This document shows, one piece after another, positions 1 through 64,000 of a stretch of DNA of 64,000 nt; within the stretch, counting starts at the first letter, position 1, and each line of letters begins with the position of its first letter. The notes under the pieces are model-generated. The model saw nothing but the letters and a program-made list of their open reading frames with translations, did not search any database and was not told where the DNA came from. A program made the translations under genes and the position numbers. The stretch is from positions 1 through 64,000 of the forward strand of contig NZ_JASBRQ010000008.1 in NCBI RefSeq assembly GCF_030149425.1, written 5' to 3'. The stretch comes from Maricaulis sp. (lineage in GTDB: Bacteria > Pseudomonadota > Alphaproteobacteria > Caulobacterales > Maricaulaceae).

Positions 1-328
1 GGATGTGGAAGGGAGACTTTCGATGAAACACCATCGCCGTATCAACCCCACGGCGCGTGAGCCGACCGGGGTCTAATTCCAAACGCTATCCCCCGGTGGC
101 CGCACAGCGGTCATCCGGGGGACCTCGTCACATCCGGTGACGGATTTGGTGAGGTCCCCCGAATAAATCGGGGGATGGCGGGCGGATGAGGGTGGAAACA
201 TAATCCTCGCAGGACATGTTTCCCCCCGCTCCGACCCGGCGCTTCGGCGCCGGGCCACCTCTCCCCAGGGAGAGGCGGGATGTGGAGGATAGCCTCGCTG
301 GGTCCCGGAAAAGCTCCGGGATAAAAGC
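1..328. other. intergenic start of window, no convincing gene
   Basis: No protein-coding gene is convincing here. A 17-codon plus-strand ORF (ATG at 23, TAA at 74-76) follows a purine-rich GGAAGGGAGA, and its ATG overlaps the TGA of a frame that enters from the window edge. It could be a leader peptide or chance. From about 115 on the stretch is filled with inverted repeats, annotated separately. The TlpA gene ends at 329 on the minus strand. Confidence 0.5.
115..320. repeat. cluster of six short inverted repeats
   Basis: Visible stems: CGGGGGACCTC (116-126) with GAGGTCCCCCG (151-161); CCCCCG (156-161) with CGGGGG (169-174) around AATAAAT, sharing an arm with the first; GGAAACAT/ATGTTTCC (194-223) with inner TCCT/AGGA; CCCGGCGC-TTCG-GCGCCGGG (235-254); CCTCTCCC/GGGAGAGG (258-275); CCCGGA/TCCGGG (304-320). 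The last lies just beyond the TlpA stop and may help end that transcript, though no U-tract follows. The density resembles the palindromic extragenic elements of alphaproteobacterial genomes; whether copies exist elsewhere cannot be seen from this window. Confidence 0.7.
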
Positions 329-913
329 CTAGTGGAACCGGATCGCGGCGCGGATGAGGTCCATTGCGTCTTCGCTGTCCCAATGGGCCGGTGCGGGAAG
401 GCGGCCGATTTCCATGCCGTTGCGGTCATACAGGACAGAGAGCGGCAGGCCGCGGGCTCCGCTCTGGGCCATGGAGGCAAAGCTGGGATCATGGATCAGG
501 GGCAGATTGGCCAGGCCCATACGCTCATAAAACGCGGCCGCATCATCCATGCTGCGGTCAAGAGAGATGGTGACGACCTCGAAATCTTCGCCGCCAAGCT
601 CGCCCTGAAGGCGGTCCAACGCCGGCATTTCCTCAACACAGGGCGCACACCAGGTGGCCCAGAAATTCACCAGGATGACCTTGCCGCGATAGTCCGACAG
701 GCGCAGTTCGCCATTGTCCGGGATGGCGTAAACGACATTGGGCTGGGCCGGCGGGGCATCCATGGTGCCAAAGCCGCTCATCTCGCCGCGGGCATAGCTG
801 CTCAGCGAGCCCGTATCCGGGGTGTCCATCGCGGAAATCACCCAGTATACGATGGTGATCGCACCGATAGCGAGCATGCCGACAATGGCATATCCAAGCG
901 GTGATTTTTGCAT
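329..913 (-). CDS. tlpA: TlpA-family membrane-anchored thiol:disulfide oxidoreductase
   Basis: 194 residues. One N-terminal membrane anchor (about 7-26) is followed by a periplasmic thioredoxin fold. The active site is W88-C89-A90-P91-C92 and a cis-proline loop (G-L-P-L) lies near residue 157. Family members reduce periplasmic disulfides, classically for cytochrome c or cytochrome oxidase maturation; the substrate here is not shown. It is divergent from argH, with only 24 nt between the two ATG codons, so the promoters must overlap. The same tlpA/argH arrangement is known from other Alphaproteobacteria. A CcmG-like role is possible, but no ccm genes are nearby. Confidence 0.9.
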
Positions 914-937
914 TTACGACCCTCCCGCAGGCCCAAA

Positions 938-2371
938 ATGACCGATAGCAGCGACAATAACACCGCCCCTTCGACCAGCCAGATGTGGGGCGGACGGTTC
1001 CAGGCCGGTCCCTCCGCCGTGATGGAAGCGATCAACGCCTCGATCGATGTCGATCAGCGCATGGCCGAAGAAGACATCGCAGGATCGCTCGCTCACGCGG
1101 CAATGTTGGGCGCGACCGGCATTATTTCAAGCGAGGATGCTGCGGCAATCCGCAACGGGCTGGAACAAGTGCGCGAGGAAGCGCGCGCCGGCAAGATCGC
1201 CTGGTCCGCCGCGCTGGAAGACGTGCATATGAATGTCGAGGCCCGGCTGAAGGAAATTATCGGCGAACCGGCCGGCCGGCTGCACACGGCGCGCTCGCGC
1301 AATGACCAGGTCGCCACCGATTTCCGGCTTTGGCTGCGTGCCGCCTGCGACCGCATCGACGCGGCGCTGGCCGCCTACCAGTCGGCCCTGGTCGAACAGG
1401 CCGAACGCCATGCCGATCAGGTCATGCCGGGCTTCACCCATTTGCAGACTGCGCAACCGGTCTCGCTGGGCCATCACCTCTTGTCCTATGTCGAGGTCGC
1501 CGCGCGCGATCGCGGCCGTTTCGCCGATGCCCGCAAACGCCTCAATGAAAGCCCGCTGGGCTGCGCTGCTCTGGCCGGTACGGCCTTTCCCATCGACCGG
1601 GAGATGACGGCCGAGACACTGGGCTTTGACCGGCCGATGCAGAACTCGCTCGATGGTGTCGCGGCGCGTGACTTTGCTTTGGAGGTGCTTTCGGCAGCAG
1701 CGATTTGCGCGGTCAACCTGTCGCGCTTTGCCGAGGAGATCGTGCTCTGGTGCACGCGCCGTTTCGGCTTTGCGCAATTGTCCGATGCCTGGTCGACCGG
1801 CTCCTCCATCATGCCGCAAAAGCGCAATCCGGATGCCGCCGAACTGGTCCGCGCCAAGCCGGGCCGGATTATCGGATCTCTGGTCGGATTGCTCACCGTG
1901 GTGAAAGGCCTGCCGCTGGCCTATTCCAAGGATCTGCAGGAGGACAAGGCGCCGGTGTTCCAGGCGATTGATGATCTGGAACTGGCCATTGCCGCCATGA
2001 CCGGCATGGCCTCGGATATGAGCTTCAACCCGCGAGCGCTGGAAGCCGCAGCCGGAGAGGCCTATTCCGACGCCACCGACCTGGCCGACTGGGTCGTGCG
2101 CGAACTGGGCAAGCCCTTCCGCGATGCGCACCATATAGCCGGTTCGATCGTCAAGGCGGCCGAGACGGCCGGTGTGCCGCTGGCTCAACTGCCCCTGGCG
2201 GATATGCAAAACATTGATCCGGCTATCGACGAACGCGTGTTTTCAGTGTTGAGTGCGCGCGCATCGATGAACAGCCGGACCAGCCTGGGTGGCACTTCAC
2301 CCGTGCGGGTCCGCGAACAGGTCGCCGCATGGAAACGCCGCCTTGCGGCGGCTCAGGTATCGGGAGTTTAA
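938..2371 (+). CDS. argH: argininosuccinate lyase
   Basis: Cleaves argininosuccinate to arginine and fumarate, the last step of arginine synthesis; cytoplasmic homotetramer of the fumarase/aspartase superfamily. The family signature [11 protein letters not shown] lies near residue 288, and the conserved H-T-A-R-S-R-N-D-Q segment near residue 120. I chose the ATG at 938 (477 residues, M-T-D-S-S) because the in-frame TTG at 908 would add ten residues and overlap the divergent tlpA start. It is followed after 3 nt by a small lipoprotein gene, probably cotranscribed. Confidence 0.97.
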
Positions 2372-2374
2372 GTG

Positions 2375-2527
2375 ATGAAACGTGTCAGCCAGATCCTGCT
2401 TCTCGGACTGAGTGTCCTGGCCCTGACAGCCTGCGGCGTGCGCGGCGATCTGGATCGCCCGGAACCGCTCTGGGGCAATCCGACCGATCACTCCCAATCC
2501 GATGAGGCTGACGGCGAGGACAGCTAG
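2375..2527 (+). CDS. lptM: small LptM/YifL-like lipoprotein
   Basis: 50 residues. The N-terminus is basic, followed by a hydrophobic core (Q-I-L-L-L-G-L-S-V-L-A-L) and a lipobox L-T-A-C, so Cys20 should be the lipidated residue. C-G-V-R-G-D-L matches the C-G-x-[KR]-G-x-L start of LptM-type lipoproteins, which in E. coli assist disulfide maturation of the LPS transporter LptD. The rest is acidic and probably disordered. It starts 3 nt after the argH stop. Such a gene often lies between argH and lysA in proteobacteria, but lysA does not follow here. The assignment rests on size, lipobox and context. Confidence 0.75.
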   Translation: MKRVSQILLLGLSVLALTACGVRGDLDRPEPLWGNPTDHSQSDEADGEDS

Positions 2528-2563
2528 GCCATCGCCAGCTGACCTAACCATCACCAAACCGTA

Positions 2564-5164
2564 ATGCGACCCGCGCTAGAGACCTGGCGCAGGCGTGCTA
2601 GTTTGGACCTTATGCGCCGCCGTGCCCTGATAACCGCCTTCATCGCCCTCCTGTGGGAGCGCGCCGTCCCGATCGTCTGGCCGGCGCTGGCCGCTGTGGC
2701 TGTGTTCAGCCTCGCCGCCCTGCTGGGCCTGTGGGAGAATCTCGGGGATCCCTGGCGCGCCCTGGCCGCTTTCGCGCTGTTAGCTGCGGCCATCTGGCAG
2801 ACCCGCCGCGCCCTGCCCGGCTTTGTCTGGCCCGATCATGAGGCCATCGCCCGGCGCATCGAGGAAGACAGCGGCATCAGCGCTCGTCCGCACGAGGCGC
2901 TGGAAGACCAGCCCGCCGATGATGACGCTCTGGCCCTGCAGGTCTGGAGAGAACACCAGGCCCGTATGAAGGCGCGGCTCAATTCCGCCTTTGCCCGTCG
3001 GCCCAAATCGGCCTGGGCCGATGCCGACCGCTTCGCCCTGCGCGGCGCGCTGGCGGTTTTGCTGGTCACGGGCTGGTGGCTGGCCGGCCCGTCTGCCCGC
3101 GACCGCCTGGACGAGGCGTTCGCCCTGCGCCCAATGTCGGTGGATCGTGGCGATCTCAGCCTGGATGCCTGGATCGACCCGCCCGCCTATACCGGCCGCG
3201 CCCCGGTTTTCCTGCGCCAGGAGGACACCGAGGCCGCGATTCCCCAGGGCTCGAGCTTTATTGCCCGTATCGCTGGTGCCCGCCGCCCGCCACGGCTGGA
3301 ATTGCGCGATGGCGAGGGCCGCCAGAGTGCCGATGTGACCGAGATCGGGGCCGGTGTTTACGAAGCCCGTATCTCCGTCGCCAACAATGCCAATATCCGC
3401 CTCATTGCCGGTGGCCTGCGCTGCAATTGGGAGCTCTCGGTGACCCCGGACAATGCTCCAGATGTGCGCCTGCTCGATATCCCCGAAGGCACCGCCAATG
3501 GTGAGCTGGACCTGGAATTTGCCGTCACCGACGATTACGGCGCCACCGCTTATGCGCTGGAATTCCAGCCGGAAGACAATGGCGAAGCGCCCTGGGAGCG
3601 TCTCGAGCTGTCACCGTCCGGACTGCCAGAAAGTGATGCAGACGGGGCGCTACGCGCCCTGCCGGAAACCGCGCGTCATCCGCTGGCCGGTCAGCGCGTG
3701 ACCATTCGCATCGCTGCAGAAGACGCTGGCGGCAATACCGGCCGCTCGGCGACCATGGCGGTGACGCTGCCGGAGCGTGTTTTCCTCGATGCCCTGGCCC
3801 GCGCCGTGACCGAACAGCGCCGCTCCGTGCTCGCCAGCGACGCGGACTACGCACCGTTGACGGAGCGCACGGTGATGTATGCCGAGGATATTCCGCCCGG
3901 CCCGGCCTATCTCGCCGAAGAACCGGAGCGCCGGATCGAACGCGCGCCCGAGGGCCTGCAGGGCGTGGCGACGGCGCTGGATGCGATCACCGACGCCCCG
4001 CGGTATTTCTTCGAGGATCCGATCGTCTATCTCGGCCTGCGCGAAGCCCTGCATCGCCTGCGCCGCTCGCGCGACCTTGAAGACCTCGACGGGCTCGAAT
4101 CAGATCTCTGGGAGATCGCCCTGCGCGCCGAGCTGGGTTCACTGGCCGATGCCGAACGCGCCTTGCGCGCAGCCGAGCGGGCCCTCGCCGAGGCCCTGGC
4201 CCGCGGTGCCGATGAGACCGAGCTGGCCGCATTGTTCGATGCCTATGAACAGGCGATGGAAAACTACATGGCCGCCCTGGCCCGCGAAGCGGCCGAGGAA
4301 GGCCGTTTTGCCGAGGGCGGCGGTGAAGGCGGCATGTCGACCGAGGGGCTGCAGCAATTGCTTGAAGCCTTGCGCGAGGCCGCCGAGCTGGGCGATACCG
4401 CCGATGCGCGCCAGGCCCTGGCCGCACTGAGCGAGCTGTTGCGCAATATGCAGATGCAGCTGACCCGCGGTGGCGGTGAAGGCGAACAGGACGACCCGGT
4501 CGCTGAAGCCATTCAGCGCGCGCTGGAAGAGCTTGGCGATGTGATAGGCGAGCAACGCGATCTGCAGGACCAGACCTTTAATCTCGATGAAGACCAGGCT
4601 GCCGGCCAGCCCGGACAGCCGCAACAGGGCGGACAGCCGGGTAATCAAAGCGGCGACATGCCGCAAAGCCTGGCGGAAAACCAGAATGGCGGCACCAGCC
4701 GCTCGCAACAGCTGGCGGAGATGCAGGCCGAACTCGCTGACGCTCTGCGACGCTCGCTCGGCGAAGTCCCCGATGGCAGCGATCCGGGTCTGGGCGATGC
4801 CGCCGGCGCCATGGAACAGGCTGAGCAGGCTCTGCGCGAAGGCGATACCGGCGCCGCTCTGGATGCCCAGGACCAGGCCCTGGCCGAACTGCGCGAAGGG
4901 GCTGAAGAGCTGGCCCGCACCCTGCTTGAGCGTATGCAGGCACAGCAGGGCGAAAACGGCCAGGGCGAAGAGCCCGGTGAACGCGACCCGCTCGGACGGC
5001 CGACCGATGGCTCCTTTGCCGATGGCAGCGGTGTGGAAGTACCGGACGAATTATCCCGTGCCCGGGCCCGCGAAATCCTCCAGGAGCTGCGTCGCCGCGC
5101 CGCCGAGGCCGGACGACCGCAGGAAGAACTGGACTATATCGAGCGCCTGCTCGACCGGTTCTAG
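2564..5164 (+). CDS. TIGR02302/DUF4175 family membrane protein
   Basis: 866 residues, the usual size of this alphaproteobacterial family of unknown function. Two hydrophobic segments lie near residues 38-53 and 60-80, and a third near 162-180 (A-V-L-L-V-T-G-W-W-L-A-G). A beta-rich middle follows, then long Ala/Glu/Arg helices that could form coiled coils. A Gln/Gly-rich low-complexity stretch lies near residues 680-720. The C-terminal part ends in a conserved-looking E-L-S-R-A-R-A-R-E-I-L-Q-E-L-R-R-R-A helix. Met17 at 2612 is an alternative start. In many relatives lysA directly precedes this gene; here the LptM-like gene does. Function is not known and none is inferred. Confidence 0.85.
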   Translation: MRPALETWRRRASLDLMRRRALITAFIALLWERAVPIVWPALAAVAVFSLAALLGLWENLGDPWRALAAFALLAAAIWQTRRALPGFVWPDHEAIARRIEEDSGISARPHEALEDQPADDDALALQVWREHQARMKARLNSAFARRPKSAWADADRFALRGALAVLLVTGWWLAGPSARDRLDEAFALRPMSVDRGDLSLDAWIDPPAYTGRAPVFLRQEDTEAAIPQGSSFIARIAGARRPPRLELRDGEGRQSADVTEIGAGVYEARISVANNANIRLIAGGLRCNWELSVTPDNAPDVRLLDIPEGTANGELDLEFAVTDDYGATAYALEFQPEDNGEAPWERLELSPSGLPESDADGALRALPETARHPLAGQRVTIRIAAEDAGGNTGRSATMAVTLPERVFLDALARAVTEQRRSVLASDADYAPLTERTVMYAEDIPPGPAYLAEEPERRIERAPEGLQGVATALDAITDAPRYFFEDPIVYLGLREALHRLRRSRDLEDLDGLESDLWEIALRAELGSLADAERALRAAERALAEALARGADETELAALFDAYEQAMENYMAALAREAAEEGRFAEGGGEGGMSTEGLQQLLEALREAAELGDTADARQALAALSELLRNMQMQLTRGGGEGEQDDPVAEAIQRALEELGDVIGEQRDLQDQTFNLDEDQAAGQPGQPQQGGQPGNQSGDMPQSLAENQNGGTSRSQQLAEMQAELADALRRSLGEVPDGSDPGLGDAAGAMEQAEQALREGDTGAALDAQDQALAELREGAEELARTLLERMQAQQGENGQGEEPGERDPLGRPTDGSFADGSGVEVPDELSRARAREILQELRRRAAEAGRPQEELDYIERLLDRF

Positions 5165-5201
5165 CCCGTTCCCAGCGTTGATGGAGTCATGACTGGGGGT
5201 G

Positions 5202-5954
5202 TTAGTCGTGTGCGTCCGGCTCAGCCGATGCTCCGGCTTCGCCATAGCCCGCATCTTCAAGATGCTGGGTGATCGGGTCAGCGAGGATGACCTCGACCTC
5301 GACCGTTCCCGGCGGCGGATCGGAGACGATTGTGCGGAAGGACCGGCGTTCACCGGCATCAACCGCACCGCCATCCATCGTGACCGACCATTCCAGCAGC
5401 GACTGCGCCTGGGCATCGCGCAGAATAGCGCGCAGGGCCGGCAGGTCGCGGGAGCGGCGATCGAAATTATGGATCTCGCCTTCGACCACGAGCAGCGGCA
5501 CGCCGTGATCAAGCTCGTGGGAGACGCTGAGTTCGCCGACAGTAATGCCGTACGGGTTCACATCCGAACCAATTGCCGCATAGGCCGAGGAGGCCCGCGG
5601 CCAGGCCGAGACGATATCGACCCGGAAAACCCAGGAGCCCAGCAAAATAAGGGCGCAGGCCGCGACCAGACCGCCCCAGGCACCGCTGGCTGCAGCGACG
5701 GAAAGCTTGTGCCGTTTTTTCGCCTCGCGCTGGCGATATGCCTCGACCGGCTTCTTAGGCTCTTCGACGACAGGTTCGGGCGTGTCCTCGCTCGCGGCAG
5801 GCTGCAGATCCGGCAAATCGGCCGGATCATCCACCTCGGCGGTCCAGACATAGCTGCAGGAGGCACAACGCACGCGGCGGCCATTCGCGCCAATCGCCTG
5901 CGGATTGGCGCGATAGCGCGTGGAACAAGATGGGCAGCTGAGTACTATGCTCAT
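5202..5954 (-). CDS. MJ0042-type zinc-ribbon and DUF3426 protein
   Basis: 250 residues. The N-terminus has a zinc ribbon, C-P-S-C at residues 8-11 and C-A-S-C at 30-33. A charged linker follows, then one membrane segment (about 105-126, A-W-G-G-L-V-A-A-C-A-L-I-L-L-G) and a DUF3426-like C-terminal domain. The topology puts the zinc ribbon in the cytoplasm. It is divergent from ftsE and convergent with the DUF4175 gene. Adjacency to ftsEX is conserved in Alphaproteobacteria, but the role is not established. The C-terminal E-P-D-A-H-D tail looks unstructured. Confidence 0.85.
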   Translation of the reverse strand: MSIVLSCPSCSTRYRANPQAIGANGRRVRCASCSYVWTAEVDDPADLPDLQPAASEDTPEPVVEEPKKPVEAYRQREAKKRHKLSVAAASGAWGGLVAACALILLGSWVFRVDIVSAWPRASSAYAAIGSDVNPYGITVGELSVSHELDHGVPLLVVEGEIHNFDRRSRDLPALRAILRDAQAQSLLEWSVTMDGGAVDAGERRSFRTIVSDPPPGTVEVEVILADPITQHLEDAGYGEAGASAEPDAHD

Positions 5955-5989
5955 CTGAGTCGCTACTTTACCCGGTCAGCCGGGACCAT

Positions 5990-6003
5990 GGAGGACATCC
6001 ATA
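5990..6003 (+). promoter_or_regulatory. possible ribosome binding site and non-canonical ATA start of ftsE
   Basis: GGAGG at 5990-5994, 6 nt of spacing, then ATA at 6001-6003 in the ftsE frame. Translation from here adds 23 residues containing the expected first strand of the ATPase domain. It is the only ideally spaced Shine-Dalgarno in front of the coding frame. ATT at 6013 is a second candidate but is 18 nt away. Confidence 0.4.
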
Positions 6004-6069
6004 GACCCGAGTATTACGCCATCGCCCGACAGCGCCGCAGATCCGGTCGTCCGCTTCGACAATGTCGGC

Positions 6070-6786
6070 ATGCGGTACGGACGCGGACCCGAAGTTCTGC
6101 GCGATCTATCATTTGATTTACCACGTGGTTCTTTCCAATTCCTCACCGGCCCGTCCGGTGCAGGCAAAACCTCGCTGCTCAAACTGATCTATCTGGCGAT
6201 GAAGCCATCCAGCGGGTCGATTTCCTTCTTTGGACAGGATACCGCCACCCTGCCGCGCGAAGACTTGCCATTATTGCGGCGGCGGGTCGGCGTTGTGTTC
6301 CAGGAGTTCAAGCTTCTCAATCACTTGAGCGTATTCGACAATGCCGCGCTACCGCTCCGCGTGACCGGCCGGAAGCGCTCGGAATATGCTGAAGATGTCG
6401 CCGAATTGCTGGCCTGGGTCGGTCTGGGCGACCGCATGGACGCCAATCCGGCAACCCTGTCGGGCGGTGAACAACAGCGCGTCGCCATCGCCCGCGCCGT
6501 GGTCGCCCAGCCGGAAATCCTGATTGCCGACGAGCCGACAGGCAATGTCGACAGCGACATGGCGATGCGGCTTCTGCGCCTGTTCGTCGAGCTCAACAAG
6601 CTCGGCACCACCATCGTCTTTGCCACCCATGACCTGCAATTGGTGCGCCTGCTCGATGCCCCGGTGATGACGCTGTCGAACGGGCATTTGCATATCCGCC
6701 CGCCACGCAGTCAGCGCCTGCGACCCGAGCCGTTGGAAAGCGAGGTTTATGTCGAGGACGGGCCGGCGGAGGATGAGCATGAGTGA
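6070..6786 (+). CDS. ftsE: cell division ABC ATPase FtsE (start uncertain)
   Basis: Partner of FtsX in the division-associated ABC complex that controls septal peptidoglycan hydrolysis. Walker A G-P-S-G-A-G-K-T, signature L-S-G-G-E-Q-Q-R, Walker B I-L-I-A-D-E-P-T and the H-loop T-H-D are all present. The ATG at 6070 removes the first beta strand that the family has: in the same frame, upstream bases encode P-V-V-R-F-D-N-V-G before M-R-Y-G. No ATG, GTG, TTG or CTG occurs between the in-frame TGA at 5956 and 6070, yet GGAGG (5990-5994) sits 6 nt before an ATA codon at 6001. The true start may be that ATA (see findings). Confidence 0.93.
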   Translation: MRYGRGPEVLRDLSFDLPRGSFQFLTGPSGAGKTSLLKLIYLAMKPSSGSISFFGQDTATLPREDLPLLRRRVGVVFQEFKLLNHLSVFDNAALPLRVTGRKRSEYAEDVAELLAWVGLGDRMDANPATLSGGEQQRVAIARAVVAQPEILIADEPTGNVDSDMAMRLLRLFVELNKLGTTIVFATHDLQLVRLLDAPVMTLSNGHLHIRPPRSQRLRPEPLESEVYVEDGPAEDEHE

Positions 6787-7687
6787 TCGCCAGATACCAC
6801 CGCCGCCGAAAGGCGGTGCCGGCGCCCTGCTACCGCCTGATGCCGGTCGCGACCGGCCGCTATTCCTGGTCGCGGCCATCCTGGTTTTCCTGGCCTGTAT
6901 CGCCGCACTCGGCGCGCGCGGTGCAATCGTCCAGGCCCAGGCCTGGACCTCGGACCTGGAAACCAGCCTGACCATTCAGATCCGCCCCGTAGAGGGCCGC
7001 GATACCGAGGCGGATGCACGCCAGGCCGCCGAAATCGCGACGGAAATCGAGGGCATTGCCGCGGCGACCGCGCATGGTCGTGATCATGCCGAAGCGTTGA
7101 TCGCGCCCTGGCTCGGCCAGGATAATCTGCCCGATGACCTGCCCTTGCCCTTGCTCGTGGATGTTGAACTGAACCCGGGCAGCGCCCCGCCGGTCGAAGC
7201 CCTGCAGTCCGCCCTGGATGAGGCCGGCCTGGCTGCCAGCGTTGATGACCACGCCCGTTGGGCCGGCGCCGTCAAGCGCGCGGCCGGGCTGGCCCGGACG
7301 CTGGGCATTTCCCTGCTGGCCCTGTTGATGGGAGCGGCCGCCGCCGTCATCGCCTTTGCCGCCCGCGCCAGCCTGGCCGCACGCATTGACGTAATCGATG
7401 CGCTGCACCTGTCGGGGGCAGAGGACGGTTTCATCGCCCAACTCTTCCAGCGCCGTTTCTTCATGCTGGGGCTGAAGTCGGGCACCGCCGGCGCGCTGAT
7501 CGCCGTGATCGTCTCTTTGCTGGTCAGCTGGGGAGACACCCCGGCCGATATGCTGTTCTTCCTGCCGCGCTGGTCGATGAACCCGTTTGAGCTGCTGATG
7601 CTGGGCCTGGCCCCGTTGCTGTCCGGAGCCACGGCGGCACTCTCCGCCCGGCTGGCGGTCGCGACAGATTTGCGGCAGCGCTGGTAG
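6779..7687 (+). CDS. ftsX: cell division permease-like protein FtsX
   Basis: 302 residues from the ATG at 6779, which has GGAGG at 6768-6772 with 6 nt spacing and overlaps the ftsE stop by 8 nt. FtsX anchors FtsE and regulates murein hydrolases. Four membrane segments are visible: one near residue 30-50 (L-F-L-V-A-A-I-L-V-F-L-A-C-I), then three in the C-terminal half, around 175-195, 230-250 and 270-290. The extracytoplasmic loop of about 120 residues lies between the first two. The proline-rich cytoplasmic start (Q-I-P-P-P-P-K) is a lineage feature. ATG at 6773 is a less well spaced alternative. Confidence 0.92.
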   Translation: MSDRQIPPPPKGGAGALLPPDAGRDRPLFLVAAILVFLACIAALGARGAIVQAQAWTSDLETSLTIQIRPVEGRDTEADARQAAEIATEIEGIAAATAHGRDHAEALIAPWLGQDNLPDDLPLPLLVDVELNPGSAPPVEALQSALDEAGLAASVDDHARWAGAVKRAAGLARTLGISLLALLMGAAAAVIAFAARASLAARIDVIDALHLSGAEDGFIAQLFQRRFFMLGLKSGTAGALIAVIVSLLVSWGDTPADMLFFLPRWSMNPFELLMLGLAPLLSGATAALSARLAVATDLRQRW

Positions 7688-7717
7688 GGCAGTCAAATTG
7701 GCCGCAAGCTTCCCAGA

Positions 7718-8365
7718 ATGGTTGAGAGAATCCCGAAGACAGGCCAGTCTGCTATCAGGAGAGTTCGGGGAGCCGTCTTGAAATCGCGTTTCAGGTTTTT
7801 TCAGGCGATAGCCTTTCTGCTTGTAGCCGGAGCGCTGATTGGGTTCGGCAGCTTCAGCGGCCGGGTTTCTGCGTATGATGTGCCGGACAGTCCCCGGGCT
7901 GATGCGATTATTGTTCTGACCGGTGGCGTCGGCCGCCTGGCGACAGGCGGCGAGCTGCTGCGCCGGGGCCGGGCACCGGTTTTGATGATTTCCGGTGTCC
8001 ACCCGTCCGTAACCGACCGCGATATTGAAGATCAGACCGGTCTCGACAGCGCCGACTTTGCCTGCTGCGTGGTGCTCGACCGGATCGCCAGCGACACGGT
8101 GGGCAATGCGACCGAAACGGCACGCTGGGTGGCGGCCAACAGCTATCAGCGCTTGATCATTGTCACCTCAGACTATCATCTGCCCCGCAGCTTGCTGGAA
8201 ATGGAACGCGCTATGCCGGGCGTTGAGCTCATCCCCTACCCCGTGGTCACCACGCCGCCCTGGATCAATCCGGGCAATGCGCGGCTCTGGCTGCAGGAAT
8301 ATGCCAAATACGTCACCGTCTGGCTGGGACGGTCGTTCAACGCTGCCGTGGGGCGCAGAGCATGA
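7718..8365 (+). CDS. YdcF/ElyC-family DUF218 protein
   Basis: 215 residues with one N-terminal membrane segment (about 24-42) and a DUF218 domain. Family landmarks are R-A-D-A-I-I-V-L-T-G-G, the G-x-L-L-R-R-G-R-A-P segment, N-A-T-E-T-A and I-I-V-T-S-D-Y-H-L-P-R-S. The family includes ElyC/SanA/YdcF envelope proteins, some tied to peptidoglycan or lipid-carrier metabolism; biochemical activity is undefined. It lies 30 nt after ftsX and its stop overlaps the plsC start (ATGA), so an ftsE-ftsX-ydcF-plsC operon is likely. The first 20 residues are weakly supported; a TTG near 7778 is possible. Confidence 0.85.
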   Translation: MVERIPKTGQSAIRRVRGAVLKSRFRFFQAIAFLLVAGALIGFGSFSGRVSAYDVPDSPRADAIIVLTGGVGRLATGGELLRRGRAPVLMISGVHPSVTDRDIEDQTGLDSADFACCVVLDRIASDTVGNATETARWVAANSYQRLIIVTSDYHLPRSLLEMERAMPGVELIPYPVVTTPPWINPGNARLWLQEYAKYVTVWLGRSFNAAVGRRA

Positions 8366-9081
8366 CCGCGCTGCGCAGCACGCTGTTCTACATCTACATG
8401 TACGGGCTGATGGTGGTGTTCGGCATTATCGGCACACCCGCCCTGCTTGGTCCGCGGAGCTGGGCCCGGGGCCTGCTGAAGATCTATCTCAAGGTGATCT
8501 GGGCCGGCCTGGCGGTCATTTGCGGCGTGCGTTTCGAGGTGCGCGGCACCGAACACCTGCCCGAGGGCGGCGCCCTGATCGCGTCCAAACATCAGAGCAT
8601 GTGGGAGACGCTGGCCTTCTGGGGCATTTTGCGGGATCCGGCGATCATCCTGAAAAAGTCGCTGATCTATATGCCCTTCTTCGGCTGGTTCGCGGTCAAG
8701 CTCGGCAATATCTCGATTGACCGCAAAGGCGGTTCGAAAGCCCTTCGGCAAATGCTCAAGGACGCCAAGAAGCGCGGCGAGGAAGGCCGTCAGGTGCTGA
8801 TTTTCCCGGAGGGCACGCGGGTGTCGCCTGGAGAGAACCCCGACTACAAGCCAGGCATTGTCGGCCTGTATAATGCCATGGGCGTGCCCTGCGTTCCGGT
8901 GGCGTTGAACTCGGGTGTTCACCTGAAGAATTATTGCGGCCTGAAAAAACCGGGCCTGATCGTGGTCGAGTTCCTGGAACCGATTGAAACCGGCCTCGAC
9001 AAGTCCCAGTTCATGGAAACTTTGCACCAGCGTATTAGTACCGCATCCGACCGCCTGCTGGAGCCGGCGGACCGGACGTAA
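8362..9081 (+). CDS. plsC: 1-acyl-sn-glycerol-3-phosphate acyltransferase
   Basis: 239 residues. Transfers an acyl chain to lysophosphatidate, giving phosphatidate for membrane lipids, at the inner membrane. The N-terminal hydrophobic segment lies at about 8-30. Motif I is H77-Q-S-M-W-E82, that is H(x)4E where most relatives have H(x)4D; E is found in a subset of the family. Motif III is F-P-E-G-T-R (148-153). The start overlaps the ydcF-like stop by 4 nt, so translation should be coupled. It is followed 16 nt later by the DUF2125 gene. Confidence 0.92.
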   Translation: MTALRSTLFYIYMYGLMVVFGIIGTPALLGPRSWARGLLKIYLKVIWAGLAVICGVRFEVRGTEHLPEGGALIASKHQSMWETLAFWGILRDPAIILKKSLIYMPFFGWFAVKLGNISIDRKGGSKALRQMLKDAKKRGEEGRQVLIFPEGTRVSPGENPDYKPGIVGLYNAMGVPCVPVALNSGVHLKNYCGLKKPGLIVVEFLEPIETGLDKSQFMETLHQRISTASDRLLEPADRT

Positions 9082-9097
9082 CCAGCGAGGGCCCATC

Positions 9098-10096
9098 GTG
9101 CGCGCGCAGTTGAAATTCATTCTTCCAATCGCCGCCATTGTGCTGCTGCTTGCCGGCTATTCAGGCTACTGGTTCTACGCCGCCGGCCGGGTCGGCGAAG
9201 AGATGCGCGCCTGGATCCTGGACAAGGAAGAGGCCGGTTACGAGATCGAGTACACCGATCTGCGCGTCAGCGGCTTCCCCTATCGTTTCCAGATCCAGCT
9301 GACCGAACCGCATTTTCGCGCTCCCGCCAGCGATGGCGGCTGGGACGCGCGCCTCGCCGGCGTGCAGGCCAATGCCCTGCCCTATGATTTCTCGCACTGG
9401 ATTGTCAGCTTTGACGGACCGCTGGTGCTGGACTCTGGCGATGTGATGGAAATCAACGCCAGCAGCGCGCGCATGAGCCGCAAGAGCGGGCGCGATGGAC
9501 GCACACAGCGTATCGGGGCGGAAATCCGCGACCTGACCCTGCGCGCCGTCTCCGGCGAGCCGCCAGCGGTGGAAGCGATCGATGCGCTGGTCCTGTCCGG
9601 CCTGGTTGGCGATGATGACAGCCTGCGCCTGCGCGTGGAGGCCAATGGCCTGAAGGCGCGCGATGGCGATCCGGGAGAACCCGGCCTGACCCGGGCGTTT
9701 GGCGAAACCGCTCAACTGGCCCGGACCGATCTGATCGTCACCGAATGGGCCGCGCTGGCCCGTGATGGCAATGCTGCAGCCTGGAGCCAGGCCGGCGGCC
9801 GCATGCAGATCGTGCAGGCCCAGCTGGAATGGGGTCCGGCGCAAGTCAGTGGTGAAGGCGATCTGACGCTTGACCGTCAGGCCCGTCCCGATGGCCGAAT
9901 CTCGCTGCGCATTGCCGATCCCGATGCGCTCACCGATGCCCTGGTTGAGGGCGAAGTGATCGCAGCGGCCAATGGCGAAGCCCTGCGGCTTGCGACCATG
10001 CTGGCACCGCGCAGTTCGGAAGGCGTATCGCTGCCCTTCACCCTGCGGGACGGCGCCGTCTATCTCGGCCCCGTCCGCTTGGGATCACTCGACTGA
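9098..10096 (+). CDS. DUF2125 family envelope protein
   Basis: 332 residues from GTG 9098, chosen because it places a signal-anchor at once (K-F-I-L-P-I-A-A-I-V-L-L-L-A-G). An open frame runs further upstream but overlaps plsC. The remainder is a beta-rich periplasmic domain with W-F-Y-A-A-G-R and an F-P-Y-R-F pattern typical of DUF2125, a family of unknown function in Alphaproteobacteria. The preceding CAGCGAGG gives a modest ribosome site. It ends at 10096, directly abutting the hisC stop on the other strand. Position after plsC is conserved in relatives, which suggests an envelope role. Confidence 0.82.
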   Translation: MRAQLKFILPIAAIVLLLAGYSGYWFYAAGRVGEEMRAWILDKEEAGYEIEYTDLRVSGFPYRFQIQLTEPHFRAPASDGGWDARLAGVQANALPYDFSHWIVSFDGPLVLDSGDVMEINASSARMSRKSGRDGRTQRIGAEIRDLTLRAVSGEPPAVEAIDALVLSGLVGDDDSLRLRVEANGLKARDGDPGEPGLTRAFGETAQLARTDLIVTEWAALARDGNAAAWSQAGGRMQIVQAQLEWGPAQVSGEGDLTLDRQARPDGRISLRIADPDALTDALVEGEVIAAANGEALRLATMLAPRSSEGVSLPFTLRDGAVYLGPVRLGSLD

Positions 10097-11185
10097 TCAG
10101 CTGGCCATGAATTCGCGCAGGGCTTCGACCACGGCGCGGTTCTCGGCTTCCTTGCCCACGGTGATACGCAGGGAGTGGGGCAGGCCGTAGGGCTGCACCG
10201 CCCGCACGATCAGGCCCTTGGAAATCAGATAGGCATCGGCCGCTGCGGCCGTCTTTTCGCCTTCGGCCGGGAAGTGAACCAGGACGAAATTGCAGACACT
10301 CGGCGTCACTTCGAGGCCGAGCCCGCCGATCTGCTGACGCAGCCAGGCGACCCATTCCTCATTGTGATCGATCGAGCGCTGCATGAAGGCCCGGTCCGCG
10401 ATCGCCGCGGTTCCCGCCTCGATCGCCGGCAGGTTGACGTTGAACGGGCCGCGTACGCGATGCAGGACATCAATGATATTGGCGTGGCCATAGGCCCAGC
10501 CCAGACGCACAGCCGCCAGGCCATGGATCTTGGAGAAGGTCCGCGTCACGACGACATCATCACGTTCCCGGGCCAGCTCGATACCGGCCGAGTAATTGGC
10601 ATCGCGGACAAACTCCGCATAGGCGCTGTCCAGCACCAGCAGCGTGCTCGGCGGCAGGGCATCGCGCAAACGACGGATTTCCGCGTCGGAAATGAAGGTC
10701 CCGGTCGGATTGTTCGGATTGGCGAGGAAGACGATTTTGGCATCATCGCCCGCGGTCTCGATCAGCGCATCGACATCGGTGGTGTAATTCGTCTCCGGTG
10801 CAGATACGAGCTCAGCGCCGCTCTGCATCGCCACCAGACGGTAGACCAGGAAGCCGTACTGGGACTGAACGACCTTGTCGCCGGGGTTGAGATAGGCCTT
10901 GCCCAGAAGCTGCAGCAGCTCGTCGGAGCCGCAACCGCAAACGATATTCTCGGCTTCCAGGCCTTCCTCGCGGGCAATGGCTTCGCGCAGCTTGGTCGCA
11001 CCGCCATCGGGATAGATGTGGAGCTGATCGGAGCTGGCGCGGAAGGCGTCGGCGGCCTTGGCGGAACAGCCCAGCGCGTTCTCGTTGGAGGACAGCTTGA
11101 CCGGCTCTGCAATACCCGGCGCCTCAGCGGCTCCCGGCTTGTAGGGACGGATATCGAGAATGCCGGCGCGCGGTTGAATGGTCAT
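10097..11185 (-). CDS. hisC: histidinol-phosphate aminotransferase
   Basis: 362 residues, class I/II PLP aminotransferase. It converts imidazole-acetol phosphate and glutamate to histidinol phosphate. Landmarks are L-S-S-N-E-N (31-36), A-N-P-N-N-P-T-G (155-162), D186 in L-V-L-D-S-A-Y and the Schiff-base Lys219 in T-F-S-K-I-H-G. HisC enzymes sometimes also act on aromatic amino acids. The methyltransferase gene lies 8 nt upstream in the same direction and is probably cotranscribed. No other his gene is in the window. Confidence 0.95.
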   Translation of the reverse strand: MTIQPRAGILDIRPYKPGAAEAPGIAEPVKLSSNENALGCSAKAADAFRASSDQLHIYPDGGATKLREAIAREEGLEAENIVCGCGSDELLQLLGKAYLNPGDKVVQSQYGFLVYRLVAMQSGAELVSAPETNYTTDVDALIETAGDDAKIVFLANPNNPTGTFISDAEIRRLRDALPPSTLLVLDSAYAEFVRDANYSAGIELARERDDVVVTRTFSKIHGLAAVRLGWAYGHANIIDVLHRVRGPFNVNLPAIEAGTAAIADRAFMQRSIDHNEEWVAWLRQQIGGLGLEVTPSVCNFVLVHFPAEGEKTAAAADAYLISKGLIVRAVQPYGLPHSLRITVGKEAENRAVVEALREFMAS

Positions 11186-11193
11186 GAAGAGCC

Positions 11194-11949
11194 TCAGCGG
11201 TCAGATGGGTCCGATTGCACTGCGGGGGGAGATAGCGCGGGGCGGGCCTGTCCTTCAAGTACAGACACGCGGGCAGGCGCAGTCTTGGCGCGCGGACGCA
11301 AGGCCGCGGTGCGTTTGACGGCTTCCACCAGGATCAGACCACCCAGGCCGGACCAGAGATGTTCGCCGGTCCGCTCCCAGGCGCCGGCCAGTTTCGGATG
11401 CGAGGCCCAGCGCCAAGGCGGGGCGTAGAGCGCGCGTGACCAGGCGGTCGGCTCGAACATCGAGTCGGCGAGCAATTTGTCCAGCTGGCTGCGGGAAAAC
11501 GGACGGCCATGCCCGAACGGGGTGGAATCCATCCAGGCCCACACACCCGAGCGGGCTGCGGTGACCAGGACAACACGCCCTTCCGGCGCCAGGACGCGCC
11601 AGGTTTCGCGCAGGATAGCCGGCAGGCTGTCGGCCTCTTCCAGCATGTGGATGATCAGGACTCGGTCAAACAGGGCGTCCGGAAACGGCAAATGGGTTTC
11701 ATCGCCCATCGCCACATTGGACGCCCCGGTGGTCGCGATCGCCCCTTGGGCCGACGGCATGAAGGCAATGGCCCGGCGGCCCGCCTCGCGCATGCGACCG
11801 AGATAGGGCGTGGCAAAGCCCAGGCCGAGCACGTCGAGGCCGCGCAGCTCCGGCCAGATCGCCTTGAGACGGCGTTCGACCATGCGCCGGGTCAGCCGGC
11901 CCTGCGGTGTCTTGTAGAAACGGTCCAGTTCAAGCGCGTCGCGCCTCAC
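11194..11949 (-). CDS. class I SAM-dependent methyltransferase
   Basis: 251 residues with a Methyltransf_11-like Rossmann fold. Motif I is degenerate (L-D-V-L-G-L-G-F-A-T-P-Y-L), and the acidic and proline-rich later motifs appear as L-P-F-P-D-A-L-F-D-R-V-L-I-I-H-M-L-E and L-A-P-E-G-R-V-V-L-V. The N-terminal M-R-R-D-A-L-E-L-D-R-F-Y-K-T-P-Q-G matches a family of alphaproteobacterial methyltransferases found beside gloB. Substrate is unknown. It is divergent from gloB across 86 nt. The C-terminal 40 residues are Ala/Pro/Arg-rich and probably disordered. Confidence 0.85.
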   Translation of the reverse strand: MRRDALELDRFYKTPQGRLTRRMVERRLKAIWPELRGLDVLGLGFATPYLGRMREAGRRAIAFMPSAQGAIATTGASNVAMGDETHLPFPDALFDRVLIIHMLEEADSLPAILRETWRVLAPEGRVVLVTAARSGVWAWMDSTPFGHGRPFSRSQLDKLLADSMFEPTAWSRALYAPPWRWASHPKLAGAWERTGEHLWSGLGGLILVEAVKRTAALRPRAKTAPARVSVLEGQARPALSPPAVQSDPSDR

Positions 11950-12035
11950 CCTTCATCCTCCCGGCGAATTGAACTACATCAAGATAAGGACCCAATCTCA
12001 GGCACACCACCCCGTATCAGGCGAAGACAGTCACA

Positions 12036-12806
12036 ATGAGTGAACTAGAAATCCGGCAGTTCGAATGCCTCGGCGATAATTACGGCTTCCTCATTCATGA
12101 CCCGCAAAGCGGTGAGACCGCATCGATCGACACACCGGACGCGGACAAGATCCAGGCCGAGGCCAAGGCGGCAGGCTGGACCATCACCCAGATCTGGAAC
12201 ACCCATCACCACTGGGATCATGCCGGCGGCAATGAGGCCCTGAAGGCGGCAACCGGCGCCCGCATTGTTGGGCCCAGCTATGATGTCGATCGCATTCCGG
12301 GCATCGATTTCGAGGTCGCCGACGGCGATATCGTTGAACTCGGACAACACGCCGCCAAGGTCATTTTCACCCCGGGCCATACGCGCGGGCATATCTGCTA
12401 CTTCTTGCCGGAAGCGAAGATCGCCTTTGTCGGCGACACCTTGTTTGCGCTGGGCTGCGGGCGGCTGTTCGAGGGCACGCCGGCGGAGATGTGGACCTCG
12501 CTCTCGCGCCTGGCCGAACTGCCCGACGAGACCCGGGTCTATTGCGCCCATGAATACACCCAGTCCAACGCGGCCTTCGCGCTCACCGTCGACCCCGACA
12601 ATCTGGACCTGCAGGCCTATGCCGAGATGGTTGGCGCAGAACGGGCCCGCGGCGAAGCGACCGTACCGACCACGATCGGAGCGGAGAAAGCCACCAATCC
12701 CTTCCTGCGTCCCTTCGATGCCGGTATTCGCAAACAGCTCGACATGGCCGGGGCTGACGATGAAGACGTGTTCGCGGAAATCCGGCGGCGCAAGGATAAT
12801 TTCTGA
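12036..12806 (+). CDS. gloB: hydroxyacylglutathione hydrolase (glyoxalase II)
   Basis: 256 residues. Hydrolyses S-lactoylglutathione to lactate and glutathione in methylglyoxal detoxification. The metallo-beta-lactamase motif T-H57-H-H59-W-D61-H62 binds the two metals, with later ligands in F-T-P-G-H-T-R-G-H, F-V-G-D-T and Y-C-A-H-E-Y. The C-terminal HAGH domain with N-P-F-L-R is complete. The stop overlaps the next start (TGATG), so coupling to the cupin gene is likely. Confidence 0.96.
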   Translation: MSELEIRQFECLGDNYGFLIHDPQSGETASIDTPDADKIQAEAKAAGWTITQIWNTHHHWDHAGGNEALKAATGARIVGPSYDVDRIPGIDFEVADGDIVELGQHAAKVIFTPGHTRGHICYFLPEAKIAFVGDTLFALGCGRLFEGTPAEMWTSLSRLAELPDETRVYCAHEYTQSNAAFALTVDPDNLDLQAYAEMVGAERARGEATVPTTIGAEKATNPFLRPFDAGIRKQLDMAGADDEDVFAEIRRRKDNF

Positions 12807-13246
12807 TGGCCGGACAGAGCGCGCGCGAGATCATCGAAACCCTGGGCATGCAGCCTCACCCGGAGGGGGGATGGTATGTCGAGACCTTCCGCGACACGGC
12901 GGAGCATGACGGTCGCGCGTGCTCCACGGCGATCTATTACCTGCTTGAAGCCGGCCAGCGCTCCCACTGGCACCGGGTGGATGCCATCGAGGTCTGGCAC
13001 TGGCACGCCGGAGCGCCCCTGGAACTGGGCATAAGCACGGACGGTATCAGCGAAACCCGTTTGCAGCTTGGCCCCGACATCCTGGCCGGACAGCGGCCGC
13101 AAGGCATTGTGCCGCATTCCGCCTGGCAGGCTGCCCGCAGCCTCGGCGAATGGACGCTGGTCGGCTGCACCGTGGCCCCGGGCTTCCGGTTTGAAGGGTT
13201 CGAGATGGCACCGCCGGGCTGGTCACCGGGCCATCCGCTGGCTTAG
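12806..13246 (+). CDS. cupin_5 (DUF985) family protein
   Basis: 146 residues. The family pattern H-P-E-G-G-W-Y (near residue 13), S-T-A-I-Y-Y-L-L, S-H-W-H-R and W-H-W-H-A-G is present, with V-G-C-T-V-A-P-G-F and F-E-M-A-P toward the end. DUF985 cupins are small beta-barrel proteins whose histidines could bind metal; function is unknown. It starts inside the gloB stop and is probably cotranscribed. Its TAG stop overlaps the TAA of the convergent minus-strand gene by two bases. Confidence 0.88.
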   Translation: MAGQSAREIIETLGMQPHPEGGWYVETFRDTAEHDGRACSTAIYYLLEAGQRSHWHRVDAIEVWHWHAGAPLELGISTDGISETRLQLGPDILAGQRPQGIVPHSAWQAARSLGEWTLVGCTVAPGFRFEGFEMAPPGWSPGHPLA

Positions 13247-13977
13247 GCGTTATCGTCGTCCAGCATGGCGCGGGCGATACGGGCCGATGACGGGCGACCG
13301 GCATAGCCATACTCCGGCGCGATCGTTACCCGCAGCATCTCACCTTCGCGCACCGCACCGGGCTCGGCGCCCAGCTCGATATTGATGTTTTCAAGCCGGC
13401 GCAGACGCCGCCGTTCCGAGCGCGCTTCGCGCAGAGCGATCTCGATCAAGATCAAGGTGTCGTATTGCACGCCCAGCCCGGAGCGCGGCGCCGGGGCGTA
13501 TTCAACGGCGATATTGCGGTTCAGCGCATCGGCGAAACTGGCCGCAACCTCCTGGGCCATGTCGCGCACCTCGGCCGGCGAACGCGGCGTCGGAGCCAGA
13601 CCACCGGCCGGGCTGGCATAATCAGCGATCACACCGCCGGGCGCATCGGCGGGGAAATAGGTTGCCCCGCCGAGGGGATTGAGGCGGACCACCTCGCGGC
13701 CGGTATCGGTGACAAAGCTGGTGCCCCCGCCCGGAGCGCGGTTGGCGAAAAGCACCAGGACTTCAGCGTCCGGATCATCGCGCTCCCTGAGCAGGGCGAC
13801 GGACTGAGACCGGTCGAACAGGAAGAAGTCACCGCTGTCTGCGCGTTGATACCAGCCGGACGATTCCTGCTGGCGCTCATTGCGCAGAAGACGGTCACGC
13901 AGTGGATTGGACTGCAAAGCAGCAGCCGCATCCGCGAGGAGAGCGGCTGCGAGTATGGCAAATATGAATCGCGTCAT
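13243..13977 (-). CDS. secreted protein of unknown function, possibly DUF4908
   Basis: 244 residues from the ATG at 13977, chosen because it begins a clean signal peptide (M-T-R-F-I-F-A-I-L-A-A-A-L-L-A-D-A-A-A-A); the frame is open 20 codons further up without such a feature. The mature protein is mixed alpha/beta, with an acidic C-terminal segment ending in D-D-D-N-A. It resembles the DUF4908 family of Caulobacterales by length and signal peptide, but I cannot confirm this. It lies downstream of phaB on the same strand, with 59 nt between them. Confidence 0.7.
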   Translation of the reverse strand: MTRFIFAILAAALLADAAAALQSNPLRDRLLRNERQQESSGWYQRADSGDFFLFDRSQSVALLRERDDPDAEVLVLFANRAPGGGTSFVTDTGREVVRLNPLGGATYFPADAPGGVIADYASPAGGLAPTPRSPAEVRDMAQEVAASFADALNRNIAVEYAPAPRSGLGVQYDTLILIEIALREARSERRRLRRLENINIELGAEPGAVREGEMLRVTIAPEYGYAGRPSSARIARAMLDDDNA

Positions 13978-14036
13978 CCCGGCGGTCACTCTAACCGGCA
14001 AGAGGGCAATTTTGGGGCAAGCCTGCTCATATGGCA

Positions 14037-14762
14037 TTACGCCATGTATTGGCCGCCATTAATCGTCATCACGGACCCGGTCATGAAGCCGGCATCATCG
14101 CTGGCCAGATAGGCGACAGCCTTGCCGATTTCATCAGCCTCACCGAGGCGATTGACCGGAATGCCACCGATAATGGACTGCAGCACATTCTCCGGAACCG
14201 CGGCGACCATGTCGGTATTGATATAGCCCGGCGCGATGCAGTTGACGGTAATGCCCTTGCGCGCGGTTTCCTGGGCCAGAGCCTTGGTGAAGCCGATCAC
14301 ACCGGCCTTGGCCGCGGAATAGTTCACCTGGCCCATCTGACCCTTCTGGCCATTGATCGACGAGATGTTGATGACGCGGCCGAAACCGCGCTCGCGCATG
14401 CCTTCGATCAGCGGGCGGGTCATGTTGAACAGCGAGGTCAGATCGACACGGATGACATCATCCCACTGCTCCGGCGTCATTTTGTGGAACATGCCGTCGC
14501 GGGTAATGCCGGCATTATTGACCAGGATATCGATCGGCGCTCCTGCAGCCTCCTCGGCCGCCTTGATACCAGCCACACAGGCCTCGTAGTCGCCGACATC
14601 GAATTTCACCGTGGGAATACCGGTCTCCTCGGTAAAGGCCCTGGCCTTTTCCTCATTACCGGCAAAGTTGGCGACCACGGTGTGGCCTGCCTCTTTGAGC
14701 TGAAGAGAAATTGCGGCGCCGATGCCGCGCGAACCACCCGTAACCAATGCAGTGCGTGCCAT
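14037..14762 (-). CDS. phaB: acetoacetyl-CoA reductase (NADPH)
   Basis: 241 residues, short-chain dehydrogenase/reductase. Reduces acetoacetyl-CoA to 3-hydroxybutyryl-CoA for polyhydroxybutyrate. The nucleotide motif G-G-S-R-G-I-G is at 9-15, N-N-A-G at 82-85, and the catalytic Ser (134/135), Tyr148 and Lys152 are in place. The C-terminus (M-T-I-N-G-G-Q-Y-M) is typical of PhaB rather than FabG. It is divergent from phaR. The 169-nt gap contains TGC-rich stretches of the kind PhaR binds in other species, consistent with repression, but this is inference. phaC and phaA are not in the window. Confidence 0.94.
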   Translation of the reverse strand: MARTALVTGGSRGIGAAISLQLKEAGHTVVANFAGNEEKARAFTEETGIPTVKFDVGDYEACVAGIKAAEEAAGAPIDILVNNAGITRDGMFHKMTPEQWDDVIRVDLTSLFNMTRPLIEGMRERGFGRVINISSINGQKGQMGQVNYSAAKAGVIGFTKALAQETARKGITVNCIAPGYINTDMVAAVPENVLQSIIGGIPVNRLGEADEIGKAVAYLASDDAGFMTGSVMTINGGQYMA

Positions 14763-14931
14763 TTTGACCCCCGTCGTGCTGTTGTAATGCTGCTGCCGCG
14801 AACAAACTCAACTTTTCGCGCTTGCAGCACACCGCCTCAAGCGCGTAAACCCCTTAATAATAAGATCAGCGCCCTAGTCGAGCGAATAACGACAGGCTAG
14901 GTCGCTTTTTGGGGGAAGTGAGGATTTCGCA

Positions 14932-15549
14932 GTGGCACAAAGCAAGGGCTCGAATTCGGTGATCGTGATCAAGAAATATGCGAACCGCCGTCTCTACGAC
15001 ACGTCGACCAGCCAGTATGTAACGCTCGATCACCTGCGCGACCTGGTCAAGAACGGCACCGACTTCCAGGTCGTTGATGCCAAGTCCGGCGAGGATCTCA
15101 CCCGTGGCGTCCTGGCCCAGATCATTTTCGAGGAAGAGGCCCGCGGCGCCAATCTCCTGCCGGTCGACTTCCTGCGCCAGTTGATCAGCTTCTACGGCGA
15201 CAGCCTGCAGAGCGTTGTCCCCGGCTATCTGCAGATGTCGATGAATAATTTCGCCCAGCAGCAGGAAGAATTCCGCTCCCGCATGACTGAGGCGATGACC
15301 AATCCGCCGGCCTCCATGGCGATGCTGGAAGAGCAAACGCGCCGCAATATGGAAATGTTCGGCCAGGCCATGCGCATGTTCACCCCCTTCAGTGCACCGG
15401 GCACCCCCGGAGCACCGGGCGCCGCGGGCGAAGCCCCGAGCGAGGCTCCGGCCAAGGCCGAGGCGGCTGAGGGCGACGATATGGCCAAGATGCGCGAAGA
15501 GCTCGATGCCATGCGCGCCAAGCTGGACAAGCTCGCCAGCAAGGACTGA
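14932..15549 (+). CDS. phaR: polyhydroxyalkanoate synthesis repressor PhaR
   Basis: 205 residues, GTG start. The N-terminal PHB/PHA accumulation DNA-binding domain has V-I-K-K-Y-A-N-R-R-L-Y-D-T (12-24). A second PHB_acc domain follows, with a stretch rich in Met/Gln/Glu. The C-terminal region is Ala/Pro/Gly-rich, then a short coiled coil (M-A-K-M-R-E-E-L-D-A-M-R). PhaR senses PHA granules and represses phasin and pha genes. GGGGGAAG lies 14-20 nt before the start; no ATG alternative exists near the conserved domain. Confidence 0.94.
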   Translation: MAQSKGSNSVIVIKKYANRRLYDTSTSQYVTLDHLRDLVKNGTDFQVVDAKSGEDLTRGVLAQIIFEEEARGANLLPVDFLRQLISFYGDSLQSVVPGYLQMSMNNFAQQQEEFRSRMTEAMTNPPASMAMLEEQTRRNMEMFGQAMRMFTPFSAPGTPGAPGAAGEAPSEAPAKAEAAEGDDMAKMREELDAMRAKLDKLASKD

Positions 15550-15663
15550 GACCGTCCGGCCGCGTTAATATTTCCGTATCCATCTGGGACAGACGGGCCG
15601 CCGGGCGCGCCAATTTCGCGCGCCTTTCGGCCGCAGGGTTGCCTTGCACCACCAGAATCATGG

Positions 15664-15678
15664 TTAATGAGGGCTTAA
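15664..15678 (+). promoter_or_regulatory. CtrA-type box TTAA-N7-TTAA
   Basis: TTAA (15664-15667), seven bases, TTAA (15675-15678), with the second half reading TTAAC. This is the complete recognition pattern of the cell-cycle regulator CtrA known from Caulobacter. It ends 3 nt before a sigma-54-type promoter core and 31 nt before the ATG at 15710. Sequence match is exact; occupancy is inference. Confidence 0.65.
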
Positions 15679-15681
15679 CAC

Positions 15682-15696
15682 TTGGCACACGCCTTG
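15682..15696 (+). promoter_or_regulatory. sigma-54 (-24/-12) promoter core
   Basis: TTGGCAC and TTGC with GG-N10-GC spacing (GG at 15684-15685, GC at 15695-15696 by the printed numbering, within one base), the strict requirement of RpoN promoters. The expected transcription start is at about 15707-15708, two or three bases before the ATG at 15710. That would give an almost leaderless message. A CtrA-type box lies directly upstream. Confidence 0.6.
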
Positions 15697-15709
15697 CGAC
15701 ACCCTTGGT

Positions 15710-16036
15710 ATGACTACGATCCGCAGCCTCGTCACCGTCCCGACCCCGACCGCCCGGCGCATTCCGCCGGCCGGTAAGGCACGCGGATCCAACGACCGTC
15801 CGCCGCGGCGCGAAAACGCCCTGGTGCCTGTTGTCACGGCCCCGGCCCAAAAGCCGCGTGCCAAGACCGTTCACCGGGCCCGCAATGCCGCGGCGGAGGT
15901 CGTCGTCCAGGTCATCGCCGGTCAGCCGCGCCGCGGTATTCGTGCCGAGGCCAGCGAGCAGGACCGCTATCGCCGCGCCTATGCCCAGGCGGCCAGCCAG
16001 CCGGCACCGAAGCCGCGCTGGGAGAAGTGCGCATGA
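15710..16036 (+). CDS. small basic protein of unknown function
   Basis: 108 residues, rich in Arg, Ala and Pro and probably largely disordered. The middle has a short hydrophobic strand (A-E-V-V-V-Q-V-I-A-G), and the C-terminus contains Y-R-R-A-Y-A-Q-A-A. I recognise no domain. Support for a real gene: it sits exactly behind adjoining CtrA-type and sigma-54-type sites, and its stop overlaps the start of a 27-codon membrane ORF (ATGA). In Caulobacter such promoters drive flagellar or cell-cycle genes, so a role there is possible but not shown. Confidence 0.6.
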   Translation: MTTIRSLVTVPTPTARRIPPAGKARGSNDRPPRRENALVPVVTAPAQKPRAKTVHRARNAAAEVVVQVIAGQPRRGIRAEASEQDRYRRAYAQAASQPAPKPRWEKCA

Positions 16037-16116
16037 TCGCGTCGCGGGCCGGATACAAGCTCGGCTATTGGTGCGATGTCGTCTTTGCTGCCGTCATGGT
16101 GGCGCTGTTTTTCTGA
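16033..16116 (+). CDS. 27-residue putative membrane microprotein
   Basis: ATG at 16033 overlaps the upstream TGA (ATGA), so translation could be coupled. The peptide begins M-I-A-S-R-A-G-Y-K and continues into one hydrophobic helix (V-V-F-A-A-V-M-V-A-L-F-F), a single-span membrane peptide with a positive N-terminal flank. No family is recognised. The hairpin at 16147 follows 30 nt later. Without conservation data this could be chance. Confidence 0.4.
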   Translation: MIASRAGYKLGYWCDVVFAAVMVALFF

Positions 16117-16141
16117 CCGCTTCGTGTTGTCTTCCGGCATG

Positions 16142-16172
16142 AAAAACGCCGCCCCGGGGTCCCGGAGCGGCG
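16142..16172 (-). terminator. rho-independent terminator, minus strand
   Basis: Stem 16147-16158 with 16161-16172 (11 of 12 pairs, GC-rich, very tight loop). Five A on the plus strand at 16142-16146 give a U-run when read from the minus strand, so it terminates the membrane protein gene ending at 16199. The plus-strand side (CTCTCTTTG) is a weaker T-tract that could also serve the genes ending at 16116. Confidence 0.7.
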
Positions 16173-16198
16173 CTCTCTTTGTGCGATTTTTGCGTGAT

Positions 16199-16684
16199 CT
16201 ACGCTTCGCCACCGACCGCAAGGTCGCGGCGGGCGGAGACGATGGTCACGACGAAACCGGCCACGGTGTCCATCAGCGCCATCAGCGTGATCAGGAAGAA
16301 CGGCGCGGTACCGAAATTCCCGACCAGCAGGAACAGCACCATACAGATCACGAACACGCCCATGGACAGGCCGTGATTGAGGATCGTCGCCGTGCCGGAA
16401 CCGGCCGATTTGATCAGCTCGATGAACAGCATGACCATGCCGAGAATGATCAGGACATCACCCTTGGACAGATCGAGTTCGCCATTGACCATCGGCAGGC
16501 TGAAAATGACCGACGTCATATCGGCACCGGTCAGATATGCGACCAGCGCATAACCGACGACCGGAATGAGCATCAGCGGAAAAACATTAAACATGGAGCC
16601 ACCCCCGTTTGCGCGACCACGACCGCCACGGGCCTGGTTCGCTGCCATCATACCCAACAATACGCCGTTGTCCCCGCCGGCCAT
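16199..16684 (-). CDS. multi-spanning membrane protein of unknown function
   Basis: 161 residues from the ATG at 16684, chosen for AAAGGG 6 nt upstream; the ATG at 16594 (M-F-N-V-F-P) is an alternative that drops a Gly/Arg/Asn-rich start. About four hydrophobic helices are visible: V-F-P-L-M-L-I-P-V-V-G-Y-A, V-L-I-I-L-G-M-V-M-L-F-I, M-G-V-F-V-I-C-M-V-L-F-L-L, and F-F-L-I-T-L-M-A-L-M-D-T. I recognise no family. It is on the same strand as the GT2 gene, which ends 40 nt upstream of it. Confidence 0.75.
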   Translation of the reverse strand: MAGGDNGVLLGMMAANQARGGRGRANGGGSMFNVFPLMLIPVVGYALVAYLTGADMTSVIFSLPMVNGELDLSKGDVLIILGMVMLFIELIKSAGSGTATILNHGLSMGVFVICMVLFLLVGNFGTAPFFLITLMALMDTVAGFVVTIVSARRDLAVGGEA

Positions 16685-16723
16685 ATCGTACCCTTTCATT
16701 TGCACGCGAAAATGCGTGACTGA

Positions 16724-17485
16724 CTAGACCTCATCCGCCCCGCGCGGATTCCGTGCGCGCGAATTTAACCACATCATCCCCATCATGTCTGTCAAAGAGG
16801 CGAAAAGACGGCCAAAATTCGTATATTTTGATGACCCGATCGTGCGGTGGCGGTGCGTCACCGGGCGAAATTCGCAGAGATATCCCTCGCGATTCATCAG
16901 CGCAGGCAGGAAACGGTGCTGGTGATCAAAAAAGGGCAGTTCGAGATAGGCATCGCGCTTGAATGCCTTGAGACCACAGCCGGTATCATTGCAATTATCG
17001 TTCAGCATGCGCTTGCGAATGCCGTTGCCGAAGCGCGAGGCGAACTTTTTCCAGCCCGAGTCCTGACGATTGGCGCTGCGGTCTCCGCCGACAAGAGCGA
17101 GACCTTCCGGAGCGTCGTCGCGCATCAGTGCGTCAATGACCACGGGCAGGTTTTCCGGCGGGTTCTGGCCGTCGCCGTCCAGCGTCGCGACGACAGACCC
17201 GCGGGCATGCATGACGCCGGTCCTTACCGAGCGCGACTGGCCGGCATTATGGCGATGGGCGACCACGCGCAGGGCCGGCAGTTCGGCCTTGGCGTCGATC
17301 AGCTCCTGGCGGCTGCTATCGGTCGAGCAATCATCGACGAAAATCATCTCATAATTGCGCCCATCAAGAGCGGCCGCGATCTCGCGGGCCAGGGGAACAA
17401 CGTTTCCGGCTTCATTATAGGCCGGAACAACAACGGAAATATCGGGGGTCTGGCTCATAGTCATGTTCGCTCGAGCTTGCGTCAT
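16724..17485 (-). CDS. GT2 glycosyltransferase, polyprenyl-phosphate sugar synthase type
   Basis: 253 residues. The GT-A fold has S-V-V-V-P-A-Y-N-E-A near residue 20, F-V-D-D-C-S-T-D, and A-T-L-D-G-D-G-Q-N with the metal-binding D-x-D. The sequence follows the DPM1/ArnC-like branch, which loads a sugar onto undecaprenyl or dolichyl phosphate. No C-terminal membrane helices are present, as in the DPM1 type. GGGGA precedes the ATG at 17485. It is divergent from an ArnT-like GT39, which would use such a lipid-linked sugar, so the two may form a donor/transferase pair (inference). Confidence 0.88.
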   Translation of the reverse strand: MTQARANMTMSQTPDISVVVPAYNEAGNVVPLAREIAAALDGRNYEMIFVDDCSTDSSRQELIDAKAELPALRVVAHRHNAGQSRSVRTGVMHARGSVVATLDGDGQNPPENLPVVIDALMRDDAPEGLALVGGDRSANRQDSGWKKFASRFGNGIRKRMLNDNCNDTGCGLKAFKRDAYLELPFFDHQHRFLPALMNREGYLCEFRPVTHRHRTIGSSKYTNFGRLFASLTDMMGMMWLNSRARNPRGADEV

Positions 17486-17560
17486 AGTGTTTCCCCGTTA
17501 CATACCGGGTTCTCGTCATGACGCGAGGGATTTTTCCTTTCGCTGCAGCTGGAGTGTTAC

Positions 17561-19744
17561 ATGGCCGAGCTTGCCCAGGGCAAACGCGCCTTTGTTATTA
17601 TTGCTCTGATCGTCGCGCTGTCCGCGCTGGCAGGACTGTTTACCCTGCCGCCGCTCGACCGCGATGAGAGCCGCTTTGCCCAAGCCACGGCGCAAATGCT
17701 GGAGACCGGCAATTTCGTCGAGATCAATTTCCTCGACACCGAGCGCAACAAGAAACCGATCGGCATTCACTGGCTGCAGGTGGTCACGGTCGGCGCGCTC
17801 TCGGACGCGGAAGCACGCGAGATCTGGGCTTATCGCATACCGTCCATGCTCGGCGCCATTCTCGCCGCCCTCGCCTGTTTCTGGGGTGGCTCCCGCCTGA
17901 TCGGCCGCGAGGCGGCCTTTGCCGGCTCCGCCCTGTTCGCTGCGACGGTTCTCCTGGGCATTGAAGCGGGGATCGCCAAGACCGACGCCATGCTGGCCGG
18001 AGCCACCACACTGGCGATGGCTGCCCTGGCGAATCTGAGGGCCGATGAGAAAGCGGGCTGGAAGACGGCCATGCTGTTCTGGTTCGCCATCGGGCTCGGC
18101 ACCCTTATCAAGGGACCGGTCACGCCAATGGTCGCCGGGCTGGCCATCGCCGCCCTGGTCGCCTGGGAGCGCAAGCTCAACTGGCTCAAACCGCTGCTCT
18201 TCATTCCCGGACCGCTGCTCGCCATCGCCATGGTCCTGCCCTGGCTTGTCGCTATCCAGATCGCGACCGAGGGTAATTTCCTGCGCGAAGCGCTGGGCGA
18301 TGATCTCGGCCCCAAACTGGTCTCTTCTCATGAGCGCCATGGTGGTCCGATCGGCTATCACCTGATGTTGATGCCGCTGATGTTCTTCCCGGCCATCCTC
18401 TTCATCCTGCCCGGCGCCGGGCGCCTGGTCAGCGCTATTCGCGGCGAGGATGAAAACCTGGCCAAGGCGGCGCGTTTCCTCATCGCCTGGGCGGTGCCGA
18501 CCTGGCTGGTGTTTGAAATCCTGCCGACCAAGCTGCCCCACTATGTCCTGCCGGCCTATCCGGCACTGGCGCTGGCCGCTGGCTGGGGGCTGATGGAGAT
18601 TGCCAAGGCCAGGCCCTGGCAACGCTGGACCAGCTGGGGGCTGTATGCTTTCGCAGCGCTCGTCTTTGCGATCCTGATCCCGGTCGCCTTCCTGATCTAT
18701 GGCAATAATGCCAGCTGGGACGCGGTGCGCCTCTCCCTCGCCGGCTTCCAGAGCGGGTTCTCGCTGACCGCGCAGCCGGAAACCGCTGCCGTGATCGCCC
18801 TGGTCGCCGCCCTGTTTGCGGCGCTGGCCGGCGCAACCCTGGTCGCGGAACGGCTCAAGCCGGGACTTCTGGTCCTCATCCTGGCCATCGCCTCGGGGCT
18901 GGCCTGGCAGATCGCCATTCGCGGTGCCACCGTACCCAATGCCTATGCCATGCGCCTGGCCGATCAGGTCCGCGCCGCGCGGGACTATTCCGAGACTATC
19001 ACCGGCATTCCGGCCAGTGAGATCATCACCGCCTCGGGCTATACCGAGCCGAGCCTGGTCTTCTCGCTCGGCAGTGACACCGTGCTGGGTGAGAGTGCGG
19101 ATGTCCTGGCCTTCGCCGCCAACCGCAGCGAACCGACCATGGTCGTGCTCGACCTGTCGCGCGATGCGGAGTGGAAGCAGTTTCTCACCGATCCCTTCCC
19201 GCTGCCCTATAACCAGACCCAGCCCATGCAGGAGCAATTGGACAGGCTGGAGATCTGCCATACCAGCCTGGCCAGCGGCACCAATTATTCGCGCGGCGAC
19301 GAAACCGTTCTGGCCATCTTCTTCACCCGGTGCCAGGCCGATGCGGGCCTCACGGCAGCCCCGGTTGAGGAAACAGATGCAGGAACGGACACCGCAGCGC
19401 CGCAGCAATCCCGGGCCGTCCAGCAGCGCGTGCAGGCCACCATGCTGGCCTTGATGATGATGGGGTTCGGTCCGGTTGAAACCGTACTCGCCGTCAGTGA
19501 TGACGCGGACTTCAACCCGGAAATCCTGGCCAATACCAATGCACAGCTGGTCAGCTGGGACGCGTTCGAGGCGGATGACGGCACGCTGCGACCGGCAAGT
19601 GCGCCCTACGCCGTGGTCTATGATCTCCAGGCTGCTCCGGCACGCATTGACGGGGATTGGAGATTTGGCGGCTGTGGCGCGGAACTGGTCGGCACGCCGG
19701 AGCAACCCGAACTCATCGTCGTCCAGTATAATTGCGCGGAGTGA
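17561..19744 (+). CDS. GT39/ArnT-like membrane glycosyltransferase
   Basis: 727 residues. It moves a sugar from a polyprenyl-phosphate donor to an envelope acceptor. The first helix (A-F-V-I-I-A-L-I-V-A-L-S-A-L-A) is followed by the periplasmic P-P-L-D-R-D-E-S-R-F-A-Q motif with the catalytic Asp/Glu pair, then N-K-K-P-I-G-I-H-W-L-Q. About 11-12 further helices follow to residue 470. The C-terminal 250 residues are soluble, presumably periplasmic, and longer than in basic ArnT. GGAG lies 6 nt before the ATG. A divergent GT2 probably supplies the donor. An equally long open frame lies antisense and is a shadow. Confidence 0.9.
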   Translation: MAELAQGKRAFVIIALIVALSALAGLFTLPPLDRDESRFAQATAQMLETGNFVEINFLDTERNKKPIGIHWLQVVTVGALSDAEAREIWAYRIPSMLGAILAALACFWGGSRLIGREAAFAGSALFAATVLLGIEAGIAKTDAMLAGATTLAMAALANLRADEKAGWKTAMLFWFAIGLGTLIKGPVTPMVAGLAIAALVAWERKLNWLKPLLFIPGPLLAIAMVLPWLVAIQIATEGNFLREALGDDLGPKLVSSHERHGGPIGYHLMLMPLMFFPAILFILPGAGRLVSAIRGEDENLAKAARFLIAWAVPTWLVFEILPTKLPHYVLPAYPALALAAGWGLMEIAKARPWQRWTSWGLYAFAALVFAILIPVAFLIYGNNASWDAVRLSLAGFQSGFSLTAQPETAAVIALVAALFAALAGATLVAERLKPGLLVLILAIASGLAWQIAIRGATVPNAYAMRLADQVRAARDYSETITGIPASEIITASGYTEPSLVFSLGSDTVLGESADVLAFAANRSEPTMVVLDLSRDAEWKQFLTDPFPLPYNQTQPMQEQLDRLEICHTSLASGTNYSRGDETVLAIFFTRCQADAGLTAAPVEETDAGTDTAAPQQSRAVQQRVQATMLALMMMGFGPVETVLAVSDDADFNPEILANTNAQLVSWDAFEADDGTLRPASAPYAVVYDLQAAPARIDGDWRFGGCGAELVGTPEQPELIVVQYNCAE

Positions 19745-19749
19745 GCCCG

Positions 19750-20658
19750 ATGACCCAACGCGTTGAAATCGTCGAAGTCGGCCCGCGTGACGGGCTGCAG
19801 AATGACCCGGTCCTGCTGCCCACCGATGTGAAGATCGAATTTGTCGAACGCCTGATCGATGCCGGTGTGAAACGTATGGAAGCCGCTAGCTTCGTGCACC
19901 CCAAACTGGTTCCGGCCATGGCCGACAGCGCCGAGGTGATGAGCCGCGTGCCCCGGGTTGATGGAGTGAAATACATCGGCCTGGCGCTGAATGAAAAAGG
20001 CTTGCGCCGGGCGCTGGATGCCGGCTGTGACGAAGTCAATTACGTCATGGTGGCCTCACCCGGCTTCGGGCTGAAAAACCAGAATGCCACGCCGCAGCAA
20101 ACCGCCGATGCGTTCGACCAGATTGCCGTCCTGGCTCATGATGACGGTGTGCCGGTCTCGGTGACCATCTCGGTCGCATTCGGCGATCCGTTCGACGGCG
20201 AGGTCGACCCGGCCATTCTCGGTGAACTGGCGGCCCGGGCACGCGCTGCGGGTGCTGTTGAGCTGGCATTGGGCGATACGATCGGGGTCGCCGACCCCTG
20301 GGCCGTGCGCCGGGCCATCGACATTGTGCGCGAGCAGAGCGGTGACATGCGCCTGCGGCTGCATTTCCACAACACGCGCAATACGGCCATGGCCAACATC
20401 TTTGCCGCCATCGAGGCCGGCGTGGATGTCATTGATGCGTCCTGCGGCGGGATTGGCGGCTGCCCCTTCGCCCCGGCTGCGACCGGCAATGTCGCCAGCG
20501 AAGACGTGGTCTACATGCTCGACCGGGCCGGTATCGAAACCGGCATCGATCTCGACAAGATGATCGCGACAGCGAAATGGCTCGAGGACGAGGCGCTCAA
20601 ACACCCGATCGCCAGCGCCCTGGCCCGGGCAGGCGGCTTCAGGCCCGTACCGGCCTAG
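19750..20658 (+). CDS. mvaB: hydroxymethylglutaryl-CoA lyase
   Basis: 302 residues from the ATG at 19750 (GGAG 8 nt upstream). DRE-TIM metallolyase that splits HMG-CoA to acetoacetate and acetyl-CoA in leucine degradation. G-P-R-D-G-L-Q-N near residue 11 carries the catalytic Arg/Asp, L-H-F-H-N-T the metal histidines, and G-G-I-G-G-C-P-F-A-P the catalytic Cys, followed by A-T-G-N-V-A-S-E-D. The N-T-R-N in the His segment differs from the D-T-Y-G of classical enzymes, so a related acyl-CoA lyase is possible. The neighbours are glycan genes, not leucine catabolism genes. Confidence 0.85.
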   Translation: MTQRVEIVEVGPRDGLQNDPVLLPTDVKIEFVERLIDAGVKRMEAASFVHPKLVPAMADSAEVMSRVPRVDGVKYIGLALNEKGLRRALDAGCDEVNYVMVASPGFGLKNQNATPQQTADAFDQIAVLAHDDGVPVSVTISVAFGDPFDGEVDPAILGELAARARAAGAVELALGDTIGVADPWAVRRAIDIVREQSGDMRLRLHFHNTRNTAMANIFAAIEAGVDVIDASCGGIGGCPFAPAATGNVASEDVVYMLDRAGIETGIDLDKMIATAKWLEDEALKHPIASALARAGGFRPVPA

Positions 20659-21638
20659 GCTTCGGACCGCTTCACGTCCTGCTGCGGCGGCGAGGCCGAT
20701 GTGCCGCGGGTTGCCGGTAACCGCGACTTGCCCGGCTCGCGCACCTCCTCCCGTTTCAGGACGCGATTGACCCGGTTCTTGACGAGATGCCAGGCGACAC
20801 GGGCCCAGATCGCCAGGAAGACCGGCACCGCCATCACCACAGTGCCGGTGCGCTCGAACACACTGGGGTAGAATTTCCAGAAATACTTCACCAGGCCGGC
20901 CGCCTTGTGCGTCTCCACAAACAGCGGGCTGGTTTCGCTGGTCCCGCCATAATGCAGGATATTGGCGCGCGGTTCGAAAAAGACCCGGCCACCGGCATTG
21001 CGCATGGTGCGGCACAGATCGATATCCTCGACATGCAGGAAATAGCGCTCGTCGAAGCCACCATGGCGCGCGAACACCTCGCGCGGGATCAGCATGGCGG
21101 CACCGGACACGGTTGGCACCTCGACCAGGGCTTCGGGCAATTGCTCGTCTTCCCAGTGGATCGAGCCGAGCCACGGCATCAGGCGCTCAAGACCGAGAAA
21201 GCTGACCGCAGCGCTGCGCAAGGTCAGCTCGCCACGCCGGGCACCGCGTTGCTCGCTGCCATCATCATTGAGGATGCGGCCACCGATGATCCACGCCTCG
21301 CCCTTCATTTGCGAAGCAGATTGCATGAGCTGATCCGCCGCTGTCGGCACCAGGACGGCGTCCGGGTTGAGGAAGAGCAGGAGTTCACCCGTCGCCACTT
21401 CGGCGCCGAGATTACAGCCCTTGCCGAAGCCCAGATTGGCGCCGGTCTCGATCAGCTTGAATTTGGGATTCTCAGCCGCGAGGTCGCGCAGTTCGACCAC
21501 GGTCGCGGGCGGATTGACGTGATTGACGAAAACAAACTCGTCCACGGCCGGTGTCGCCAGCACTGACTTCACCGAATCCATAAGCCGCTCTCCTGTCATC
21601 CAGGACACGGTTACGACGCTGAGTTTGGGCTCAGACAT
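20655..21638 (-). CDS. GT2 family glycosyltransferase, rhamnosyltransferase type
   Basis: 327 residues from the ATG at 21638 (M-S-E-P-K-L-S-V-V-T-V-S-W); the frame is open upstream but would overlap the ligase gene. N-terminal GT-A domain with F-V-N-H-V-N near the donor site, F-L-N-P-D-A as D-x-D equivalent, and H-V-E-D-I-D-L-C with the catalytic base region. One membrane segment lies near 265-285 (T-V-V-M-A-V-P-V-F-L-A-I). Such enzymes add sugars to O-antigen or capsule units. The gene follows the O-antigen ligase by 8 nt. Its stop codon shares a CTAG with the convergent lyase stop. Confidence 0.88.
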   Translation of the reverse strand: MSEPKLSVVTVSWMTGERLMDSVKSVLATPAVDEFVFVNHVNPPATVVELRDLAAENPKFKLIETGANLGFGKGCNLGAEVATGELLLFLNPDAVLVPTAADQLMQSASQMKGEAWIIGGRILNDDGSEQRGARRGELTLRSAAVSFLGLERLMPWLGSIHWEDEQLPEALVEVPTVSGAAMLIPREVFARHGGFDERYFLHVEDIDLCRTMRNAGGRVFFEPRANILHYGGTSETSPLFVETHKAAGLVKYFWKFYPSVFERTGTVVMAVPVFLAIWARVAWHLVKNRVNRVLKREEVREPGKSRLPATRGTSASPPQQDVKRSEA

Positions 21639-21646
21639 GATCACGT

Positions 21647-22849
21647 TCAGTTTTTCGCACGAAGGAAAAATACCGCACTCGCCGCCAGGGCGACAGCCCC
21701 CTGATGCCATTCCTGCCAGACACCATAGGAGAAGATCAAAAGCACTGCATAGCTCACCGCGACCCATACGATTGCCGCGCACTGAATCCGGCCGATACAT
21801 TTGTTCAGGCTGAGTTGCTCGCCGAGCGCCACCAGCGCCACACCGAGAAGCAAGGCACCGACCAGCCCGGTTTCCAGCCAGATCTGCAGCGCCGCATTGT
21901 GCGGATGCAGCGGCAGCCCTTCGAGCTCGCGCCCGGCCACTTCGATCGTCGCACTGAGCGGACGGGAGGCATCCAGGCCATGGCCGAACCAGGGCGCCTG
22001 GTAAATCAGCTCGCTGGCGAAAGACCAGATCTCCAACCGCCAGGCCCAGGACAGCGGAATATTGTCCACCACCGCCGGCGGCAGGGAATTCAACACACCG
22101 GGCACAATCAGCGGCATGGTGACGATAGCGCCGGCGATGCCGCCAAAGGTGACCGCCAGCATGGCGCGCGGAAAGCGCAAGGCGACCCCGGCAGCAATGG
22201 CCGCGATCAGATAGGCGGCCGCATTGACCTGGGTTTCGAAGCTAAACGCCGCCACCAGGGTCAAAAGGGCGAGGACAATGCCGATCAGCGGCCCGCCCTT
22301 ATGCCAGGCCAGGAAAACCGCGGGCCCGGCCAGCAGGACCAGGGGCGCGGCGGCATGCCCGAGGGAGCGGTTGACGTCGATCATCAGATCGGAGTGGCGG
22401 GCATAATTCACACCCTCCACCGTGGTCTTGAAGCTGGCCGTTCCCGAGCCGGCCGTCAGGGCCTCGGCAAACAGGAACAGGCCAAGGGCAAAAACGGTGA
22501 AAATCAGCACCGCTTCAACCCGGCTGCGCCAGCGCCCTTCCAGCAGGCCAACGCGGACAGCAAACAGGATGTAGAGCGGGATACCGAGCACGGTCTTGGG
22601 GATTTGCTGCGGATCATCATGCGGTGACCACAGGAAACTGACCCCGACCCAGACCAGAAACAGCGCCAGCGGCACGCTGGCCCAGGGCCAGCGCACCTGG
22701 CGCCAGGAATGCGGCCAGAGCGGCAGCATGATCAGGGCGGTGAAGGCCATCAGCGGAGCGATCAGCAAAGAGCTGGCCACGGCCGACGGATAGGCGAGTG
22801 CAAATACGATGCACCCGACAATACCGACCTTGGCCTCGCTTCGCGTCAT
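21647..22849 (-). CDS. O-antigen ligase family (Wzy_C) membrane protein
   Basis: 400 residues with about ten hydrophobic helices. The Wzy_C region has G-H-G-L-D-A-S-R near residue 280 and L-H-P-H-N-A-A-L-Q-I-W-L-E-T-G near 325, where the conserved His and Arg belong. These proteins ligate polymer to lipid A core or polymerise repeat units at the periplasmic face; sequence alone does not decide which. The gene lies 17 nt after thrS and 8 nt before the GT2 gene on the same strand. Confidence 0.88.
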   Translation of the reverse strand: MTRSEAKVGIVGCIVFALAYPSAVASSLLIAPLMAFTALIMLPLWPHSWRQVRWPWASVPLALFLVWVGVSFLWSPHDDPQQIPKTVLGIPLYILFAVRVGLLEGRWRSRVEAVLIFTVFALGLFLFAEALTAGSGTASFKTTVEGVNYARHSDLMIDVNRSLGHAAAPLVLLAGPAVFLAWHKGGPLIGIVLALLTLVAAFSFETQVNAAAYLIAAIAAGVALRFPRAMLAVTFGGIAGAIVTMPLIVPGVLNSLPPAVVDNIPLSWAWRLEIWSFASELIYQAPWFGHGLDASRPLSATIEVAGRELEGLPLHPHNAALQIWLETGLVGALLLGVALVALGEQLSLNKCIGRIQCAAIVWVAVSYAVLLIFSYGVWQEWHQGAVALAASAVFFLRAKN

Positions 22850-22866
22850 CGCGCTTCCGCCCGCTC

Positions 22867-24801
22867 TCAGGCCCGCTTGAGATCCGGGGCAAGCGCCTCG
22901 GCCTTGAGCTGGGCAATGGCCTGATCAAGCGGCAGGACTTCCTGGGTCCGGTTGCCATCGCCGAGGAAACGCAGCGCCACCGCGCCCTCTTCGGCTTCCT
23001 TGCGGCCGACCACGGCGATCACCGGAACCTTGCCGACCGAGTGCTCGCGGACCTTGTAGTTGATCTTCTCATTGCGCAGATCGACATCGACCCGAAGCCC
23101 GGCGGCAGCCATGGCATCGGTAACCTGCTGGGCGTATTCATCCGCATCCGAGGTAATCGTCGCGACGACGATCTGGCGCGGTGCCAGCCAGAACGGCAGC
23201 TTGCCGGCATAGTTCTCGATGAGAACACCCAGGAAGCGCTCCAGCGAGCCGAGAATGGCCCGGTGCAGCATGACCGGACGGTGCTTGTCCGCATCCTCGC
23301 CGACATAAACCGCATCGAGACGTTCCGGCAGGTTGAAGTCACACTGGATCGTACCGGTCTGCCATTCGCGACCGATCGCGTCCTTCACCACGAAGTCGAG
23401 TTTGGGACCATAAAAGGCGCCATCACCCGGATTGTGCTCATAGTCGAGGCCGGAGGCCTGGGCTGCGGCAACCAGGGCGGCCTCGGCCTTGTCCCAGACC
23501 TCGTCAGAGCCGACGCGCTGTTCGGGACGGTCGGAGAATTTGATGCGCGGCTCTTCAAAACCGAAATCCTCATAGACCGACTTCAACAATTCACAGAAAG
23601 CCGTCACTTCCGCCGTGATCTGATCGACCGTGCAGAAGATATGGGCGTCATCCTGGACAAAGCCGCGAACGCGCATCAGGCCGTGCAGCGACCCTGACGG
23701 CTCATAGCGGTGACAGGATCCGAACTCGGCCATGCGCAGCGGCAGGTCGCGATAGGATTTCTGGCCCTGGTTGAAGACCTGGACGTGGCAGGGGCAGTTC
23801 ATCGGCTTTACGGCCAGGACTTTTTCTTCCTGGTCGATCGAGGAGATGAACATGTTCTCGCGATACTTGTCCCAGTGGCCCGAGGCTTCCCAGAACTTCC
23901 GGTCCATCAATTGCGGCGTCTTGATCTCGACATAGCCATTCTGTTCCAGGCGGCGGCGCATATAATTCTCGACCGAGCGATACAGCGTCCAGCCGGCCGG
24001 ATGCCAGAATACCTGGCCCTGGGCTTCTTCCTGGAAGTGGAAAAGCTCCATCTGCTTACCGAGACGGCGGTGGTCGCGCTTCTCCGCTTCCTCGATGCGG
24101 TGCAGATGCGCCTTGAGTTGTTTCTCGTCGAGCCAGGCCGTGCCGTAGATACGCTGCAGCTGGGCATTGCGATGATCGCCGCGCCAATAGGCGCCGGCCA
24201 CCTTCATCAGCTTGAAGGCCTTGCCGATCTTGCCCGTCGACGGCAGGTGCGGCCCACGGCACAGATCCATCCACTCACCCTGGCGGTAAATGGTGATGGT
24301 CTCGTCCTCGGGCAGGTCCTCGATCAGTTCCGCCTTGTACTGCTCGCCCATCGCCTTGAACTTGGCGATCGCTTCATTGCGGTCCCAGACCTCGCGCTGG
24401 AACGGCAGGTCGGCATCGACGATCTCGCGCATGCGCTGTTCGATGGCCTCGAAATCTTCCGTCGAGAAGGGCTCGTTGCGGGCGAAGTCGTAATAGAAAC
24501 CATCCTCGATCGCCGGGCCGATGGTGACCTGGGTTCCCGGGAACAGGTCCTGGACCGCCTGGGCCAGAATGTGCGCCGTATCGTGACGGATCACCTCGAG
24601 CGCCTCGTCATCCCTGCGGGTGATGATGGCAACTTCGGCATCGCCCTCGAAGGGGCGCATCAAATCCCATTCCTCGCCGTCGACCTTGGCGATAACCGCG
24701 GCCTTGGCGAGTGATTTGGAAATCCCCGAGGCGAGGTCAAACGGCGTCGCGCCATCTGCCAGTTCGCGTTTGGATCCATCGGGAAGCGTTACGTTGATCA
24801 T
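22867..24801 (-). CDS. thrS: threonyl-tRNA synthetase
   Basis: 644 residues, full length. TGS domain at 1-60, then the editing domain with H73-x-x-x-H77 and a distal H-x-x-x-C-type site. The class II core includes [11 protein letters not shown] (motif 2) and the zinc-binding C-P-C-H region, and an anticodon-binding domain follows with [10 protein letters not shown]. It charges tRNA-Thr and clears Ser-tRNA-Thr. The ATG overlaps the stop of yidD by 4 nt, so expression is coupled. Confidence 0.97.
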
Positions 24802-25172
24802 GTTTCTTCGTCCTTGCCGTCGACGGGTGCTGCCGCCGTTAGCGTGTCACGGTCCTGAGCCCTTTTGGCCGGTTTGAATTTCCAAACCGCCCACCAGGGC
24901 GCATGCGTTTTGTCCTGCGGTGCCGGATCGAACCCGAAAGTTCCCCCCGGCCGGCATCGTCCAAGCCGTCCCAGCGTCAGCCAGAACCCGCGCCAGGCTC
25001 CCTGGGCGCGGACGGCATCGGCCGAATACATGGAACAGGAGGGTTCGTGCCGGCACCGGATACCCAGCGCGTAAAACAGTGGCGACAGCGTATAGCGATA
25101 GACCGCCAACACTGCGACCATGAGCCATTCTACCGGCCCCAGCCCCCGACCTGTCCGTTCGGATGAACGCAT
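24798..25172 (-). CDS. yidD: membrane protein insertion efficiency factor YidD
   Basis: 124 residues from the ATG at 25172; the frame is open 14 codons further up. The family core is complete: [20 protein letters not shown], and [16 protein letters not shown]. YidD is a small membrane-associated protein that aids YidC-dependent insertion. The C-terminal tail is longer and charged. The usual rpmH-rnpA-yidC context is replaced by thrS downstream and an IscU-like gene upstream, an arrangement known in Alphaproteobacteria. Confidence 0.92.
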
Positions 25173-25313
25173 GTCAATCAAGCCTTTTAACGCCGCGCTC
25201 TGTGCTGTCCACACTGAACCTGCTTTGTCTTGGCGCGGCCACCAAAAATATCTGTTTGAAAGGGTTTGGCTCGGGCGGACCGCCTGTCCCGCGTCCGGCG
25301 GGGGCGGCCAGCC

Positions 25314-25757
25314 CTAGGCAGTCAATGTCTGCGGCCGGGATGTCGCCTCGATGGCGTCCAGTGCCGCCTCAAAGGCCAGCAGGACCGATTGATGCCGGGC
25401 CGGATAATCGCGTGCACCTTCAAGCGCGGCCAGTTCAGCGAAGCGGCCCTGCGGCGGCGCAGCGCCGTCTTTGAGCATGGCTTTAAGGCCGTCGCGTCCG
25501 GCGCGGATCTCCGCCGCCGTCGCCCCCAGCGCATGGCGTGCGAGCACGGCTGCGGCGGCCTGGCCGAGGGCGCAAGCCTTCACACGCAAGGCCAGATCAG
25601 CAATGCGGTCGTCTTCACACCGCAGATCAAGCTCCAGCTCCGAACCGCACAAGCGTGCGACCTTGCGCACGCGAGCGTCCGGTGCGTCGAGTGCTCCCAG
25701 GCGCGGAATATCCGCCGCCAGTCTGAGCACGTCGCTGGAGTAGAGGTGATCGGTCAT
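25314..25757 (-). CDS. IscU/NifU-like Fe-S cluster scaffold protein
   Basis: 147 residues from the ATG at 25757. Two ligand-type cysteines are in family positions (R-L-C-G-S-E-L and V-K-A-C-A-L-G-Q). The third canonical Cys is Ser in R-H-Q-S-V-L-L, a replacement I believe is common in this alphaproteobacterial subgroup. A degenerate scaffold or carrier rather than a classical IscU is therefore likely. It sits 141 nt upstream of yidD on the same strand, a conserved pairing. No isc or suf genes are in the window. Confidence 0.8.
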   Translation of the reverse strand: MTDHLYSSDVLRLAADIPRLGALDAPDARVRKVARLCGSELELDLRCEDDRIADLALRVKACALGQAAAAVLARHALGATAAEIRAGRDGLKAMLKDGAAPPQGRFAELAALEGARDYPARHQSVLLAFEAALDAIEATSRPQTLTA

Positions 25758-25798
25758 GCTTGGATATTTAAGCGATGGCGCCGCGCCGCGCCAGTGGG

Positions 25799-26059
25799 TC
25801 ATTCTGCGCTTTCAAGATAATCCAGATCCGTCCGCTCACCGATACTGAGTACACGCGGCAAATCGAAAGGCGGTTGCGGCGCACGGCCAATCTGGGGTGC
25901 CACGCCGATATCCAGCACGGTGATATCATTGATCACCGCACAGGCACGGGCCAGGGCCTCGGCTTCAGTCTTGTTGGCTGCAAGGACGCGATAACTCAGG
26001 ACAAAACGCCCGCTGACGTCGGCGCCCATAATCATCGCTTCAAATACCACCAGGACCAT
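25799..26059 (-). CDS. 86-residue protein of unknown function
   Basis: ATG at 26059 has a good ribosome site (GGAGG, 8 nt spacing). The frame is open upstream but without a ribosome site. The sequence is a compact alpha/beta pattern: strand V-L-V-V-F-E-A-M-I-M, strand F-V-L-S-Y-R-V-L-A, helix K-T-E-A-E-A-L-A-R-A-C-A, strand I-T-V-L-D-I-G-V. This resembles a small ferredoxin-like or dodecin-size fold, but I recognise no family. It ends 41 nt before the IscU-like gene and may be cotranscribed with it and yidD-thrS. Confidence 0.6.
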   Translation of the reverse strand: MVLVVFEAMIMGADVSGRFVLSYRVLAANKTEAEALARACAVINDITVLDIGVAPQIGRAPQPPFDLPRVLSIGERTDLDYLESAE

Positions 26060-26257
26060 ATCAAGGTCCTCCGGTTCGCTAGAGAACAAGCATAGCCGAA
26101 AAATTCCCGCATGCAAAATATGGGTTTTGACATGCGACCATACAGGTGCGAATGATCGCTTCGCTGCACCCTGGCGGTGATGCACAGCGCTGTGATTTTG
26201 AAATTCGGCTTAGACGCCCTAAATAGACCCCAAGCGCAAAGGCGCAGACTATTCGAT

Positions 26258-26342
26258 ATCAGGTCCGGGCTGCAAAAAAGCCCAGCATTCTCCCCTGATC
26301 CGGAAACCGGAACTTCGTTTTGAACGTATGAACGTCAAAACG
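26258..26342 (+). ncRNA. structured folE 5' leader, candidate cis-regulatory RNA
   Basis: Three successive hairpins precede folE. First, ATCAGG/CCTGAT (26258-26263, 26294-26299) encloses GGGCT/AGCCC (26267-26271, 26279-26283). Second is TCCGG-AAA-CCGGA (26299-26311). Third, CGTTTTG (26316-26322), a bulged A, ACGT, loop ATGA, ACGT and CAAAACG (26336-26342). The folE start is 27 nt further on. Tetrahydrofolate-sensing THF-II (folE motif) riboswitches are known upstream of folE in Proteobacteria, but I cannot match the consensus from memory. The rest of the 309-nt gap (26060-26257) shows nothing definite. Confidence 0.4.
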
Positions 26343-26368
26343 GCCCGAAAACGAAAGGATCCATCCCG

Positions 26369-26986
26369 ATGGACGCCATGACACCCGAAGACGCCCGCGT
26401 AGCGGCGACCGAACCTGCTCGCCCCTCCCGCGAAGAAGCCGAAGCGGCTGTTCGCACCCTGATCGCCTGGGCCGGAGATGATCCGAACCGCGAAGGCCTG
26501 ATCGACACGCCCAAGCGCGTGGCGAAGGCCTATAAGGAGTGGTTCTCCGGTTACGAAGCCGATCCGGCAAAAGAGCTCGGCCGCGTCTTCGAAGACGTGC
26601 AGGGCTATGACGATATGGTCATGCTGACCAATATCGATATCGAGAGCCATTGTGAGCACCACATTGCCCCGATCATCGGTGTCGCCCACGTCGCCTATCT
26701 GCCTCGCAAGGCGGTTGTCGGCATTTCCAAGATCGCGCGTGTGGTCGAGATTTTCGCCAAGCGCCTGCAGACGCAAGAGACCATGACGGCCCAAATCGCT
26801 GATGCGCTGACCGATGCCATGGACCCGCTCGGCGTCGCGATCTATGTCGATGCCAAGCACCAGTGCATGACCACCCGCGGCGTACATCACCCGAACGTGT
26901 CGACGATCACCACGACTTTCACCGGTGATTTCAAGACGGATGCAGAACTTCGCACCCGCTTCATGACCATGATCGGTCGCGCCTAG
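26369..26986 (+). CDS. folE: GTP cyclohydrolase I
   Basis: 205 residues. Converts GTP to dihydroneopterin triphosphate, the entry to folate and possibly queuosine synthesis. Zinc ligands are Cys95 and His98 in S-H-C-E-H-H and Cys166 in H-Q-C-M-T-T-R-G. The core motifs [11 protein letters not shown] and R-L-Q-T-Q-E are intact. The first 25 residues are an acidic, variable extension. AAAGG lies 12 nt upstream of the start. It stands alone between a structured leader and a strong terminator, so it is probably monocistronic. Confidence 0.96.
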
Positions 26987-27007
26987 GCGCCAGTCCCGCG
27001 ATTAGAG

Positions 27008-27042
27008 AAAAGGCGGCTCCTCTGTTGAGGGCCGCCTTTTTT
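27008..27042 (+). terminator. rho-independent terminator, bidirectional
   Basis: Stem AAAAGGCGGC (27008-27017) with GCCGCCTTTT (27031-27040), followed by further T. It ends folE. The A-run on the left arm makes it equally good for the minus-strand phosphatase gene that stops at 27062. Confidence 0.88.
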
Positions 27043-27061
27043 ATTGCCTTGTCCTTGCGTC

Positions 27062-28762
27062 TTAGCCGACGCGTTCCATGACTTGCTCGCGTCCATTGCC
27101 AGCAGGCGTGACACGCCAGGCGCTCTCCACACTCGCTTCATAGTCGAGCGAGAGAATATCGGAAACGCGGACATATTCTGCATCCAGCGCCTCGGGCGTC
27201 ACCGTCATGCGGATATAGCCGTGATCACGCATATTGCAGTGACGCACCGCCGGATTGGTCTCGACGAACATGTCGCCGTAATTCACCCCCGGTGCGGCAA
27301 AGCTCGAAAACGGTGACGGGCTCGATACCGAGGCCGTCACGAATTCCGAACCGAGGCGGTGCCCCTGCGCGTCGACCAGATCATTGGTCCAGTAGGAATG
27401 CACATCGCCGGTGACCGTGATGATGTCGGCATCGACCTCACGCAGGGCAGCATAAAGCCGCTCCCGCTCGGCCGGGAAACCGTCCCACATATCCAGTCCG
27501 AAGGGGATTTCAAACCGGGTCGAATTGATGAATTGGCGCGCGAAATCATTATTGCGCGTCGCAATCCAGCGCAGCCAGCCCGGCATGGTCTGGGTGAAGT
27601 CCGGGAAATCGACCTTGGCCATGATCACCTGGTTGGCGATGATGCGCCAGGGTTTGCCGGCGGCGACAGAAGCGCCAAAGGCATCGCGGATTTCTCCGAT
27701 CTGCTGACTGCCCAGCAATTCACGTTGATCGTCGCCGACGACATCCCGTTTCCAGTCCGCAATGAGCGCCAGATTCTCCGGCGTCATCTCGGCATTGGGA
27801 TCGATCGGCAGGCTGTCCATGGCAATTTCCGGCGAGCGCACGCTGAGACGGCTTTCCAGGAAGGCGACCGTACCCAGATCGCCGATTTCGAACACGCCGC
27901 GGCGGGTGTGCGGCTGGTCGATTTCGCGGCTCGGCGTCCATTCATACCAGGCGCGCAGGGCGGCATCGCGGCGGGCGATCCACTCCCCCTCGCCCTCATC
28001 ATGGTTTTCCGCACCGGTCGCCCAGCTGTCATTGGCAGTTTCATGATCATCCCAGATCATCACCCAGGGCGCCGCCGCATGCAGCGCCTGCAGACCCGGA
28101 TCGGTCTTGTACTGGGCATGCCGGGCGACATAGTCCTGATAGGACAGGATTTCATGCACCGGCTCGGAGACGCGGTTGAGCTCGACCGAGTTGGTACTGG
28201 CATACCCATCTGCGCCGTACTCATAGATATAATCGCCCAGGTGCAGGACGAGATCGAGGGCGCCATTTTCGGCCGCTTCCCGGTAAACATTGAAGTGCCC
28301 GGCCGGGAAGTTGGAGCAGGAGAAGACGCCGATCCGGTATTGCGCCACTGCGCCTTCCGGCAGGGTGCGGGTGACCCCGACCGGGGAATACTGATCATTG
28401 AGACGGAAGCGGTAGAAATAGCGCTCGCCCGGCTCAAGCCCGTCCGCCAGGATTTTCAACGTCCCCAGCGGCTGAACCGTGATGTAGGCGATCTCCTCGC
28501 CCTGTTCGAACACGATATCCTCAAAGGCTTCATCGCGCGCCAGCTCGACGCCGCGATATCCACCGCCATCATTGCTCAGCGCCGTCCACAGCATGACGCT
28601 GGTCTGATCGGGGTCACCGGAAGCCACACCATGCCGGAACGGGCCGTCGGCCGGCGGCACGAAGGCATCGATCTGCGGCTCACTGGAACAACCGCTGACG
28701 GCCAGGCCTGCGCCGGCCGCCCCCCAAAGCGCACCGCGGCGCGTAATGTCGAACTTCGTCAT
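27062..28762 (-). CDS. phoD: PhoD-like alkaline phosphatase/phosphodiesterase, Tat lipoprotein
   Basis: 566 residues. The N-terminus carries twin arginines (T-R8-R9-G) and a lipobox ending at Cys25 (A-V-S-G-C), so Tat export followed by lipidation is predicted. A PhoD N-terminal beta domain precedes the metallophosphatase domain, whose metal-binding stretches are H-L-G-D-Y-I-Y-E, W-D-D-H-E-T-A-N-D and T-G-D-V-H-S-Y. Family enzymes use Ca/Fe and hydrolyse phosphate mono- and diesters. The gene lies 112 nt downstream of a TonB receptor on the same strand, suggesting joint scavenging. Confidence 0.92.
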   Translation of the reverse strand: MTKFDITRRGALWGAAGAGLAVSGCSSEPQIDAFVPPADGPFRHGVASGDPDQTSVMLWTALSNDGGGYRGVELARDEAFEDIVFEQGEEIAYITVQPLGTLKILADGLEPGERYFYRFRLNDQYSPVGVTRTLPEGAVAQYRIGVFSCSNFPAGHFNVYREAAENGALDLVLHLGDYIYEYGADGYASTNSVELNRVSEPVHEILSYQDYVARHAQYKTDPGLQALHAAAPWVMIWDDHETANDSWATGAENHDEGEGEWIARRDAALRAWYEWTPSREIDQPHTRRGVFEIGDLGTVAFLESRLSVRSPEIAMDSLPIDPNAEMTPENLALIADWKRDVVGDDQRELLGSQQIGEIRDAFGASVAAGKPWRIIANQVIMAKVDFPDFTQTMPGWLRWIATRNNDFARQFINSTRFEIPFGLDMWDGFPAERERLYAALREVDADIITVTGDVHSYWTNDLVDAQGHRLGSEFVTASVSSPSPFSSFAAPGVNYGDMFVETNPAVRHCNMRDHGYIRMTVTPEALDAEYVRVSDILSLDYEASVESAWRVTPAGNGREQVMERVG

Positions 28763-28810
28763 GTTTCACCTACCCCAAGAACTGTCGCTGAAGACCTTAT
28801 AAAACGAGAA

Positions 28811-28847
28811 CGGCCGAAACGCGCCCCCCCTAGTCGCGTTCCGGCCG
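28811..28847 (-). terminator. probable terminator of the TonB receptor gene
   Basis: Stem 28811-28823 with 28835-28847, 12 of 13 pairs, loop of 11 nt. On the minus strand it is followed by TTCTCGTTTT, a moderate U-rich tail. It lies between the receptor stop (28875) and the phosphatase start, so the two genes may be only partly cotranscribed. Confidence 0.55.
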
Positions 28848-28874
28848 CCTCAGAGTCGCCCCCCGGGGCGCCCC

Positions 28875-31256
28875 CTAGAAATTCACGCCGAGGCGCGCAC
28901 CATACATGCGCGGCGCCCCAGCGATGAAGGTCGGGATACCGAAGCTGTCACCGGTATTACCCGCATCAATGATGTACTCCTCGTCCAACGCATTGGTGAC
29001 GAAGAGTTCGCCATACAGGCCGTTCGACGCTGTGTCATAACGCAGCCGAGCGTTGACCAGGCCGAAATCACCCTGGACCTCATCCTGGATGGCGTCAGTC
29101 AGGTCGTTGTCATTGTCAAAGAAGACTTCGGACTGCCAGGAGAACGTCGGCACGAAGGACAAGGTGCCGTGAGCTCCCAGATCCTTGGTCTTGAGAAGAC
29201 CGATCGAGAAGGCGTGTTCCGGAGAAAGCCGGAAGACATTCCCGGCGAATTCCTGGGCATTCCCCTGGTTGTCGGCGGTGTTGAACTCGGCGAAATTGTA
29301 GGCGTAGGTCGCGAAGACAGCGAAGGTCTCGCTTAACTCGTGGTCGAGCTGGGCTTCAAAACCAAACTGGGTCGCGCGACCCGCATTGTCGGTTACGAAG
29401 TTTGCTGAGTTCGGCTCGAAGCGACCGGTCTGGAAGTTCTCGTACTCGGAATAATAGACTGAGCCCTGAAAAGTGGTGCTTTCCCAGGTCTTGAACAGGC
29501 CGAACTCGAGGCTGTCGACCAGTTCGGCCGGCGCGACAACGAAATCTCCTCCTGAATAGGACAGGACGTCCGGGCGGCGGCCGCGAGCATAGGACGCCCA
29601 GATATTGGCCGAGTCGGAGAGCTGGTAGTTGGCGGCGAAACGCCAGGTGAAATCGTCGAAGGTCCGCTTACCGGAGCTCTCGACATCGCCGTTTTCGGTA
29701 TAGGGGATGAACAGGGTCGGCCCCGGTGTCAGCGTGACAATCGGTGAGCCCTGGGTGATCGGACGTGCATAGATCTCGGTTTCTTTGTCTTCCTGGGTCC
29801 AGCGCAAGCCACCGGTCAACTCCAGGCGATCATTGACCTGGTAGGAGAGTTCGCCGAACAGGTCGATCGCTTCGGTGCTAGAGGTGTTGGCGGTTTCTTC
29901 CAGGTAGAAGTCGCCAAGCGGGACGATCTGGGCCAGCGACGGGTCAATAAAGCCCGGCAGGATGGCCAGCACGAAGATCTCGACCGGATTGTAGGGGTTG
30001 TCAAAGCCTGACGCGTTCGGGACCGAGAACAGGGCCAGGCCCGCTTCGATATCGGACACGGAGGCGCCAGCAAGCGCCGCGATGAGGGGCGCGTTGACCG
30101 CCTGGGCGACGCGCGGGTTGGTCGCCAGCGGAATGCGCTGGGTGCCATTCTCGTAGAAATAGGATCCGCCGAAGAAGGCCGTCAGGTCGCCGCCATTATC
30201 GTAGTTGAAGCGAACTTCCTGGGACCACTGACTGCCGCGCGCGTCCTCGGCGACGACCAGCAGCTCAGCTTCGAAACCGTCCGGGTCGAAGATTTCCAGC
30301 GATTCAAACTCGCGCCAACCCGTGATGGAGCTGACCGACCAGGCGTCGTTGAGCTGATAGTCAGCCAGCGCCGTGACGGAGTAGACCTCGCGCTCGAGGC
30401 CAAGATCGCGGCCGCCTTCAAAGCCGCCAAACGTGTTCAGCGCTGCCGGCTCCCACGGTTCGATCTCGCCGCCGAGCGGAGCGAAAGTACCGGATTTAAA
30501 CGAGGTCCCAGCCGGTGTGTCTTCCTGATAATTGGCAATCAGGTCGAAACGGAAGTCTGCGGTCGGCTCCCACGACACAACGCCGCGGATGGCGTTCAGG
30601 TCAACGGAGTTGAAGGCCTCGCCGCCGAGCGCATTGTCAACATATCCGTCGCGTTCCTTGTGCACGCCGGAGAAGCGGAAACCGAGCCTGTCGCTGACCG
30701 GCATGTTGATCATGCCGCGCAATTCGGCGCGGTTGAAATCGCCGAATGCAATCTCGGCATTGCCGTAGTTGTCGGAGAAGTCTGCCTTGTTCTGGATCAG
30801 GTTGATGCCGCCGATCAGAGCACCGCGGCCAAACAGGGTCGGCTGCGGGCCGCGCGCGATCTCGACACGCTCCATGTCAAACAACTCGACATAGGAACCG
30901 CGCGAGCGCGAAATCGAGACGCCATCCTGGAATACGGCAACGCGTGCTTCGTCAGTCGCCGCACCGCTGTCGGACGTGATACCACGGATCACGAAGCCCG
31001 GATTGTTGGGAGACTGTTCCTGGATTTCCAGACCCGGCACGAAATCTGACAACTCATCGAACTGCTGGATACCAAGCAGGTCGAGGCGTTCGGAATTGTA
31101 AGCTGTCAGATTGATCGGCACCTCGCTCAGCGACTGCTCCCGCTTCTGCGTCGTGACGGTGATGATGTCGGCGGTCTCCACGGCCTGGCCATAGGCCGGA
31201 GCGGCAGTGATGGCTGCCACACCTGCGGCTGCCAGTAGGCGAGCTTTGTTACGCAT
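28875..31256 (-). CDS. TonB-dependent outer membrane receptor
   Basis: 793 residues. Signal peptide to about residue 23 (A-P-A-Y-G-Q-A), a TonB-box-like D-I-I-T-V-T-T, then a plug domain (S-E-V-P-I-N-L-T-A-Y, G-F-V-I-R-G-I, D-G-V-S-I-S-R). The 22-strand barrel ends in L-G-V-N-F with the terminal Phe needed for outer-membrane assembly. The plug type is that of the large alphaproteobacterial receptors for nutrients other than simple siderophores. Ligand unknown; the adjacent PhoD hints at an organophosphate. GGGGATAAGG precedes the start. Confidence 0.93.
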   Translation of the reverse strand: MRNKARLLAAAGVAAITAAPAYGQAVETADIITVTTQKREQSLSEVPINLTAYNSERLDLLGIQQFDELSDFVPGLEIQEQSPNNPGFVIRGITSDSGAATDEARVAVFQDGVSISRSRGSYVELFDMERVEIARGPQPTLFGRGALIGGINLIQNKADFSDNYGNAEIAFGDFNRAELRGMINMPVSDRLGFRFSGVHKERDGYVDNALGGEAFNSVDLNAIRGVVSWEPTADFRFDLIANYQEDTPAGTSFKSGTFAPLGGEIEPWEPAALNTFGGFEGGRDLGLEREVYSVTALADYQLNDAWSVSSITGWREFESLEIFDPDGFEAELLVVAEDARGSQWSQEVRFNYDNGGDLTAFFGGSYFYENGTQRIPLATNPRVAQAVNAPLIAALAGASVSDIEAGLALFSVPNASGFDNPYNPVEIFVLAILPGFIDPSLAQIVPLGDFYLEETANTSSTEAIDLFGELSYQVNDRLELTGGLRWTQEDKETEIYARPITQGSPIVTLTPGPTLFIPYTENGDVESSGKRTFDDFTWRFAANYQLSDSANIWASYARGRRPDVLSYSGGDFVVAPAELVDSLEFGLFKTWESTTFQGSVYYSEYENFQTGRFEPNSANFVTDNAGRATQFGFEAQLDHELSETFAVFATYAYNFAEFNTADNQGNAQEFAGNVFRLSPEHAFSIGLLKTKDLGAHGTLSFVPTFSWQSEVFFDNDNDLTDAIQDEVQGDFGLVNARLRYDTASNGLYGELFVTNALDEEYIIDAGNTGDSFGIPTFIAGAPRMYGARLGVNF

Positions 31257-31430
31257 ATTACCTTATCCCCAAAATTCCAGACGGCGACATCGCGCGTCCG
31301 CTGGGGCGGGCTGTTAGCGGCGCTCCGTGACAGCTCCGCGACGTCTTGGTAACGGATCATTAACGCACCGCAGCATCCATCGCTGCGTTGCAAAAAGACA
31401 ACGCATTTGCCTACGGCATAAGGGTTTTTC

Positions 31431-32438
31431 ATGGATGACGCTTCTCAAATTCGCGAAATAGAAGCCCCTGAAGACGCCCATGGTGCGCGCCTGGATAAAT
31501 GGCTCGCCGACAGCTGGGAGGAATTCTCCCGCTCGCGGCTGAAAGCCCTCATTGAGGACGGCCAGCTGACCGCCAATGGAGCGGCGCTGACCGACCCGTC
31601 CGCCAAGGTGCAAACCGGCACGGTTTACGCCCTCAATGTCCCGGCCCCGCGCCCGGCGGAACCCAAGCCGGAGAAGATGGACCTCAACATCCTGTTCGAG
31701 GATGACGCGCTGATCGTGTTGATGAAACCGGCCGGCCTCACCGTGCACCCGGCGGCCGGACACTGGACCGGCACGCTGGTGCACGGGCTCCTGCATCACT
31801 GCGCCGGTTCGCTGTCCGGCATTGGCGGGGTTGAGCGGCCGGGGATTGTACACCGGCTGGATATGGATACGTCCGGCGTCATGGTCGTGGCCAAATCCGA
31901 CGCTGCACACAAGGGGCTGACGGCCCAGTTCGCCGAGCACTCCGTGGAGCGCGCCTATATCGCCTTCACCAAGAACGCCCCCTCGCCCAAGGCCGGGCGG
32001 ATCGAGACCCAGCTGGTGCGCTCCTCCAAGGATCGCAAGAAGTTTGAAGTCCCGCATGATCCCCATAGCGAGGCCGGCAAGCATGCGATCACCAACTACC
32101 AGACCCTGGCACGCTTCGGGCAGGCGCCCGGAGCGGCTATCGGCACCGGTCTGGCGGCCAAGGTGGAATGCCGGCTCGAGACCGGGCGCACGCACCAGAT
32201 CCGCGTGCACATGGCCCATATCGGCTGCCCGCTTTTAGGCGATCCGCTCTATGGCTCGCGCCGGGGCGGGATTATCGGATCCTCCGATAATGGCCGCGAA
32301 CTCAAGGAATTCCGCCGCCAGGCCCTGCACGCAGCCATCCTCGGCTTCACCCACCCGGTCACCGGCGAGCAATTGCGCTTTGAGAGCGAATTGCCCAAGG
32401 ATATGCAGCGGCTAGAGAAATTCCTGGAGCGGTTATGA
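31431..32438 (+). CDS. rluD: RluA-family 23S rRNA pseudouridine synthase, RluD-like
   Basis: 335 residues. N-terminal S4 RNA-binding domain (R-L-D-K-W-L-A-D, S-R-S-R-L-K-A-L-I) and a catalytic domain with the RluA motif H-R-L-D-M-D-T-S-G, containing the catalytic Asp. R-T-H-Q-I-R-V-H and L-G-D-P-L-Y-G are conserved later motifs. RluD-type enzymes modify helix 69 of 23S rRNA; RluA/C specificity cannot be excluded. AAGGG precedes the start. Its stop overlaps the next gene start (ATGA), so the peptidase is translationally coupled. Confidence 0.92.
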   Translation: MDDASQIREIEAPEDAHGARLDKWLADSWEEFSRSRLKALIEDGQLTANGAALTDPSAKVQTGTVYALNVPAPRPAEPKPEKMDLNILFEDDALIVLMKPAGLTVHPAAGHWTGTLVHGLLHHCAGSLSGIGGVERPGIVHRLDMDTSGVMVVAKSDAAHKGLTAQFAEHSVERAYIAFTKNAPSPKAGRIETQLVRSSKDRKKFEVPHDPHSEAGKHAITNYQTLARFGQAPGAAIGTGLAAKVECRLETGRTHQIRVHMAHIGCPLLGDPLYGSRRGGIIGSSDNGRELKEFRRQALHAAILGFTHPVTGEQLRFESELPKDMQRLEKFLERL

Positions 32439-33643
32439 CCATCACCATGACACGCGGTGTCGGCGGTTCCGATGCGGCAAGCGAACTGGCCAGACTTGGC
32501 GATATGCTGGGCCATTGCCGGCCCATCCCGGTGACCGAACACGAGGCCCGCATCGCTGCCCTGCAAGCCCGGCTGCGCGCGCTCGGGTTCGACGCGGCCT
32601 ATATCGATGCCGGCGCCAATCTGACCTATTACACCGGCACCAACTGGCACCCGTCCGAGCGCCTCGTCGGGGCGGTGATCCCGGCGGAAGGCGCGATCAC
32701 CTATATCGGACCGGCCTTTGAAGAAGGCACGATACTGGGCTTTATGGGCGTTCAAGGCGCCCTCGCCGTCTGGGATGAGCATGAGGACAGCTATGCCCTG
32801 ACGGCCCGCGTGCTGGGCGCGGTCAAGCGTGTTGCGCTTGATCCGGCCCTGCCGCTGTTTCGCTTTACCGGCCTGCGTCAGGCATTACGCACCGCCACGG
32901 TCGAGGACGGCAGTGCGCCGATCCTGTATGGCCGGGCCCGCAAATCCGCGGCCGAGCTTGCCCTGATGCAGGCAACCAAGGATGCCACGCTGGAAGTGCA
33001 CAAGGCCGCCGCCCGCATCCTGCGCGAGGGCATCACCACCTCCGAGGTGACAGAATTCATCCATGCCGCGCACAAGAAAATTGGCGCCCCGGGCGGCTCG
33101 ACATTCTGCATCGTCCTGTTCGGGCCGGACAGCGCCTTCCCGCACGGGGTGGCGCATCCCAAAGCCCTGGAACTGGGCGATATGGTGCTGATCGATACCG
33201 GCTGCGCCATGCATGGCTATCAGTCCGACATCACCCGCTCCTATGTTTTCGGCGAGCCGACCCCTAATCAGCGCCGGGTCTGGGATGCCGAGAAAGCCTG
33301 CCAGGCTGCCGCTTTCCAGGCCGCGCAGATCGGCGAACCCTGCGCCGCCGCCGATGCCGCCGCCCGGGCCGAAGCGGAACGGCTCGGTTTCGGCCCGGAC
33401 TATCAATTGCCGGGCATCCCGCACCGCACCGGTCACGGCATCGGCCTGGACATCCATGAAGGCCCCTATCTCGTCGGCTCCGACCAGACGCCGCTCGATG
33501 TGGGCATGTGTTTTTCCAATGAGCCGATGATCTGTGTACCGGGCGAGTTCGGCATCCGGCTGGAAGACCATTTCTACATGACCGAAGACGGCCCGCGCTG
33601 GTTCACCGAGCCGTCAAAGTCGGTGGATGATCCGTTCGGCTAA
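32435..33643 (+). CDS. M24 family Xaa-Pro aminopeptidase-like metallopeptidase
   Basis: 402 residues. N-terminal creatinase-like domain (about 25-165) and a pita-bread catalytic domain. Metal ligands: D in M-V-L-I-D-T-G, D in Y-Q-S-D-I-T-R, H in R-T-G-H-G-I-G, E in S-N-E-P-M-I and E in I-R-L-E-D-H. It should cleave N-terminal residues ahead of proline or act on short peptides. A second ATG at 32447 is an alternative start. It is coupled to the pseudouridine synthase gene and convergent with folP, 9 nt apart. Confidence 0.9.
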   Translation: MTITMTRGVGGSDAASELARLGDMLGHCRPIPVTEHEARIAALQARLRALGFDAAYIDAGANLTYYTGTNWHPSERLVGAVIPAEGAITYIGPAFEEGTILGFMGVQGALAVWDEHEDSYALTARVLGAVKRVALDPALPLFRFTGLRQALRTATVEDGSAPILYGRARKSAAELALMQATKDATLEVHKAAARILREGITTSEVTEFIHAAHKKIGAPGGSTFCIVLFGPDSAFPHGVAHPKALELGDMVLIDTGCAMHGYQSDITRSYVFGEPTPNQRRVWDAEKACQAAAFQAAQIGEPCAAADAAARAEAERLGFGPDYQLPGIPHRTGHGIGLDIHEGPYLVGSDQTPLDVGMCFSNEPMICVPGEFGIRLEDHFYMTEDGPRWFTEPSKSVDDPFG

Positions 33644-33652
33644 AGCCTGGCG

Positions 33653-34483
33653 CTAGACAGAACCGCGCTTGATCGCGGCCTGCACTTTCAGCGCCTGGAC
33701 CGTCATGCGGACATCATGCACGCGCACCATGGCGGCCCCGGCCTGGGCGGCGCGCATGGCCGCTGCGAGCGAGCCACCGAGGCGTTCCATCTCGTCTGCA
33801 CCGTCGTCAATGGCGGCGATAAAGCGTTTGCGCGAGGCGCCGAAGAGCACCGGATAGCCCAGCTTGATGACCTGATCGAGGTCGCGCATGAGCGCGAGGT
33901 TATGGTCCAGCGTCTTGCCGAAGCCGATACCCGGATCGAGCCAGATGGAATTGACGTCGACCCCCGCCCCCATGGCGATATCGGCCCGGTCGGTCAGGAA
34001 ATCGCAGACCTCACCCACCACGTCTTCGTAATCAGGGCTGTCCTGCATGGTCTTGGGCTTGCCGGACATGTGCATGAGGATGACCGGCACGCCCAGCTCA
34101 GCGGCGACCTCAAGCGCGCCCGGCTCCTGCAGGGCCCGCACATCATTCCAGATATCCGCGCCAGCCTCGACCGCCGCGCGGGCGACCTCGGGCTTGAACG
34201 TGTCGATTGAAATACGCGCCGCCGATTGCTCACGCAGCGCCTTGATCACCGGGATCACCCGGCGCAGCTCTTCCTCGACCGGCACCGGGTCGGCACCGGG
34301 CCGGGTGGACTCGCCGCCGACATCGATCACATCGGCGCCATTGCGCAGCATTTCCAGCCCGCGATCGACCGCCGCCGCCTGGTCTACAAAGGCGCCGCCA
34401 TCGGAAAAACTGTCCGGCGTGACATTGAGCACGCCCATAACGAAGGGCAGGTCGGTTTTTCGGCGCGGGCGAAAGTGCGGCAT
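33653..34483 (-). CDS. folP: dihydropteroate synthase
   Basis: 276 residues. Joins p-aminobenzoate to dihydropterin pyrophosphate in folate synthesis; target of sulfonamides. Signatures are G-V-L-N-V-T-P-D-S-F-S-D-G-G (17-30), D-V-G-G-E-S-T-R-P-G near 56, I-S-I-D-T-F, W-N-D-V and F-G-A-S-R-K-R-F, followed by V-R-V-H-D-V near the end. All catalytic loops are intact. It is divergent from an AraC regulator across 93 nt. folE is 7 kb away and no other folate gene is nearby. Confidence 0.95.
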   Translation of the reverse strand: MPHFRPRRKTDLPFVMGVLNVTPDSFSDGGAFVDQAAAVDRGLEMLRNGADVIDVGGESTRPGADPVPVEEELRRVIPVIKALREQSAARISIDTFKPEVARAAVEAGADIWNDVRALQEPGALEVAAELGVPVILMHMSGKPKTMQDSPDYEDVVGEVCDFLTDRADIAMGAGVDVNSIWLDPGIGFGKTLDHNLALMRDLDQVIKLGYPVLFGASRKRFIAAIDDGADEMERLGGSLAAAMRAAQAGAAMVRVHDVRMTVQALKVQAAIKRGSV

Positions 34484-34576
34484 GACGTATCCGTGAAAAG
34501 ACAGGCGGGCTCTGGCTTTATAGGATTGAGTCTGCGCGAACGGAAGCGCGGAGAAAGCAGACGGACATCAAAGGTC

Positions 34577-35413
34577 ATGGCCACCACCTGCCAGACGCAG
34601 AGCTATCTAGCCGGCCAGGCGATCCACAGCCTCGCCGCTTACCAGGCCTGGGGGGCTCCGCAGAGCCTGACCCACCTCGTTGACCGCGTCTGGGCCCAGG
34701 AAGGCTTGCCCCATCCCGGCCCGCCGCAATTCCTGCTGCCCCATGCCGAACCCAGCCTGTGCCTGCTGCAAACCGGCGCTAGCGCGCGACTGGTCTTGTG
34801 CGGTCCGGCAAGAACACCGCGCGTCTCCGCCCTGGCCCCGGATCAGCGCCTGTTCGGCATTACCCTGCGTCCGGAAATCGCGGCGGCCTTGAGCGGTATT
34901 CATCCCAATGACTGTATTGACCGGATGGAGACGCCGGACCGGCGGCTCACCCGCGGTCTGGCAGGGCTGACCGACCGCATCGCCACTTTGGAGACCCGGA
35001 CCGGGCTTGAGCTTTACCTGCAGGGCTTTGCCCGCCTCGCCATTGATATCATCGAGACTGTCGACCCGGCGCCGGAGGTCGAGGCGGCGCACCGCATCCG
35101 TCAGTATCGCGGACAGGTCCGGCTTGGCCGCTTGGGTGAGGATCTCGGCCTGTCGCCACGGCAATTGCGGCGGCGCTTTATCGACCGGCTGGGCATTTCG
35201 CCCAAGCGCTATGCCCGGGAACACCGGCTGGCCGCAGCGATTGGCGAAGCCGATGCCGGGCTCAGGCCGGACTGGGCAGCCATCGCTGCCGGTGCCGGTT
35301 ATTGCGACCAGGCGCATTTGATCAGCGAAACGCGCGATCTGACCGGTCTGACACCGGTCGAGCTGCATGCCCGCCGGCGCGGCATGTCCGAAATCTCCAA
35401 TACGTCCGCCTGA
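34577..35413 (+). CDS. AraC-family transcriptional regulator
   Basis: 278 residues from the ATG at 34577; the frame is open 117 codons upstream only because it runs antisense through folP. The N-terminal half (1-150) is a DUF6597-like effector domain. The C-terminal half has two helix-turn-helix motifs (L-G-R-L-G-E-D-L-G-L-S-P-R-Q-L-R-R-R-F and W-A-A-I-A-A-G-A-G-Y-C-D-Q-A-H-L). It may control the secreted protein gene 40 nt downstream or itself; no operator is evident. Confidence 0.88.
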   Translation: MATTCQTQSYLAGQAIHSLAAYQAWGAPQSLTHLVDRVWAQEGLPHPGPPQFLLPHAEPSLCLLQTGASARLVLCGPARTPRVSALAPDQRLFGITLRPEIAAALSGIHPNDCIDRMETPDRRLTRGLAGLTDRIATLETRTGLELYLQGFARLAIDIIETVDPAPEVEAAHRIRQYRGQVRLGRLGEDLGLSPRQLRRRFIDRLGISPKRYAREHRLAAAIGEADAGLRPDWAAIAAGAGYCDQAHLISETRDLTGLTPVELHARRRGMSEISNTSA

Positions 35414-35453
35414 GCGCGCGTCAGAACGGTCTCCCCAGAAAGGAGACTGATCC

Positions 35454-36599
35454 ATGCGTACCCTGTTTCTCGCCGGCGCGATGACCCTCGCCGGCCTTTC
35501 CTCCCTCCCCGCAGCCCAGGCCCAGGACACAGAGGTGGCCGAAACGCTCGATTTCAGTGGCATGAGCTGGCGTATCGCCGCCCGCGAAGCACGTAGCGAA
35601 CAGATCGACGGGCGCGATGCTGTCTACCTTGAGGCCGGGCGGATCTGGCTGGATGAGGCCGCTTTCAGTGATGGTGTGATCGAGTTCGATCTGCGCATGC
35701 CGGCACCGCAGCAAGGCTTCGCCGGCCTGTCCTTCCGTGCCCAGGACGACCGCCTGTATGAGGATTTCTATCTGCGCGCCCATCTCAGCGACAAGCCGGA
35801 TGCCTCGCAGTATCAGCCGGTCATCAACGGGTTGGGCGGTTGGCAGATCTATGCCGATGAAAATGCGGCTCAGGCCGTCGGACTGCGCCATGGCGAATGG
35901 ATGCGCGTCCGCGCGATTGTCCAGGGCGACAGCGCCGAATTCTATCTGGATGACGATACACCTTTCCTGCACGTCCCCGATCTGAAGGCCGATCTCGGTG
36001 CTGGCGGTCTGGGTCTGCGGGCCGGCGGTCAGATCGGCTTCCATTTCGCCAATTTCAGCTATCGTCCCCTGCGCGAGGGCGAGGTGCTGCTCGGCTCCCC
36101 CGCCGAGACTTCGGAACCGCCGGAGAGCATTATCGGCAGCTGGTCTGTCTCCGCGCCCTTTGACCAGGCCGAGGTAACCGCCCAGGTCAATCTACCCGAT
36201 GACTTTATGGCCGGGCAGGACTGGTCCGAACTCGGTGTTGAGACCAATGGCATTGCCAACCTGGCCCGTCTGCATGGCCGCAGCGCCGGCGCCGACACGG
36301 TGCTGGCACGCCTGACCCTGACCGCCGATGAGGCCACGCAGCGCCTGCTCCGGCTCGGCTATAGCGATCAGGTGCGGGTCTATCTCAATGGCGAGTTGCT
36401 GTTTGCCGGCGATAGCCGCTGGCGGGCTCGTGATTATCGCTTCCTGGGAACCGTCGGCCTGTTCGACGCGGTCGGGCTGCAATTGCGCCAAGGCGAGAAC
36501 ACGCTGGTCCTGGCGGTTACGGAGGGCTTCGGCGGCTGGGCCGTCATGGCAGAGCTGGAGGATCGCTCCGGCCTCACCATTCGCCAGCCTCACCATTAG
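35454..36599 (+). CDS. secreted lectin-fold (LamG/DUF1080-like) protein
   Basis: 381 residues with a Sec signal peptide ending near A-Q-A-Q (residue 24). Residues 35-205 look like a concanavalin/laminin-G jelly roll: paired strands such as V-I-E-F-D-L-R-M, F-A-G-L-S-F-R-A-Q-D and G-L-G-L-R-A-G-G-Q. This pattern is seen in carbohydrate-binding or DUF1080 proteins. The C-terminal half forms a second beta domain (V-R-V-Y-L-N-G-E-L). No catalytic motif is recognised. AAAGGAGA lies upstream of the ATG. Ligand unknown; linked by position to the AraC gene. Confidence 0.72.
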   Translation: MRTLFLAGAMTLAGLSSLPAAQAQDTEVAETLDFSGMSWRIAAREARSEQIDGRDAVYLEAGRIWLDEAAFSDGVIEFDLRMPAPQQGFAGLSFRAQDDRLYEDFYLRAHLSDKPDASQYQPVINGLGGWQIYADENAAQAVGLRHGEWMRVRAIVQGDSAEFYLDDDTPFLHVPDLKADLGAGGLGLRAGGQIGFHFANFSYRPLREGEVLLGSPAETSEPPESIIGSWSVSAPFDQAEVTAQVNLPDDFMAGQDWSELGVETNGIANLARLHGRSAGADTVLARLTLTADEATQRLLRLGYSDQVRVYLNGELLFAGDSRWRARDYRFLGTVGLFDAVGLQLRQGENTLVLAVTEGFGGWAVMAELEDRSGLTIRQPHH

Positions 36600-36883
36600 A
36601 CCGTGATCACAGCGGGGGGCCGAACCGATTATTCGGCGGGCCGCTGAAATGAGGCCCCGGCGGGGGGCGCCGGGGCCGGACGGGGTCGAGTTCGCCGAAA
36701 CTCTACTCCGCCATCTTTCGGGTGCTGCAGAGGGGCAGAGCAGCAGCCCTAAACCCACAATCGGTCAAGACGTGGTTCGTCATCTCAGGCATCCAACGCG
36801 CGCAAGCTCTCACGGCCCGGCAAAACTACTTTAGGGTGTGCAGCGCACAAATCCAAGCGCGAGCGGCGATATTCCGCCAAGAA
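36600..36883. other. non-coding stretch with two strong hairpins
   Basis: No supported gene. Two GC-rich hairpins follow the secreted-protein stop. The first is CAGCGG/CCGCTG (36610-36615, 36641-36646) enclosing CCGAA/TTCGG. The second is GGCCCCGG/CCGGGGCC (36653-36660, 36670-36677). Neither has a T-tract. The region beyond 36680 is unremarkable until the ftsH terminator. It could be a factor-dependent terminator, an unlisted small RNA or an extragenic palindromic element. Confidence 0.5.
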
Positions 36884-36913
36884 AAAACCCCGGCTCGGAC
36901 GAGCCGGGGTTTT
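36882..36913 (-). terminator. rho-independent terminator of ftsH
   Basis: CCCCGGCTCG (36888-36897) pairs with CGAGCCGGGG (36900-36909), giving a GC-rich stem with a tight loop. Six A at 36882-36887 give a U-run on the minus strand, just beyond the ftsH stop at 36934. Four T on the plus side allow weaker termination in the other direction. Confidence 0.88.
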
Positions 36914-36933
36914 CCTGATTTGATTCACGCCGC

Positions 36934-38856
<1,923 letters not shown>

Positions 38857-38913
38857 CCGTTCGTCGTTTACGCGTTCCAGACCGATATGGGGTCTAACCC
38901 CTTCGGTTGCGAG

Positions 38914-40323
38914 TCATGGTGAGAGAGTTTCCGCAGGTGCGGCTTTCACCTTCTCGCTATCAAACCATGCCGGGGGCGTGACGGCAAAAAGTCTCGTCAC
39001 AAATCGCTCCGGCACCCAATCGTCAAACCCTACCCGCTCATCCCCTAACAAACCCGGTAGAGCGATGATGCGATTGCAGTGTCTGACAGCAAGGAGAGCG
39101 GGGCGCGCAATCCCGGGGATACGCTCAAGCAGGCTGCGCTCTTCCAAGCCGGCATAATCACGGCCCAAAGGGCTGATGATCGCGTCTTCTAGGCCCGATT
39201 CCAGCGTGATCTGGGCGCTGATCGGGTGCCAGGGCGGTGCGGTTGCTGTGCCATCGGGGTGCGCTTGCGGTGCCAACCGGTTGCCGGGCGTGTGCGTTCC
39301 GGGCGTGTCCTGCGTCAGATCGGCGCGTCCGAGCACACTGCCCGGATCGCGCAAGAGCCAGCTTCGCGATTTCCATCGCAAACCCATCAACCGCGCCGCG
39401 GTGACGCGTTCGCCCCCGATCAGGGCCTGGTCCAGGCGCTGCAAGTGCCGCCGGGCCGGCGCCGGTCCCGGCAGCGCCAGGGCATGAACAAGCGCGTCGA
39501 GCAAACGAAGCCGCACCGCCGGAAGCGAGCGGGCATAGCGCTCGCGCTCAATCCGGGCGGCGCCCCAGGGCTCCAGCTTGAGCGCATCGAGAGCCAGCCG
39601 GCCGGCGGCTTCGGCTTCGGCGCGGTCGATGCCAGCCAGCCCGGCAGCCCAGTGCGCCAATCGCGCCGGGTCAAACCCCTGCGCCTCCATGCTGGCAAGG
39701 TGCTCGCGGATCCGGATGCGGGTATAGCGCCGGTCAAGATTGGACGGGTCTTCGATCCAGTCGCTATCGGCGTCATCGAGATATTGCCGCAGCGCGGCCC
39801 GGCGGACCTGCAGCACGGGCCGGATCAACTCCAGGCCCCGCCCCTGCGGCCAAACTGGAGAGGCCGAGCGCTCCCGCATCCCCGCCAGGCTGCGCCATCC
39901 GCCACCGGCCACCAGGCGCATCCACACCGTCTCGGCCTGATCGTCGAGCGTATGGGCCAGCAGGAGGTGCGCGATGCCGAGCCGGCGGCAGGCGGTGGCC
40001 AGGAGCGTATGTCGCGCCGTGCGGGCCGCGGCCTGAATGCCCTGTTGCGGTTTTTCGCCCGTCCAGCTCAAGACCTCAGCCGGGATGCCGGCCGCCTCGG
40101 CGCGCTCGAGCGCCAGTGCTGCCTCATCGGCGCTTTCAGGGCGCAGCCCATGGTCGACGATGAGAGCCGTCAGATCGCGCCCACGCAACTTGGCCCAGTC
40201 GGTTGCGAGCAGCAGGAGGGCGTGCGAATCGCCGCCCCCGGAATAGCCCAAAGCAAACCGCCCGGCCGGTCCGGCCAGGCGGTCAAGCTGTGCAAAGACA
40301 TGCTGTTGAAGCTCTGCCGCCAC
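38914..40323 (-). CDS. tilS: tRNA(Ile)-lysidine synthetase
   Basis: 469 residues from GTG 40323, which is separated by one base from the cpoB stop (TAG-G-GTG). The longer open frame would run through cpoB. It modifies C34 of the CAU-anticodon isoleucine tRNA to lysidine. The PP-loop S-G-G-G-D-S is at 28-33, with V-D-H-G-L-R and H-T-L-D-D-Q-A-E-T later in the N-terminal domain. The C-terminal part is divergent and Arg-rich. Tight packing implies coupling with cpoB. Confidence 0.92.
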   Translation of the reverse strand: MAAELQQHVFAQLDRLAGPAGRFALGYSGGGDSHALLLLATDWAKLRGRDLTALIVDHGLRPESADEAALALERAEAAGIPAEVLSWTGEKPQQGIQAAARTARHTLLATACRRLGIAHLLLAHTLDDQAETVWMRLVAGGGWRSLAGMRERSASPVWPQGRGLELIRPVLQVRRAALRQYLDDADSDWIEDPSNLDRRYTRIRIREHLASMEAQGFDPARLAHWAAGLAGIDRAEAEAAGRLALDALKLEPWGAARIERERYARSLPAVRLRLLDALVHALALPGPAPARRHLQRLDQALIGGERVTAARLMGLRWKSRSWLLRDPGSVLGRADLTQDTPGTHTPGNRLAPQAHPDGTATAPPWHPISAQITLESGLEDAIISPLGRDYAGLEERSLLERIPGIARPALLAVRHCNRIIALPGLLGDERVGFDDWVPERFVTRLFAVTPPAWFDSEKVKAAPAETLSP

Positions 40324-40324
40324 C

Positions 40325-41209
40325 CTAGCGGCAGTTTGCCCGCACCGATTCGCGCGCCGCGCGGTCACGGCTTTCCTGCGAAGCGTTGGGGAATTGCCGC
40401 GGGAAGCGGGCCAGCGTGTCACAGGCATCGCGATTGCGGCCAAGACCGGCCAGCGACGCCGCCAGACGGATCAGCGCATCAGGCGCCTTGGCGCCACTGG
40501 GCTGGGTCCGCATGGAGGCGATATAGGCATCCGCGGAGGCCGCGAAATCGCCGCGCACATAATGCGTCTCGCCGAGCCAGTAGAGGCTCTCACCCGCCAT
40601 CGGGTGATCGGGGTTTTCGGTTGCGAACTGTTCGAAGCTGAACTGCGCCCCGTCAAAATCGCCATCGGCCAGGCGCGCCCGGCCCTGGTCGAAAATCGTG
40701 ATCGGATCGACCTCTTCGGCCGCAGCAGCATTGGGATCACCAAGCGTGCCCATCACCCCGGCGCGGGCTTCGGCAAAACGCGGATTGGCAGCCGGCGCAT
40801 CGTCCTCGACAGCCCCCTCAGCGGGACCGGCTTCAGCGCCCGGCTCGCCGTCGACGCCCAAGCCCTCGCTCATGAAGGCCAGCGTCGCCGGATCGGTCAC
40901 CGGCTGGGCCGGAGCGCGCATGGCATCAAGCTCGGCCTGCAGGCTTTCGACCTGCTGGCGCAATTGCCGGTTCTCGAACTGCAGCCGCTCGGCATTGCCA
41001 TTGAGCTCGCGGACCTGAAAATCGAGTGCGTCGAGGCGTTCCAGAAGCGTTTCCAGCACCGGGTCACCGGCGAGGAATTGTGCTTCCAATTGGCCGACAC
41101 GAACCTCGGTCGCATCAATGCGCTCCGCGAGTTCGCGGCGGGATTGGGAGTGGGCCGGCGTCGCCGCGATGGCGGCAACAACGGCGGTCAAACACAGAAT
41201 ACGGATCAT
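40325..41209 (-). CDS. cpoB: Tol-Pal system protein CpoB (YbgF)
   Basis: 294 residues. Periplasmic, with a signal peptide (L-T-A-V-V-A-A-I-A-A-T-P-A-H-S), an N-terminal trimeric coiled coil (about 30-95, R-Q-L-R-Q-Q-V-E-S-L-Q-A-E-L), and an acidic Ala/Gly linker. C-terminal TPR repeats follow (D-G-A-Q-F-S-F-E-Q-F, Y-W-L-G-E-T-H-Y). CpoB coordinates Tol-Pal with peptidoglycan synthesis at division. A hairpin terminator lies between pal and this gene, so part of its expression may be separate. Confidence 0.92.
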   Translation of the reverse strand: MIRILCLTAVVAAIAATPAHSQSRRELAERIDATEVRVGQLEAQFLAGDPVLETLLERLDALDFQVRELNGNAERLQFENRQLRQQVESLQAELDAMRAPAQPVTDPATLAFMSEGLGVDGEPGAEAGPAEGAVEDDAPAANPRFAEARAGVMGTLGDPNAAAAEEVDPITIFDQGRARLADGDFDGAQFSFEQFATENPDHPMAGESLYWLGETHYVRGDFAASADAYIASMRTQPSGAKAPDALIRLAASLAGLGRNRDACDTLARFPRQFPNASQESRDRAARESVRANCR

Positions 41210-41270
41210 GATGCGGACCTAGATCACGAGCGCGGCCAAAATACGGCGGCCGCTCCGGCGGTAAAAATAT

Positions 41271-41304
41271 AAAAAACGCCCGCGACATTCATGGCCGCGG
41301 GCGT
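41271..41304 (-). terminator. rho-independent terminator after pal
   Basis: ACGCCCGCG (41276-41284) pairs with CGCGGGCGT (41296-41304). The A-run at 41271-41276 is a U-run on the minus strand. It lies directly after the pal stop (41333) and before cpoB (start 41209), so it should end or attenuate the tol-pal message ahead of cpoB-tilS-ftsH. Confidence 0.82.
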
Positions 41305-41332
41305 CTTCAATTACGTCACAGTCGTCAACGGC

Positions 41333-41845
41333 TTAGTTGGTGTAGCCGCGGGAGACCGTGGTGATCGAGTTACGGTTGATCGCCCAGCAGCTCTCATTCG
41401 ACTCGGTGCAGGTCGGGTTTTCCTTGCCATAGGAGCGCGTGGTGATGCGAGAGGCATCGACGCCCTGGCTGATCAGGTAGTCGCGAGCGGCATTGGCGCG
41501 GCGTGCACCCAGGGCCAGGTTGTACTCGCGGGTACCGCGCTCGTCGCAATTGCCGGAAATGGCGATGCGCGCGTCGGAATAGGTCGCCAGCCAAGCCGCC
41601 TGGTCGCGCAGGGTTGCGCGGGCTTCCGCGGACAGGTCGTGACGGTCATAGCCGAAGAAGACACGGTCGCCAGCGGTGGCAACGAAGTGTTCCGGCGAAC
41701 CCGCCGTCGGGCCGGCCGGCTCAGCCGGCTGGGCAACCGGTTCCGGCGCCGGAGCCGGGATCGGCTCTTCAACTTCAACCGGAGTGGACGCGCACGCGGT
41801 GGCAAACGCGGTCATCGCGGCAATCGCAAACAGTTTAATCTTCAT
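41333..41845 (-). CDS. pal: peptidoglycan-associated lipoprotein Pal
   Basis: 170 residues. Signal peptide with lipobox ending at Cys18 (A-T-A-C-A-S), a Pro/Glu/Ala linker, then an OmpA-like domain. F-G-Y-D-R-H-D-L and N-C-D-E-R-G-T-R-E-Y-N-L-A-L-G contain the diaminopimelate-contacting residues. Pal links the outer membrane to peptidoglycan and is concentrated at the septum by TolQRAB. A 132-nt gap separates it from tolB, wide enough for its own promoter. Confidence 0.96.
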   Translation of the reverse strand: MKIKLFAIAAMTAFATACASTPVEVEEPIPAPAPEPVAQPAEPAGPTAGSPEHFVATAGDRVFFGYDRHDLSAEARATLRDQAAWLATYSDARIAISGNCDERGTREYNLALGARRANAARDYLISQGVDASRITTRSYGKENPTCTESNESCWAINRNSITTVSRGYTN

Positions 41846-41977
41846 GATGTGTACACCCTCATCCGGCCAAGACTTCTTCGTGCTTGGCGCACTCCCAAGA
41901 ACGTCTCAGCGACGCACAATTACACGTCGGCCCCCCCACCGGTGCCGCGCATTGAATTCACCCTAAGCGCAAATGGC

Positions 41978-43342
41978 CTAATCGATCAAGGGCGACCACG
42001 CCGGATCAGATGCCATTCCGCCGGTGGCCAGACGCCTCAGATTGAAGCCCGCCAGATCAACACTCCAGATTTCATAACGCGTCGCGTCCGCGCGCGGTTC
42101 TCCGCGTGTGAACAAAAGCACGCGGCCATTGGGCGACCAGGCCGGGGTATCGACATAATAGCCTTCAAAAAGAATACGTTCGATACCGGACCCGTCGGCA
42201 CGGACAACGCCAAGCGAGAAAGTCCCGCCGCTTTGCTTGGTGAAGGCAATGAGATCGCCGCGCGGCGACCAGACCGGCGTCGTATAGCGGCCTTCACCAA
42301 AGGTGATGCGCTGGGTGTCGGTGCCGTCGGCATTCATGATGTAAAGCTGCGAACCACCGCTGCGGCCGGAGGAGAACACAATCCGTTCGCCATCCGGCGA
42401 GAAGGACGGCTCGACATCATCGGCCGGGTGACGGGTCAGACGCTCGAGCGAGCGCGTGCGCAGATCGAACAGGTGAATATCGTGACCGGTGCGCGTCTCC
42501 ACCGAGACCGCCAGACGTTCACCATCGGGCGAGAAGCGCGCCGACAGGCTCTGCCCGTCCGGATCAACCTGGCTTGCGGCACCGGTGCCACCGGAGGCGA
42601 ACAGCGCTTCTTGGCGGCCGGTATCGAGATCATAGATATAGGTCGTCGCCTGGCCGTCGAGGAAGGAGACATAGGTGATCTCCTGCGCGCTCGGCGAATA
42701 ATTCGGCAACAGCGCCATGTAGGACCGGTCGGTCAGATAATACGGATTGGCGCCGTCCTGATCCATGATCGCCAGCTGGCGCAGGGTCTGGCCATTGGCG
42801 CTGCGGCCCTCGGCGACATAGACGATGCGGGTATCGAAATACCCGGCCTCGCCCGTCATGCGCTCATAGACCGCATCGGCAATCTTGTGACCGATACGGC
42901 GCCAGTTCTGCTCCGCCACAGTCAGCTGCCCACCGATCATCTGCTCCTGCAGGCGCGTATCCCAGAGCCGGTAGATCACCCGCAGACGGCCATCCTCGAC
43001 CCGCGAAACCTCGCCGACCAGCAAGGCCGAGCTCTGAATCACGCGCCAGTCTTCGAAGCGCGGCAGCTGATTGACGCTCTCGATCACCTCGATATACGCC
43101 GCCGGATCGGTCGGCGCGAACAGGCCGGAACTGGCCAGGTCATTGGTCACCACCCGCGTGATCTCGACCGCCATCTCGTCGACATCCTCGCCCGTGCTGA
43201 CGAATTCAGGCAGGGCGATCGGCAGCGGATCGAGATGGCCCTGGGTAATGTCGACGCGCAGAGGCTCCTGGGCCGTCGCCGCGAGCGGCACGATCAGGAG
43301 GCTCGCCACAGCGAGAATGAACGTTTTTAGGGTGCGGATCAT
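41978..43342 (-). CDS. tolB: Tol-Pal translocation protein TolB
   Basis: 454 residues from the ATG at 43342; an open frame continues upstream into tolA. Signal peptide (T-F-I-L-A-V-A-S-L-L-I-V-P-L-A-A-T-A-Q), TolB N-terminal domain, then a beta-propeller with repeated F-S-P-D-G and W-S-P signatures (S-F-S-P-D-G-E-R-I-V-F-S-S). TolB binds Pal in the periplasm and releases it on TolA contact. It follows tolA by 32 nt. Confidence 0.96.
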   Translation of the reverse strand: MIRTLKTFILAVASLLIVPLAATAQEPLRVDITQGHLDPLPIALPEFVSTGEDVDEMAVEITRVVTNDLASSGLFAPTDPAAYIEVIESVNQLPRFEDWRVIQSSALLVGEVSRVEDGRLRVIYRLWDTRLQEQMIGGQLTVAEQNWRRIGHKIADAVYERMTGEAGYFDTRIVYVAEGRSANGQTLRQLAIMDQDGANPYYLTDRSYMALLPNYSPSAQEITYVSFLDGQATTYIYDLDTGRQEALFASGGTGAASQVDPDGQSLSARFSPDGERLAVSVETRTGHDIHLFDLRTRSLERLTRHPADDVEPSFSPDGERIVFSSGRSGGSQLYIMNADGTDTQRITFGEGRYTTPVWSPRGDLIAFTKQSGGTFSLGVVRADGSGIERILFEGYYVDTPAWSPNGRVLLFTRGEPRADATRYEIWSVDLAGFNLRRLATGGMASDPAWSPLID

Positions 43343-43374
43343 CGTGATGGGCTCCGGAAGCGGATCGTTTGACG

Positions 43375-44190
43375 CTAGTAGGTCGGTGTGAACGTGGCAG
43401 TAATTTGACGCCAGCTGGAATACTCTTCCGGCGGCAGCGGATAAGGCTGGCAATCAATCGCCGCGGTCAGCGCGCGCTCGGCGGCGACGCGCATATAGGG
43501 ATTGCGGGAATTGCGCACGCCCGGGTCGGTCAGGCGCGGCGCAGCGGCCAGCGTACCGTCGCGATTGAGGCTCAGCTCGACCTGGACCGCCAGCTCTTCC
43601 GGATTGGGAGCATCCAGCGAGATTCGCCAGCAGCGGCGAATATGCTCGGTCATGATGGCCTCAAGGGACGCCGTCATGTCCTCACCATTGCCGACACTCG
43701 AGCGTCGGGTGCCGACATCGACCGGCCCGGATTCGCTGCGGGCATCCGCCACTTCGCGCTCCAGATCACCCAACAGGTCAGCCAGGCTGGGCTCGGCCGG
43801 GGGTTCCGGCTCGGGCTCGGGTTCAGGCTCCGGCTCAGGGGCCGGCGGTTCTTCCTCGACCGGCTCGGGCTCGGGTTCAGGTTCCGGTTCTGGCTGGAAG
43901 GGTTCCGGTGCGGCTTCAGGCTCGATCTCCGGCTCCGACTCCGGTTCCGGCGCAACCGGTTCGGGATCGACAATCTCGTCCTCGAGGTCGAGTTCTTCCG
44001 GCGGCGTGTCCTCGACCGGTTCTTCCGGCTCTGGCGCGGCGGCCCGGATATTGGTCGTATCGGATACCGTCACCAGCTCGATCGGGATAAAGGGAATCTC
44101 TTCCACCTCGCTGGCTATGCGAGGCAGGTACACGAAGCCTGCGCCGATGACGGCGCCGTGAACCAGGAGAGAGACGAAGAGGCCGCGCAC
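43375..44190 (-). CDS. tolA: Tol-Pal system protein TolA with Glu-Pro-rich linker
   Basis: 271 residues. N-terminal membrane helix (5-24) with the S-x-x-x-H pattern (S-L-L-V-H) used to contact TolQ-TolR. The linker (about 45-135) consists largely of E-P/P-E-P-E repeats rather than the long Lys/Ala helix of the enterobacterial protein. The C-terminal TolA/TonB-like domain (195-271) includes I-R-R-C-W-R-I and [11 protein letters not shown]. It uses the proton force to drive Pal cycling. The stop lies 32 nt before tolB and the start 9 nt after tolR. Confidence 0.9.
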
Positions 44191-44199
44191 GGTACCGCC

Positions 44200-44634
44200 T
44201 TATTGATCCACCGGATTGGTCACCAGACCGAGGCGGGTGAACCCGGCATCGGAGATCCGCGCCATGACCGGCGCAATCTGGTCCCAGCTGGCACCGCCAT
44301 CGGAGCGGATGAAGACGCGGCTGTCATAACCGGCCCCGGCGATCGCCTCGAGGCGCGGAATCAGCTCGTCAAAGCCGACCTCGGTTTCCTGCAGATAGAT
44401 GACGCCTTCAGCCGTGATGGTAATGGTCAGCGGTTCTTCCGAGGCGGGCAGGTTGCGCGCTTCGGTTTCCGGCATGTCGACCTGGATACCGACCGTGAGG
44501 AAGGGCGCCGTCACCATGAAAACGATCAGGAGCACCAGCATGACGTCCACGAAGGGCGTCACATTGATCTCCGCCTTGGGCTTCCAGCGCGTCCGTCCGC
44601 GCCCGTTGCCGCCTCTGTCGACCGAGGCGCCCAT
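44200..44634 (-). CDS. tolR: Tol-Pal system protein TolR (ExbD family)
   Basis: 144 residues. A basic cytoplasmic start (G-R-G-R-T-R-W-K-P) leads into one membrane helix (about 23-43) with the conserved Asp in F-V-D-V-M-L-V-L-L-I-V-F. The periplasmic ExbD domain follows. TolR and TolQ form the proton channel that energises TolA. It begins 2 nt before the end of the intergenic gap after tolQ and precedes tolA by 9 nt, so coupling is likely. Confidence 0.96.
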   Translation of the reverse strand: MGASVDRGGNGRGRTRWKPKAEINVTPFVDVMLVLLIVFMVTAPFLTVGIQVDMPETEARNLPASEEPLTITITAEGVIYLQETEVGFDELIPRLEAIAGAGYDSRVFIRSDGGASWDQIAPVMARISDAGFTRLGLVTNPVDQ

Positions 44635-44636
44635 GG

Positions 44637-45305
44637 TTATTTCGCCTCCCGGTCAGCGAGAGCGGAGAGCTCATCGACGAAACCGTCCAGCTTGGCGCCA
44701 TACTTGCCCAGATTGGCGGACAGGGCGTTGAAGAAGATCACTGCCGGAATTGCTGCCAGAAGGCCCAGCGCGGTTGCAAAGAGCGCCTCGGCGATACCCG
44801 GGGCGACAACGGCGAGATTGGTGTTCTGTTCCGCGGCGATGGCGCGGAAGGCGTTCATGATCCCCCAGACCGTACCGAACAGGCCCACAAAAGGAGCCGC
44901 AGAGCCGATCGTGGCGAGAATGCCGAGACCGGCCTCGCTTTCCGTCATCTGGCGTCCGGCTTCGGCATTGGCGGCCTTGGCGACCCGGCCGCCGGGGTTG
45001 GCGCCTTTCCACTCGCGCAGCGCGGCAGCGAAAACGCGGGTAAACGGGTCTTTCGGGTTCTTGGCGTATTGCTCGGCCAGGGCATCGAGCGAGCGGCCGG
45101 ACCAGAAATCGCGTTCAAAGGACTTGGCCTTGCCGTGCAGTCCGCGGAATTGCAGCGCCTTGTCGACGGCAATGGCCCAGGACCAGACCGACATGAAAGC
45201 GAGGATACCCATCACCGCTTTGACGACCCAGTCGGCCCGCAAGAACAGGTCGTAGAAGCTAAAGCCCTCGACCGCCTGCGCGGCGTGTACCACAGATTCT
45301 TCCAT
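44637..45305 (-). CDS. tolQ: Tol-Pal system protein TolQ (MotA/ExbB family)
   Basis: 222 residues with three membrane helices: near 30-50 (V-V-K-A-V-M-G-I-L-A-F-M), 125-150 (G-L-L-A-T-I-G region, A-P-F-V-G-L-F-G-T-V-W-G-I-M) and 165-190 (A-L-F-A-T-A-L-G-L-L-A-A-I-P). The G-T-V-W-G-I and A-L-x-A-T-A-x-G-L motifs are typical of the ExbB/TolQ channel. It heads tolQRAB. The 255-nt gap upstream probably contains the operon promoter; I cannot point to clear -35/-10 boxes. Confidence 0.95.
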   Translation of the reverse strand: MEESVVHAAQAVEGFSFYDLFLRADWVVKAVMGILAFMSVWSWAIAVDKALQFRGLHGKAKSFERDFWSGRSLDALAEQYAKNPKDPFTRVFAAALREWKGANPGGRVAKAANAEAGRQMTESEAGLGILATIGSAAPFVGLFGTVWGIMNAFRAIAAEQNTNLAVVAPGIAEALFATALGLLAAIPAVIFFNALSANLGKYGAKLDGFVDELSALADREAK

Positions 45306-45560
45306 GAACTTTCCCTCGGCTACGTTCCGTCACAACGCGTCGGATAAGCGACGTAACTCTCTTCATTCAAATGCCGTGCCGCACACCAGCGTGCTTTCAT
45401 CCGGGAGACCGGATAACGCCCCATGACGCAGGAATGCGGCAAATTTCGGGAGGTGATAGCACACCAAGCCCCCGCACTTGCAGGCCTCTATCGCAGACGG
45501 GGAGAAGATTTTTGCGATACGCGCTTTGCGGGTCACAGCCGGTGACCGCGTCAGGTCGCC

Positions 45561-46232
45561 CTAAATGGCGCGATCATTACTGGCCAGAAAGCGCTCCGCG
45601 CTGGCCTCGGCAATGTCCCAATGCTCCACAATCAGCCCGGCCTCGACCCGGAACAGATCGCACGCCTCATACAGCTTGCCGCGGTATTCGATGGTCGCGA
45701 AGGCGGCGGCGAAATTGGCACAGCCGACAATCTCGTGCACACGGCGATAACGCAGCGGTTGCTCGGCCTGTTTTTCCGCCTCGATCAGACGGCGCAGGCT
45801 GGCCGCACCACCCGCCACGCGCGGATTGTGGGTACGAAAGCGCGTCAGATCCAGCATTTCACCAAAACGCCCGGTCTCGCCGCGCACCAGGACCGTATCG
45901 ACGAAATCGCGCACCACGGCCTTGCTGGTAGCGGTTTCCTCACTGCTAGTGAGCAGGCGAGGTCCGCCAATCATGGTGTGGTCCGGATTGCCGGTGACAT
46001 GGACCCGGGTGGTGACCTGGTGCTGCACGCCGGAGGCACCATTACGCCCCAGCCCGATCAGGCTCATCGTCACCCAGTTTTCCTGACCATCCGGGTTCTG
46101 CGCCACATGCATGAAGAGACGGCCGTCATCCTCGAAGCTCCGGATCACCTCGAACCGGAAATTCGGCGGATAAAAGGACATCGCCGGGGCATCAGCCCGC
46201 AGGCTCAAAGCCTCTAGATTTTGATCGTCCAC
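45561..46232 (-). CDS. NTF2/SnoaL-like domain protein
   Basis: 223 residues from GTG 46232, preferred because GGGAGGCGG is 5-6 nt upstream; ATG 46256 is an alternative. An N-terminal beta domain (F-R-F-E-V-I-R-S-F, F-M-H-V-A-Q-N-P-D) precedes a SnoaL-like cone. In that cone R-D-F-V-D-T-V-L, Y-R-R-V-H-E-I-V-G, A-T-I-E-Y-R-G-K-L-Y-E-A-C-D-L-F-R and I-V-E-H-W-D are the recognisable elements. Such domains bind or isomerise small molecules; no substrate is evident. It separates ybgC from tolQ, which are adjacent in most Proteobacteria. Confidence 0.8.
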   Translation of the reverse strand: MDDQNLEALSLRADAPAMSFYPPNFRFEVIRSFEDDGRLFMHVAQNPDGQENWVTMSLIGLGRNGASGVQHQVTTRVHVTGNPDHTMIGGPRLLTSSEETATSKAVVRDFVDTVLVRGETGRFGEMLDLTRFRTHNPRVAGGAASLRRLIEAEKQAEQPLRYRRVHEIVGCANFAAAFATIEYRGKLYEACDLFRVEAGLIVEHWDIAEASAERFLASNDRAI

Positions 46233-46329
46233 ACCCGCCTCCCGCACAGCGAGCATTCCGGTCAAACCCAACGCTAACGCGCTAACACACCGAAAAGCGA
46301 TACCTATTTGAACTAACCTTAACGATAAT

Positions 46330-46800
46330 TCATGCCGAGTCGAGGGCAAGGACAACCGCTTGCCATTTCGCCGCGACCGCTTTCGGTGGTCGTTTGGCGC
46401 GCCCTTCCGGCGAGATACAAACCGCCTGCACATCCGCCGTAGCGATCAGCTCATCACCGCGCAGCAGGCGCTGCTCGATCATCAGCCGCGCGCCTTTGGA
46501 GGGCCGGTAAAGCGTCTCCACGACAAGGGCGTCATCGACCCGGGCGGCGAGAACAAACTCGATATTCATGCGCCGCACAGCAAAAGCGAGCGGGTCATCT
46601 GCGACGGCCAGTTCGGCATGATGGATGTCCAGGCAGCGCAGGCTGTCGCTGCGGCCGCGCTCGAAGAAATGCAGGTAGCGCGCATGATAGACAATGCCGG
46701 AAAAATCGGTGTCCTCGTAATACACCCGGACCGGCAGGCGATGAACCTTGTCCTCGCCGAAAAACCCGCTGGTGGGATGCAGCCTGCTGTCAGCACTCAT
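46330..46800 (-). CDS. ybgC: Tol-Pal-associated acyl-CoA thioesterase YbgC
   Basis: 156 residues, hotdog fold. [17 protein letters not shown] (28-44) contains the catalytic Asp and the family signature, followed by H-F-F-E-R-G-R. YbgC hydrolyses short acyl-CoA or acyl-ACP esters and associates with phospholipid enzymes. It is the first Tol-cluster gene in this direction; a histidine kinase gene diverges from it. Its stop is 97 nt before the NTF2-like gene. Confidence 0.94.
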
Positions 46801-46886
46801 ATCTTAACCTTATTTCAGCACGGATTTGTTCATTTGGCGGCTTGAGACGCGCACTCAAGACTGATCGACCGACGAGAGCAAGCCGG

Positions 46887-48785
46887 ATGAGCCTGATTGC
46901 CGAGATATTCTGGCCCAGCCGCCGTAGTGGCGATGTGCTCGCTATTGCCCGGGCGCGACTGGTCAGCTTCATCTCCGTCACCATCGCGGCTCTGGGCAGC
47001 CTGTCTGCCCTGTCCTCCTTCAGCGTTGTCTTCCCCGAATATCCAGCTCAGGCCCTGGTCGGCACGCTGGGCCCGCTCGGCTTTCTGCTGGCCCCGGTCT
47101 CGCTCTACCTGACCGGGCGCAGCCTGCCCGTCGCGGGCGGACTGCTGACCCTGCTTTATGCGCTGACCATGTTCCAGGTCGTCTCGATGGGCGGCAATGC
47201 CAATCAGACCGTGTTCTATCTCGCCGGCATCCCGGTGCTCACCGGATTGCTGATGGGATATCGTTATGCCCCCATTGCCGGCGGCATCGTGGTCGCGACC
47301 TTGGCTGGCCTGACGCTGTTCCATGACGCCATTCCGCCCTCGCCTTACGGGCTCGATGGCTATGACATCGCGGTCTGGAACGGGGTGCGCGCGACCGTCC
47401 TGACCCTCGCCATGACCATCTCGGTGACCATTTTCCAGCGCGAGATGGAACGCGCGAATGGCGAGCTGGTCGCCGCGCTCGAAGACGCCAAGGAGGCCAA
47501 TCGCGCCAAGTCGGATTTCCTCGCCAATATGAGCCATGAGATCCGCACGCCGATGAACGGTATTCTCGGCATGGCCGAAGCGCTGGGCCGGGAAACCCGG
47601 GACGAGCACGTCCGCTCACGGCTGAATGTTATCTCGCAATGCGGCACGGCCCTGTTGCGGGTAATCAACGATATTCTGGACCTGTCCAAGATCGAAGCCG
47701 GCAAGCTGGAAATCGAACAGGCGCGCTTCAGCCCCAATCAGCTCGTCGATACGATCGCTGCGCTCTACAGCCATGCCGCCGACGAAAAAGGCATCGCGCT
47801 GAACACCTCCGTCGAATTCGACGATACCGTCCGCTTCATCGGCGACCCGACCCGCTTCTCCCAGATCGCCAGCAATCTGGTCTCAAATGCGGTCAAATTC
47901 ACCGCCGAGGGCGCTGTGAATCTGACGGTCCGGAGCAATACGCTGGACGGCGGCGAACAGGCCGAGCTGATTATCGAGGTCAGCGATAGCGGTATCGGGA
48001 TCGATCAGGACGTGCAGGACAAGCTGTTCCAGTCCTTCGAGCAGGCGGATGCCCGCATCGGCAAAATCCATGGCGGCACCGGGCTCGGTCTGGCGATCTG
48101 CCGCAAGCTCTGCCATCGCATGGGCGGCCACATCACCGTGCACAGCGAGCCGGGTCAGGGCTCGACCTTCACCGCCACTTTGCACGTTGCCACAGCGGCG
48201 CCGGGGCGGTCCCGGGCCCAGCGCGATGCGCGTATCGCCAAGGTCTATGAGGTTGCCGGCGATCAACGCAAAGCCCGCGTCCTGGCCGCCGACGACAATC
48301 TCACCAATCGCATGGTCGTTCAGGCGCTCCTCAAGGACATGCCGATCGAGCTCACCCTGGTGGAAGACGGCCAGGCCGCCGTTGACGCCTGGAAGTCGGA
48401 GAGCTTCGACGTGATCCTGATGGATGCGCGCATGCCGGTGATGGACGGGGAAAGCGCCACCCGTGAAATCCGCCGCCTCGAGGCCGAGACCGCGCGCCCG
48501 CACACCCCGATCTTCGCCCTGTCGGCCAATGTCATGACCGAACACCAGACCGCATATCTGGAAGCTGGTATGGATGGCTGGCTCGCCAAGCCGGTCTCCC
48601 GCGGCGAGCTTCTCAAAGTGATCAATGGGGCTGTCGGCGGCGCGGCCGGCCTGGCTCAAAAAACGCGTCGACCGGCTAGTCAAACAGCCCGCCCGGCGCG
48701 GTGTTCGGGCTTTGAGGCGGGGTCAGTCCGAGATGCTCGAAGGCCCGCGCCGTCGCCGCACGGCCGCGTGGGGTCCGCTGGATGA
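46887..48785 (+). CDS. hybrid sensor histidine kinase/response regulator
   Basis: 632 residues from the ATG at 46887. Five or six N-terminal membrane helices (20-185) form the sensor. H217 in [11 protein letters not shown] is the phosphoacceptor, and the ATPase domain has [17 protein letters not shown] and G-T-G-L-G-L-A-I. The REC domain (about 465-585) has D513 in [11 protein letters not shown] and K-P near 572. No separate output domain or cognate regulator is nearby. The last 37 codons, Arg/Pro/Ala-rich, run antisense into ruvB (110 nt overlap). It is inserted between ybgC and ruvB on the opposite strand. Confidence 0.9.
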
Positions 48786-49713
48786 AACCCTGCTGGATCA
48801 GGAAGGGCTCGACCACGTCCTCGAGCGCGTCCCGCGCCTCGGCGAGGGCTGCGGCCAGCGTTTCCACACCAACCGGCCCACCGCCAAAGGTCTCGATCAA
48901 GGCTTTGAGATAGCGCCGGTCGAGGCTGTCCAAGCCGATCTTGTCGACCTCCAGCCGGGCGAGCGCGCGGTCGGCGACCGCCGCACTGATCTCGCTCGCC
49001 CCTTCCGCCTCGGCAAAGTCGCGCACACGACGCAAGAGCCGCCCGGCGACGCGCGGCGTCCCGCGGGCCCGGCGAGCGATTTCCTCGGCTCCGTCGGCGC
49101 TGGCATTGATGCCGAATTTTGCCGCATTGCGCCGCACGATCGAGCCAAGCTCGGCCGCGGTATAAAATTCCAGCCGCACCGGAACCCCGAATCGGTCTCG
49201 CAGCGGCGTCGCCAGCAAGCCGGCCCGCGTCGTTGCACCCACGAGGGTAAAGGGCGGCAGCTCGATACGCACTGTCCGCGCCGCCGGCCCCTCGCCGATC
49301 ACAAGATCGAGGCAGAAATCCTCCATCGCCGGGTAGAGGACTTCCTCGACTGCCGGGGCGAGGCGGTGGATTTCATCGATGAAGAGAACATCCCGCGGTT
49401 CCAGATTGGTCAGGATCGCCGCCAGATCACCGGCTTTGGCGATGACCGGACCGGAGGTCGCACGAAACCCAACGCCGAGCTCCCGAGCAACGATCTGGGC
49501 CAGGGTTGTCTTGCCCAGACCCGGCGGACCGGACAGGAGAACATGATCGAGCGCTTCTTCGCGCCGGCGCGCCGCCTCGACAAAAACCTGCAGATTCGCG
49601 ATTGAGGATTTCTGACCGACGAAGTCATTGAATGCGAGCGGACGCATCGCCTTGTCGCGATGGTCGCCCGGCTGGGCCTGCTGATCGACAATCCGGTCCG
49701 GCGCGTCACTCAC
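48676..49713 (-). CDS. ruvB: Holliday junction helicase motor RuvB
   Basis: 345 residues, AAA+ hexameric motor that with RuvA drives branch migration. Walker A G-P-P-G-L-G-K-T near residue 60, Walker [10 protein letters not shown], sensor G-A-T-T-R-A-G, and a C-terminal winged helix with G-G-x-V-G-V-E-T and [11 protein letters not shown]. The ATG overlaps the ruvA stop by 4 nt. Its 3' end is overlapped by the tail of the convergent kinase gene. Confidence 0.97.
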
Positions 49714-50348
49714 GGTGCCAGCTCCTTGAGGGCCAGCCGGATGATATCACCCAGCGCCGCCTCTTCGCCTTCGGCGCGCAGAACCTGGGCGACCGCCTGG
49801 CGGGCAGTGTTTTCCTGATAGCCGAGATTGAGCAGGGCCGAGACCGCATCCTCGCGCTCGCTCGTCACCGCTGCACTCGCGGCTGGCGCCCCGGCGCTGC
49901 TGTCGGCGGCCGCGTGCGCGGCGAGACCGATGGATAAAGACCGGCCAGCCGGTGGCGGCTTGTCTTTCAGCTCGCTGGCAATCCGGCCCGCCAGTTTCGG
50001 ACCGACCCCCTTGGCCCGGGCAAAGGTCGACTTGTCACCCAGGGCCACGGCATTGGCGATTTCGGATACCGGGACCGCGTCGAGAATGGCAAAGGCTGCC
50101 TTGGCGCCGACGCCCTGCACGCTCTGCAAGTGCACGAACCAGGCCCTGTCAGTCTCCTCGATAAAGCCGAACAGCTTGAACGCGTCTTCGCGCACATGGG
50201 TCTCGATATGTAGCTTGACCTCTGCGCCCGGCTCCAGCCGCGCCAGGGTGCGACTGCCGGCGCTGACCAGATAGCCGACACCGCTCACGTCAATGACCGC
50301 TTCTTCAGCACCAACAGCCTCGACGACGCCTTTCAGCATTCCGATCAT
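49710..50348 (-). CDS. ruvA: Holliday junction DNA-binding protein RuvA
   Basis: 212 residues from the ATG at 50348. OB-fold domain I (M-I-G-M-L-K-G-V-V), helix-hairpin-helix domain II (V-Q-G-V-G-A-K-A-A and [10 protein letters not shown]), an Ala/Ser-rich linker and the RuvB-binding domain III (L-L-N-L-G-Y). It recognises four-way junctions as a tetramer. Start and stop overlap ruvC and ruvB respectively by 4 nt. Confidence 0.96.
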
Positions 50349-50845
50349 GCCGCACTCCCGATGGCTTGCGCCTTGCGGTGATGGGCATGGCAAACGGCGA
50401 CCGCCAGAGCATCGGCCGCATCGGCCTCGGCCTTGGTCCCGGGCAGCAGCACGGAGATCATCGCCGCGATCTGGTGCTTGTCAGCTGCACCGGTGCCGAC
50501 CACGGTCTTTTTGACCAGCCGGGCCGCATACTCGCTGACAGCGATGCCGCGCGATGCGGGCGCGAGCATGGCCGCAGCGCGGGCATGACCGAGCTTCATC
50601 GCAGAGGACGCATTATTGGCCATAAAGGCTTCCTCGATCGCCGCTTCGTGCGGCTGGTGACGTTCGACGATGACGCCGAGCTCCTCGAAAAGATGCTGCA
50701 ATCGGTCGGACAGGGCCGCCTGGGTGGGCGGTGCGACCGTACCATGCGCTACCGCCGACAGGCGATTGCCGTCGACCTCGATGATGCCCCAGCCCATGCG
50801 GCGCAATCCCGGATCGATTCCGATAACGCGAATCCTGTTGTGCAT
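50345..50845 (-). CDS. ruvC: Holliday junction resolvase RuvC
   Basis: 166 residues from the ATG at 50845. RNase H-like fold with G-I-D-P-G-L near residue 9 (first catalytic Asp), A-I-E-E-A-F (Glu), and the C-terminal acidic cluster D-A-A-D-A-L-A-V-A-V-C-H. It cuts symmetric strands of Holliday junctions. It is first in ruvCAB here; yebC, which commonly precedes it, is 9 kb further up on the same strand. Confidence 0.96.
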   Translation of the reverse strand: MHNRIRVIGIDPGLRRMGWGIIEVDGNRLSAVAHGTVAPPTQAALSDRLQHLFEELGVIVERHQPHEAAIEEAFMANNASSAMKLGHARAAAMLAPASRGIAVSEYAARLVKKTVVGTGAADKHQIAAMISVLLPGTKAEADAADALAVAVCHAHHRKAQAIGSAA

Positions 50846-51146
50846 GCTGTCGCCCTCCGCTTTGGAGTAAACACTGCGCCGCATTTGAGAACAAGTCGTG
50901 AACGTCAGCTTTTTGCTGCGGTTTCGGTGAAGGACCAGACGCTACAACCCGTCCGTGCCCTGAATTGCGAAACGTTTTCAGTTTTCTTGATTATCAATTG
51001 CAATTTTGCGGCTTTCCCATTGATAATAAGTGCTTTTATTTCCAAAGCTTTGGTTTGCTCCTCTCGCGTCATGCGCATAGAGTATTCATGGACATGTTGC
51101 CGTATTCGGGAGTGGTTCCGGGTACGGCACATCGGGGAGAAACATC
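50846..51146. other. intergenic region between ruvC and the repeat-protein genes
   Basis: 301 nt, visibly more AT-rich than its surroundings around 50960-51060. It should carry the divergent promoters of ruvCAB and of the first repeat-protein gene; no clear -35/-10 pair, CtrA box or sigma-54 site stands out. A 75-codon minus-strand frame in it lacks a ribosome site and is not accepted as a gene. GGGGAGAAACATC directly precedes the ATG at 51147. Confidence 0.5.
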
Positions 51147-51488
51147 ATGGCGAAAAAGGGCAAGCTGAGCCGCCGCTCTTTCCTGGCCCGTGTGGCCGGG
51201 GGAACCGTCGCGACCGGTGCTGTGGCTGCCGTGGCCGGCGCAGCGATCATCCAGCGCAGCTCGGATGCCGATCCCGCTGACGAGATTGGCATGGCGCGCA
51301 CCGGCATCACCGACAGCGACCCGAATGATTATGCCAATCACGGCGCCAGCCCGACGGGAATGACCGACAATGATAGCGGCCGCTGCGCCGATAATCCGGG
51401 CTATGGCCGCGGCAATACCGGCTACACCGACAGCGATGAGTCAGGCTGTACCGACACAGCAGGGCGCGGACGCGGACCAAGCAATTAG
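51147..51488 (+). CDS. Tat-signal Gly/Arg/Asp repeat protein, paralogue 1
   Basis: 113 residues. M-A-K-K-G-K-L-S-R-R-S-F-L-A-R carries a canonical twin-arginine motif, followed by a long Ala/Val/Gly hydrophobic core (18-34) without an obvious A-x-A site. Three imperfect repeats follow: T-G-I-T-D-S-D-P-N-D, T-G-M-T-D-N-D-S-G and T-G-Y-T-D-S-D-E-S-G, each with a Gly/Arg-type tail. Two Cys (R-C-A-D and G-C-T-D) lie in repeats 2 and 3 and could form a disulfide. No family is recognised. It is the first of three tandem paralogues sharing the same N-terminus. Confidence 0.8.
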   Translation: MAKKGKLSRRSFLARVAGGTVATGAVAAVAGAAIIQRSSDADPADEIGMARTGITDSDPNDYANHGASPTGMTDNDSGRCADNPGYGRGNTGYTDSDESGCTDTAGRGRGPSN

Positions 51489-51549
51489 GGCATGCACACG
51501 CCCACGGGCCGCACACCCGGGGCGATATCCAATTCATGCGAGGACAGTT

Positions 51550-51571
51550 CGAAACCGTGGGGGCGGTTTCG
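51550..51571 (+). repeat. perfect inverted repeat upstream of paralogue 2
   Basis: CGAAACCG (51550-51557), six-base loop, CGGTTTCG (51564-51571), ending 23 nt before the ATG at 51595. It could be an operator or an mRNA hairpin between paralogues 1 and 2. No T-tract follows, so it is not a typical terminator. Confidence 0.5.
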
Positions 51572-51594
51572 CGAGACAGGCACAGGAGCTTTGA

Positions 51595-52296
51595 ATGGCC
51601 AAAAAAGGTAAACTCAGCCGGCGATCCTTTATGACCCGTGTGGCCGGCGCCGCACTGGCGACCGGCGCGACCGGCGTCGTCACGGGCGGGGCCCAGGCCC
51701 AGAACTATACCGGACGCACCGATAGCGATCCCAATGATGCCGTCGGTTATGGCCGCACCGGCCAGACCGATAGCGATAGCGGCTCCAACCGCGATCGTGC
51801 AGGTTATGGCCGCGGCAGCTCCGGCATCACCGATAGCGATCCCAGCGATGCCGTCGGCAATGGCCGGGGACGCTCCGGCATCACCGATAGCGATCCCAGC
51901 GATGCTGTGGGCAATGGGCGCGGACGTTCCGGTATCACCGACAATGACCCGAGCGACGCCGTCGGCAACGGTCGCGGGCGTTCCGGTATCACCGACAGCG
52001 ATCCCAGCGACGCCGTCGGCAATGGTCGCGGACGTTCCGGCATCACCGACAGCGATCCCAGCGACGCGGTCGGCAATGGCCGCGGACGCTCCGGTATCAC
52101 CGACAGCGATCCCAGCGATGCCGTCGGCAATGGACGCGGGCGCAGCGGCTATACTGACAGCGATAGCGGCACAATGGGCGATCCGGGCGGCAATGGCCGC
52201 GGACCGCGCCGCTCCTCCAGCACGGGCATCACCGATGGCGATAGCGGGAACAATGCCGACCGTGTCGGTTATGGCCGCGGCACCGATAATCGCTGA
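51595..52296 (+). CDS. Tat-signal Gly/Arg/Asp repeat protein, paralogue 2
   Basis: 233 residues. Same N-terminus (M-A-K-K-G-K-L-S-R-R-S-F-M-T-R), hydrophobic core and a likely cleavage site after A33-Q-A35. The mature part is almost wholly repeats: two degenerate units, six units of 18 residues (S-G-I-T-D-S-D-P-S-D-A-V-G-N-G-R-G-R), then two variant units with G-N-G-R-G and G-Y-G-R-G. T-D-S-D-x-x-D gives closely spaced acidic side chains that could bind Ca, and G-R-G-R gives basic patches. No hydrophobic core is visible, so the protein is probably disordered or metal-organised. AGGAG precedes the start. Confidence 0.82.
   Translation: MAKKGKLSRRSFMTRVAGAALATGATGVVTGGAQAQNYTGRTDSDPNDAVGYGRTGQTDSDSGSNRDRAGYGRGSSGITDSDPSDAVGNGRGRSGITDSDPSDAVGNGRGRSGITDNDPSDAVGNGRGRSGITDSDPSDAVGNGRGRSGITDSDPSDAVGNGRGRSGITDSDPSDAVGNGRGRSGYTDSDSGTMGDPGGNGRGPRRSSSTGITDGDSGNNADRVGYGRGTDNR
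51817..52140 (+). repeat. six tandem 54-bp coding repeats
   Basis: Six in-frame units of exactly 54 bp (18 codons) with no length change. Differences are mostly synonymous third positions (GGC/GGT, GAT/GAC, CGC/CGG). The only coding change in the shared core is TDND for TDSD in unit 3. This pattern fits recent expansion with purifying selection on the protein. The same RNY bias creates long antisense open frames, which are artefacts. Confidence 0.93.
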
Positions 52297-52335
52297 CCTT
52301 CTCGGCAGCGTTGAAAAGTGAATGTGCAAGGGGCC

Positions 52336-52358
52336 GGGCCAGACGTAATGTCAGGCCC
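52336..52358 (+). repeat. hairpin between paralogues 2 and 3
   Basis: GGGCCAGAC pairs with GTCAGGCCC with one mismatch around GTAAT, in the 112-nt gap between the second and third repeat genes. There is no T-tract. Together with the hairpin at 51550 it may influence relative expression of the paralogues; this is inference. Confidence 0.4.
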
Positions 52359-52408
52359 GCCTCGCTGCTATTGTTACCGCGAGAGCGGAAGTTGAGAGGA
52401 TATCTGTC

Positions 52409-53014
52409 ATGGCCAAAAAGGGATTGCTGAGCCGTCGCTCATTCCTGACCCGTGTCGGGGGGACATCACTGGCCCTGGGTGCGGGGGGTGCTGTCACCGG
52501 CTGCGCAACGACCGGCTATACAGATTCTGACCCCTATGACCCGGCCGGTGCTGGCCGCGGAAGCTCGGGGGTGACCGACAGCGATAGTGGCGCCTATGCG
52601 GACCCGGTTGGACGTGGTCGCGGCGGGCGCGGCGGCGTCACGGACAGCGATAGCGGTGCCTATGCGGACCCGGTTGGGCGCGGTCGCGGCGGCTCCGGCG
52701 TGACCGACAGTGACCGCGGCGCCTAGGCCGATCCCGCAGGACGCGGTCGTGGTGGCTCGGGTGTAACCGACAGCGATAGCGGCGCCTATGCCGACCCGGC
52801 AGGACGTGGTCGTGGCGGCTCGGGCATTACCGACAGCGACAGCGGCAGCTATGCCGACCCGGCCGGTCGTGGCCGCGGCGGCTCCGGCGTGACGGACAGC
52901 GATAGCGGCGCTTATGCCGATCCGGCCGGACGTGGTCGCGGTAGCTCCGGTGTCACCGACAGCGATACCGGTGCCTATGCCGACCCGGTCGGGCGCGGAC
53001 GCGGCCGCTATTAA
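52409..53014 (+). pseudogene. Tat-signal repeat lipoprotein, paralogue 3, with internal amber codon
   Basis: M-A-K-K-G-L-L-S-R-R-S-F-L-T-R twin-arginine start and a lipobox V-T-G-C with Cys32, unlike the other two. Seven repeats of about 21 residues follow (G-S-G-V-T-D-S-D-S-G-A-Y-A-D-P-A-G-R-G-R-G). Codon 106 (52724-52726) is TAG where every other unit has TAT, giving a 105-residue product. The frame then stays open for another 95 codons to TAA at 53012. The damaged unit also has S-D-R-G for S-D-S-G. Either a fresh pseudogene, a functional short form, or a sequencing error. GAGAGGATA lies upstream of the ATG. Confidence 0.75.
52562..53005 (+). repeat. seven tandem 63-bp coding repeats in paralogue 3
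   Basis: Seven units of 21 codons; unit 2 has one extra codon (66 bp). Unit 3 holds the TAG. The codons are more diverged between units than in paralogue 2, so this array is older or less recently homogenised. The T-D-S-D core and the G-R-G-R-G tail are kept in all units. Confidence 0.88.
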
Positions 53015-53092
53015 GCACTGCGGCGATTTGCCGTTTGCGCTGCCGGACGGGTCAGCTAGCGTCGACATCAAAAGACATTGAGGAGGCTTCCG

Positions 53093-54301
53093 ATGGCTCA
53101 GAATGCCTGGATGAAGGACGTATTCGCCTACATGCTCGACCCGGTCAGCTCCGGCGACTTCTTTGACAGCCATCACGAGAAGAAGGCCCTGATCGTCAAG
53201 CGGGATGAACCGGGCCGATATCTCGACCTGTTATCCATCAAGCGGATCGACGAAATCGTCTCCAGCGGCCTCCTGGACAATGGACCGCTCGACATGACGC
53301 GCGCCGACCCGCCTGTCGGGCCCGGCGACTATACTTTCGATAATGGCAATATCGATCGCGGCGCGGTGGCCCGTCAGTATCAGCGCGGTGCCACATTGAT
53401 CCTGCCGCAGCTGCATTTCTCCGACCCGGTCCTGGCCAATTTCTGCCGCGCACTGGAAGCGCAATTGTCCTGCCATGTGCAGACCAATATCTATCTCACC
53501 CCGCCCGACGCGCAGGGCTTCCGCACCCATTACGATGATCACGACGTCTTCGTCATGCAGATCGAGGGCTCCAAGGCCTGGCGGCTCTATGACACACCGG
53601 TCGAAAACCCCTATCGCGGCGAAGGCTACCAGTCCGGAGCGCATGAAATCGGTGATCCGGTTGAAGAATTTATCCTCGAACCGGGTGAAATCGCCTATGT
53701 CCCGCGCGGCCTGATGCATGATGCCCGCACGCATGGCGACGGGGCCTCGCTGCACATCACCGTCGGGCTGATCGTCAAGACCTGGGCCGATCTGATGCTG
53801 GAGGCGGTATCGGAGGTGGCCCTGTCATCACCGGAATTCCGCCGCGCCCTGCCCGCCGGCTACGCCCGGCCGGATTTCGACCGCGCTGAAGCCCGGGCCC
53901 ATTTCGCCAAGCTGGTGGAGGGGTTTGTCCAGAACGCCAAGCTGGACAATGCGCTCGATGTCTTCGTCGACCAGTTCATCCGCTCGCGCGCACCGGATAC
54001 GCCGGGAACCATCGTCAATTTCGACACCCCGCTCAATGCCGAGCGGCAATACCGCCTCAAACCCCTCGTCCCCTGGCGCTTTGCCGGTGATGGCAAGGAA
54101 GTGGTGATCATTACCGCAGGCGGCGAGGTCCGCTTCCCGGCCGAGGCCGAACCTGGTCTGCACGTCCTGCTCGATGGCGGCGTAGTCAGCCAGGCGACTT
54201 TCGAAGCCCTGGATGAGGATGCGCGTCGCGACACGATCCAGAAACTCTTCGCCTTCGGCCTCGTCGATCCGCTCGAAGACAAGCTGCAGCCGGCCAAGTA
54301 A
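53093..54301 (+). CDS. JmjC-type cupin_4 oxygenase, ribosomal-oxygenase-like
   Basis: 402 residues from the ATG at 53093, preceded by a strong GAGGAGG. Fe(II)/2-oxoglutarate oxygenase fold: metal ligands H146-x-D148 (T-H-Y-D-D-H-D-V) and H209 (R-G-L-M-H-D-A-R). I-E-G-S-K-A-W-R-L-Y follows the first ligands, as in YcfD/MINA/NO66, and the C-terminal region has the helical dimerisation and winged-helix layout of that family. E. coli YcfD hydroxylates an Arg of ribosomal protein L16. It starts 78 nt after the third repeat gene on the same strand, so those Gly/Arg repeats are alternative substrates to consider (inference). Confidence 0.85.
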   Translation: MAQNAWMKDVFAYMLDPVSSGDFFDSHHEKKALIVKRDEPGRYLDLLSIKRIDEIVSSGLLDNGPLDMTRADPPVGPGDYTFDNGNIDRGAVARQYQRGATLILPQLHFSDPVLANFCRALEAQLSCHVQTNIYLTPPDAQGFRTHYDDHDVFVMQIEGSKAWRLYDTPVENPYRGEGYQSGAHEIGDPVEEFILEPGEIAYVPRGLMHDARTHGDGASLHITVGLIVKTWADLMLEAVSEVALSSPEFRRALPAGYARPDFDRAEARAHFAKLVEGFVQNAKLDNALDVFVDQFIRSRAPDTPGTIVNFDTPLNAERQYRLKPLVPWRFAGDGKEVVIITAGGEVRFPAEAEPGLHVLLDGGVVSQATFEALDEDARRDTIQKLFAFGLVDPLEDKLQPAK

Positions 54302-54317
54302 GCCCGCTCGCAGGCAC

Positions 54318-54356
54318 AAAAAAGGCGCGCCGGAGACGATCCGGCGCGCCGCTTTT
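54318..54356. terminator. rho-independent terminator, bidirectional
   Basis: GGCGCGCCGG (54324-54333) pairs with CCGGCGCGCC (54341-54350), loop AGACGAT. Six A lie to the left and CTTTTG to the right. It separates the convergent oxygenase (stop 54301) and transketolase (stop 54373) genes. Confidence 0.9.
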
Positions 54357-54372
54357 GTCTGGATCGGACGGC

Positions 54373-56349
54373 TTAGCCCAAAAGCACCTCGACTTCACCG
54401 ACGACAGCTTCAGCGGTGATGCCGAAATGCTTGTACAGCTCGCCGGCCGGGGCACTGGCACCGAAACCGGTCATGCCGACAAAGCCGCCATCGCGGCCGA
54501 TAATACCGTCCCAGCCATAGCGTAGCGCCGCCTCGACGGCGACGACCGGCAATCCGGCCGGCAGAACCTCATCGCGATAGGCCTGATCCTGCTCGGCGAA
54601 GAGGTCCAGGCAGGGCGCGGAGACCACGCGGGTGGCAATGCCCTTGCCCGCCAGGGTGTCCGCCGCTTCAACGGCGAGGGAAACCTCCGACCCGGTGGCG
54701 ACAATAACCGCCTTGGCGTCCGCGGCATCACGCAACACGTAGGCACCGCGGGCAGACAGGTTCTCGCTGCCGTTATCCTGGCGCAGGAAGGGCAGTTTCT
54801 GGCGCGACAGGGCCAGCACGCTCGGCCCGTCCTGCCGCTGCAGCGACAGCTCCCAGGCTTCCGCGGTTTCCAGCGCGTCAGCCGGACGGAAGACATACAT
54901 GTTCGGAATGGCGCGCAGCGAGGCCAGGGTTTCCACCGGCTGGTGCGTCGGGCCATCCTCGCCCAGACCAATGGAGTCATGGGTCAGGACATAGACGACC
55001 GGCTGCTCCATCAGCGAGGACAGACGCATCGAGCCGCGGCAATAATCAGCAAACACAAGGAAGGTCGCCACGTAAGGGCGCAGACCGCCATGCAGGGCCA
55101 TACCGTTGGCGCAGGCCGCCATGCCGTGCTCGCGGACGCCGAAATGGATGTAGGGTCCGGTATAATCGTCGGCAGAGACAACGCCGCCATGTGAGGTCTT
55201 GGTCAGGTTGGAACCGGTCAGGTCGGCCGAGCCACCAGCGAGACCCGGAATAGCGGGCAGGACCGCTTCCAGTGTCTTGCCCGACGCCGCCCGCGAGGCC
55301 AGGTCCGGCTTGTCAGCCGCGACCTGTTGGCGCCAGTCAGCCAGAGCCGCGAGGCCGGCCTCACCCAGCTCGCCGGTGAGACGATCGACCAGCTCATCCG
55401 CCTTGTCGGTGGACGCCAGGCGATCGCGCCAGGCTTCGTGCATTTCCGGTGAGCCCACGGCGCGCCAGTCATCATAGACCGACTGGGGCACGTCGAACGG
55501 CGCATGCGGCCAGCCGATCGCCTGGCGCGTACCGGCGATTTCCTCATCGCCGAGCGGGGCACCGTGCGAACCGGCCGTACCCGCCTTGTTCGGAGCGCCG
55601 TAGCCGATCGTCGTGCGGCAGGCGATCATCACCGGCTTGTCGCTGGACCGCGCCGCCTCGATGGCCTTGTCGATGGCGTCCATGTCATGTCCGTCGACCT
55701 TGGCCGTGGTCCAGCCGGCGGCTTCAAAGCGTTTGCACACATCGGTGGATTCCGACATCTGCGTCGGGCCGTCGATGGAAATCTCGTTATCGTCCCAGAG
55801 CACGCAGAGACGGTTGAGTTTGAGATGCCCGGCGAGCGAAATCGCCTCGTGGGAAATGCCCTCCTGCAGATCACCATCGGAGGCGATCACCCAGGTCCGG
55901 TGATCAACGAGATCGTCACCGAACTCGGCATTGAGCATGCGCTCGGCCAGAGCCATACCAACCGCCATGGAGATGCCCTGCCCCAGCGGCCCGGTGGTCG
56001 CCTCGACGCCCGGGGTATGCCCGTATTCCGGGTGACCGGCGGTATTGGAGCCCAATTGGCGGAAATTCTTGATCTGGTCGAGGGTGACATCCTCGAACCC
56101 CGTCAGGTGCAGCAGGCTGTAGATCAGCATCGAGCCGTGTCCGGCCGAAAGCACGAACCGGTCGCGGTCGGCCCAGTTCGGCGCCGCCGGGTCGAATTTC
56201 AGATGCCGCGACCACAACACGGTGGCGACGTCGGCCATGCCCATCGGCATGCCGGGGTGGCCGGAATTGGCCTTCTGGACCGCGTCCATGGACAAAGCGC
56301 GCAGCGCATTGGCCATATCCTTGTAACGTGTGCCGATGCCTTCGGTCAT
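54373..56349 (-). CDS. tkt: transketolase
   Basis: 658 residues from the ATG at 56349. Thiamine-diphosphate enzyme of the pentose phosphate and Calvin pathways. The PP domain has [12 protein letters not shown] near the start, L-S-A-G-H-G-S-M-L, and the ThDP motif G-D-G-D-L-Q-E-G with the metal site D-D-N-E-I-S-I-D-G. The Pyr domain has [10 protein letters not shown] and [15 protein letters not shown]. The C-terminal domain is complete. It lies 54 nt downstream of pgi on the same strand. Confidence 0.97.
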
Positions 56350-56403
56350 GACAGCCCCTTTTGCATGCCGGATGCGATGGGTCGCCCCATCCAAAAAGAA
56401 AAT

Positions 56404-57948
56404 CTAACGCGTCTGGAAACCGGTGCGCTTGAGCAGCGCCTGCGTCGAGGCGTCATAGCGTGAGACCTCGCCGTCCAGAATACCTTTGGTCAGTACCTTG
56501 CCCAGTTCAACACCCCATTGGTCGAACGGGTTGATGTCGTAGAGCACGCTTTCAACGAAAACCTTGTGTTCGTGCAACGCAATCAGCGCGCCGAGCGGAC
56601 CGGGCTGCATATCGTCCAGCAACAGGGTCGTGGAGCCGCGTTCGCCCGGCATGGATTTGTGCGCGGCCAGCTCCGGTTCGGAGGACGGATCAACCTGGCG
56701 GCCGGCCAGCAGGGCTGCGCCCTGGGCCGCCATATTGGCCGCCAGCGCACGCTCGCGCGGATCATCGCTGCCGAAATGCCGGCGAATGCCGATGAAATCG
56801 ACCGGTACCGTATCGGGCCCCTGGTGCAGCCACTGGAAGAAAGAGTGCTGGATTTCGGTGCCTGCACCACCCCAGACCAGAGCGCCACCAGGCGTACCGC
56901 TGGGCGCGCCGGCCTCATTGACCGATTTACCCAGGCTTTCCATTTCCAGCTGCTGGAAATAGTCCGCCAGCTTGCCCAGACGCGCGGAGTAGGCGGCAAC
57001 GCAACGGCTGGGATAGCCGAGCATGGTGCGGTTCCAGTAATCCACCAGCCCCTTCAAAACGGGAAGATTCTGGCCCAGCGGGGCAGCGGCAAAATGCTCG
57101 TCCATGGCCCGCGCGCCGGCACGGAAATCGGCAAAGGCCTGCGGCCCCAACCCGATCTCCAGGCTCAAGCCCACCGCACTCCACACCGAATAGCGGCCGC
57201 CGACCCAGTCCGGGAAATCAAACACGAGATCCTTGTCGATGCCAAAGGCAGTGGCCTTGTCCGGCGCGGCCGAGGCCGCAATGAAATGTGCACCCGTGGC
57301 CTCGCTGCCGATCTCGCCGGCCAGCCAGTCGCGCGCGGCTTCCGCCGACATCAGGGTTTCCTGGGTGGAGAAGGATTTCGACGCCACCACGAAGAGAACC
57401 CGCCGTGGATCCGCACCGCTCAGCGCCAGCTCCAGATCGGTCGGGTCGAGACTGGCGACAAAGCGCATCTCCGGCCCGGAACCGGCGTGCAGAGCCAGAG
57501 CGTCAGCGACCAGGCGTGGCCCGAGGTCTGACCCGCCGATACCGATATTGACGATGCGCTCAATCGGTTCGCCGGAGGGACGGTAATCGCCCGACCGCAC
57601 CCGCTCGGCAAAGGACCGGGTTTGCGCCTGAGTGCGTGCGACCAGCTCGGCCTGATCGCTACCGGCGATATTGGCGCCTTCACGATAAGCCATATGCAAG
57701 GCCGGCCGGCCTTCGGTCGGATTGACAATACCGCCGCTCAACAAGGCGTCCCGGCGCTCACCGAGCCCCTGCGCCTCCGCAGCCTGCACCAGCGCGGCGA
57801 GCGCCGGCGCATCCAGACGCTGCTTGGTCAGATCCAGCTCGAGCCCGGCCTTCTCGAAGACGAGGGCGTCATGACGGCCAGGCTCATCGACGAGCTCGGC
57901 CAGACGGGAGGCGCGCAGCCGGTCAGCGTGGGATTTCAGTTCGGTCAT
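56404..57948 (-). CDS. pgi: glucose-6-phosphate isomerase
   Basis: 514 residues from the ATG at 57948; GTG 57960 is an alternative four codons up. Interconverts glucose-6-P and fructose-6-P. Signatures: I-G-I-G-G-S-D-L-G-P-R, the S-K-S-F-S-T-Q-E-T segment, D-W-V-G-G-R-Y-S-V-W-S, and the late H-Q-G-P-D-T-V-P and N-P-F-D-Q-W-G-V-E-L-G-K. The start lies inside the end of the AGE-family gene (26 nt overlap), so the two isomerases are translationally linked. Confidence 0.96.
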   Translation of the reverse strand: MTELKSHADRLRASRLAELVDEPGRHDALVFEKAGLELDLTKQRLDAPALAALVQAAEAQGLGERRDALLSGGIVNPTEGRPALHMAYREGANIAGSDQAELVARTQAQTRSFAERVRSGDYRPSGEPIERIVNIGIGGSDLGPRLVADALALHAGSGPEMRFVASLDPTDLELALSGADPRRVLFVVASKSFSTQETLMSAEAARDWLAGEIGSEATGAHFIAASAAPDKATAFGIDKDLVFDFPDWVGGRYSVWSAVGLSLEIGLGPQAFADFRAGARAMDEHFAAAPLGQNLPVLKGLVDYWNRTMLGYPSRCVAAYSARLGKLADYFQQLEMESLGKSVNEAGAPSGTPGGALVWGGAGTEIQHSFFQWLHQGPDTVPVDFIGIRRHFGSDDPRERALAANMAAQGAALLAGRQVDPSSEPELAAHKSMPGERGSTTLLLDDMQPGPLGALIALHEHKVFVESVLYDINPFDQWGVELGKVLTKGILDGEVSRYDASTQALLKRTGFQTR

Positions 57949-59116
57949 CGCGTTGGGCACTTTGCATTGAAAGGGTGGTCGGGTCTTCAGGACGGGCGAT
58001 TTGCTCGGCTTCGATTATCGCTCCGAGCACATGATATAGGGTCGATGCGGGAATTTTGCCGGAGAGCGGGGCGCCGTCTCCATCCACCTGGTCAATCCAG
58101 CCGCCTGGTATTGCGGCATCGAGATGATGCTCGAACAGGCGGGCACAGGCGATATCGAGCTCCTCGCGGGCTCCCGGACGGGCCAGCCGCACTTGCACCG
58201 CTGCCGCGCGAATGCGCTCGGTCTGCATCCAGCTGCGCGAACTGGTGTCGGTATGAACCCAGCTGGAATTCATCGCGGCACACATCAGCCCTGTGCGTGC
58301 GACCACGCCGTGCTGCCGGGCGGTTTCAAACAGGCTGTCGCCGATCGTGGAATGATCGTCATCGCAAAGCCGGTCATACTCGGCCAGCAGCCAGACCCAT
58401 TCAGACAGGTGGCCGGGCTCGACCGTATCGCCCTGATCGCCCGGATAGGCCGACCAGTCGGAGTCGAAAAACTCGCGCAGAACGCCGGCCTTGCGGTCGA
58501 TAAACACATCTTGCGCCAACGCCATGAGCGCATCCAGCCGCTGCCGTGTTTCATCCGCCGGATCGGCCTCATACAAGGCCAGGAGGGCCTCAAACAGGTG
58601 CATGTGCGGGTTTTGCCGGCGCGGCAGGGCCGGACCGCCAATCGCCTCGATAAAGCCGGGCCCGTCCGCTTTCATCCGGGCGTCGAGAAAGGCGAGAAGC
58701 TGCTGCGCGTCGGCCAGGTAGCGCCGATCGCCGCTGGCCCGGTAAAGACTGGCCTGGGCCAGGAGAATAAAGGCGTGGTCGTAAAGGTCGCGGCGCTCAT
58801 CGATCACCTCGCCACGCGGATCCAGGGCGTGCGCCCATCCCGGCATACCGCCTTGCTCGAAGGCGCGGCGGCGCAACAGCTCATAGCCGTCGCGCGCCAG
58901 ATCGAGATTTGCCGGAAAACCAGATAGCGCACAGCGCGCCTGGACATAGATCTGGCGCGCCTGGACGCGGACACGCCGCCGCCCCTCGGCGATCCCGCGT
59001 CCGTCCAGATCAAGACATTCGAAAAAACCGCCGTGAACCGTGTCCCAGCCGGTATCCAGCCAGAAGGGCAGGCAGGTCTTAAGGCCCCACTCGGTTAGCC
59101 GCGACGGCCCGTCCAT
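57923..59116 (-). CDS. AGE-family sugar epimerase/isomerase
   Basis: 397 residues from the ATG at 59116 (GTG 59122 alternative). (alpha/alpha)6-barrel of the N-acylglucosamine 2-epimerase superfamily. G-G-F-F-E-C-L-D near residue 30, R-V-R-V-Q-A-R-Q-I-Y, D-L-Y-D-H-A-F-I-L-L, N-P-H-M-H-L-F-E-A and P-G-H-L-S-E-W-V-W-L-L carry the conserved barrel residues, including the catalytic His pair. Overlap with pgi and a mannose-1-phosphate guanylyltransferase 1 kb away favour a mannose/fructose isomerase role over GlcNAc epimerisation (inference). Confidence 0.85.
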   Translation of the reverse strand: MDGPSRLTEWGLKTCLPFWLDTGWDTVHGGFFECLDLDGRGIAEGRRRVRVQARQIYVQARCALSGFPANLDLARDGYELLRRRAFEQGGMPGWAHALDPRGEVIDERRDLYDHAFILLAQASLYRASGDRRYLADAQQLLAFLDARMKADGPGFIEAIGGPALPRRQNPHMHLFEALLALYEADPADETRQRLDALMALAQDVFIDRKAGVLREFFDSDWSAYPGDQGDTVEPGHLSEWVWLLAEYDRLCDDDHSTIGDSLFETARQHGVVARTGLMCAAMNSSWVHTDTSSRSWMQTERIRAAAVQVRLARPGAREELDIACARLFEHHLDAAIPGGWIDQVDGDGAPLSGKIPASTLYHVLGAIIEAEQIARPEDPTTLSMQSAQRDDRTEIPR

Positions 59117-59134
59117 GCCCACCCCCGGTTTAGC

Positions 59135-59150
59135 GCTAACTCTAGTTAGC
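59135..59150. repeat. 16-bp palindrome at the yebC stop
   Basis: GCTAACT-CT-AGTTAGC, spanning the TAA stop of yebC (59146-59148) in the 29-nt gap before the AGE-family start. It could be a small operator or chance; there is no T-tract. Confidence 0.35.
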
Positions 59151-59907
59151 CCAGATTCGCCATATCCTCATCAGAAATGTCGAAGTTGGCATAGACATTC
59201 TGGACGTCGTCGCAGTCTTCCAGCGCTTCCATCATCTTCATCAGGGTCGGGACCTTGTCTCCCGGCACATCGATGAGGTTCTGCGGTTTCCAGATGATCT
59301 TGGCCGAGGCCGGATCTTCGAACTGGGCCGAAAGGCTGGAGACCACATCCATGAGATCCTCGCGCGCCGTGAAGATGACGTGCTGGCCCTCGTTTTCATC
59401 ATCGCCCTCTTCCGACGACACATCCTCGGCGCCGGCCTCGATGGCGGCTTCCATCATCGTGTCGTCATCGGCCTTGGACAGCGGATAGCGGATCTCGCCG
59501 ACATTATCGAACATGAAAGCGACCGAACCGGTTTCGCCCATATTGCCACCGTTTTTGGCGAAGGCGGTGCGCACTTCGGCAGCAGCGCGATTGCGGTTAT
59601 CGGTGGACACCTCGACGATCACGCCGATGCCGGCCGGGCCGAAGCCCTCATAGCGGATATCCTCGTAGGCATCGCCATCGCCGCCGGAGGCCTTGTCGAT
59701 GGCGCGTTGGATATTGTCCTTCGGCATGGACTGGCCCTTGGCGTTGGCAATAGCCAGGCGCAGGCGCGGATTAGCGTCGGGATCCGGGCCGCCCAGTTTC
59801 GCGGCAATCGCGATTTCCTTGGACAGGCGGGAGAAAAGTTTGGAGCGGACGGCATCCTGGCGGCCTTTACGGTGCTGGATATTCGCCCATTTGGAGTGTC
59901 CGGCCAT
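59146..59907 (-). CDS. yebC: YebC/PmpR family protein
   Basis: 253 residues. [14 protein letters not shown] (1-14), [25 protein letters not shown] and G[12 protein letters not shown] are family hallmarks. YebC proteins have been described both as transcription regulators and, more recently, as ribosome-associated factors for proline-rich stretches. The latter is of note because TolA and other proteins here have Pro-rich linkers. In relatives yebC adjoins ruvC; here three sugar-metabolism genes and the repeat/JmjC islet intervene. Confidence 0.95.
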
Positions 59908-60000
59908 AGCGGTCTTCCTTTGTCGTCACGTCTTTGACGCTGTGATTACTCATTTTGCCGGCACTCTGCCAGTGGCTAAGCCACATCGCCAGCGCCTGTC

Positions 60001-61086
60001 CTAAAGCAAATCGAGGCGCCCTTCATTGCGCAAGCGCTCGACCAGCTTCTTGACGGCTTGATCATCGGATTTGCGTGCCACGAGAACTGCATCCTCAGTG
60101 GCGACGACGATCAGGTCCTCGGCGCCGATGACGCCAACCCGCAACGCGGTCGAATAAACGATCGACCCGCTGACGTCCTCAAGATGCACATCACCCCGCA
60201 CGGCATTACCGGCGTCATCCTTGTCCGATATCTCCCAGAGCGCGCTCCAGGACCCGACATCGGACCAGCCGAAGTCCGCCGGCACCACCGCCGCACGCCC
60301 GGTATGCTCCATCACGGCATAGTCGAAACTATCGCCATCAATGGCTTCAAATGCTCTTTGGTCGAGACGGATAACATCCTGTTCCACAACAGCATCGACC
60401 ACGGCCTGACGGCTGAGGCGCAAAAGCTCGGGGCAATGCGCCATCATCTCGTCCGCGACCGCGCCGGCACCGAACAGGAAAATCCCCGCATTCCAGTAAT
60501 AGCGCCCGTCAGCCACGTATTCGAGCGCGATATCGCGCTTCGGCTTCTCCTTGAAGGCGTCGACGAGATAGCCATCACCCACCGCATCGCCGCGGCGGAT
60601 ATAGCCAAAACCGGTCGCCGGCCCGGTCGGCTTGATGCCGAAGGTGACGATACGGCCGCTCTGGGCCAGATGAGCGCCGCGAATGGCGGTGGCGCGGAAG
60701 GCCTCTTCATCATCAATATGATGATCCGCCGGCATCAACAGCACCATGGCATCCTCGCCATAACGGGCGCGCGCGGCTTCGGCGGCGACGGCGGCGACGG
60801 GCGCAGTATTGCGGCCACAGGGTTCGACGATCCAGCTGACGCCCTGCCGGCCCATCTCCTTGATCTGGGCCTGAGCCGGCGCGAGCTGGCGTTCATTGAG
60901 AATCACCATCGGGTCGGCGAAGACGAAGGCGCCGCCATCAGCGTTGACCCGGGCAATCGTGTGCTGGATCAGCGTCAGATCGGAGGTCAGCGCGTGCAAC
61001 TGCTTCGGGCTGGACTGGCGCGACAGCGGCCACAGACGGGTGCCCGAGCCCCCGGACATGATTACCGGTACAATAATGCGAGTCAT
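60001..61086 (-). CDS. manC: mannose-1-phosphate guanylyltransferase
   Basis: 361 residues from the ATG at 61086. Makes GDP-mannose from GTP and mannose-1-P for polysaccharide precursors. The nucleotidyltransferase motif G-G-S-G-T-R-L-W-P-L-S-R is at 11-22, P-K-Q-L at 27-30, and later F-G-I-K-P-T-G-P-A-T-G-F-G-Y-I and F-K-E-K-P. The C-terminal phosphomannose isomerase domain of two-domain ManC proteins is absent, so this is the single-domain type; the AGE-family enzyme nearby could supply the isomerase step. Confidence 0.93.
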   Translation of the reverse strand: MTRIIVPVIMSGGSGTRLWPLSRQSSPKQLHALTSDLTLIQHTIARVNADGGAFVFADPMVILNERQLAPAQAQIKEMGRQGVSWIVEPCGRNTAPVAAVAAEAARARYGEDAMVLLMPADHHIDDEEAFRATAIRGAHLAQSGRIVTFGIKPTGPATGFGYIRRGDAVGDGYLVDAFKEKPKRDIALEYVADGRYYWNAGIFLFGAGAVADEMMAHCPELLRLSRQAVVDAVVEQDVIRLDQRAFEAIDGDSFDYAVMEHTGRAAVVPADFGWSDVGSWSALWEISDKDDAGNAVRGDVHLEDVSGSIVYSTALRVGVIGAEDLIVVATEDAVLVARKSDDQAVKKLVERLRNEGRLDLL

Positions 61087-61185
61087 ACAGTCCCCGACGG
61101 CGTGGTTTGCGTTGCCATTACGAAGCGGTAAAGCATACCGCAAAGCGATGGTAAACTGCCGTAGAACCGCGATAGAAACACGACC

Positions 61186-62316
61186 ATGAACGAGCTTGTC
61201 CTGGGCTGGCGTACCCTGCTGCTACTGCTGGTTTCCGTCCACCTGCTGATTGCGGCGGGTTTCCTGCTGCGCCGCCGCCATGAACGCCGGGCCAATACCT
61301 ATCTGGTTTTGCTGCTCGTCGTCGCCGTCGGCCATTTCACACCGCAGATGATCGGCTTTGCCGGTTTCTACGACCGCTGGCCCGGAATTTCCTACACACC
61401 GTTCGCGCTCGACTGGTTCTTGGGACCACTGGTCTGGGCCTATGCCTGGGCATTGACCCGCGAAGACGCACCGCCGCCAGGCCGCTGGCTCTGGCTGCCC
61501 GGTTTTGTGGAACTGGGTTATGGCCTGGTCATGATGGTGCAAAGCGCTGCCACCAAGGACTGGTGGAGCGATCATGTGCATCGCCCCTACATCGCCAATA
61601 TCGAGGATACGGGCGGCCTGATTGTACTGATCATCGCGCTGATTGTGTCCTGGCAGCACTATCAGCGCTATCGCGGCTGGCTCAAACACCATTCTTCCGC
61701 CGCATCGGAATTCGATCCCCGCTGGCTTGGTGTCTTCCTGGTCGCGATGGGCCTGCTGATCAGCGCCATCTTCATCAATGAAGCCGCCCATCTCATCTTC
61801 GGTCCGCTGAGCTACATCCAGCAATACCCGGTCTATATCGCGGCCGGCGCCGTATTCTATATCCTTGCGCTCGGTGCACTGCTGCAGCAGCGCGAAGCCT
61901 TTCCGAAAATGCCCCTGGAAACGGCGGACAATCCGCAAGAGAGCAGCGAACCACAAGGGCGGGACTGGGCAACGGAAGCGGCCAGCCTGCGCCAGCGCAT
62001 TGTCACCGAGAACTGGCATCTGGAGCCGCGCCTGTCCGCACCTGATCTGGCCCGGCGGCTGGCAACCAACGAGACGTATCTGTCACGCACGGTCAATCTC
62101 GGCGCCGGGCAGAACTTCAATCGCTTTATCAACACGATCCGCGTTGAGGCCGTCAAAGCCGAGCTCGCAGGCGGGGCCGAAGACGTGTTGCACGCCGCGC
62201 TGGCCTGCGGTTTCAACTCCAAGGCCACATTCAATCGCGTCTTCCGCGACGTCACCGGCATGACCCCGGCCGCCTACAGGGCGCAGCACATGTCTGCTTC
62301 TGTAGCGGGGGAATAG
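61186..62316 (+). CDS. membrane-bound AraC-family regulator
   Basis: 376 residues. About seven hydrophobic helices occupy residues 5-240 (T-L-L-L-L-L-V-S-V-H-L-L, T-Y-L-V-L-L-L-V-V-A-V, L-G-V-F-L-V-A-M-G-L-L). A C-terminal AraC DNA-binding domain (about 265-370) has two helix-turn-helices: L-S-A-P-D-L-A-R-R-L-A-T-N-E-T-Y-L-S-R and V-L-H-A-A-L-A-C-G-F-N-S-K-A-T-F-N-R-V-F. This one-component 7TM-HTH layout senses signals at the membrane. It is divergent from manC and 110 nt upstream of the secreted unknown and S41 genes, which are candidate targets. Confidence 0.9.
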   Translation: MNELVLGWRTLLLLLVSVHLLIAAGFLLRRRHERRANTYLVLLLVVAVGHFTPQMIGFAGFYDRWPGISYTPFALDWFLGPLVWAYAWALTREDAPPPGRWLWLPGFVELGYGLVMMVQSAATKDWWSDHVHRPYIANIEDTGGLIVLIIALIVSWQHYQRYRGWLKHHSSAASEFDPRWLGVFLVAMGLLISAIFINEAAHLIFGPLSYIQQYPVYIAAGAVFYILALGALLQQREAFPKMPLETADNPQESSEPQGRDWATEAASLRQRIVTENWHLEPRLSAPDLARRLATNETYLSRTVNLGAGQNFNRFINTIRVEAVKAELAGGAEDVLHAALACGFNSKATFNRVFRDVTGMTPAAYRAQHMSASVAGE

Positions 62317-62426
62317 GTCTCAAATTCGATAAATCAGAGACTTGAAGCGAGTTTGGGACGCCGTCCGAAGCGGAAAAACCATGTTGGCAGCAGGGAGGCC
62401 CTTCTGCACACATGGAGATCGCAGAC

Positions 62427-62978
62427 ATGCTCAAACATCTTCTCGTCCCCGGCCTGGCCGCAGCGCTGGGCATCAGCGCGCCGGTCCTGGCACAATCTGT
62501 GGACGGCGACGCCTTTGCGGAGGCCCTGACCACCCTCAATGGCGATTGGAGCGGCACGCTGGAATACCGCGACTACCGGAGCAATGAACGTGTGTTCCTG
62601 CCCCACGCCCGTACTGTCAGCACCGGACCCGCGGGGGAATATATCCTGACCGAGAACGCCTTTACCGACCCGGGCTATACCGTGCATGCGGCCGAGCTGA
62701 CGAGTTGGGACGGCGAGCGCATGCGCAGTGTCTACAGCCGTGGCGGCTCGTTCGAGGTGTCCGAGAGCCAGCTGGTCAAGTTCGAACAGACAGAAAATGG
62801 CTGGCGCGCCGAGCTTCGCTCGCACGGCAGCGATAACGGTCAGCCGGCGGAAATCCGCTATCTCTGGTCACTCAATGGCGATAGCCTGCGCGCAGAACGC
62901 CAGGCGCGCACGGATACGCGGGAGGATTTCGTTTTCCGCAATCGTATCGAAGTCGAACGCCAGGCGCGGGGGGAATAA
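62427..62978 (+). CDS. secreted protein of unknown function
   Basis: 183 residues from the ATG at 62427 (GGAG about 10 nt upstream). Signal peptide to about residue 23 (G-I-S-A-P-V-L-A-Q-S). The mature part is a lipocalin-like or beta-sandwich pattern: L-N-G-D-W-S-G-T-L-E-Y-R-D-Y, then alternating strands and a charged C-terminus (R-Q-A-R-T-D-T-R-E-D-F-V-F-R). The N-G-x-W-x-G-x-L-x-Y start is common in small bacterial lipocalin-like proteins, but no family is firmly recognised. It is separated from the S41 peptidase gene by 2 nt, so they are surely coupled. Confidence 0.75.
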   Translation: MLKHLLVPGLAAALGISAPVLAQSVDGDAFAEALTTLNGDWSGTLEYRDYRSNERVFLPHARTVSTGPAGEYILTENAFTDPGYTVHAAELTSWDGERMRSVYSRGGSFEVSESQLVKFEQTENGWRAELRSHGSDNGQPAEIRYLWSLNGDSLRAERQARTDTREDFVFRNRIEVERQARGE

Positions 62979-62980
62979 TC

Positions 62981-64000
62981 ATGAAAATGCTTTTGCTGGC
63001 CGGCCTGATCTGGGCCGCTGACCCCACCGCACAAACCCTGAGTGCCGAACAGGTCGAGCGTGATATCGCTATTGCCCGCCAGGCGCTTGAAACCATTCAC
63101 CCCGGCTATGCCCGGTATCAGAGCCGCGACCATCTCGACGGGCTGTGGACGGAGCTGGAACAGGCGGCTCAGGAGGGGATGAGTGCAGGCGAGTTCTACC
63201 TGCAAATCTCCTACATCCTGGCAGAAATCCGCTGCGACCATACCAAGGCGGAATTCCCCGACGCGATCGCGGCCTACCGCCAGGAAGCGGAGGTCCACCT
63301 GCCCTTCAGCTTCAGGATTTTTGACGACCGCATGTATGTCGACAATCCCGGCGGGAGCGAGCTTGTGCGGGGCGAGGAGATCGTTTCAATCGACGGCATT
63401 GCCCCGTCCGAACGCTTCGCCGCGATCCGGCCCTACATGCCGGTCGACGGCTTCACCGATCATGTCCGCGACAATGCCATGACCGGATTCGGCGAGTTCA
63501 TGGCGACCGGGTTCGAGCAGTTCGACACCCTGCTGTTTGCCAATCAGCGCCTGGTCGAGCTGGAAGTCCGCGGGCTGGACGGGACAATCCGGCGTGAAAC
63601 CCGCCGGCGCCTGTCCTACACCGATTATGTCGCCCGTCTGCGCGGCGGTACGCGCTATCGCAATTTCTCCGATGAGGATGCAATCTCGGTTGCCTATCCC
63701 GCCGACGGCGTTGCGGTCCTGAGCATCGAGACTTTCGTCAATTACCGCAGCCCGGTTAATCCAGCCGAGGTGCTCGATCCGGTGTTTGCTGAAATCCGCG
63801 CCCAGGACACGCAGACCCTGATTCTGGATCTGCGCCGGAATGGCGGCGGCTCGACCGATGCGCAACAAGGGCTGATGTCCTACCTGCTCGATGCCCCGCA
63901 CCAGCCGGTGCTGGAAGTGCGGGCGGCGACCTATGACCTCAGCGCCTCGGCGGATTACATCTCGACCTGGGACCGCTCCGCCCTCAGTCCGGATCCGGCC
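62981..64000 (+). CDS. S41 family peptidase, truncated by window end
   Basis: 340 codons to the window edge with no stop. A short signal peptide is likely (M-K-M-L-L-L-A-G-L-I-W-A-A). An N-terminal helical domain (A-R-Q-A-L-E-T-I-H-P-G-Y) precedes a PDZ-like segment (E-L-V-R-G-E-E-I-V-S-I-D-G) and the start of the S41 catalytic domain (L-I-L-D-L-R-R-N-G-G-G-S-T). The catalytic Ser/Lys would lie beyond the edge. Such periplasmic peptidases resemble Tricorn/C-terminal processing proteases. It follows the secreted unknown by 2 nt. Confidence 0.88.
   Translation, partial: MKMLLLAGLIWAADPTAQTLSAEQVERDIAIARQALETIHPGYARYQSRDHLDGLWTELEQAAQEGMSAGEFYLQISYILAEIRCDHTKAEFPDAIAAYRQEAEVHLPFSFRIFDDRMYVDNPGGSELVRGEEIVSIDGIAPSERFAAIRPYMPVDGFTDHVRDNAMTGFGEFMATGFEQFDTLLFANQRLVELEVRGLDGTIRRETRRRLSYTDYVARLRGGTRYRNFSDEDAISVAYPADGVAVLSIETFVNYRSPVNPAEVLDPVFAEIRAQDTQTLILDLRRNGGGSTDAQQGLMSYLLDAPHQPVLEVRAATYDLSASADYISTWDRSALSPDPA

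Follow-up and report, generated by a model that had tools for sequence, protein, structure and literature searches.

In the window analysed here (the whole stretch of DNA, 64,000 nucleotides), three genes encoding Tat-signal repeat proteins are followed, all head to tail, by the gene of a JmjC_2 oxygenase, with the same pairing present in Maricaulales, Caulobacterales, Sphingomonadales, and Gammaproteobacteria (taxa as given in database records). Taken as a whole, the evidence makes it likely that the oxygenase is a hydroxylase devoted to the Tat-exported repeat proteins, with a possible part in iron acquisition. In the mechanism we propose, a ROX-type JmjC oxygenase dedicated to its neighbour genes would hydroxylate the precursor repeats in the cytoplasm, most likely at Asp of the T-D-x-D...D-x-x-G unit to give beta-hydroxyaspartate. 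Tat, which accepts folded cargo, would then export the precursors, some of them soluble and the oxygenase-proximal one often a lipoprotein.

The operon and its products

The operon comprises the following features:

51147..51488, + strand: repeat gene 1, 113 aa; Tat-type signal, four [TS]DxD units, without a lipobox
51595..52296, + strand: repeat gene 2, 233 aa; Tat-type signal, AQAQ cleavage-like site, ten units, mostly GITDSDPSDAVGNGRGRS
52409..53014, + strand: frame of repeat gene 3; Tat-type signal and a VTGC resembling a lipobox, as in a lipoprotein; cut short after 105 codons
52724..52726, + strand: in-frame TAG of repeat gene 3, at a position that is a Tyr codon in the sister repeats
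53093..54301, + strand: JmjC_2 (cupin_4) oxygenase of NO66/MINA type (P0003), 402 aa from ATG
53528..53536, + strand: H146-x-D148 of the predicted metal-binding triad, invariant in 42 rows and aligned with NO66
53573..53575, + strand: K161, presumably the 2OG-binding Lys (role taken from NO66), invariant in 42 rows and aligned with a Lys of NO66
53717..53719, + strand: H209 of the predicted metal-binding triad, invariant in 42 rows and aligned with NO66
54071..54271, + strand: C-terminal winged-helix-like part of the oxygenase, about residues 327–393; strand-strand-strand-helix-helix-helix by DSSP of the model

The first-pass annotation had described three adjacent paralogues sharing the start M-A-K-K-G-x-L-S-R-R-S-F, with an oxygenase carrying H146-x-D148...H209 following 78 nt later on the same strand; every item was found again, the gap being counted from 53014, where the frame of gene 3 ends. 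The TAG of repeat gene 3 is absent from that annotation. It leaves an ORF of 105 aa, beyond which the frame stays open to 53014 with four more unit starts, and the counterpart of this gene is open in loci L005 and L034.

The twin-arginine motif SRRSF is present in all three repeat genes, with NCBIfam TAT models matching below cut-off only (TIGR01409 and TIGR02811 on repeat gene 1), and the source genome has a TatC gene (PF00902, E 1.9e-65). Among 111 repeat proteins, preselected on R[RK]x[FM][LMI], 105 contain RR, and a lipobox is found in 22/26 oxygenase-proximal genes of multi-gene loci compared with 0/44 others. Searches of the repeat proteins against Pfam and NCBIfam returned no known family, only weak Tat-type or spurious matches; PF06462, at 21.3 against a cut-off of 21 on repeat gene 2, rests on a 10-residue stretch and was taken as spurious. 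The model of the repeat gene 2 protein is disordered (pLDDT 41) and uninformative on structure. TRF detects 54- and 63-bp arrays in the repeat genes, with differing codon pairs between copies being synonymous in 95 cases and non-synonymous in 5 for gene 2, and 135 and 41 respectively for gene 3 (stop-bearing unit included), where random single changes would give ~75% non-synonymous pairs. The arrays are thus more than chance, and the synonymous excess shows that the repeats are selected as protein.

The oxygenase matches PF08007 (JmjC_2) with an E-value of 7.2e-29 and a score of 100.3 bits (cut-off 22), and finds NO66 (E 4.5e-31, 22–24% identity) and MINA (E 3.4e-29) ahead of YcfD from R. marinus (E 4e-6) and E. 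coli (E 0.003–0.007). Judged by these values it is nearer NO66/MINA than YcfD, which is not its closest solved relative. The oxygenase model (pLDDT 91.5) aligns with NO66 full-length, over residues 1–398, and has the JmjC, dimerisation, and winged-helix architecture, with dimerisation itself a prediction. From the model, the C-terminal part is possibly an RRE-like leader-binding domain, the order of strands and helices fitting this and, equally, the ROX winged helix. A passage of PMC12710340 brings up the RRE idea and bacterial JmjC homologues in RiPP-like contexts; no PqqD/RRE chain is found among the 50 oxygenase matches listed, a result compatible with either reading.

Pairing of the oxygenase with repeat genes

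Across 137 family genomes, the source genome included, the oxygenase orthologue is present in 44, the repeats in 43, both in 43, and neither in 93 (Fisher p 6e-35, kinship ignored), with a class sample of 385 genomes giving 12, 11, and 11 for oxygenase, repeats, and both. A repeat gene adjoins the oxygenase in 75/80 loci (the best 80 of 174 oxygenase relatives in named genomes), three of the remainder lying at contig edges and two, L075 and L084, having none. Of the 12 class loci, 11 show the same adjacency, with at least two of these organisms also among the 80 loci, and four of four further loci from another family are paired, all divergently transcribed. By way of control, an adjoining repeat gene is found beside 0/8 distant JmjC paralogues, which a 100/99 branch separates in the tree from the other 50 rows, 48 of them with a repeat gene. 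Co-occurrence and adjacency in the family, class, and other-family samples rule out chance neighbours. Viral contigs yielded no relative, and 133 plasmid records all lie below 60% identity (best 33.5%). Other recurrent neighbours in alphaproteobacterial loci, such as ruv genes and transketolase, resemble inherited synteny by eye.

The pairing thus extends far beyond the source genome, the outcome of the neighbourhood search that the first-pass annotation had proposed, and the proposed link between a cytoplasmic oxygenase and Tat-exported repeats gains strong support from it. That annotation had also held that the same oxygenase in relatives lacking repeat genes would count against the link; the exceptions are few, with 43/44 family orthologues accompanied by repeats, and include L075, L084, and G338 (L165), where a repeat gene is absent over the whole 5,968-base contig. 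The RiPP-type arrangement of a precursor gene beside its modifying enzyme is present as a gene pair in the 75 loci, the modification itself being what we propose.

The enzyme could instead be an ordinary ribosomal oxygenase, placed beside the repeat genes by mere position, given that its closest solved relatives, NO66 and MINA, are ribosomal oxygenases. However, ribosomal proteins are universal, and the orthologue is missing from 93/137 family genomes, exactly those without repeats; moreover, the two stay paired whether the arrangement is upstream, downstream, convergent, or divergent, with loci from both Alpha- and Gammaproteobacteria. A merely positional association is therefore highly improbable, and a ribosome-only role, which the first-pass annotation had left as an alternative, appears unlikely from this gene distribution. 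Action of the oxygenase on the neighbouring repeat proteins is, by comparison, very probable.

The predicted target residue

Only Asp, Gly, and Ser occur in at least three copies in all 70 precursors, with Arg and Thr doing so in 68, Ala in 67, Asn in 60, and Pro and Tyr in 57 each. Three or more His are found in 4/70, and His is no conserved residue of the repeats, a point of difference from the ribosomal oxygenases. The first-pass annotation had drawn an analogy with YcfD, which acts on Arg81 of uL16 according to a passage of PMC6006756; on this analogy the oxygenase would hydroxylate the Arg within each repeat's GxGRG segment. Arg occupies the GxGR position in 94% of type A units (TDxDxG...D; 535/769 alphaproteobacterial units, chosen by a pattern favouring G at that place) and could still be the target in most hosts, as the 68 precursors with at least three Arg would also allow. 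BipG/PbsQ, which are related JmjC/cupin enzymes, have as their substrate Orn derived from Arg (passages in PMC12707348 and PMC12257519). Against this, the precursors of L055, L059, L064, and L068, from one gammaproteobacterial group, contain 0–3 Arg, at the C-terminus only and none in L068, and that of the alphaproteobacterial locus L164 has no Arg in its repeats, despite which the enzymes of all five loci are nested in the same clade. Some Arg is present in L056, L071, and L104 of the same gammaproteobacterial group. These Arg-free and Arg-poor repeats set back YcfD-type hydroxylation as the common chemistry and, with YcfD also the more distant relative by sequence, weaken the analogy to the point where we consider Arg an improbable target. 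As some linked repeats lack Arg and Asp is always there, Asp is the better guess, with about an even chance of being the residue modified.

Iron, calcium, and related systems

Two sites lie upstream of repeat gene 1:

50966..50980, + strand: Fur-box-like 7-1-7 palindrome TGCGAAACGTTTTCA, matching 13 of 15 pattern positions
50988..51002, + strand: second Fur-box-like site TGATTATCAATTGCA, 22 bp beyond the first, likewise 13/15

We read the palindrome as a putative Fur box, in part from its place beside iron-type genes. These are the only matches with two or fewer mismatches in the 64 kb; since ~2.3 would be expected by chance, it is their position alone that is telling. The palindrome is found upstream of 40/68 oxygenase/repeat operons compared with 34/675 other upstream regions, for a scan pattern set after enriched 8-mers were seen in the same regions and among related genomes. 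Scores below 13 are seen in 28/68 operons and 8/10 class loci, and among unlinked repeat genes in 14 of the family's 15 and in all 3 from other families. A stricter pattern gives seven sites in the source genome, of which five lie next to genes of TonB-receptor type or to the gene of a solute-binding protein and two have no evident iron gene alongside; the imperfect sites of the window operon are absent from these seven. The passages of PMC11005374 and PMC11475020 at hand give no Caulobacter Fur-box consensus. A Fur gene is present in the source genome, and the operon appears, from its upstream sequences, to be under Fur (iron) control in many hosts.

Behind the oxygenase, seven loci of gammaproteobacterial type carry a gene resembling PepSY_TM or a TonB receptor, with most alphaproteobacterial loci having, by eye, no iron gene beside the enzyme. 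The palindrome enrichment and these neighbour genes, both new here, point tentatively towards iron supply. Given the apparent Fur control in many hosts, the modified repeats, once outside the cytoplasm, would most likely bind a metal, whether iron or another, a role for which we see roughly balanced prospects.

Calcium loops have a pattern similar to DxDxG, and calcium-binding EGF domains are known to undergo Asp hydroxylation. Enzyme and repeats might accordingly be a substrate pair whose product is a calcium-binding or structural protein of the envelope or matrix and no iron carrier, a reading that we hold possible but somewhat unlikely; the type A units, the lipoprotein-like form in many loci, and the 28 operons with low palindrome scores favour it, but the enrichment of Fur-like boxes, the gammaproteobacterial neighbour genes, and gammaproteobacterial TDSSDQ-type repeats, which lack DxDxG, do not. 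Beta-hydroxyaspartate is also a ligand of some non-ribosomal siderophores. The iron-binding reading can be extended to a ribosomally made siderophore-like polymer, in which cells starved of iron would make the Tat-exported Asp/Gly repeat proteins, the ROX-type JmjC enzyme would convert their repeated Asp to beta-hydroxyaspartate, and the product would collect Fe(III) on the cell surface and supply it to a TonB receptor and a PepSY_TM protein; this extension is doubtful.

Unlike NO66 (RIOX1), MINA53 (RIOX2), and YcfD, the window enzyme is genetically tied to exported repeat proteins. FIH, for which Asp is also a target, resembles it as a JmjC-type hydroxylase acting on repeat proteins, but is a distant fold match (TMq 0.32–0.37), is eukaryotic, and has targets that are not exported. 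Asn and His targets in ankyrin repeats are described in PMC3569879. The MNIO bufferins/oxazolins, Sec-exported RiPPs, likewise place an iron enzyme beside precursors with an export-signal leader and have a metal-related role (passages of PMC12452194), but involve an unrelated enzyme family, Sec, and Cys motifs in place of Tat and Asp/Gly/Ser repeats, and no recurrent partner gene stands out here. BipG/PbsQ of the biphenomycin RiPPs are JmjC/cupin oxygenases acting on a ribosomal precursor (PMC12707348 and PMC12257519, in part), with Orn modified in a short core alongside several further enzymes, in contrast to the lone enzyme and long exported repeat protein proposed here. No prior description of the oxygenase/repeat pairing was found among the top-ranked results from the open-licence PMC literature.

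If this reading is right, some proteobacteria make modified, exported proteins of a kind not described before, and the bacterial NO66/MINA-like JmjC subfamily gains a strongly predicted non-ribosomal substrate, with protein hydroxylation, Tat export, and possibly iron supply combined in one small system. Should Asp be hydroxylated and iron bound, the repeats would form a ribosomally encoded parallel to the hydroxyaspartate siderophores.

The oxygenase, its repeat genes, and their products

The first-pass annotation had described three Tat-signal repeat genes followed by a JmjC_2 oxygenase gene, and this layout was borne out, with intergenic gaps of 106, 112, and 78 nt in order along the locus:

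51147-51488, + strand: repeat gene 1, Tat-signal
51595-52296, + strand: repeat gene 2, Tat-signal
52409-, + strand: repeat gene 3, Tat-signal, interrupted frame
53093-54301, + strand: JmjC_2 oxygenase gene

Gene 3 is broken in frame by a TAG at 52724-52726, where sister units carry a Tyr codon, with the frame open beyond it, and holding further repeats, up to 53014. Since its counterpart in the L005/L034 sister genome, where the oxygenase is 92% identical, is uninterrupted, either gene 3 is a recent, real pseudogene or the TAG is an assembly error. Compared copy against copy, the arrays show 95 synonymous and 5 non-synonymous codon-pair differences in gene 2, and 135 and 41 in gene 3 (stop-bearing unit counted), these pairwise counts being mutually dependent within arrays but nonetheless clear in direction. 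As ~75% of random single changes would be non-synonymous, the repeats are, judged by their codons, under selection as protein.

The motif RR occurs in 105 of 111 repeat proteins, with only the choice between R and K informative given that the proteins were picked by R[RK]x[FM][LMI], and the Maricaulis sp. genome carries a TatC gene. In loci with at least two repeat genes, a lipobox-like site is found in 22 of 26 oxygenase-proximal genes versus 0 of 44 others, which makes it probable that one form is a lipoprotein and that the rest are soluble. The repeat protein itself is modelled as disordered (pLDDT 41).

Pairing across genomes

The co-occurrence that the first-pass annotation had proposed to look for is found well outside this genome. 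Among 137 family genomes (own genome counted), 44 hold an oxygenase orthologue and 43 the repeats (gene 2 as query, E up to 0.001), with all 43 among the 44 and 93 genomes holding neither; any oxygenase match extends to 46, G003 and G005 having only a distant paralogue. In a class sample of 385 genomes, own genome included, the oxygenase (E <= 1e-60) occurs in 12 and the repeats (profile A3, E <= 1e-6) in 11, all among the 12. Both the gene 2 query and profile A3 would miss repeats as diverged as the gammaproteobacterial type.

Adjacency was assessed in the best 80 of 174 relatives in named genomes, whose organisms overlap much with the family genomes. A strict repeat gene immediately precedes the oxygenase gene in the same orientation at 65 loci (gaps 9-255 nt), with a further seven having an upstream Tat gene of diverged repeats (L055, L056, L059, L064, L068, L071, and L104). 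The repeat gene is downstream in L070 and L099 (split over two frames in L099), and downstream and convergent in L100; L060, L062, and L112 begin at contig edges, and no repeat gene is present in the fetched loci L075 and L084. Class loci outside the own genome have an adjoining repeat gene in 11 of 12 cases, L152 and L153 being, by sequence, the same organisms as L050 and L054. A phylum sample of 398 genomes gave eight positives, with all four new loci of another family paired and divergently transcribed. These four (L182-L185) encode miniature precursors of ~2 units, with an LTDxDI-like stretch ahead of an Arg pair.

Eight JmjC paralogues of the family genomes (27–34% identity), used as controls, have no Tat repeat gene within the 8–9 kb fetched, two nearby regex matches being unrelated frames. 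In the tree, some rows of which are very long branches, a branch of 100/99 sets these controls apart from the remaining 50 rows; of the latter, all but L075 and L084 (48 rows) have a repeat gene. Oxygenases in relatives lacking repeats, which had been named as counting against the link, are few: L075, L084, G338, the one exception of the class sample, whose entire 5,968-base contig shows none, and G043, the sole family exception, whose oxygenase is truncated at a contig edge.

A second oxygenase copy in G077, 37% identical, has its own repeat gene. This copy (L114, G077:C62) clusters with two pairs from another alphaproteobacterial family, and the pair may possibly have been acquired horizontally. 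The L056 contig, labelled Dehalococcoidia, falls among Gammaproteobacteria and is probably misbinned.

A fourth repeat gene of the own genome is unlinked (L134:5168-5887, on G000:C26) and lies near a moaA-like gene. Repeat-gene frames of this unlinked kind are present at 16 of 17 such places fetched from related genomes. A membrane acyltransferase-like gene also recurs around unlinked repeat genes (L139, L140, L142, L143, L149, and L150), that of L150 being HGSNAT_cat/DUF418 in a Pfam run.

Repeat units and the candidate target residue

Type A units (TDSDxGxYADPxGxGRG) account for 535 of 769 alphaproteobacterial units and type B (TDSDPxDxxGxGRG) for 96, with type A conservation outside the search anchors reaching 99% at G15 and 94% at R16. 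The first-pass annotation had proposed YcfD-like hydroxylation of Arg within the repeats; however, the nearest relative of the oxygenase is not YcfD, and the oxygenase shows those features of the JmjC_2/ROX family that were checked. Arg as target is made less likely by one divergent gammaproteobacterial group, namely by L055, L059, and L064, where Arg is confined to the C-terminus beyond TD[SAT]xDQxGGEx units, by L068, which keeps one such-like unit and has zero Arg, and by the alphaproteobacterial L164, whose SDxDPxDPIGxG units all lack Arg. Units of TDSDSSDQSGR type, with some Arg, occur in L056, L071, and L104 of that gammaproteobacterial group. The L068 precursor (L068:5612-5899) has a single TDSSDQS unit, then an acidic Met/Asp/Glu-rich tail in place of more repeats.

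JmjC enzymes are known to target Asn, Asp, His, Arg, and Lys. Across the oxygenase-proximal precursors of 70 of the best 80 loci, only D, G, and S are present in at least three copies in all 70, with T and R reaching this in 68, A in 67, N in 60, and P and Y in 57. Because Asp is the sole one of these target residues to fit all 70 precursors, composition suggests that Asp, rather than Arg, would be the first-choice hydroxylation target.

Iron-related signals and a proposed mechanism

The 8-mers enriched ahead of the first repeat gene assemble into a 7-1-7 palindrome (TGCGAATNATTCGCA, TGATAATGATTATCA), which we take to be Fur-box-like. The pattern TGMDAATNATTHKCA, chosen with the 8-mers known, matches at least 13 of 15 positions in 40 of 68 operon upstream regions from related, non-independent genomes (12 of the 80 loci, having no start or flank, were dropped). 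The same score is reached by 3.2% of 300-bp windows placed at random in these loci, by 1.4% of the upstream regions after shuffling, and, for the regions ahead of other ORFs there, by 34 of 675. The stricter TGMGAATNATTCKCA, with one mismatch, has seven sites in the whole own genome (backwards control, 0), five of which, at four places, lie beside genes of TonB-receptor type or beside one for a solute-binding protein (SBP_bac_6), the latter followed by a permease-like frame. The other two (L174 and L176) have neither gene type alongside, and the imperfect sites of the window operon are not among the seven. A Fur-box-like site precedes a gene that by eye is dnaX-like in two genomes of the genus (L171 and L174), with no evident iron gene at these places. 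Two genes of the own genome exceed the Fur-family cut-off.

Counting against an iron link, scores of at least 13 occur in no more than 2 of the 10 class loci, in 1 of the family's 15 unlinked repeat genes (one start unsure), and in 0 of 3 from other families. In favour of it are neighbours in the gammaproteobacterial group. In L055, L059, L064, and L068 a PepSY_TM-like gene (Pfam run for L059) follows the oxygenase, with a 4 nt overlap in all four, whilst in L056, L071, and L104 a TonB-receptor-like gene follows (Pfam run for L071). For L056 and L071 the top NCBIfam model is TIGR01783, a siderophore-receptor subfamily, with scores under the cut-off of that model.

No prior description of the oxygenase/Tat-repeat pairing was found among the matches listed from open-licence PMC literature. 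The closest analogy to the whole system is the MNIO-modified, Sec-exported bufferins (PMC12452194), from which it differs in enzyme, export route, and motif. The winged-helix domain of the oxygenase has, in a predicted model, an RRE-like order of strands and helices, and PMC12710340 ties proteins of PF08007 to RRE-like folds and to RiPP-like settings.

We infer regulation by Fur and each subsequent step. Iron shortage would lift Fur repression, such that precursors and oxygenase are co-produced, with the winged-helix domain perhaps gripping the conserved Tat leader whilst the oxygenase hydroxylates the repeats. Tat would then export the modified products, one kind often lipid-anchored, and the products of repeat genes elsewhere in the genome (e.g. 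G000:C26:71314) may be modified in trans.
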